From NCBI GenBank assembly GCA_013306675.1, contig JABLUY010000329.1, forward strand, positions 1 to 32,785: a DNA stretch of 32,785 bases, given 5' to 3'. Positions 1 to 32,785 of this stretch are shown here, piece after piece. Under the pieces are notes generated by a model that was not told where the DNA came from, did no database searches, and worked only from the letters and a program-made list of their open reading frames with translations. The position numbers were made by a program, and so were the translations under genes. Within the stretch, counting starts at the first letter, position 1; every line of letters starts with the position of its first letter. The DNA is from Thraustochytrium sp. TN22. Its lineage: Eukaryota; Sar; Bigyra; Thraustochytrida; Thraustochytriidae.

Positions 1-53
<53 letters not shown>
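1..53. repeat. (GGC)n trinucleotide repeat at the window edge
   Basis: A pure GGC/GCG repeat fills the first 53 bases and runs directly into the ATG at 54. It is open in the frame of the downstream DHHC gene (Gly or Ala codons), so an upstream start outside the window cannot be excluded. It is most simply a GC-rich 5' untranslated repeat. Confidence 0.9.
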
Positions 54-1511
54 ATGGGCCTGCGGCAGTCCGCCGCTGGCGGCGGCGGCGGCCGCCGCGA
101 GCCGCGGCACGCGGAGAACGCGGAGGAGGACGACGGGATGGACATGCACGAGCTGGCGGCCGTCGCCGAAGACGTCGCCGAGGAAGACGGAGCCCGCGAG
201 GGCGGCGAGGGCGAAGCTGGACCGCCAGGGCAAGCGCCAGATGCAGAGACGCTATCGGCAGCCGCAGAGGAGATCCACGGGGAACCGTTGCGGGACAAGG
301 ACGCCGTGCGGACCGCGCCGCTCGGCGTCGGCCGCTCCTGGTGCAAGTGCAGCCAGCGCGGCGAGGGCGCGGGGGAGGACGCCGGCGAGCGGGACGACCC
401 GAGCAGTGCCGCGCGCGCCGCGGAGCGCTGCTGTGTGTGCCCCGGATGTGTCTGTTGTGATGAGGACAAGTCCAAGGAACACAAGGACGTGCACGAGGCC
501 TCCTTCGACGCCGGCGACGACGACTGCTGCGCCAACGCGAGGTGCTTCGGCCGCGACGTCTGTGGTGTTCTCTGCACAGGCGTCGCTTGGTTCTCCCTCA
601 TCTTCTGCAGCATGTCGGTCGTCTTCGTGCTGCGCAACCTGCCAGACACACTTATTGCATTCTACCTCAGCTTGGTAGTCAGCGCCATGATCTCGCATCT
701 GCTGGCGTCGCTGAGCGACCCAGGCTGCGTGGCTCGGGGCACGGGCCGCGCGAAGTGGGCGGAGCTGGCCGCCAGCGTACACGACGGCATGCGCGAGCGC
801 CTGGAGGCGCGCCGCGACGCGACCGCCGCCGAGAATGAGCAGGGTGGCTTCTATGAGCGCGAGGTGAGGCTACCGGACGGCACCACGAAGCGCGTGCAGG
901 TGCCGCGCCAGCCGCGCACCTTGCTCTCGGACGCGGAGATCGACTTCAAGTGCCGCCGTGCCGTCGAAAAGTACCGCGTCAAGGTGCGGTACTGCAAGCT
1001 CTGCGAGTGCTTCAAGCCGCCAAGTGCGCACCACTGCAGCACGTGCCGCCGCTGCATCCGCCGCCTCGACCATCACTGCCCGTGGATTGGTGGCTGCGTC
1101 GGCGAGGACAATCTGCGCTACTTTTTGCTCTTCCTTTTTTACGTCTTTTTGGCCGCCGCGCTCTCCATTGGACTCTTTGCGTACCGCAGCTACATTGTGG
1201 TCTTTCACGAGCCCGTCGTGCACCGCCCGGGCACGCCCGGGGCGAGCCCGCTCGGCATTATGGCGTGCATCCTCTCCACGATCCTCTGCTGCTTCTTTTG
1301 CGTCTTCGTGGTCGCCATGTCCTTTGAGCAGTACGAGGCCGTCACCACGGGGGTTCCTGGCATTGACGCGCTCCAGGGCGTCGGGATCGACCAAGAGCTC
1401 AGCGTCTATCGCGGCCTCAAGAAGTATGCCTGTGCCGGCCGCGGCTTCTCGCCACTGTGGTTCTTGCCTCTGCCCCTGCCAGGCGACAACGTCAAGAGGA
1501 AAAATGACTAA
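54..1511 (+). CDS. DHHC-type protein S-acyltransferase (palmitoyltransferase)
   Basis: This is a membrane enzyme that transfers a fatty acyl group, usually palmitate, from acyl-CoA to cysteines of target proteins. Seen in the 485-residue product: an acidic N-terminal region of about 165 residues with a cysteine cluster ([10 protein letters not shown], about 126-135); two hydrophobic segments (about 171-193 and 200-220); a DPGC motif at 222-225; a Cys-rich domain with the catalytic DHHC at 339-342 inside the family-typical [12 protein letters not shown]; then two more membrane segments (about 357-380 and 401-423). The four-segment layout with the Cys-rich domain on the cytosolic loop is standard for the family. 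TTGVPG around 435 sits near where the TTxE motif lies, but I do not see a clean TTxE. The start is the first ATG after the GGC repeat. An upstream start is possible because the frame is open to the window edge. The substrate cannot be told from sequence. Confidence 0.95.
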
Positions 1512-1837
1512 TTGTAAGAGACAATTCTGATGATGCTGAGAGCGATGCTGAGAGCACGGACAGGGAAAAGGGGAGGTCACTTGCGGTGGCAGCGGCATCT
1601 TCGCGCAATGAGGGTATCATGATGGTTCCCCTTTCTTGCCACTGCAAAGGGGTCTGAGAAGATGCGTCCACTTGGTCAATGTCGTCGCGTGCTTGCTCAA
1701 TTCGATTTCAAAAATGAAGAAGACGTGCTTTTGTCTTTCCGATGAGGTACAACATCATCACCACGCCCTCCGCGAGAGACGAGGAGGGGTTCGTCAATGC
1801 CGAAGGTTGATTTCTCAGTGGCGAATAGAAACAGACA

Positions 1838-1840
1838 GAC

Positions 1841-1873
<33 letters not shown>

Positions 1874-1902
1874 GAGAGAGCGAGCGAGCGAGAGAGAGCT
1901 AG
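1838..1902. repeat. GA / GAGC-rich simple repeat
   Basis: Runs of (AG)n alternate with AGCGAGCGAG blocks. The tract is purine-only on the + strand apart from the C of each GAGC, and it lies between two convergent genes. Confidence 0.9.
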
Positions 1903-1904
1903 CT

Positions 1905-2100
1905 CAATTTCGCCCCTCGCTCAATCTCGCAACTCGCTCGATCTCGCAATCCGCTCAATCACGCAACTCGCTCAATCTCGCGTCACGCTCACTGTCAGAG
2001 TCGCTTTTCGCTCAATCTCGCTTCTCGCTCAATCTCGCTTCTCGCTCAATCTCGTTTCTCGCTCAGTCTCAATACTCGCTCAACCTCGCTCGCATTCTCT
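1905..2100. repeat. Imperfect minisatellite, CTCAATCTCG family
   Basis: Roughly a dozen imperfect units of about 14-17 bp share the core CTCAATCTCGC, with variants such as CGCTCAATCACGCAACT and CTTCTCGCTCAATCTCG. The last units (up to about 2095) are the most diverged. Open frames here encode only the repeat. Confidence 0.85.
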
Positions 2101-2174
2101 CCAGCTTGCTGGCTCGCTTGCATGCTCGGTCCTCCACTCTCTTTCAGCATCAATGAATGAGGGAAGGAGGACCC

Positions 2175-3522
2175 TCACACGGTGGCGTCGCCCATTTCCT
2201 GCGAGTTGCGGCGCGGTCGCCTCGGCGAGCCTGGCCGCAACACGACGCTCGTTGATGCTCCCGTTGATGAATCAGGGAGGTCCAGCGGCGCGAGCTGGGT
2301 CGCCGCTGACGGCGCAGGCGCAGATGCCGCCTGGGCGCCCGACGCCGGCGCGCGGGACGCAGCAGAGGGATTGTTGCCGAGTCTCGCTTGGGCTGCTGCG
2401 ACGAGGGTCTCTCGCGAAGGCTTGTTCGCGCCCCCGAGTGCGGAGGACGAGGAAGCCCAGGGCATCTGGCCGCCCGTAGTGCGACCAGCACCGGCAGGCG
2501 CTGTGGCGCCTGCGGCCGGCGTGGACGGCCGATTGAAGAGCGGCAGCAGATGCGTGCCCACCGAGGGTATGTGTTCCTCAAAGCGCTTAAAGAAGAGGCC
2601 CACCAGCACCGCGCAGATGAGGTCCAGCGGAATCGAGCCGAAGATGAGCGCCGAGAGCCCGATGAGCACGTACGGGACGAACTTGGGCGGGATGCGACCC
2701 GGGATAAAGGCGAGCGACACCGGGCCCTCGGGTGGCCGCAAGATAAGGAGCGACACAATCGTCGGGAAGAAGCCCTGGCAGCCAAGTGTGAGCATGTAGG
2801 ACGCGCCAATGACTTCGGCGAGCGTGAACATCAGCACGCAGAAGACCAGGTTGATAGACACGGACAGCCGCGCCAGCATGGCCACGACCTGGGACGATCC
2901 GAGCTCCTGCTCCAGCTTGACGCCGGACCGGTTGAGCCAGAACACCACCGTGAGCAGCGCGAACAGGTGCGACTCAAAGAGCGGGCTGATCACGAGCCGA
3001 TACAGCTCGAGACGCTTGAGCACAAAGAGGCTGCGTGCTTGCGTCCATTAGTCACAGCCCAGGCTCCCATTGGAGCGGCGCCACCGCCCCCGCGCCACCC
3101 GCGAACGATCAAACAAACGTACGGCACCGTCGCGACGGCATGGTTGCCCACGGCCACGCCGAGGAAGAAGCACGACACCACCACGATGCTCAGCGACCTC
3201 GTCACCACAGGTGTCCGCTCGAACCACCGGTCCTGCTCGCCTCGCACGCGCGCCTCGCCACGCCGTCAGTCCACGCACTCCACGCTCGCCCGCCCGCCAC
3301 CAACTGCAAAAGTACGCCTCCTCCGAGTCCTCCTCCAGCCCAAGAGAGAGAGAGAGAGAGAGAGAGACTCGGGAGACGAGACGGACCCCTCGCCCGCCCG
3401 CTCCGCCTCCCTCCCCACCCTCGGCTCCCCGGCCAACTCACGAGCGACTGGCGCAGGTCTAGCGTGCCGTCGCGCGCGCCGCCGCCGCCGCTGCCGCCGC
3501 CGCCGCCGCCCGCCGCCGCCAT
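2175..3522 (-). CDS. Rhomboid-fold membrane pseudoprotease, UBAC2-like (3 exons)
   Basis: Three exons on the minus strand, 3522-3442, 3232-3123 and 3030-2175, join without a frame break into 348 residues. The intron borders are GTGAGT...CAG (209 bp) and GTACGT...CAG (92 bp, with a CTAAT branch-like site). The N-terminus is Gly-rich. A first hydrophobic helix (about 42-57) is followed by an LELYRLVISPLF segment (about 71-82) and four or five more membrane segments to about residue 210, then a Ser/Pro/Ala-rich tail of about 130 residues. This order matches rhomboid-fold proteins of the UBAC2/derlin type, ER membrane proteins linked to degradation of misfolded proteins. The rhomboid GxSG position reads GCQG (147-150), so the catalytic Ser is absent, and no helix-6 His is seen: a pseudoprotease. 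I see no convincing C-terminal UBA domain, so UBAC2 orthology is likely but not certain. TMEM115-type is the alternative. It shares a 363-bp divergent promoter with the inhibitor-2 gene. Confidence 0.8.
3343..3367. repeat. (AG)n microsatellite in intron 1 of the rhomboid-like gene
   Basis: A pure AG dinucleotide run on the + strand (CT on the transcribed strand). On the minus strand it lies inside the 209-bp first intron, where it could serve as a long pyrimidine tract. Confidence 0.85.
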
Positions 3523-3752
3523 GGCGCGCGGCGCGCAGTGGCTGCGCAGTTCGCGCTTGCGCGCTTGTCGCAGCCGCCGCGCGCATTGATCTGCCGCGTT
3601 CTTTCGTTCCTTCGTGCGCACCGGGGCCCGTTCCGCACACACCAGGGTGCGCGGGGCGGGGCGGGCCGGGCCCGCCTTTCGTGTCTCTGTCACGTTGGAA
3701 TCGCGATCAAATCAAATCGTCCTCTCGCTCGCGCGCTCTCGGCGGCGGCGGT

Positions 3753-3785
<33 letters not shown>

Positions 3786-3885
3786 TCGCGGCTCGCTCGG
3801 CGCGGCGAAGGCGGCCGGCGAAGGCGGCCGGGCGCGGGGCCTGCAGGCCGCGCGGGCGAGGGAGCTGGCACTTCTTCAAGTCAAT
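3523..3885. promoter_or_regulatory. Divergent promoter region, rhomboid-like / inhibitor-2
   Basis: These 363 bp separate two head-to-head start codons (minus at 3522, plus at 3886). The stretch is GC-rich, with a GGC/GTGG repeat at about 3740-3785. I see no TATA-like element and no further gene. Confidence 0.6.
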
Positions 3886-4334
3886 ATGCAGGGCGCCAAG
3901 CGCGGCAGCGGCAGGCACGAGGAGGACGAGGAGGGCTCGCGGCACGTGCGGTGGGACGAGGACACGATCGCGGAGCACGACAAGTTGCGCGGCACGCGGC
4001 AAAAGATCGACGAGCCGGACACGCCCTTCCACAGGGACAGCTACGACTCGGAGATGGACGAGAGCGGCGAGGACCTGCTCAGCGAGAGCGCCGACGTCAA
4101 GGTCGTCTTCGATGACGGCGTCGAGTCCGGCGGCGGCGCGGCGCCCTCGTCTCACGCGCCGCGCACCAGGCTCGACCTCAGCGCGCTGCAGTCTCGCCTC
4201 GGCGCCGCTGCGGAGGGCGACGACGCCGTGCCGGCCGCGGCACAGAAGGCGCAGCATGATGACTTTGTGGCCAAGCGCAAGCAGCATTATAACGAGATCG
4301 AGGCGCTCCGCAGGTGGCGCGCCGAGCATGCCGA

Positions 4335-4378
<44 letters not shown>

Positions 4379-4389
4379 ACGACCATTGA
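3886..4389 (+). CDS. PPP1R2: Protein phosphatase 1 inhibitor-2 family protein
   Basis: This is a small, largely disordered protein (167 residues) of the inhibitor-2 family, which binds the catalytic subunit of protein phosphatase 1 and regulates it in the cytoplasm and nucleus. Seen: RHVRWDED (about 19-26), matching the KSQKWDEM region of animal inhibitor-2; KIDEPDTPFHRD (about 41-52), the family signature KIDEPSTPYH, which includes the threonine that GSK3 phosphorylates in animals; and a C-terminal VAKRKQHYNEIEALRR, matching the RKLHYNEG helix that lies over the PP1 active site. The protein ends in a long aspartate run encoded by GAC/GAT repeats. The start at 3886 is the first ATG ahead of the conserved part. 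The frame stays open upstream to 3538 but reads only GC-rich low-complexity sequence. Confidence 0.88.
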
Positions 4390-4967
4390 GCTAGTAGAAA
4401 GGACCCACGAGAACCAGGAGTGAGTTATCTGTGTACAGACAGCCTTTTGTACGCTTTTGTGGAGATGGCCTTGCTTTTCAGCGTAGCCTCTTACTCGTGG
4501 CAAAACTTGACTTCTGCACAGTGTTTCCGTGTCGTGGAAGCAAGGAGCGAGGGGCGCACCCCGGAGCTCTTGGTGAGCCAGCCGTGTGAAGGCGTTGACG
4601 CGGCTGGATTCCGCAGCCAGAGCATGCCACCGTTTCGCTTGGTACCGTCACCTGTCGCGTCTCAACCAAGACTGTTTTTTTCTCAGAGACCCTTCTTTTG
4701 TCGACAACGCGAACGCGTCTCAAGTTCACGACACTTCCTTCGGTACCTTGGGAAACAAGGGCCGCAGCTCCGCGCGGGCGCGGCGCAGGACAAGGTGGGG
4801 ACATTAGTTTGCCTACTTTTCTGACCATTTCACAGACCCGGACGCTGCGGTTCAAGTTTGCCAACTTCCTTGACCATCTCGCAGAAACGGACGCGGCGGC
4901 TCAAGCCTGAGTACATACTTTTCGTTTTCCATTTCCTCTTTGTGCAGACATGTGGCCCTTGCGACAT
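4390..4967. other. Convergent intergenic region with a 49-bp tandem duplication
   Basis: This lies between the stops of inhibitor-2 (+) and DRC9 (-). The only structure I see is an imperfect 49-bp tandem repeat (4807-4904). Short open frames here carry no recognisable domain. Confidence 0.6.
4807..4904. repeat. 49-bp imperfect tandem duplication
   Basis: Units 4807-4855 and 4856-4904 both begin GTTTGCC and end in TCAA, and they share TGACCAT, CAGA and CGGACGC in register. The unit length is not a multiple of three, which argues against coding. Confidence 0.85.
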
Positions 4968-6302
4968 TTACTTCTTCTTCTTACCGCCCTTGCCCTTGCC
5001 CTTGCCGCCCTTGCCCTTCTTCTTCTTCCTGAGGGTTTTCCGGCACTGATTGCCACGGTAGAGCGCCTGGATGCGCGCCGCAGCGTCGTGATCGCGCTTC
5101 TTGAGGGCCTCGATAGCGGCGAGCTCCTCGGCAATAATGCGCTCCTCCTCCGCCTCGTTGGCTAGATCGCGGTCCACCTTGCGAAAGTACTCCTCGAGCA
5201 CTGCGAGGCGCTCGGCTTCATCCTTGTGCTGTCGCCGCACCAGGTCGTACATTGCACGTTTCTCTAGCATGACGTCGTCGTACTTGTCGATGACCCCGTT
5301 AACCTCGGCGAGCACTCGATTCAGCTTCTTGCGAAGGCCGTCCTCGGTCTCGCTATGCGCCGTGCATTCTTGCAGGAAGTCGGCGCTGGCCTTGTCAAAG
5401 GCCTCCAGGGCCTTGCTGTTGCGTTCCAAGAAGTTGTCCTGGATCGCGCGCTTCTGCTCGGATTCCGAGTTGCTCACCTCGGTCATCTCGCGCTCATAGC
5501 TACTGCGCACCTCTTGGATGGCGTGCCATAGCTTAGACTCGGCCTCCTTCTTGGTGACCAGCTCCTTCTCACGCTCTGCCTCGGCCTCCAGCTCGAGCTT
5601 GATCTGAACGAGGTCCTCCTCCATCTCGCAGATGCGCAAGTTCAGCTCCTGGAAGAAGTCGCTGCGCGCCTGTTTCTGCTCCACGGTTGTGGACAGCTGG
5701 TCCAGCACGTTCTTCCGAAAGGCCGCCATAGTTTCGCACAGAAGTTGTAGTGAGTGCTCCTTGCGTGGAGCGGCGCCCATGCCGCTCCGGCTCGGGAGCC
5801 GCTCTGCGCTCTTCTCCTCAATGACGCCGTCGCCGGCCTTGAGATCCGCGCCGGTCTCGCCCACTTTGGTCTCCACGCCGCTGGTCTTGGTCTCGACGTT
5901 GGCCTCCCCGTCTGCGTCTTGATCCACGTCCTGAACGGCGGCCTGGCCGGCGTTCATGAGGATCTCCTGCACGCGCGGAATCCTTCGCACGCTGCGGCAC
6001 ACCTGGCGCGTGGCCTCTCGCAGCGCGGCCGCCGCCAGGTCCGCCTGCTCGCGCGCGTTGGCGCGCTTCGCAGTCAGGTACCGCGCCTCGGCATGCTGCA
6101 AGTCCGCGAGCTGCTTGCCCACCTCGGCAAGGCCCTGCTCGCGCAGCCTGCTGCTCGCCACCGCCCAGTGGCGCTCCGCCTCTGCGAGCTTGCCCCCGGC
6201 GGCGCCCGACACGGGCAGGTCCAGGACCACCTCCAGCGCCGCGAGCGTGTCGTCCAGGACCGCCACCACGCGCGACGCCTCGCCACGAATCAGCTTCTCC
6301 AT
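4968..6302 (-). CDS. IQCG: Dynein regulatory complex subunit 9 (DRC9 / IQCG-like)
   Basis: This is a 444-residue protein, close to the 443 of human IQCG/DRC9, a subunit of the nexin-dynein regulatory complex that links axonemal doublets and controls ciliary beating. Seen: a helical N-terminal half (1-115); a low-complexity acidic linker (about 120-170); a long coiled coil rich in Glu, Lys and Arg (about 180-400); one IQ motif near 408-425 (AARIQALYRGNQCRKTLR), a calmodulin-binding site; and a Lys/Gly tail (KKKKGKGGKGKGKGGKKKK), a feature shared with IQCG. The start is the first ATG of the frame. It is head to head with the PPIL6-like gene across 595 bp, and both are ciliary, which suggests shared regulation. 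Coiled-coil similarity alone would be weak evidence. The IQ site, the basic tail and the length together make the call fairly firm. Confidence 0.85.
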   Translation of the reverse strand: MEKLIRGEASRVVAVLDDTLAALEVVLDLPVSGAAGGKLAEAERHWAVASSRLREQGLAEVGKQLADLQHAEARYLTAKRANAREQADLAAAALREATRQVCRSVRRIPRVQEILMNAGQAAVQDVDQDADGEANVETKTSGVETKVGETGADLKAGDGVIEEKSAERLPSRSGMGAAPRKEHSLQLLCETMAAFRKNVLDQLSTTVEQKQARSDFFQELNLRICEMEEDLVQIKLELEAEAEREKELVTKKEAESKLWHAIQEVRSSYEREMTEVSNSESEQKRAIQDNFLERNSKALEAFDKASADFLQECTAHSETEDGLRKKLNRVLAEVNGVIDKYDDVMLEKRAMYDLVRRQHKDEAERLAVLEEYFRKVDRDLANEAEEERIIAEELAAIEALKKRDHDAAARIQALYRGNQCRKTLRKKKKGKGGKGKGKGGKKKK

Positions 6303-6897
6303 CCTGGCCTCCTCGTCACGCGCTACCTCTCAACCGGCTCAGCTCAAGCTTCGCTCGCCAGCACCAGCGCCAGCGCCAGCGCCAGCACCAACAGCGTGCT
6401 GCGCAGCGCGGCGCGCCGCAGCGTAGGGCGCTCGCAAATCGATCTAGCTCAGCTCGCAGGTCAGCGCACCCTTTCTTCCCTGCCTGCCAGTGTCTTCAAC
6501 TTCTTCAGAACCACGGGCCTTCGAGCTTCCTTGCCCTGCGTGCACGCGCCTCCCGCCTCTGTCCCTGCCTGCCATCGCATGCCCGTGTCTTCGACTTGGG
6601 CACTCTGCCCGGTGACGGTGGTTCTCCAGTGCGCACCTTACCGTTGGCCCAACTGGGGGCATTTTCTCTTTTCATGACGACTCGGAGCCATCGTATGATG
6701 TCACGGCGGCCGGAGCTCACCACACACATCGGCGTTCTCCACTTCACATCGGGTCGAGCGCGCGACCGAGAGCGCACAGCTCGCCGCGACGGCCGCTCGC
6801 TTGCCGTGACGCGCGCGCGCGCGCGCGCGGATCGGGCGCGGGGACCAGAGCGAGCGAGAGAGAGGGAGACAGAGCAAGAGAGCAAGAGAGCGAGAGC
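6303..6897. promoter_or_regulatory. Divergent promoter of two ciliary genes (DRC9 / PPIL6)
   Basis: These 595 bp lie between two head-to-head start codons. They contain an AGCGCC-type short repeat (about 6359-6385), a perfect 11-bp palindrome GTTGGCCCAAC (6643-6653), a 20-bp alternating CG run (6810-6829) and a GA-rich leader immediately before the PPIL6 ATG (about 6847-6897). The palindrome has the arm layout of an RFX X-box but not its consensus, so I do not call it one. Confidence 0.6.
6810..6829. repeat. (CG)10 alternating purine-pyrimidine run
   Basis: Twenty bases of strictly alternating C and G, about 70 bp upstream of the PPIL6-like start. Alternating CG of this length is the classic Z-DNA-forming sequence. 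Confidence 0.9.
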
Positions 6898-7920
6898 ATG
6901 TCGAAGACCGCGTGCCACCTCGTGGTGGCTGGGCGAGTGGACGACGTGAGCTTTCAGACTGCGCGGCATCTCGGCGAAGAGCTCGCGCGCGAGCAGGCCA
7001 ACGTGAGCTGCGAGGTGCGCGCCCTCTTCGGCACGGAGTGGGAAGACTTTGCGCAGACCAAATGCGAGCAGCTCGGTGTGGAACTCACCTGGACGGAGCC
7101 CGTCCTGGTTTTCTATAACAAGCAGCACCTGGTCGGCAGCTTGGAGGACCTCGCCATCTGGGCGGTGAAGGTGTACGACTTTGAGCGCGACATTGACCCG
7201 GCTTCTTTCCGGGAGCATGCCCAACAGGCCCTGCACGCCGCCATGGACAAGCGCGGCCACACCTTTTGCTATCTAGATGTGGTGGTTGCCCAGGAGGACT
7301 CTACCGAGCAGGATTCGGACCAGGCCGCTGAGCCGGCGCACTGCGACGAGTGCAAGTCCGCCGAGTCCAAGGAGTGCGAGGAGAAGGTCACGGACATTGA
7401 GCGGTCAGAACTCCGCGAGCGAGTCGTGGTGGAGCTTTTTGACGACCTCTGCCCGGATACGTGCGAGAACTTCATGCTTCTGTGCTGCGGCGAGGGCGAG
7501 CACGGAGGCTACAAGGGCAGCGCCTTTCACCGCATCGTGGACGGCGGCTGGGTACAGGGTGGCGACGTGGTGGATGGCTCCGGCAAGCACAGCGCTGCGG
7601 CCATCGGGTCCCAGGCCACCTTCCCCGACGAGACCTTCGCGGTAAAGCATGACCGCGCAGGTATCATCTCCATGGCAAGCACCGGCAAGGCGCACTCGAA
7701 CGGGAGCCAATTCTTCGTCATTCTTGCGCCACTGCCCTGGCTGGACTGCAAGAGGGTCGCCTTCGGCCGCGTTGTATATGGCATGCGCGCCTTCCGGGCC
7801 ATGGCCGAGCTCCCGCGCAGGAATGAGCGCCCCGTTGGCCGTTGCGAGGTTCTGCGTTGCGGCGTCTTTGGGCCGAAGCACTCCCTGACTGTCAAAGATG
7901 CCAAGAACCAGTCCAAGTAG
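6898..7920 (+). CDS. PPIL6: PPIL6-like cyclophilin (peptidyl-prolyl isomerase)
   Basis: This 340-residue protein has the two-part layout of PPIL6: a non-cyclophilin N-terminal region of about 130 residues containing the LVGSLEDLAIWAVKVYDF segment (compare FLGDALDLQKWAHEVWDI in human PPIL6), then GHTFCYLDVVV and a divergent cyclophilin domain. Between these two parts is an acidic, Cys-containing insertion (about 138-165) absent from the human protein. Active-site residues are retained: the catalytic Arg of FHRIV (212), QGGDVV, NGSQFF (268-273) and the Trp of WLDCKRVAFG (281), the position that governs cyclosporin binding in cyclophilin A. PPIL6 is associated with motile cilia in animals. Its neighbours, DRC9 upstream and a CatSper-like gene downstream, fit that role. 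The ATG at 6898 follows a GA-rich leader. A general cytosolic cyclophilin is excluded by the N-terminal region. Confidence 0.88.
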   Translation: MSKTACHLVVAGRVDDVSFQTARHLGEELAREQANVSCEVRALFGTEWEDFAQTKCEQLGVELTWTEPVLVFYNKQHLVGSLEDLAIWAVKVYDFERDIDPASFREHAQQALHAAMDKRGHTFCYLDVVVAQEDSTEQDSDQAAEPAHCDECKSAESKECEEKVTDIERSELRERVVVELFDDLCPDTCENFMLLCCGEGEHGGYKGSAFHRIVDGGWVQGGDVVDGSGKHSAAAIGSQATFPDETFAVKHDRAGIISMASTGKAHSNGSQFFVILAPLPWLDCKRVAFGRVVYGMRAFRAMAELPRRNERPVGRCEVLRCGVFGPKHSLTVKDAKNQSK

Positions 7921-8000
7921 GTGTCAATGCAATCACATCGATCAATAGTTCATCGTGAAGTAGGTGACAATGCAATCACATCGTTCAATAGTTCATTTTG
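7915..8000. repeat. 43-bp tandem duplication across two convergent stop codons
   Basis: Units 7915-7957 and 7958-8000 both start AAGTAGGTG and share CAATGCAATCACATCG and TCAATAGTTCAT with very few differences. The first unit carries the PPIL6 stop on the plus strand, and the second carries the CatSper-like stop on the minus strand. Confidence 0.93.
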
Positions 8001-8258
8001 AGGCTGGTCGCTCGACCCAGGTCGTCATACGGGTGGTTGCTCGATGACTGCCCACGCCCACTCCGGCTCCCGGACAAGCCCTGCCTCCGACCCCCGTGCT
8101 GGTCTGAAGCGTCAGAGTCAGAGCTCGACCCCGGGTCATCTCCCGACTTGACCGAGGCATGGCGCTTGCGTGCCTTGCGCTTGCGTCCCTGGTGGGCCCC
8201 ATCGCTATGACGAAGGTCCTTGTCGCCGTTGGCGTCATCGTCATCCTCGCTGCGGTCG

Positions 8259-8290
<32 letters not shown>

Positions 8291-11200
8291 GTCATCTTCG
8301 TCGTCGTCATCGTCATCGTCATCGTCATCATCGTCATCGTCATCGTGCAGCACAGACTTGCCGTCCGAGTCGCTGTCTGAATCGGAGGCATCGGACTTCT
8401 TGAGCTTGCCGCGAAGTGCATTCACTTGGACGCCCTGCAACTCACGCAGGCGCCGATGGCCCGAGACGCCCTTCTGACGGCGATTGTACCAGTAGAGCAA
8501 TGGGATAAGCGCCAAGGAAATGGTGATGGCGTTGGTGACGATGATGGCATTGAGCGTGATGGGCAAGTTGTGTATGCGTACGATAAAGTCCGTGGAGAAA
8601 TCGCAGTAGGAGTTGTCGGCGCGCGCCACGAGGCGAAGCTTGAAGAAATACTCGGGCGGCGCAGGAAAGCGCGGCATGACACCGGCGCATGGGCTTGTCT
8701 TAGCCATGCAGAGCCAGCGCACATAGTACGAGCCTGCAGAGCTCTCAGAGAAGGACACCTTCGTAACGTCAGCCCACGTCGACGGGTCGAAGTCCTCGAT
8801 GGCTTCGTAGGTGAGGCCACCGCCAATTGCCACCAGATCGCCGAAGTCGCCCTCGACGACCTCCTCGTCGCCGGACACATCGTCGATAAGGCGGAAGCGC
8901 GGCGTGAAGAAGTTGTCATAAAACACGCAAATGTCCTCGCTCCCCTCCACGCAGCCCTGAAGCACGTCGCCGCGGCTCGCGTTCGCGTCGAAGATGAGCC
9001 GCTGGTGCGGAGGGCAGCCCGAATACACGGCGACCTGCATGGGCGGCATTGCCATGGTGGTTGTCACGATCGCTGTCGGGTCGATCTCCGAGTTGCAGTC
9101 CCTGCTCAGGCCTTGGACGGCAAAGGTCGTCAGCTGCAGGTTCCGCCCTGGCTCCGCGTGAAACTCGGATGCAATGGCGTTAGCGCCGCTCGAGGTCGGT
9201 GCAAAGAGCGCCGACGTCGACTGCTGCCAGGCACCGCGGTCGCGCAGCTGGATGGTGTAGTCCACGATGCCGTGCAGGACGTCCTCTGTACGGGTTTGAT
9301 TGAAGGCGATGAGATGCTGATTGCTGAGCTCGAAGCCCAGGTGCAGGCCGGAGAGCGCGATCAGTTGGCGGTCCAGCACGGCGTCTGCAGGCACGCTGCT
9401 GAAGAGGCGGATCATAAATGTGTAATTTTCCCCGCGGTCCAGGAAAATGCGCGGCGGCAGGTCGTTACGAAAGCCAATCTCCTGCATGGACGCCGCGTAG
9501 GCGAGCAGGCCGCCCTCTGTCCCCTCGAGCTCGCGCGTGTGCTGGACGCGGTGTCTCGCCACGACCACCACGTCTTCCAGCGCGCAGGCGCCTGTCGAGG
9601 CCCCATACTCGCCGGCCAACTCCCGTACACTCTCCATGGGCAGCGAGACAGAAGGTGCCAGCTCGCGCAGCCCGTTGTCGGACCCGAGTTCCCGCAGGCC
9701 GATGACACGTAGTTCATTTGCCTCGTCGAAGAGGATGTCGAGCGGTGGCACGAGGCCGCGCCCAACGACCTCCGTAACGTTCATGGACAGCAGGTAGATG
9801 GTGTCGGCGCCGGTGCGGCCGAGCCAGACGCGGTGCTGCTCCGTGAGCACGGCGAGCCAGCCGTCCTGCGAGGCCGCGAAGCACACGATCGGGTCCTGCG
9901 CAAATGTTAGCGTGTCACTTTCGTTGACGGCGAAGTCCATGGTAGCCCCGTGCAGCGCGCTGGAGGTCTGTGCCACCTTCCAAAAGGTCTCCCCCGCGTT
10001 ACGGCTCAGAAGCAGCGCGTTGCCCCAAACATATGTCTGCGGGGACGGCCGCGGTAGCACGTCCAAACCGCGCAAGCGCAGCGCTGTGTCGCTACCGGGC
10101 CGCGATGTCTCCGTCTCTGGGAAGATTCGCTCGCCACGCGCGCTAGAGTCGTACGGCAGCGGCTCGAAGATGGGTGGGAACGCGAAGAGGTCGGTCCAGC
10201 TCCCGTTGGCGTAGCGTAGGAGCCGCTGCGTCGGCAGTGGGTCGTCAATGTCTTCACGAACCAGAATGAGCGCCGCGCCGGCACCGTTGGCCTGCATGGT
10301 CTGCGCGGCCACAACGCGGGCTGATGTCCCCACGACGTCGCTGAGCGCCTTGCCATCGCCATCGCGGAGTTCCCGGAGCGAGAACTCCGGCGCCGTGGTG
10401 CTCCCTCCACTTGTGCAGACATCTGAAGCACCCGTGGCCGCAAAGATGGTTGGGATCTGCACGTGGGCAAAGTCCTCGGCGGCGAAGAGGTCGTCATCGA
10501 AGGAGACGGTGGGCGTGGCATTGGTCGGGACGAAGAGAAAACTGCACGGCGCCTCGACATCCACGGGGTCCAACTGCTTGAGCGGGATGACGTGTCCACA
10601 CAGGGGCGCCAAGGCACGCCATTCCTCGTCGAGGGCTGCCTCGCGTGGGTTCACGTTGTCCGCCCGGCGCACGGCGAGCCCCCAAGTCGTGGAGGCCACA
10701 AAGAGGCCTCCTATTGACCACAACTCGGGCGTCCAGCTGCCGTGGTCAGTCGCACAGGGACCGGCCTCCCACGGCAGGGAGTTGCGTACGAGGAGATCTT
10801 CGTAGGCGTCGCCCGCCTCGACTTCCTCGTAGGCGCCGTCGTCATCCGACGGGTCGAGGTTCCAGTCGTGCTCCACGGAGGTCCTCTGCGTGGCAAATGG
10901 GTACAGGCGCGTCAGGTCTAGCGTTGCGTAGTTGGGCTCGCTCAGCTGCTGGAAGGCGTTGCTGGAGAGCTGCAGCGTCAGTGAGGTGCCGCCTTGCGCC
11001 GCGTTAAAGATCGCCGCAATGGCGACCCAGGACATGCCAGGGACGTTGTAGACGCGCAACGTGTCCCAGGTACCTGCCGTGCTCACGTGCGGTAGGTCTG
11101 ACCAGGACAGCGGCTCATGTGCAGCTTCAGCTGTGAAGTCGCTTCCTGAGACCCGGAGCAGCTCCACTGCGGGCATCTCCTCCGTCACGCCAAGCAGCTC

Positions 11201-11797
11201 CAGGAGCGGCGTGCGCAAGACGACACGACTCGCGCAAATATCCATGCGCCCGATGCAGTTGTCCCAGTATGTCGTGGTCTCAAGCACGATTGGGCCATAC
11301 TTGAGTGCCTGGTTGATGTTGACGATCACCTCCCAGCCGTCCTCGGCGTTGTCCAAAATCGTCGGCTCCAGAGTCTCACACCAGTCATTGGGTCCGCACG
11401 ACGTGGTCCAGAAGATCGAGTCGGCCTTCACAGCCGGCTGCACGCCCATGCCGAAGGCCTGCGCCGTAGCTCGCGGGTCTTCCACGAAGTTGCCCTCTGT
11501 GCCGACGCGCCGCATCAGCGACCACCGCAGGCGCATGCGCGCCTCATCGGCAAAGACCGTGCTGGCTTCATCGCTCGCCACCGACCTCACCACCGTCTCC
11601 CGGACGCTCTCCGCCTCCCCGTCCAGCACGGGCGCCAGCGACGCGCGCAGTCGCCACCGGTGCGTGCAGGCGCCCCCCGCGCCGCCATGTGGCGTCGCCG
11701 CCGCCGCCGTCGCCGCCGCCGTCGCCGTGACCAGCGCCCAGGCCAGCCACGCAGCGCCGCCGCGCCGCCGCGCCGCCGGCCGTCGCGCCGCGCGCAT
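7985..11797 (-). CDS. CatSper-type auxiliary subunit (large ectodomain, single TM)
   Basis: This 1270-residue type I membrane protein resembles the beta/gamma/delta/epsilon auxiliary subunits of CatSper, the flagellar calcium channel of sperm and some protists. Seen: an Arg-rich start and a hydrophobic stretch (about 14-35) like a signal peptide; an ectodomain of about 1040 residues with seven N-glycosylation sequons and many Cys; a mid-region segment ASQDGWLAVLTEQHRVWLGR, which matches the propeller-like part of these subunits; a membrane-proximal NSYCDFSTDFIVRI, like their SYCN(L)xTxF stem; one membrane helix (about 1080-1103); and a cytosolic tail of about 165 residues with a long Asp run (about 1150-1185) and Ser-Asp repeats. 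A VPS10/sortilin protein was considered because of LSRNAGETFW, but the Asp boxes and 10CC module are not evident. The ATG at 11797 is chosen because the frame upstream has no ATG. Which subunit it represents cannot be decided. No introns are needed. Confidence 0.72.
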
Positions 11798-12054
11798 CGC
11801 GCGCGACCAAGGCCAACCGGGTCTGCGCCGCGCGCCGCGCCGCTGGGACGCGCGTCCCACCCCAGCTCAACAACAGCCTGAGCAGGCAGGCAACCTGGCA
11901 ACCAACTCAACTCCGAGTCTGGCATCAGCAAAGTGCGTGTTGGAGCCTGACGACCGTTGAGTGGGCCACGACTCGGACGGCGCCGCGGCGGTGGCTCTTG
12001 GCCGGCGCAGGGAGCTGGAGGGCTTCGTGCGGGCCCCCGGGCGGCCAGCGGCGA
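11798..12054. other. Upstream region of the CatSper-like gene
   Basis: This GC-rich sequence lies between the CatSper-like start and the first copy of the duplicated claspin-like 3' end. It probably contains the CatSper-like promoter. No conserved element is recognised. Confidence 0.5.
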
Positions 12055-12738
12055 GGTGAGCTCGCGCGCCTGATGCTTGATGGCAGAAGTTGGTGGTTGT
12101 TTGTACGTACTATTTGCTGAGAGACTACGAGGAGATCGCGAGCGCCTGCGCAGGGGCGACCAGAATACCTGGGCTACCCTAGTCGATGGGCTGCGAAGAC
12201 ATGATGAGCGAGGCCAGCAGGCCCTGAGACTTCTTGCGCCGCTTGCGGTGCGGTTCGCCGCGGGCACGGCCGGGCTTGGACTTGGCCGGCTTGGGCTGGG
12301 GCGCCGCGGGCTCGGGGGCCGCCTTGGACTCCTTCATGAAGACAAAGTGATTGGAGACCGTGGCCACGTCGCGAGCCGCAGTCGGTGAGCTCGCGCGCCT
12401 GATGCTTGGTGGCAGAAGTTGGTGGTTGTTTGTAAGTACTATTTGCTGAGAGACTACGAGGAGATCGCGAGCTCCTGCACGGCAGCGCCTGCGCCTGAGT
12501 CTGCGCAGGGGCGTCCAGAATACCTGGGCTACCTTAGTCGATGGGCTGCGAAGACATGATGAGCGAGGCGAGCAGGCCCTGAGACTTCTTGCGCCGCTTG
12601 CGGTGCGGCTCGCCGCGGGCTCGGCCGGGCTTGGACTTGGCCGGCTTGGGCTGGGGCGCCGCCGGCTCGGGGGCCGCCTTGGACTCCTTCATGAAGACAA
12701 AGTGATTGGAGACCGTGGCCACGTCGCGAGCCGCAGTC
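12055..12738. repeat. Tandem duplication of the claspin-like 3' end (329 + 355 bp)
   Basis: Unit A (12055-12383) and unit B (12384-12738) are nearly identical direct repeats starting GGTGAGCTCGCGCGCCTGATG and ending GCGAGCCGCAGTC. Unit B has about 26 extra bases near 12470-12495. Unit B contains the last ~63 codons, stop and 3' flank of the claspin-like gene. Unit A is a detached copy of the same segment lying downstream of it on the minus strand. Confidence 0.95.
12180..12383 (-). pseudogene. Detached copy of the claspin-like C-terminus (possible alternative last exon)
   Basis: On the minus strand this copy reads the same last ~62 residues as the neighbouring full gene, from ATVSNHFVFMKESK to LIMSSQPID, and ends in TAG where the full gene ends in TAA. 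Four nucleotide differences separate the coding parts of the copies, and all four are synonymous third-position changes (Leu, Glu, Arg, Pro codons). The copy has no gene body of its own. Either it is a recent duplicate with no function, or it is an alternative terminal exon spliced from the gene upstream. The frame stays open upstream past the unit border, and AG dinucleotides that could act as acceptors occur there, but no obvious acceptor is seen. Confidence 0.75.
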
Positions 12739-15700
12739 AGGGACGCGGCGTCCTCGAGGCGAACCGGGCACGCGGAAGGACCGAGCAAGCTGCCAGCACG
12801 GCCAAAGCGGGGCGCGGCGGCGGCCATGCCGCCAAAGGTGCGCCGGCCTAGTGAGGAGGAAAACGAGGACGTCGTGGAGCTGGCGGACACCGTCTTGGTG
12901 AGCGCGAGGTCTTGGAACGAGGAAGAGCTAACCATGCTGTCGGCGCGGCGGATGCAGCCTAGCACCTTGGCGTGATCCTCACGGGGCTCGTCATCACGCT
13001 CGAGCGACACGGTGCGGCGCACGGCCGTCGAGTTGCCGCCGCCGCCGCCGCCGCCGCCAGGTTGGCTGGCCGCGCGACGGTCCGCCTGACGCTGCATGCG
13101 ACGCTCCAGCTTTCGGCGCTGGCGCTCCTCCTTGGAGAGCAGGAGGAAGCTGGCCAGCTGTTCGGCCTCGTGATCCACCTCCTCGAGCGTCTCACCGACC
13201 GGGTCGCCCCTCGCGATGCGGTCGCGCCGCTGCTCGTCGAGCGAGCGGAAGCGCTCGACGCGCGCGAGCTCCTCCTCCTCATCCGTGTCCTCCGCCTCGG
13301 AGGTCTCTCCGAGCGCGCGGTCGAGCCGCGCGTTGGTCGTGTTGCGTCGCGAAATGCTCTGCATGAGCCGGTGCTCGCGCAGGTCCGACTGCAAGCGCTC
13401 CAGCTCCTCGTCATCACGCTGCTGCATGGTCGAGCGGTACAGCTGACCCACGTCGCCGCCGTCGTCGCCCTCGCCGTCTGACACCTCATCGACGATGTTC
13501 TCGAGGTCGTCCTCGGTCACGCGGTTGAGTGCGCGATCCAGGCGTGCCTCGCGCTCGTCCGACAGCGAGCGCTGCTTGCGCACGCCGTTATCGCCGAAGT
13601 CGTCCACACCGTCGTCAAGGTCCTCCTCCTCGGCCTCCTCGTCACCGAAGTCGCTCTTGCGCGTGCGCCGCTGATGCAGCACAGAGTTCTCGCGTTCCAG
13701 CGTCTTGCGGTACGCGGCGTTGCGCGCACGCTTCCGCGCCTCGGCTTCCTCAGCCGTCTCGGGCGCCTCCTCCTCCTCCGCATCGTCCTCCTCCTCCTCC
13801 TCCGCATCTTCATCGTCGTCGTCGTCGTCGTTGTCGTCCGCATCGTCTTTTTCCGCATCCTGGTCCTTCTCGGCATGGGACGCGTTTTCCGCCTCGCCGA
13901 GAGCCTTGTCTGCGTCGCCACCGTCCGCTGCCTCGGCATGTTCATGTTCACTCGCCTGGGAAGCAATCTCGGCACTGAGCTCCTCGCCCTCGTCCTTGTT
14001 TGCTGCAGCGTGCTCCAGGCCGTGGGCGCGCAGCGCCTCTGACGCCGGGTTCCGGAGCGCTTGGGATGCCTTGAAACGGCCGTAGGTCCGCACCGCCTTG
14101 GCCGGCAGCGCCTGCGCCTCGTCGGCGGTCTGATGTTGCACAGCGACCGCATCTCCGTCGACATCCTCATCGGCCTCGTCGTCAGCCTCGGCCTCCTCCA
14201 TGTCTTCATCCTCGTCCATGTCCTCGTCCTCCTCTACGTTGCGCTCCTCGGTTTCGCCCTCGTCCTGCTCCTCGTTTTCATCCTCGTCCATCTCGTCATC
14301 CTCCTCGTCCTCGGCCTCCGCGGCCTCGCGCTCGGCCTGCTCGCGAGCGAGCTTGGCATCTCGTGCCTGTGAGACCTTGAGCTGGTGCGCGGCGCTCCGA
14401 AAGCCCATCTCCACGGCCTGCTTATCCGCGGCGCGCCGCTGCGCCTCGGTGCGGAGCGCCTGCAGGACCAGGCCGCGGCCGCGGCGTCCCCTGTGGGCAG
14501 CGCCGGAGGCAAAGTCGACCTCTTCCACTGCTGCCGCAAGGTGATGCTTGGTTGCGGGCCGGCGCGGTGCCTTTGGAGGGCGCGCCGCGGCGCCGTCTCG
14601 CTTGGCCTGCTTCTCACCCTTGGGATCGTCGGGCCCGCCGATGATGAAGAGCAGGCCGTCGTCCTCCTCGATCACGCGCGATGCAGGCTTGGCGGGTTTC
14701 GGCTTGGCAGGCGTCGCGCGCCGCTGCTCAGGGGCCGGCTTGGCGCCCGTGGCCCTCTGGCGACGGGCGCGGAAGCGCTGCACGAGGCTGGCGGCCTCCT
14801 GCGCCTGCTTCTCCAGCAAACGCTCCTTTTCGCGCTGCGCCTCGTCCTCGAGCTCCTGCGCGCGCTGATCGGCGGCCTCCTCGCGCTGAGCCTGAATCTC
14901 TGCGGCGCGCTCGGCCAGGAGCTCGTCCTCCTCCAAGTCGCGTAGAAGGTCGGCCGTCTCTTCGCTGAGCTCTCCACGCGCGCTCAGCCAGTACTTGTTG
15001 CCAGCCTGCGGCAGGCGCGCATCCATGTAGCACTTGGCGAACTGCAGCTGCGGCACGCCCGGCCACGCGAGCGAGCATAAACGCTGCAGGCGGTGCCGAA
15101 CCACGCTTGAGAGCGCAAAGGTGGCCTCGCGGCCGGCCATGCGGCGGCCCGTGCGCACCTCACTGCGCGCTTCCTGCAGAAGCGGCACGTTGATGCGGCC
15201 GTCCGCCTGCCGGACCGGGAAGAACCACGTGCTGCGCTTTGCCTGGCTGCCAACGATCAAGTACGCCCAGGGGCCGAGCTTGCGGATCTCCTGCCGAGCC
15301 AGCTTGTCCTTGCAGCACTCTTCGAGGCGGCTCGGATCCTCGGGCCTGTCGACGAGACCTTTGATCTGACCGCTGGCGTCGCTATCGTTGCCCTCATCCT
15401 CCTCGTCCTCGTCTTGGTCGTCCTTTTCCTCCGTCGGCGACATGTCGGCATCCTCCTCGTCGTCACTCACAGCCTTGGCCTTGGGCCGCCGGCGTTTGAC
15501 GATGCTCTCCTCCTTCTCCTCCTCCTCCTCCTGCTGGTGCTGATGCTCATCGTTATCGCTGTCACCCGTGGCGGAAGCCTTGCTTGCGTCAGACTCTTCG
15601 TTTTCGCTCTCGTCCGACAAAAGCACGCGCTTCTTGGTCTTGGTCTTGACCTTGGTCTTGGCCTGGACGCGCTTCTCCCGCGCCGTACTTTCATCCTCGT

Positions 15701-16103
15701 CGTCGTCCGAAGAATCCACGCGCTTCTTGGTCTTGGTCTTGGTCTTGGTCTTGGTCGTGGTCGTGGCGCGCATCTCCTGCGCCGCCCTTTCGTCGTCTTC
15801 CTCCTCCTCATCCGAAGAATCCACACGCTTCTTGCTCCCGCTCTTGGCCTTGGCCCGCTTCTCGTGCGCCGACCTTTTGTCGTCTTCGTCCTCGCTTGCC
15901 ATCTCGTCATCCTCGTCATCCTCGTTCGCGTCTTCCTCGTCGCTCGAGCTGATCTTCATGTTCACCTTGAAGCCCACTCGATCCTCCTCCTCCTCCTCCT
16001 CCTCCTCCCCCATATCCTTCTTCTCCTGCCCGTCCCTCTCCGCGCCCCTCTCCGCCGCCTCGCTGCGGCGGTCGCCGTCGCTCTCCTCCTCGTCGCTGCG
16101 CAT
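12534..16103 (-). CDS. Large acidic coiled-coil protein, possibly claspin/Mrc1-like
   Basis: A 1189-residue, strongly charged protein. Seen: an acidic N-terminus with three repeats of KKRVDSSDEE / KKRVDSSDDD / KKRVLLSDES (about 100-185), which look like casein kinase 2 sites; one compact non-repetitive block of about 100 residues starting LGPWAYLIVGSQAKRSTWFF; a basic coiled coil; several Glu/Asp runs; a region with SLSDEREARLDRALNRVTEDDLE and EELERLQSDLREHRLMQ; a Gly run; and a C-terminus ending SNHFVFMKESK...SQGLLASLIMSSQPID. The late acidic/coiled region followed by a short FVF motif and a hydrophobic end resembles claspin/Mrc1, the replication-checkpoint mediator. That is inference from layout and short motifs only, and I see no clear Chk1-binding repeats. 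The ATG at 16103 (MRSDEEESDG) is chosen because sequence further upstream is GC-repeat and overlaps the VPS4 promoter. It is head to head with VPS4. Confidence 0.7.
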   Translation of the reverse strand: MRSDEEESDGDRRSEAAERGAERDGQEKKDMGEEEEEEEEDRVGFKVNMKISSSDEEDANEDDEDDEMASEDEDDKRSAHEKRAKAKSGSKKRVDSSDEEEEDDERAAQEMRATTTTKTKTKTKTKKRVDSSDDDEDESTAREKRVQAKTKVKTKTKKRVLLSDESENEESDASKASATGDSDNDEHQHQQEEEEEKEESIVKRRRPKAKAVSDDEEDADMSPTEEKDDQDEDEEDEGNDSDASGQIKGLVDRPEDPSRLEECCKDKLARQEIRKLGPWAYLIVGSQAKRSTWFFPVRQADGRINVPLLQEARSEVRTGRRMAGREATFALSSVVRHRLQRLCSLAWPGVPQLQFAKCYMDARLPQAGNKYWLSARGELSEETADLLRDLEEDELLAERAAEIQAQREEAADQRAQELEDEAQREKERLLEKQAQEAASLVQRFRARRQRATGAKPAPEQRRATPAKPKPAKPASRVIEEDDGLLFIIGGPDDPKGEKQAKRDGAAARPPKAPRRPATKHHLAAAVEEVDFASGAAHRGRRGRGLVLQALRTEAQRRAADKQAVEMGFRSAAHQLKVSQARDAKLAREQAEREAAEAEDEEDDEMDEDENEEQDEGETEERNVEEDEDMDEDEDMEEAEADDEADEDVDGDAVAVQHQTADEAQALPAKAVRTYGRFKASQALRNPASEALRAHGLEHAAANKDEGEELSAEIASQASEHEHAEAADGGDADKALGEAENASHAEKDQDAEKDDADDNDDDDDDEDAEEEEEDDAEEEEAPETAEEAEARKRARNAAYRKTLERENSVLHQRRTRKSDFGDEEAEEEDLDDGVDDFGDNGVRKQRSLSDEREARLDRALNRVTEDDLENIVDEVSDGEGDDGGDVGQLYRSTMQQRDDEELERLQSDLREHRLMQSISRRNTTNARLDRALGETSEAEDTDEEEELARVERFRSLDEQRRDRIARGDPVGETLEEVDHEAEQLASFLLLSKEERQRRKLERRMQRQADRRAASQPGGGGGGGGNSTAVRRTVSLERDDEPREDHAKVLGCIRRADSMVSSSSFQDLALTKTVSASSTTSSFSSSLGRRTFGGMAAAAPRFGRAGSLLGPSACPVRLEDAASLTAARDVATVSNHFVFMKESKAAPEPAAPQPKPAKSKPGRARGEPHRKRRKKSQGLLASLIMSSQPID

Positions 16104-16271
16104 CCTCCCGCTCGCGCCTCCGCGTCGCCCTCGGGCCCGGCCGCGCTCCGCTCGCCGCGCTCGCCGCGCTCGCGCGCCCGCCGCGGCCGCGAAGCAGCAC
16201 TCCCGCCGGGCGCGCTGGCGGCCGGCGCGGCGCGGCGGTGCTTGATCGCGCGCGCGGGGCTCGACCCGCCC

Positions 16272-16299
16272 AACGACCGCGCCGCGCGGCGCGGTCGTT
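16272..16299. repeat. 28-bp perfect palindrome
   Basis: Two 12-bp arms, AACGACCGCGCC and GGCGCGGTCGTT, flank a GCGC centre that is itself palindromic, so all 28 bases are perfectly self-complementary. It sits 169 bp upstream of the claspin-like start. Confidence 0.95.
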
Positions 16300-16540
16300 A
16301 GGCGCCTGCGGTCCAATTCAAACTTGCGCCGGTTCCGGCGCTCCGCCGGTTCCCGCGTGCCGGCGTTCCCGCGTGCCAGCGGGCCGGCCGGCCGGCCGGA
16401 TCCCGCGGCGGGTTCCGCGGATCCAGCGGTGCCAGGGGCTCCAGGCGCGCCGGCGTTCCGGCGTTCCGGCGCGGCCGGCTCCGGCTTCGCTGCGGCTCGC
16501 GCGGGGCAGAGCGGCTTCTCGCGCGCGCGGCTGGACTGCG

Positions 16541-16587
16541 GCGGGCGGGCGGGCGGGCGGGCGAGCGGGAGGGAGGGAGGGAGGGAG
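16541..16587 (+). other. Two adjacent G-quadruplex-prone tracts
   Basis: Five GGG runs with single-C spacers are followed, after GCGAGC, by about five GGG runs with single-A spacers. Each set alone satisfies the G-quadruplex rule with the shortest loops. Located about 210-255 bp upstream of the VPS4 start. Confidence 0.85.
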
Positions 16588-16796
16588 CGGCGGCGAGCGG
16601 CCGGCGGCGCCCGGCAGCGGCCGCGCGCGGTCGCGGCGGCGCGGGCGGCGGGCCTGGCGGCGGCCGACCAGACCTGCCTGACCAGCGCGGGGCTCCCCTT
16701 TTTCCGCGGCGGCCGACCCTCGCTCCGCGCGCGTGTGCGGTCGCTCGCTCGCGGGTGCAGGGGCGCGCGCGCGGCGGCGCGCAGGGGTGAGGCAGG

Positions 16797-18119
16797 ATGA
16801 GCGGCAACCAGCAGATGCTGCAGCAGGCCACGACGACGGTGTCGGAGGCGATCAAGCTGGACAACGAGGGCGAGTACGAGGCGGCCGTGCAAAAGTACCA
16901 GCGCGCGCTGGAGCAGTTCCTGGTGGCGCTCAAGTACGAGAAGAACCCCAAGTCCAAGGAGGTGCTGACGCAACGCATCGAGGGCTACATGGCCCGTGCC
17001 GAGCAGCTCAAGGAGGCCATCAAGGAGAAGCAGAACCAGCCCAAGGCGGCGGCCGTGGCCGGCGGGACCGGCGATAAGGGCGAAGACGCAGAGAAGTCGA
17101 AACTGCGCGGCGCGCTGGCGTCGGCCATCGTGTCAGAGAAGCCCAACGTGAGCTGGGACGACGTGGCCGGTCTGGAGGGCGCCAAGTCGGCACTCAAGGA
17201 GGCCGTCATCCTCCCGACGCGCTTCCCGCAGCTCTTCACCGGAGAGCGCCGCCCGTGGAAGGGCATCCTCCTCTACGGCCCGCCCGGTACCGGCAAGTCG
17301 TACTTGGCCAAGGCCGTCGCCACGGAGGCGGACGCGCAGTTCTTCTCGGTCTCTTCCTCGGACCTGGTCTCCAAGTGGCAGGGCGAGTCGGAGCGCCTCG
17401 TGCGCAACCTCTTCGAGATGGCTCGCGAGAGCAAGCCGGCCATCATCTTCATCGATGAGGTGGACTCGCTCTGTGGCTCGCGCAGCGACGGCGAGAATGA
17501 CTCGGCGCGCCGCATCAAGACCGAGTTCCTCGTGCAGATGCAGGGCGTCGGCAAGGACGACACTGGCCTGCTCGTGCTGGGCGCCACCAACACGCCCTGG
17601 AGCCTGGACCCGGCCATGCGCCGTCGCTTTGAGAAGCGCATCTACATTCCGCTGCCCGAGGTCGAAGCGCGCCGCCGCCTCTTTGAGCTTTCCATCGGCA
17701 GCACCGAGCACACGCTCTCGCGCGCGCAGCTCAAGGAGCTCGCCGAGATGACCGAGGGCTACTCGGGCGCCGATATCTCCATCGCCGTGCGCGAGGCGCT
17801 CATGCGTCCGCTGCGCATCTGCCAAGAGGCAAAGCAATTCGTCGTCAGCGAGGACGGCATGTACGAGCCAGTGCGGCCAGAGGAGTACCCGCACTGCCCC
17901 AAGTGCCCGCCGCAGACCTCCAAGAGCAAGTCCAAGCGCTGCAAGGAGTGCGGCGCCGTTTTCATGTCGCTCTACGACGTCGAGCCCTCCAAGCTCGCGG
18001 TCCCCGCCGTCGCCGCAGATGACTTCTTCAGGGCCGTCGAGAGCTCCAACACCTCCGTCTCCCCTGAGGAGCTCGATCGCTTTGAGGAGTGGACCGCCGA
18101 GTTCGGCCAGGAGGGCTGA
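16797..18119 (+). CDS. VPS4: Vacuolar protein sorting 4 (ESCRT-III disassembly AAA ATPase)
   Basis: VPS4 uses ATP to disassemble ESCRT-III polymers in multivesicular body sorting, cytokinesis and membrane repair. The 440-residue product is of family length. Seen: an N-terminal MIT domain (1-80) that binds ESCRT-III tails; a linker (about 81-113); the AAA module with Walker A GPPGTGKS (161-168) and Walker B IIFIDE (D220, E221); arginine residues in RRFEKRIYIPLP; a small domain; and the C-terminal helix ending FGQEG, typical of VPS4. Odd: between the small domain and the C-terminal helix, where yeast and human VPS4 carry a TPCSPGDPGA-type loop, this protein has CPKC-x11-CKEC (C367, C370, C382, C385), which looks like a zinc ribbon. 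Downstream lies an inverted partial copy of this gene. Confidence 0.97.
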   Translation: MSGNQQMLQQATTTVSEAIKLDNEGEYEAAVQKYQRALEQFLVALKYEKNPKSKEVLTQRIEGYMARAEQLKEAIKEKQNQPKAAAVAGGTGDKGEDAEKSKLRGALASAIVSEKPNVSWDDVAGLEGAKSALKEAVILPTRFPQLFTGERRPWKGILLYGPPGTGKSYLAKAVATEADAQFFSVSSSDLVSKWQGESERLVRNLFEMARESKPAIIFIDEVDSLCGSRSDGENDSARRIKTEFLVQMQGVGKDDTGLLVLGATNTPWSLDPAMRRRFEKRIYIPLPEVEARRRLFELSIGSTEHTLSRAQLKELAEMTEGYSGADISIAVREALMRPLRICQEAKQFVVSEDGMYEPVRPEEYPHCPKCPPQTSKSKSKRCKECGAVFMSLYDVEPSKLAVPAVAADDFFRAVESSNTSVSPEELDRFEEWTAEFGQEG

Positions 18120-18189
18120 GGTCGCTTTCGCGGACGCCACGCGAGCCATGCAAGAGACGCGCAAAACAATGAAATCTACGAACTTGTTT

Positions 18190-18738
18190 GTTGCTAGCTA
18201 GTGACCGTTTGCATCTGTGATTTGATCTTGACTTGCGCAGCAAAAAGAAAGGAGAGATGCATCCAACCCCGCTGGCCAAATCCAGCTTCCCACATCTCGA
18301 AGCGATCGACCTCCTCGAATGTCACGGAGGAGTTGGAGCTCTCGACGGCCCTAAGGAAGTCATCGGCGGCAACGGCGGGGACCGCGAGCTTGGAGGGCTC
18401 GACGTCACTCGATCAAGAACCCTCACAGAGAATGCGCGGCGCGATCTAGCTCGCGATCTGGCTCGGTCTGTTCGAGTCATCAGCTGGACGGTTTGACTCT
18501 CCTTGATGGCCTCTTTGAGCTGCTCGGCACGCGCCAAGTAGCTCTCAATGCGTTGCGTCAGCACCTCCTTGGACTTGGGGTTCTTCTCGTACTTGAACGC
18601 CACCAAGAACTGCTCCAGCGCGCGCTGGTACTTTCGCACGGCCGCCTCGTACTCGCCCTCGTTGTCCAGCTGGATCGCCTCCGACACCGTCGTCGTGGCC
18701 TGCTGCATCATCTGCTGGTTGCTTGGGTTGCTCTTCAC
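18190..18738 (-). pseudogene. Inverted, internally deleted VPS4 copy (MIT domain plus C-terminal piece)
   Basis: On the minus strand, 18730 to about 18505 encodes a second MIT domain (SNQQMMQQATTTVSEAIQLD...) that differs from the VPS4 MIT by only a handful of mostly conservative residues. After about 100 unrelated bases, 18406-18271 matches the VPS4 C-terminus (DVEPSKLAVPAVAADDFLRAVESS) but in a different frame. The whole AAA ATPase core is absent. The MIT frame reads on to a stop at 18322, giving up to about 138 residues. No ATG is in frame at the position of the VPS4 start (GTG there), although ATGs occur a few codons into the MIT part. Being inverted, it is antisense to VPS4. It may be a pseudogene, an MIT-only protein, or a hairpin-forming locus. 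Confidence 0.85.
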
Positions 18739-19344
18739 CGTCGACTTTCATTCGCCGGCGGTACATTCTCCGGCGAGGACTTCCCCTTTGGTGCCTTCGC
18801 GCGCGGTTCGCGCGCGAAGAGCTTCCGCCCGTCGTATGCGCAGGCCCCGCTCGCCGGGCCCAGCCCTTGCACGAAGACCGGGCAGCTACAGCCTGCTGAC
18901 AGTGCTGAGCATTCGTGACTGCTGCGTGCAGTGCGAGGGCTCGGGGCTTCGGAGTCACTGCATCCTGCTGCTGCCCGGCCGGCCCCCGGCCCTGGCTCCG
19001 GGCTGCAGCCTTTCAACTTCTTCAACTTTGACGTCCTCGTCTTCTCGCACCACATGTGGGACCTCGCCGAGGATGCCGCCAAGGTCGAGAATCCAAAAAG
19101 AAAGGAAAAAGGATTTCTGCCAGGGGAAGGGGTACGCGCCGCGTTTGTCGCCGTTTGTCGGCCCGCTCCACGTTCTCCAAGCGCCCAGCGCCGCAACCGC
19201 GCTGCACCAGACCAGCAACTTGAAGGCAACCAGCCGCGCGCTGGGGGAGCGGTGTCGGCAGCATACGGCGCAGCGCGCGAAGGGCCTCGGCCGCCTCGCG
19301 GGCGTGCCAGCGGCGCGACCGGCACGGTGGCGCCACGCGCAGTC
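18739..19344. other. Region upstream of the TIR-like/TPR gene
   Basis: It contains a perfect 11-bp stem hairpin (18795-18819). From 18931 onward a frame stays open into the TPR gene (in-frame ATGs at 18931 and at the MWDLAEDAAKVENPK segment). The translated upstream part is mostly Pro/Ala/Gly-rich. It may be 5' untranslated sequence, an extended N-terminus, or an unrecognised exon. Confidence 0.5.
18795..18819. repeat. 11-bp perfect inverted repeat with 3-base loop
   Basis: The arms CTTCGCGCGCG and CGCGCGCGAAG flank GTT. This is a strong hairpin in either strand, about 110 bp before the earliest possible start of the TPR gene. Confidence 0.92.
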
Positions 19345-19383
19345 ATGCATTCCGCTAAGGCGTCCCCGCAGACCGTGCAGCAG

Positions 19384-19447
<64 letters not shown>

Positions 19448-22400
19448 CCGAGGTTGAGCAGCAGCCCAAGGAAGAGCAAGGGGACGACCTGAGCAACGAC
19501 ATCGTGTGGTACCGCGGACTCAGCGTCGCCGCGCTACAGGCCATCTGGCAAGGCATCCTGAACGGCGAACGCGCGCAGGGCGTCCAACTATACGTGCTCA
19601 AGGAGAACGTCGATGCCACCGACAACAGGGGAAACAAGACTGGCACCGCCAACGCTGGCTGCACCGCCGCGGTGCGACGACCCCGTGCCGACGGCAAGCT
19701 CAAGGGCAACGTTGCCTACGTCAAAGGCCAGGTCCTCTTCTCCCCCCACCAAGCTACACCCAAGGACAGGGCCGACTGGACCATCGAAGACGTCTGCGAA
19801 TACCTTGTGCTCACCGACACCCTTCGCGACAGCCTCTTCTACCTCGACGTCCTGCTAGAGGAGGCCGACGACCTCGTCGGCAAGCCCTTCGACGGCGCCT
19901 TCGTCAGCCAAGCGCGCAAGTGCCGCTTCGGCGACCTCGTCCAAGCCATCGTCGCGCACTACACCAAGCAGCGCAGGAACCTCCGGACCACCTTCGTATG
20001 GCTCGACATCTTCTGCGCCAACCAGCCCAAGCTCGCCAACAAGGACGCAGACCTCTCGCCCGAGATTTACCAGCAGCGCGACGACCTCCTCACGCGCGGC
20101 CTCCACGCCGCCATCGAGCGCTTCGACGAACGCCTCATCTTCTTCGACAAGTGGGACGATCCCACGCCCCTCACACGCATGTGGTGCGTCTGGGAGGTCT
20201 ACGGCGCCGTCATCTGCGGCAGGGCCCTCGAGCTCATCTTCGCGCCGGGCCAGGACCAGCGCTTTGTTCAGCTCATGGAGGATGAGACTCCCGACGCTGT
20301 CACCAAGGCGCTCTCCAAGTTCGACCTCGCCAACGCCGACTGCCACGTCGACGCCGATCGCAAGATGATCACGGAGGCCGTTCAAGCCCTGCCCGGCGGC
20401 TTCCACCACCTCAACGGCGTCGTGCTCGAGCAGCTGCGCGTCTGGCTCGCACAAACCGCGCGGCGCATCGTGGCCTCTCGCGTTCAGAGCGAAGGAAAGA
20501 CCCTAGGGGTGGCATCTCTCATGCACAACGTCGCCTGGCTGCTGAAAGACCAAGGCCGCGACAAGGACGCCCTCGACCTCCTCCGGCAGTCGCTCGAGAT
20601 TAAGTTGATCACGCAAGGACCGAGTCACCCGAACGTACTGACGACGAAGCACCAAATCGCAGGCCTGCTTCAAAACATGGGCCAGTACGAGGCGGCGCTG
20701 GCGCAGTTCAACGAGGTGCTGGAGCAACGCGCGGAGCAGCTCGGGCCGACGCACCCATCCGCGCTGACGACGAAGGCCACCATCGCCGACCTGCTGCGGA
20801 ACATGGGCCAGTACGAGGCGGCGCTGGCGCAGTTCAACGAGGTGCTGGAGCGCCAAGTGGAGCAGCTCGGGCCGACGCATCCATCCGCGCTGACGACGAA
20901 GGCCAACATCGCCGGCCTGCTGCGGAACATGGGCCAGTACGAGGCGGCGCTGGCGCAGTTCAACGAGGTGCTGGAGCAACGCGTGGAGCAGCTCGGGCCG
21001 ACGCACCCATCCGTGCTGACGACGAAGGCCAACATCGCCGGCCTGCTGCGGAACATGGGCCAGTACGAGGCGGCGCTGGCGCAGTTCAACGAGGTGCTGG
21101 AGCAACGCGTGGAGCAGCTCGGGCCGACGCACCCATCCGTGCTGACGACGAAGGCCAACATCGCCGGCCTGCTGCGGAACATGGGCCAGTACGAGGCGGC
21201 GCTGGCGCAGTTCAACGAGGTGCTGGAGCAACGCGTGGAGCAGCTCGGGCCGACGCACCCATCCGTGCTGACGACGAAGGCCAACATCGCCGGCCTGCTG
21301 CGGAACATGGGCCAGTACGAGGCGGCGCTGGCGCAGTTCAACGAGGTGCTGGAGCAACGCGTGGAGCAGCTCGGGCCGACGCACCCATCCGTGCTGACGA
21401 CGAAGGCCAACATCGCCGGCCTGCTGCGGAACATGGGCCAGTACGAGGCGGCGCTGGCGCAGTTCAACGAGGTGCTGGAGCAACGCGTGGAGCAGCTCGG
21501 GCCGACGCACCCATCCGTGCTGACGACGAAGGCCAACATCGCCGGCCTGCTGCGGAACATGGGCCAGTACGAGGCGGCGCTGGCGCAGTTCAACGAGGTG
21601 CTGGAGCAACGCGTGGAGCAGCTCGGGCCGACGCACCCATCCGTGCTGACGACGAAGGCCAACATCGCCGGCCTGCTGCGGAACATGGGCCAGTACGAGG
21701 CGGCGCTGGCGCAGTTCAACGAGGTGCTGGAGCAACGCGTGGAGCAGCTCGGGCCGACGCACCCATCCGTGCTGACGACGAAGGCCAACATCGCCGGCCT
21801 GCTGCGGAACATGGGCCAGTACGAGGCGGCGCTGGCGCAGTTCAACGAGGTGCTGGAGCAACGCGTGGAGCAGCTCGGGCCGACGCACCCATCCGTGCTG
21901 ACGACGAAGGCCAACATCGCCGGCCTGCTGCGGAACATGGGCCAGTACGAGGCGGCGCTGGCGCAGTTCAACGAGGTGCTGGAGCAACGCGTGGAGCAGC
22001 TCGGGCCGACGCACCCATCCGTGCTGACGACGAAGGCCAACATCGCCGGCCTGCTGCGGAACATGGGCCAGTACGAGGCGGCGCTGGCGCAGTTCAACGA
22101 GGTGCTGGAGCAACGCGTGGAGCAGCTCGGGCCGACGCACCCATCCGTGCTGACGACGAAGGCCAACATCGCCGGCCTGCTGCGGAACATGGGCCAGTAC
22201 GAGGCGGCGCTGGCGCAGTTCAACGAGGTGCTGGAGCAACGCGTGGAGCAGCTCGGGCCGACGCACCCATCCGTGCTGACGACGAAGGCCAACATCGCCC
22301 AAGTGCTGAAGGACATGGGCCAGTACGAGGCGGCGCTGGCGCAGTTCAACGAGGTGCTGGAGCAACGCGTGGAGCAGCTCGGGCCGACGCACCCGTCCGT

Positions 22401-23061
22401 GCTGACGACGAAGGCCAACATCGCCCAAGTGCTGCAGGACATGGGCCAGTACGAGGCGGCGCTGGCGCAGTTCAACGAGGTGCTGGAGCAACGCGCGGAG
22501 CAGCTCGGGCCGACGCACCCGTACGTGCTGACGACGAAGCACAACATCGCCGGCGTGGTGCAGGCCATGGGCCAGTACGAGGCGGCGCTGTCGCAGTACA
22601 ACGAGGTGCTGGAGCACGAAGTGGAGCAGCTCGGGCCTTCGCACGAGCACGTCGCGATCACGCGGTACAACATCGCGTTGACTCTCTGCGACCTCGCCCG
22701 CTTCGATGAGGCGCTCCCGTTCGCGACAAGTGCCCAAGAGATTCTCAAGGCGACCTTAGGCGCGGACACGGAGCACCCGCGGCTAAGCTTCGCGTACCTC
22801 GCCCAGGGTCGGGCGTCGCTAGGCCTTGGTCGCCATGGGGATGCTGTTGCGTCTTTGCAGCGTTCGCTGGCCATCCGCGAGGCCTGCTTGGGTTCGGACC
22901 ACCCAGACACGGCCGTTTCGCAGTACTACTTGGCTGAGGCGACGCACGAAGGGTCGCTCGCAGCGTTGGCGCTGGCGACGCGTCGGGCCAAGCTGGGCGC
23001 GGCGCACCCGCTGACAAAGGCATCGGCTTTGCAAGTGGTGTCCATCTCTTGCGATACATAA
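19345..23061 (+). CDS. PolyQ / TIR-like domain / high-identity TPR repeat protein
   Basis: With the start at 19345 (MHSAKASPQTV) the product has 1238 residues. Seen in order: a polyglutamine run from CAG/CAA repeats (about 12-35); a domain (about 45-385) with FVSQARKCRFGDLVQAI (from 186), FVWLDIFCANQP (WLDIFC from 219) and MWCVWEVYGA (WCVWE from 280), the signature of a TIR-like fold found next to TPRs in many protist and algal proteins; then TPRs of the kinesin-light-chain/nephrocystin type with a 42-residue period. Sixteen MGQYEAAL units (444-1115) lie between degenerate TPRs. Ten consecutive units (20926-22185) are identical at the DNA level. TPRs bind proteins. The combination with a TIR-like domain suggests signalling or recognition, but no function is shown. 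The frame is open upstream to 18931, so a longer N-terminus is possible. Confidence 0.85.
20674..22689 (+). repeat. 126-bp tandem array, 16 units, central units identical
   Basis: Sixteen in-frame 126-bp units start at 20674 and recur every 126 bases, the last at 22564. Units from 20926 to 22185 are base-for-base identical. The first two and last three differ at a few codons (Ser-Ala for Ser-Val, Gln-Val-Leu-Lys for Gly-Leu-Leu-Arg and similar). Identity in the centre and divergence at the edges is the pattern of recent unequal exchange. Confidence 0.97.
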
Positions 23062-24570
23062 ATCATGGCTACTAAGGTAATTCTCAGTTTCTGCGGCTGC
23101 TGTGGCGGCGGCGGTGGCCTTGCTCGCCCTTTCCTTCCCTCGCTTCCTCGCTCGTTGCCATGGCGAGCAAGCTCCTACAACAGTGCCGGCGGTAAGGACA
23201 AGCTGGTGTTCTTGCTGAGTGTGGGCTTGTAGCGTGCGCTCTGCTACTACTTTGACTCGTCTCCGGCGGTGGGGCTCTGCGTGGGCCTGCTGGACTGCTG
23301 TATGTTTCAGGCAGTGGAAGCGCAGCGCGCGAAGAGGCTGCTCAACCAGTGCATTGACGACTACTTTCTGCCGTTCCTCCGGCGTATGCTGCGCTCGCTA
23401 TTCGTGGTGGTGCCCGTGGCGCGTGAAGAAGGTCAAAAATAGAATGAGGGCATGCCCGTCGTCGCGCCGGAGTGATTCCGGTGAAGTCCGTCAACGCGTA
23501 CATGGTGAGGGGCACGAAGAAGCTCTCGTACGACTTTCAGTACTTCACGGACACGATTCGACGGCGGAGCGCAAGGAAATTCACACCTTCGTACCCATGT
23601 ACACATCTCTCCTGGCCAACGAGAACCTCATGCTCAGCGTCATGAGCAACACCATCAACGAGCACCGCCACCCGCAGATGATTCAGAAATTCATTGCCCA
23701 GAGCGAGTTGAGCCGCGCCAACTAGCCCATTTCCTGCTGAGCGACTCGCGCGGGGACTCCAACGCATCGCGCGAGCGGCAGCATGCAGGGCAACAGGCCT
23801 GTCCGGGCCGAGGCAGGCCCGGCCTGCGATGATCCAACTGCGGCGATGGAGAGGGCCGAGCAGACGCAGACGCAGTCGCTCAAGAATGCGGCCACCAAGT
23901 TTGCCTGGAGCGTGCGGTGCTGCAGAACTCGAGCTACCACATTGAGCTCAACTTCTCTTCCCGGCAACGCAAAAGCCTCTTCGTCTGCCCGCCCAACAGG
24001 GTTCTGGCTGCCAACCCGCACTTTTCCCAGAGAGTCGGGTCGACAGCTCACCATCGAGCGCGACCTCGCGAGTACCAGCGTTCGGCTTCCCATGCGAGGC
24101 TCCGGCGTCAATCCCAGCAGCACCAGCATCAAGGGTGCTTCTGGCCATTCCAGCGCCATTCGCAAAGAGGCCAACATCTTGGACGTCGACATTTTCGAGT
24201 CGACGCTCTGCATCTCCCAAGACTGCTTCGCCGTGCTATACGCGACCAACTTCGGCAAGCCTATCGCCAAGCGCGTGGTGGACTTTCGGCCACCACAGTA
24301 ATACGAGCAGTTTATAAAGGCCCTCCTCGCGGAGCAGATCTCCAGATCCAAGGAGAATCGCGCAGACCTTGTCGGTGGTGATGCCTCTGGCGCTTTGGAC
24401 ACGGAGCGAGACCGCTTCAACGAGTCCGACAAGAACCTTGAGAAGGGTAAAATTTAGGTCAAGCAAGTGCAACAGCGTTTGCCACCAAGACCCCACACGG
24501 GCCAAAGCCCCGGCCCTGCGACGGAGTCGCCTGGAAAAGAAATGTTTGGTTGTCAAAAGGATGCATGAGC
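23062..24570 (+). pseudogene. Decayed protein-coding remnant(s), family not recognised
   Basis: Several short stretches read like real protein but lie in different frames: near 23240-23420 (ALCYYFDSSPAVGLCVGLLD), near 23500-23550 (AYMVRGTKKLSYDFQYFTD), near 23575-23725 (FVPMYTSLLANENLMLSVMS) and near 23920-24460 (SYHIELNFSSRQRKSLFVC; EANILDVDIFESTLCISQD). The frame is interrupted several times. Unusual introns could explain some of this, but no consistent gene model is visible. I do not recognise the family and cannot say whether it was a host gene or part of an old element. The remnants sit directly behind the TPR gene. Confidence 0.55.
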
Positions 24571-25073
24571 GTACCAGGTAGGGTGGGAAACCAGAAGCAT
24601 ATCGAGCTTGCTGGCACTGACGTGGACGCGGGCACCGACGGGCCCGGATCGCGGTATCGCGACAGCTGTGTCATTGCGATGTCGCTGCGCCCCTCACCTG
24701 TGCGAACGCTCTCGATCCTGTGGTCTTCCTTGTCTCCAATTGTTGTCTGCCTCTCTGGAGGCTTGTGGGAGGTGCCGGTTCAAGAGCAGGTGGTTCAACC
24801 GTGGTTGGATCTTGGCAATCCTCTATTCTCGGATCCGGGGTGGATTTGCACGGAGTTTGGTTATGGCTGCTGAGAGCCTGTGAGAGGATGGTCTCTGAAA
24901 AAAGCTGCCCGCATGCCGGGCAGGCGGCCACGCCACCATGGTGGCAGAGAGCATGTGCACACAGAGCCCGAGGGCGAGCGCTGCATCGATTACAAGTTAG
25001 AACGTCGAGACGAGCCGAGAAAGCGATTCGTGCTGCGCGTGCCATCCGTGCGTCATCTACCTGGCCACTAGCA
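24571..25073. other. Intergenic sequence downstream of CENP-C
   Basis: No supported gene. A minus-strand frame here has a Cys/His-rich stretch (about 24895-24990, pattern CxxC...CHHG...CPACG) that resembles a zinc finger but lacks a convincing gene context. It probably holds the CENP-C 3' end. Confidence 0.45.
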
Positions 25074-27634
25074 TCATGTGACGACGTCAGCCTGGTTGGC
25101 TGCCGCGCTTTCATCGGCGGCGGCGGCCTCCGCCGCCTCCTCCTGCTCCTGTGGGGTGGGTTTGATGAGCATGAAGATGACGCGAGCCTTGTGTGTCTCG
25201 GAGAAGTTGCGCAGACCGTAGCTGGTGTAGCGCGGGACCCAGAAGTGGTCGCCAGGGCCAAGCTTGAAGCAGGAGTCTTCGACCTGGACTACGAGGGCGC
25301 CTGGCTGTGCGTCTGTGACCACGAAGACCTGGGTGAACCCGAGCGAGCCCTCAAAGGGCTTGGAGCCCAGCGGCGGCAGCTCGCAAATGCCGGAGATGAA
25401 GCGGTCGTCCTCGAAGGCGGCGCCCGCGCGCGCGTTGGAGGCGGGCACGGACTTGCCATCTTCCGTGTCGAAGCGCGTGACGTCGTCCGAGGGCATGTCC
25501 TCGAGGTCAAAGTCGGTGGCGCGTCGCACGACGATGGACTTGATGATGGAGTTCGACTCCGGGACCGTGTGCTGGACAGGCTCAAAGGGATCCTGTGTCA
25601 CCAGATCGCGCGGCAGGCGCACGGGCTTGGTGTCCTGGAAGTCGAGCTCCTCCGCCTTGACCTTTGCTCGGCTGCGCGCCTTGGCACGCGAGCGGCTGGC
25701 GTCTACCGTGCTGGTGGTGGCGAGCGAGCGGCGGCGCATGCGCAGCGGCGCGGGTGTGTGGAAGGTGGCGGGCTTCTCAGCGCCCACGACCTCGTCGATG
25801 ACGATACCAAGCTCCTTGTCCCGCTTGCGGCGTTGGATGAGGCGCTCGCCCTTCCAGTGGTCGAGGACGGCCCAGCGCTTGCGCTTGGAGCGCCGCATCC
25901 CGGGCGTCGGCGGCTCCTTGGACGGGTCGAACATGGGCTCGATGAGTCGCCGCGGCTTGCGCTCCGCCGTGCGGTATGCGACCTCGCTCCTGTCGGTCGC
26001 TGGCGTCATGGCGTCATCGCGGAAGGACTGCGACACGGGTGTTCCGGTCGCGGCGGTGTCGCGTGACTTGCGCGTGGCCGCGGAGGTGGCGTACGAGGAC
26101 GACGCGCTCGAAGAGCGCAGTTCCGAGCTCCCCGCGGACCTGGATGTGGCAGGGGTGCGCGTTGGCGTCGAGGAGCCGCGGTCGCGGCGAGCGGAGCTTG
26201 CGGGCGTGGAGGCGGCCAGCTCCTCCGCCTCCTCCTCGCTGGAGTCGGGGTCAAAGGCGGCCAGGGGCGTGGGCGAGTCCGGCACGCCGCTCGAGGATAC
26301 CGCTGGACTGCGCGCGGGCGACCTGCGGTGCTGCTGGCTGTCATCGTCCGTGGACGCGTCGGACGCGACCAGGGCGTCCTCCTGCTCGTCGGGTCGAAGC
26401 AGCTTCGGCGAGCGGGCCGCCGAAAGGCGGCTCACGGACTTGTGGTGCGTCTTGGGGCTCGCTGGCGACCGCGGGCCGGCGATGCTCTCCGGGGGGGACT
26501 GTGCCTCGACCTTGCGGGAGAAGCGCACGCTCTTGGTGGTCGAGGGTGCTGCGCGCGGCGTCCGGCGCAGGGCGCTGCGTGGCGGCGTGCGTTTCGCGGC
26601 CGCGACTCGCGAGGGCGCCACGGCCACGAGCGGGACCGGCGGCGGCGCCCGCGACGCGGCGATGAGCTTGCGAATGCCCATTTCGTCCTCGTCCGAGGAG
26701 TCCACGGGCGAGTCCGCCGCCTCCTCCTTGATGAGGGGCGCGCGGGCGGCAGGGCTCTTTGCTGTCGAGGACGCGGCCGTTTCCGGGGGCGTGGGCGGCA
26801 GCAATCGGATGCCGACGGCAGGAGATCGAGCCGCCGCTGGGGGCGTAGGTGGCATCAGTCGGATGTCGACGCCCTGCTTGGACCTTTCGAAAGCGAACCC
26901 GTCGTCCTCCTTGCTTTCCGCCTCGATCTTTTCCTGCTTGTGCTTGGCGCGTCGCCGCGCGGGCGTAGCAGACAGCGGCGGCGAGGACGGCGGCGGCAGC
27001 GGCGTCCCAAGCTCGTCTTCCTCTTCATCCTCTTGGTCGTCGTCCTCGTCGTCCTCGTCGTCGACGTCATCATCATCATCGTCCGCGTTGATGTCGCCGA
27101 GCATGACCTTGCGCGGACGGCGGTTCCCGCTGCGCGTCTTGCGCTCGCTGCTCCAAAAGGCGCCAACGGAGTCCATGCCGAGCGAGTCCTTGCGCGGCGC
27201 CTCGCGCGCGAGCGCAGCTGCGGTGCCATGGTCGTTGCTGGGCTTTGCGCGCTCGCGCTGCCGCCGTGGGCCCGCCCGGCGCTCGCGCTTCACCGCGGGC
27301 GTGCGCGCGGGGGGGCTGGCCGCCGCCACGGCAGCGCCCTCGTCCTCCCCGGCCGCCGCGGCGGCGGCTGCCTCGTCCTCCTCGCCGAGCCCGCCGTCGA
27401 GGGTCCTCCGCTGCGTGTCGTCGCACCGGCGTCATCTTCGCGGTTAGTCTCCTCTGGGGCGCATTCTGGCCTTCGCACCGCGCGCTCGCTCGCTCGCCCG
27501 CCCGCCTCACGTACCCTAGCGTGCCTCCCGGTGCCGGCCCTGCCGCCCGCGCGGCGCCGCCCCGCCGCCGCCGCCGCCGCCGCCGCCGGGCCCCCGCTCA
27601 TCTCGCAACTCGCCAAGCGACTTTGCTTTTCCAT
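25074..27634 (-). CDS. CENPC: Centromere protein C (CENP-C / Mif2), 2 exons
   Basis: CENP-C binds CENP-A nucleosomes and scaffolds the inner kinetochore. Exon 1 (27634-27515) and exon 2 (27410-25074) join in phase through a 104-bp GTACGT...CAG intron with an ACTAAC branch-like site, giving 818 residues. A second in-frame ATG at 27601 would give 807. Seen: a Gly/Ala/Arg-rich N-terminus; a disordered Ser/Pro/Arg-rich body with an Asp run (about 150-170) and many SP/TP sites; the CENP-C motif RRSKRKRWAVLDHWKGER (from about 546), which matches the nucleosome-binding consensus; and a C-terminal cupin domain (about 690-790; GICELPPLGSKPFEGSLG, FKLGPGDHFWVPRYTSYGLRN), the dimerisation fold of CENP-C/Mif2. 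Without the splice, exon 2 has no ATG and meets a stop just upstream of the acceptor, which supports the intron. Confidence 0.93.
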
Positions 27635-28347
27635 CGGCCAGCCCGTTTACCGCCACTCGCGAAAGCGGGCTTGCCGCGCTTTGCGCCTCTTTTCTGCGCG
27701 CGCTTTGCCCTACTTGCGCCCTGCGCGGTGACGGCGGTGGGAAAAACCGATGGCGCATCAAAAGTTCCGTACGGCATGCGGCGGCATTGCGGCCGCATGC
27801 GGCAGGACCGAGCGAGAATCAGTACATAACGTCAACGTACTCGTGAGCACTGCAGTGGCTGCAGCGCGTTGCGGCAGAGTGCGATACACGTCGCGGACGC
27901 CCTTGAACAAAGAAGACCTCCTGGCTGAGCCTGGCTGCAGTGGTTCTCCATCATCATCCACTGGGCAACGGGCTCGATTTGGCAGGAAAGACGCATGAGT
28001 CATGTCGTGGTTGAACGTAGCTCTCAGCCTGAGCGCGCCAACACAGCGTCACCAGCTGCTGCGCATTGACAGTGGCCATGCCAACGACCTTGAACCCGGA
28101 CAAGAAGAAGTAAGCTTAGGCCTACCATGGTACCAATAGAACAACAAGAAGAAGAAGAAGAGGAGGAAGATCAGGAACAAGGAGTTCGGGGAATTGTGGA
28201 GCGTGGCGCGGACGCCGGACGGCAGCGCGCAGAGCTCGAAGCGTCGCAGGCAAGCGTCGAGCCAGCAGCGCGTGAGCGGCCAGGCGGGCGGGCGAAGCGA
28301 GCGGAAGCGGGCGAGGAGCAGGCCGCGGGCAGCGGGCAGCGGGCACG
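27635..28347. promoter_or_regulatory. Divergent region, CENP-C / small membrane protein
   Basis: These 713 bp separate head-to-head starts. They include a 9-bp inverted repeat GCATGCGGC / GCCGCATGC (27774-27800) and a GAA-rich stretch at about 28138-28175. A plus-strand frame from 28127 (MVPIEQQEEEEEEEDQEQG) overlaps the next gene's start in another frame and could be an upstream ORF. No conserved gene is seen. Confidence 0.5.
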
Positions 28348-28875
28348 ATGCCGATGCGGCTGGACGAGGTGCTGCGCGTGGAGCGCGAGCTGGACGACGA
28401 CGAGACCATGCCGCCGCACCCGGGCGCGGCCCTGGTCGCGCACGTGGTGACGCGCGGCGCGGGCGTGGGCAGCCTGGCGCTGGGCCTGCTGGGCGTGGGC
28501 GCGGGCCTCTTCCGGCGGTCGCTGGCGACGACCATCCGGTTCTCAGTGGCCGGGACGGCGCTGGGCGCGGCGGCCGGGACGGGCATGATCGCGTCGACGG
28601 CGATGCGCAAGGAGAACTTCGACCCGGACGGCGTGCGCGACCGCGCGCTGCGACTGGCCAACAACCCGGCGCAGGCCCGCTTCGACGACCGCGTGCTCAT
28701 GGTGGTGCCCGGGTTGTCTGTGGCGGCGGCCGTGGCGCCGTTCCCTGTGAGCTTGCCGATGCGCGTGCTCTTCGGCGCCGGCCTCGGGTTCGACGTGTGC
28801 TTCCTGGGCATGGTGCAGGACATTTCGGAGCAGAAGCGCAAGCTGAAGGAGACCGAGCTGCGCACGATGGAGTAG
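28348..28875 (+). CDS. Small Gly/Ala-rich membrane protein, family not recognised
   Basis: A 175-residue protein that I cannot assign. Seen: a charged N-terminus (LDEVLRVERELDDDETMPPHPG); then about four hydrophobic, glycine-rich segments (roughly 28-54, 64-86, 115-131, 135-156) with small-residue spacing (GVGSLALGLLGVGAGL; GTALGAAAGTGMIAS); and a charged C-terminal helix (DISEQKRKLKETELRTME). Glycine-rich paired helices of this kind are found in Tim17-type and other small mitochondrial inner-membrane proteins, but no signature allows a name. Codon use resembles its neighbours. It converges on GFAT with only 82 bp between the stops. Confidence 0.75.
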   Translation: MPMRLDEVLRVERELDDDETMPPHPGAALVAHVVTRGAGVGSLALGLLGVGAGLFRRSLATTIRFSVAGTALGAAAGTGMIASTAMRKENFDPDGVRDRALRLANNPAQARFDDRVLMVVPGLSVAAAVAPFPVSLPMRVLFGAGLGFDVCFLGMVQDISEQKRKLKETELRTME

Positions 28876-28957
28876 AGAAAACTCTGTGGTATTACAGCAG
28901 AAAACCAGGTCATGTCTGTTCTTACACGTCTCCTGGCATACATCGCCCCTCGCTGAC

Positions 28958-29255
28958 TCATTCGACGGTGACGCTCTTGGCAAGGTTGCGAGGCGTGTCA
29001 ATCTCGCAGCCGCGGTAGTTGGCAATGTAGTAGGAGAGGAGCTGGAGCGGGACACAGGTGATCATGGGGGAAAAGTAATCGAGCGTGGCGGGCGTCTCAA
29101 TGACGAACTCGGCGAGCTCGTCAAGATCCCGGTTGCCCTCGTCCGTGATGATAATGACGGACCCCTTGCGCGCGACCACCTCTTGCACGCCGGACTTGAC
29201 CTTCTCGTAGATGGCGTCGGACTTGGGTGCGAGGACGACGACGGGCATCATCTCG

Positions 29256-29288
<33 letters not shown>

Positions 29289-29289
29289 G

Positions 29290-29320
<31 letters not shown>

Positions 29321-31042
29321 AATCTCCTTGAGCTTGAGGGCGCCCTCGAGCGCGACCGGGAAGTTGTAGCCGCGGCCGAGGTAGAGGAAGTTGTGCGCGT
29401 AGCGGTACGTGGATGCCATCTTCTGAAGCTGTGCCAGGTTGGCGTCGTTGAGCATGGCTTGGATCTTGTTGGGGACCTGGAAGAGCTCGAGGCCGAGCGC
29501 GCCAGCCTCCTCCGGGCCGAGCGCGCCGGTCTGCGTGGCGAGCACGAGCGAGAACATGCAGAGCGCGGCAACCTGGCCAGTGAAGGCCTTGGTGGAGGCG
29601 ACGCCGATCTCGGGGCCGATGTGCAGGTACATGCCGGCGTGCGTCTCGCGCGCGATGCTGGAGCCAACGACGTTGACGATGCCGAGGCAGAGACAGCCGT
29701 GGCGCTTGGCGACGCGGATCGCCTCGAGCGTGTCGGCGGTCTCGCCGGACTGGCTGATGACGATGACGACGTCTTCCTTGAAGAGCACTGGGTTGCGGTA
29801 GCGGAACTCGGAGGCGTACTCGACCTCGACCGGGATCTTGGCCATGGACTCGATCAGGTACTCGCCGACGAGCGCCGAGTGCCACGAGGTGCCGCACCCG
29901 CAGATGATGATGCGGCGCGCCTTGGCGATGCGCTCCAGGTGCGGCTGCAGACCACCAAGCGTGACCTTGCCGGTGCGCGGATCGAGGCGACCGCGCATGC
30001 AGTCGCGCAGCACCTTGGGCTGCTCCATGATCTCCTTGAGCATAAAGTGCGGGTAGCCGCCCTTCTCGATGGTCTCCAGATTCATCTTGAGCTCGTGCAG
30101 CTGGCGGATGACGGCGGCAGAGATGGCCCGGTTCGACAGCGTCTTTTGCCGCATGATGCGCGAGTCGAGCCGCGAGGACGCCATCGGGCCCTCATCCTCC
30201 GAGGACGCCACCCCCGTGTCGCCAGCGCCGCCGCCCGAGTCGGGCTCCGCAGCGGGCGCCGTGTCGGCATTCTCCACCAGCAGGTGGTCGCGCTTCATGC
30301 TGGCCACGGTGTACTTGAAGACAGGCGCCGTGCTGGCCTCGCCCTCGCCGCCGGCGAAGCCGCCGCCGACGCGCTGGCAGCTCACAATGTCCTCCTCTTC
30401 CAGGTAGAGCACCTTGTCAGTGAGGCCGACCACGGCCGTGGCGTCCGAGGCCAGCACGAGGAAATCGTCCGCCACGCCCAAGATGAGCGGCGACCCGCGG
30501 CGCGCGCCCACAAGCTCGTCCGGGTGGTCCTCGTCCAGAACCGCGATACCGTAGGCGCCGCGCACCTGCGTGAGCGCGAGGCTGACGGCGCCCGCCAGCG
30601 AAAGGTTGGGCTCCAGCGTCTGCACGTGCCGGATGAGCACTGCCAGAACCTCCGTGTCGGTATCCGAGGAAAACGTGTAGCCGAGCGCCGTGAGCTTCTT
30701 CTTGAGGCTGGTGTGGTTCTCGATGATGCCGTTGTGCACGATGACCAGCTTGCCGTCCGAGGACGCGTGCGGGTGCGCGTTGCGTGCGGTCGGTGGGCCG
30801 TGCGTGGCCCAGCGCGTGTGCGCAATGCCCACGCTGGCGCGGCCCTCCAGCGCGCGCCCGGCCACTGCCTGCTTCAGGTTCACCACCTTGCCGGCCTGCT
30901 TCTCCACCTCCAACTTGCACTCATCATCCGTGATGACCGCCATCCCGGCGGAGTCGTACCCACGATACTCCATACGCTCCAGGCCCTCGATCAGCACTTG
31001 CACCGTGTTGCCGAGGCCGAGGTACGCGATGATGCCGCACAT
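28958..31042 (-). CDS. GFPT: Glutamine-fructose-6-phosphate aminotransferase (isomerizing), GFAT
   Basis: GFAT makes glucosamine-6-phosphate from fructose-6-phosphate and glutamine, the entry step to UDP-GlcNAc for chitin, N-glycans and GPI anchors. The 694-residue length is typical for eukaryotic GFAT. The start is the ATG of MCGIIAYLG, because Cys2 becomes the N-terminal nucleophile of the glutaminase domain. A frame extension upstream lacks an ATG. Seen: glutaminase motifs RMEYRGYDSAG, HTRWATHG and HNGIIEN; a Ser/Gly-rich insertion (about 235-300) of the kind in which eukaryotic enzymes are regulated; two SIS domains with SQSGETADTLEA, ASTKAFTGQVAAL and HAEGYAAAEMKHGPIALI; and the canonical C-terminus LAKSVTVE. 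Confidence 0.98.
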
Positions 31043-31781
31043 CTTGCCTTGGCCGCCTTTGGTCGCCTTTGGTCGCCTTGCTTGCAAGGAGGATGAGCGC
31101 GAAGGCCCTGGAGCTTTTCAGGTTCTAAAACTGCCTGCGGGCAGCAGTGTCACCTCTCGCTAGCTAGCTAGAGACCAGACTAGGTCTTGTGCTCCCTCTC
31201 CAGCGTGGAAACCTGCTCCCTCTCCAGCGTGGAAGCCTGCCCGCGGGCGGCGGTGGCGTGGCCAGGAGCCGCTCACGGGCCCACTTGCCGTACCCGTCGA
31301 AATGCCAGACTGGAACCCGCGCTCTCCAGCGTGGCCAAGCCTGCACGCAAGCGGCGAGGAGCGCGGCTCGCCTCTCCGCAGGCCGCCGCTCCCGGATCAG
31401 CCTCTGCCCGGCGCCCGCCGGGTCCCGCTGCAGGCTCTGCAAGGTCGTCGGCGGCGTCGGCGGCGCCGGCGAGTCAGCTCTTCGTCGGGCACTATCCAAA
31501 AGTGGCCCAACGGGTGCGCGCGAGCTGAGCGTATGCTGAGCCTGAGGTGAGCTGAGCCTGAGCTCGAGGCCGCCGCCGCACGGCGGCGCAAGGCGTGGGC
31601 GAGGAGAGGCGCGGCGGCTACAGAGAACGTGACTGGTATGAATGCGTACAAAATAGGATTCCTTTCTCGCCATGATCGCGAACTACGTTGGTCTGCGAGA
31701 GTCGAGGCGGCGCAGCAGAAACGGAAGGCTGGCTGGCTCGCTCTGCGCAGTGCCTGACGCCGCGGCAGTCGTTTCCTTCGC
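31043..31781. promoter_or_regulatory. Upstream region of GFAT and 3' flank of the last gene
   Basis: These 739 bp lie between two minus-strand genes. They contain TAGC repeats (31159-31170), a 24-bp tandem duplication (31190-31237) with a third partial copy near 31321, and a GAGCTGAGC-type repeat (about 31525-31565). No gene is recognised. Confidence 0.55.
31190..31237. repeat. 24-bp tandem duplication
   Basis: Units 31190-31213 and 31214-31237 share TGCTCCCTCTCCAGCGTGGAA and differ by one base. A related partial copy (GCTCTCCAGCGTGGCC) lies near 31321. Confidence 0.93.
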
Positions 31782-32326
31782 TCAGAGCATGTTCACGTCG
31801 TCGTCCTCGTCTTGGCCCGCGGTGCCGTCCTCCTCGCTGAGGATCTCAATCTGCGGCGAGGGTTGCAGCGGGTCGTTGTTGTAGGAGTTGATGTTGTAGT
31901 TGGCGCCAAAGCCATTGCTCTTGGGCCAGGCGTTGCGGTCTTTGGGCACGAGCGCGCGCTTGCCATCGTAAGGCACCATTTGCAACTGCGACGGATCGAA
32001 GTTCACCGGACCCACGGAGCCGTCGCAGATGCGCGGGAAAGCGATCGCGGACTCGAACCGCTGCGGCGGCTCCGGCCCAAAGGGCCGCCGGTACGGCACC
32101 ATTTGCAACATGGATGGGTCGATGTCCCCGCCAGCGCCGCCCGAGACGCCCGCCATGGGCGTCGCGGCGGCAGCCGCGTCCGGAGATTTGGGCCCTTGGA
32201 AGAAGGCCGCGTCCCCGACCTCGCTCGGGTCCAAGCGCGCCCGCTTGGACTGCAGCGCCGCGGCGGCGGGCGTCATCTGCGCCATGGCCGCGCCTGCGTC
32301 CATGTCGCCCGCCCTGCGCTTGCGCG

Positions 32327-32367
<41 letters not shown>

Positions 32368-32708
32368 AGCCACGGCTGCCAGTTCGCTGGTGGCGCGGCC
32401 GCGGCCGCGTCCGGGGCGTCCGTGCGCATGCGCTTCGCCGCCCGGTCAGCGCCGAGCAGGCCGTCCGGCCTCTCGTGCACCGCACCGACGCCCTGCGCCT
32501 GCGGCCATCCCTGCCCGGCGCCCGCGCCGGCGCCCGCGCCCGCGCCCACGCGCGCGCGCTTGAAGCCGGCGGCCTCGCGGCCGCCCACGCCCACGCCCAT
32601 GCCCATGGCGCCGGGCCCGTCGTCGCCGCCGCCCGCGCCGCGCTTCAGCCCGCGCGCGCCCAGGCCCCAGCCCTGCATGCCGCGCGCCGCCGCCGCCTCC
32701 AGCGTCAT
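31782..32708 (-). CDS. Low-complexity, probably nuclear protein with polyQ and repeated short motifs; not recognised
   Basis: A 308-residue protein that I cannot assign to a family. Seen: a Gly/Ala-rich N-terminal third with GAGAGAGAGAG; a polyglutamine run (about 115-127, CAG codons); four basic clusters resembling nuclear localisation signals (FKRARVG, AAKRMRTD, ARKRRAGD, SKRARLD); a decapeptide DPSxLQMVPY that occurs twice (from 197 and from 238); an Asn/Tyr-rich patch NYNINSYNND; and an acidic C-terminus ending DEDDDVNML. The pattern suggests a nuclear regulatory or scaffold protein. The ATG at 32708 is the first in frame, 77 bases from the window edge, so an upstream exon cannot be excluded. 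Confidence 0.7.
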
Positions 32709-32785
32709 GGCGCCGCGCCGCCGCCGCTCCGGGACTGCCGCCGCGCCGCGCCGCGCCGCGCCGGCCGCCGCGAGATCCGGCCTGC

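Follow-up and report, generated by a model that had tools for sequence, protein, structure and literature searches.

A thraustochytrid gene family of about 98 members joining a conserved N-terminal domain to TPR arrays, many of them homogenised, a possible NOD-less recognition system

Introduction

Can a recognition receptor consist of an effector-like domain placed directly on a solenoid of repeats, without the switch of NLRs? Sizeable repertoires of receptors are generally associated with multicellular organisms or with bacteria, and diversification of receptors through repeats with the NLR switch. The question is raised by one ORF in a 32,785-nucleotide stretch of DNA from Thraustochytrium sp. 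TN22, analysed here as a whole and referred to as the window, which is one contig of a 37.9 Mb genome comprising 453 contigs. A preliminary description of the ORF had proposed a TIR-like domain followed by 16 near-identical TPRs and, on the strength of this architecture, a NACHT-less recognition system in a flagellate. We analysed the gene, its relatives in the genome and the variation among their repeats.

Architecture of the window gene

The ORF, its coordinates and the three segments quoted in the preliminary description were recovered exactly. The predicted protein (P0001, 1238 aa) comprises an N-terminal domain of ~385 aa and, directly behind it from approximately residue 389, a kinesin-light-chain-type TPR array. 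The features of the gene are listed in Table 1. TRF resolved the array into 16.0 copies of a 126-bp unit with a 97% match, in agreement with the 16 repeats first reported, and a unit HMM found 18 ungapped units, diverged end units counted. A short basic leader (RRSLGRLA type) is present in several sister genes and absent from the window copy as read from position 19345.

Table 1 Features of the window gene and their positions in the window.
Feature	Position	Strand	Remarks
Whole ORF P0001, 1238 aa, apparently single exon	19345..23061	+	Paralogues are also long uninterrupted ORFs
Low-complexity leader, residues 1-51, holding a CAG/poly-Q tract	tract 19377..19447	+	
Conserved N-terminal subdomain, residues 52-175	19498..19869	+	Invariant K140, R142, W145, E148, D149; no assigned fold
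TIR-like core, residues 176-330	19870..20334	+	FVSQAR, FVWLDIFCANQ, LIFFDKWD, RMWCVWE; Pfam TIR match absent
Glu284 of WCVWE	20194..20196	+	Candidate equivalent of the NADase glutamate of TIRs
Connector to the TPRs, residues 331-388, without NTPase	20335..20508	+	
TPR array, kinesin-light-chain type, 42-aa units	20509..22644	+	Homogenised portion 20634-22644 (TRF)
C-terminal TPR cap, not homogenised	22645..23058	+	Similar in L003, L004 and L008, the sisters read to their end

P0001 matched 39 Pfam families, and the best-matching stretch of each of the 25 listed falls within the repeats or the first TPRs. NACHT and NB-ARC were not among these 25, and neither matched the N-terminal domain searched alone, consistent with the earlier statement that no such domain lies between the N-terminal domain and the TPRs. 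Kinesin light chains were the top matches of P0001 among solved structures; these structures and Pfam TPR_NPHP3 are the nearest named TPR classes. No KLC-type Pfam match was found in the N-domain.

A gene family in the genome

A six-frame search of the genome with the N-terminal region as query (E up to 1e-3) gave 107 matches, which merged into 98 loci on 76 contigs, representing about 98 family members, when same-strand matches less than 1200 bases apart were joined into one locus. An internal stop occurs in only three of the 107 matches. The domain was read across in 48 loci, corresponding to 49 genes (one locus holds two), and in part in 11 divergent loci. TPR_12 was detected in all 49 scanned family ORFs; NACHT and NB-ARC were not among the 25 commonest of the 65 Pfam families found over these ORFs. 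The number of ungapped units per family gene ranged from 0 to 18 (unit HMM). The preliminary description had called for a search for paralogues with different repeat numbers: such paralogues exist, and a single-copy gene with an invariant repeat number is thereby excluded within this genome.

Six family copies form a tandem cluster on contig C448. The window gene has seven sisters, whose N-domains are 81–93% identical to its own, and these eight genes occupy eight different contigs. Upstream of the ORF, homology to the window stops within 257 bases in all seven sisters. Downstream, it stops within 209 bases in two of the three copies that were extended, and the third, on C198, shares ~1.7 kb and could therefore have arisen by segmental duplication or belong to another haplotype. 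Allelic copies were rejected as the whole cause of the family, given the eight contigs and the short flanking homology of the sisters.

Over the 49 N-domains, 28 columns are invariant, including W280, C281, W283 and E284. The last of these, the glutamate of a WCxxE-type motif, is kept in 59 of the 60 domains examined, L082 being the exception. The N-domain dN/dS was 0.35 (28 pairs among eight genes), and the domain is under purifying selection.

Outside this genome, no relatives were detected in prokaryotic and viral collections, namely bacterial and archaeal genome contigs and viral contigs. The same was true of a plasmid search with one divergent member as query and of a phage search with the window domain, and PADLOC gave no hit with either the window domain or a single divergent member. 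Similar proteins, of the form FVSH...WFD...WCLWE, are annotated as kinesin light chains in other protists, among which the family may be spread more widely. We found no description of this family in the titles and opening parts of abstracts of the papers that searches of an open-licence library returned.

Relationship of the N-terminal domain to TIR domains

The preliminary description took the N-domain to be TIR-like, and the motif order and the WCxxE glutamate do fit a TIR. Alternatively, the domain may be a novel, non-TIR enzymatic or binding domain whose receptor-like architecture is real and whose TIR analogy is accidental. Several results favour such a domain. None of the 49 members matched Pfam TIR at E up to 1, no significant Pfam family was found in the window N-domain, and no relevant solved structure was matched. 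The sole sub-threshold TIR_2 match of a member, that of the divergent L086 (E 0.073), was surpassed by a match to RuBisCO over the first part of the domain (E 0.022). Profile-profile comparison with TIRs (hhalign) gave P 0.73 with the first alignment and, when divergent members were added, 0.18 in global mode, and HH probability never rose above 8% in any such comparison. An hmmsearch test against decoys was negative: with the TIR profile, two of 59 domains scored higher than the 99% level of shuffled sequences, and with the domain profile none of 25 TIRs did.

Other comparisons speak for a TIR. With divergent members added, local hhalign gave P 0.0093, and 0.0098 on another version of the alignment. 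The core with divergent members (filtering by length and at 75% redundancy retained 42 of the 60 domains), compared with TIRs of the same genome (25 of 29 translated TIR stretches; L072, L074, L077 and L079 were left out), gave P 0.0045 at an HH probability of only 7.7%. In the control for this core comparison, one of 200 column shuffles scored as high, and the reversed alignment reached 12.1 against 23.3. The alignment path runs motif on motif, pairing FVSQAR with FLSH, WLD with WLD, and WC..E with C..E, and the TIR_2 match of L086 likewise spans the WC..E stretch. Single-sequence AlphaFold2 models had mean pLDDT values of 40.4 and 45.8, too low to use, and a weak match of the core to PF06985 (HET) was not significant (E 0.35).

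Partly on the basis of motif order, we lean slightly towards homology of the N-domain to TIR. A non-TIR domain is a lesser but substantial possibility, one that is compatible with the explanation preferred below and would alter its effector step. The preliminary description had also pointed to the catalytic glutamate of TIR NADases: a conserved WCxxE glutamate is present, and Glu284, matched to the TIR residue through a weak alignment, is a candidate for its equivalent.

Homogenisation of the repeat arrays

The units of the window array are near-identical far beyond chance. Neighbouring 126-bp units showed 0 base differences in nine successive comparisons, and one amino-acid unit is present 10 times. 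Internal identity of at least 85% over at least 100 aa, measured in windows that approximate the published fungal criterion, was found in 18 of 49 arrays (P0001 and 17 others). On the N-domain tree, the homogenised trait undergoes seven changes, at least five of which are forced by well supported branches, indicating that homogenised arrays were gained or lost several times. Four sister arrays (L002, L005, L006 and L007) meet the ends of the fetched sequence or contig or N runs, so they are incomplete and their repeat numbers are minima.

Sister genes with 91–93% identical N-domains carry arrays homogenised to differing units. Seven arrays were readable, those of the window gene and six sisters, and the commonest unit of each was found in no other array read (exact match). 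This unit is repeated 10, 5, 2, 2 and 2 times in five of the seven arrays, and L005 and L008 have no exactly repeated unit. At the groove, scored as TPR positions 2, 5, 9, 12, 13 and 31, the window gene has the residues TAGRNR in 11 units in succession, and L004 has AHCQAR in five units. In L003, AFQQDF alternates with AHRRDQ or AHRRNQ, and in L002, THQKDR alternates with THQQDE or THQQDK. Unit DNA identity, in a comparison that takes in the diverged end units, was higher within than between arrays for L001 (0.846 vs 0.784), L002 (0.810 vs 0.776) and L004 (0.803 vs 0.778), barely higher for L003 and L005, and not higher for L006 and L008. Outside the sister group, L034 shares its commonest unit exactly with L018, and L023 shares a unit with L027, so that a degree of gene-to-gene exchange, or else recent shared ancestry, is in evidence as well.

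These arrays bear on whether the family might be one of scaffolds or cargo adaptors, with KLC/nephrocystin-like TPRs doing flagellar or cytoskeletal work through varied cargo grooves and no non-self recognition. The nearest named TPR classes are those of such proteins, and diverse cargo would equally give groove variability. On the other hand, a copy number of ~98, arrays homogenised recently and units that differ between close sisters would be unusual for housekeeping adaptors. Passages of PMC4986451 put the highly conserved share of repeats of this kind at 0.4–1.2% for plants, animals and dikarya, compared with 16% for fungal NLRs. We regard an adaptor family as unlikely.

Variation at the TPR groove

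Units that were ungapped against the unit HMM were used, that is, 334 of 397 matches from 48 of the 49 genes. For the window gene and its sisters (81 units), entropy at TPR positions 2, 5, 9, 12 and 13 was 2.24 bits compared with 0.91 bits elsewhere (permutation P 0.0002; within helix A 0.00037). In the 253 units of the other genes, the values at the same five positions and elsewhere were 3.42 and 1.93 bits (permutation P 0.00004; within helix A 0.00037). Variation is thus focused on the predicted TPR ligand groove. According to passages of PMC1261162, TPRs are most variable at positions 2, 5, 9, 12, 13, 33 and 34, which lie exposed on the concave surface, and variation at groove positions is a general property of TPR families; location alone therefore does not prove recognition.

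A cruder count over all unit pairs, in which an extra identity filter left L007 without any unit, gave a groove dN/dS of ~2, but helix B also gave ~1.5. We relied on a refined count, weighted by array and confined to recent within-array pairs (at least 75% DNA identity), to which 21 of 48 arrays contribute. Groove dN/dS was 1.16 (95% bootstrap over arrays 0.82–1.59) and dN/dS elsewhere 0.50 (0.39–0.63), where "elsewhere" excludes positions -1 and 31, themselves strongly variable. The groove exceeded the rest in 2000 of 2000 bootstraps over the 21 arrays; its dN/dS was not significantly above 1 in these arrays, the interval including 1. For the seven sister arrays alone, the values were 1.24 at the groove and 0.93 elsewhere, with the groove higher in 81% of bootstraps. 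Nonsynonymous change per codon was greater at the groove in 19 of the 21 arrays, and pS was likewise raised at groove codons (0.296 vs 0.109).

Neutral instability of the arrays could produce this pattern if slippage and unequal exchange drive the expansion and homogenisation of GC-rich tandem units in the absence of any selection on recognition, and if the groove varies only because structure fixes the remaining positions. The groove dN/dS and the raised pS are compatible with such a process, and other tandem repeats are abundant in the window. The excess of nonsynonymous change per codon at the groove, the open frames of nearly all family matches and the purifying selection on the N-domain argue against it, and we consider neutral instability quite improbable as an explanation of the family.

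Genome setting and host

The genome holds 123 TIR_2 matches, of which 114 are over the cut-off; none overlaps a family match (two lists compared by eye). It also holds eight NACHT matches (seven over the cut-off), two NB-ARC matches and one HET match, the last away from the family. In a Pfam scan of nine TIR ORFs, TIR_2 was among the listed families in seven, and in L059 and L060, for each of which 25 families were listed, it came from the genome-wide search. L060 encodes a TIR-STAND-WD40 protein (NPHP3_N STAND domain) with WD40 units 78% identical over 100 aa, and L059 a TIR-WD40 protein with homogenised repeats, its WD40 units being 95% identical over 100 aa. The TIR ORF of L032 has ankyrins and that of L057 a sub-threshold COR-B. 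With this TIR, NACHT and STAND-WD40 content, the genome around the family is rich in components resembling those of NLRs.

Two further genes of the window are CatSper-gamma-like and CENP-C-like. They fit a eukaryote with a flagellated stage, and the CatSper-gamma-like gene accords with the flagellate host originally proposed. A 3044-aa frame elsewhere in the genome matches omega-3 PfaA (2539.7 bits, with neighbours in frame), and an adjoining 2083-aa frame on the opposite strand also matches the PfaA profile. Such a head-to-head PfaA-type pair is typical of thraustochytrid PUFA synthases and fits a thraustochytrid host.

Proposed explanation

We marginally favour the explanation that the ~98 genes constitute a family of NOD-less recognition receptors, in which a conserved signalling domain is joined to a TPR solenoid without a STAND NTPase and which works in the manner of fungal NLRs. 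Each array would display many copies of one groove and could therefore bind with high avidity to a ligand that is itself repetitive or oligomeric. Binding would cluster the N-terminal domains, and the clustered domains would act as an effector, most likely through TIR-type NAD cleavage or nucleotide-signal synthesis via Glu284, leading to cell death or alarm. Repeat duplication and conversion would supply new groove specificities while the effector is kept constant. Counting against this explanation are a groove dN/dS not significantly above 1, the general variability of TPRs at these positions, the weak resemblance to TIR, the absence of raised within-array identity in L006 and L008, and the units that L034 and L023 share with other arrays. 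As for the NACHT-less recognition system of the preliminary description, its architecture, its paralogues and variation at its groove were all observed; the recognition role is one that we infer.

A broader proposal is put forward more tentatively. This probably unicellular stramenopile may possess a germline repertoire of ~98 NOD-less receptors, each with a constant effector on a TPR groove, and duplication and homogenisation of repeats would recast the groove separately in each array. Taken with the TIR-STAND-WD40 receptors and the more than 100 TIR matches of the genome, such a repertoire would amount to recognition on the scale of NLRs beyond plants, animals, fungi and bacteria, achieved without an ATP switch. 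If true, a plain combination of effector and solenoid, with no NOD, would be shown to profit from diversification of its repeats. So large a family, found in a marine protist that is probably unicellular and with repeats that evolve much like those of fungal allorecognition NLRs, lets one ask in testable form whether a single cell recognises viruses, bacteria or its own kind.

Comparison with known systems

Kinesin light chain and nephrocystin-3 TPRs have 42-aa units, as here, and gave the best solved-structure matches. By contrast, the window array is far more homogenised than theirs and the N-domain is unlike any Pfam family. With TIR domains (PF13676/PF01582), known from SARM1 and bacterial TIR defence proteins, the N-domain shares the motif order and the WCxxE glutamate; it differs in its extra N-terminal subdomain of ~120 aa and in having no significant family match. 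The fungal HET domain is described in passages of PMC10197012 as a remote relative of TIR that is often the sole identifiable domain of its protein, whereas the N-domain match to HET is not significant and the sole HET match of this genome lies elsewhere.

Brown algae, which are also stramenopiles, have NB-ARC-TPR and LRR-ROCO candidate receptors with repeat-based diversification, and selected sites in their LRRs lie on the concave face; unicellular SAR relatives have four or fewer ROCOs (all from passages of PMC11378527). According to the same passages, exon shuffling is the source of diversity in the brown-algal receptors, which contain NB-ARC or ROC-COR, whereas the present family has single-exon tandem units.

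The closest parallel is with fungal NLRs that have highly conserved WD, ANK or TPR repeats, such as Podospora hnwd and the NB-ARC-TPR protein Pa_2_10340. As far as passages of PMC2873952 and PMC4986451 describe them, they share with this family homogenised repeats, large family size, concerted evolution, a variable concave or binding face and an N-terminal effector domain, here a putative one. A similar picture is reported for a fungal NB-ARC-TPR protein, in which the selected sites lie on the concave side of a model built on kinesin light chain 2 (passages of PMC4986451), and P0001 itself reaches, in the approximating windows used here, the repeat identity by which highly conserved fungal repeats are defined. 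The family has the C-terminal superstructure-forming repeats of NLR/STAND proteins, with TPR_12 in every scanned ORF, and falls outside that class because neither NACHT nor NB-ARC was among the families listed. The NOD is what sets the two systems apart: the fungal NLRs have a NACHT or NB-ARC switch, whereas here an effector-like domain without a significant Pfam match joins the TPRs directly.

Genes neighbouring the candidate receptor gene

The predicted CatSper-gamma-like gene in the window implies that the host has a flagellated stage carrying a CatSper-type channel. No connection to the receptor gene was seen within the window for the DHHC palmitoyltransferase, cyclophilin or CENP-C-like neighbours.

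Positions of the genes and repeat array discussed
Feature	Location	Strand	Remark
DHHC palmitoyltransferase gene	window 54-1508	+	
Cyclophilin gene	window 6898-7917	+	
CatSper-gamma-like gene	window 7988-11860	-	CATSPERG_C, E 6e-14
CENP-C-like gene	window 25077-27329	-	
TPR_12-type array	G000:C7:73960-77337		~27 unit lengths; adjoins family-domain match on same strand
Ankyrin-TIR_2 gene	L032:2-1102	+	immediately upstream of family member on same strand
TIR-WD40 protein	L059:1-3798	-	
TIR-STAND-WD40 protein	L060:1521-6299	-	NPHP3_N STAND domain between TIR and WD40

Variation within the putative receptor family

At 15 of 49 family N-termini (e.g., L003, L012, L015, L038 and L040) the leader carries a short motif of basic character, [RK]xS[LIV]xx[LIVM][SA]. 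It has 0 occurrences in the 28,652 aa beyond residue 150, and looser forms were frequent. The window receptor gene, read from 19345, lacks it. The motif could serve in targeting, anchoring or phosphorylation.

The TPR_12-type array on contig G000:C7 is longer than every array read in the family. The member at L082, within the C448 tandem cluster of six family copies, has lost the WCxxE glutamate (candidate counterpart of the TIR NADase glutamate) and has WTVWG instead, which might fit a decoy or non-catalytic partner.

Other TIR-containing genes

The TIR_2 ORFs at L054, L056, L057 and L058 each have a similar-looking region ahead of TIR_2. A sub-threshold COR-B match to this region in L057 suggests that these ORFs may encode Roco-TIR proteins.

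L059 carries at least TIR and WD40; the STAND domain is among the 25 Pfam families listed for L060 and is not among the 25 listed for L059. The WD40 units of L059 are strongly homogenised (95% aa identity over 100 aa), and those of L060 less so (78%). The domain order of both proteins is similar to that of HET-E-type fungal NLRs.
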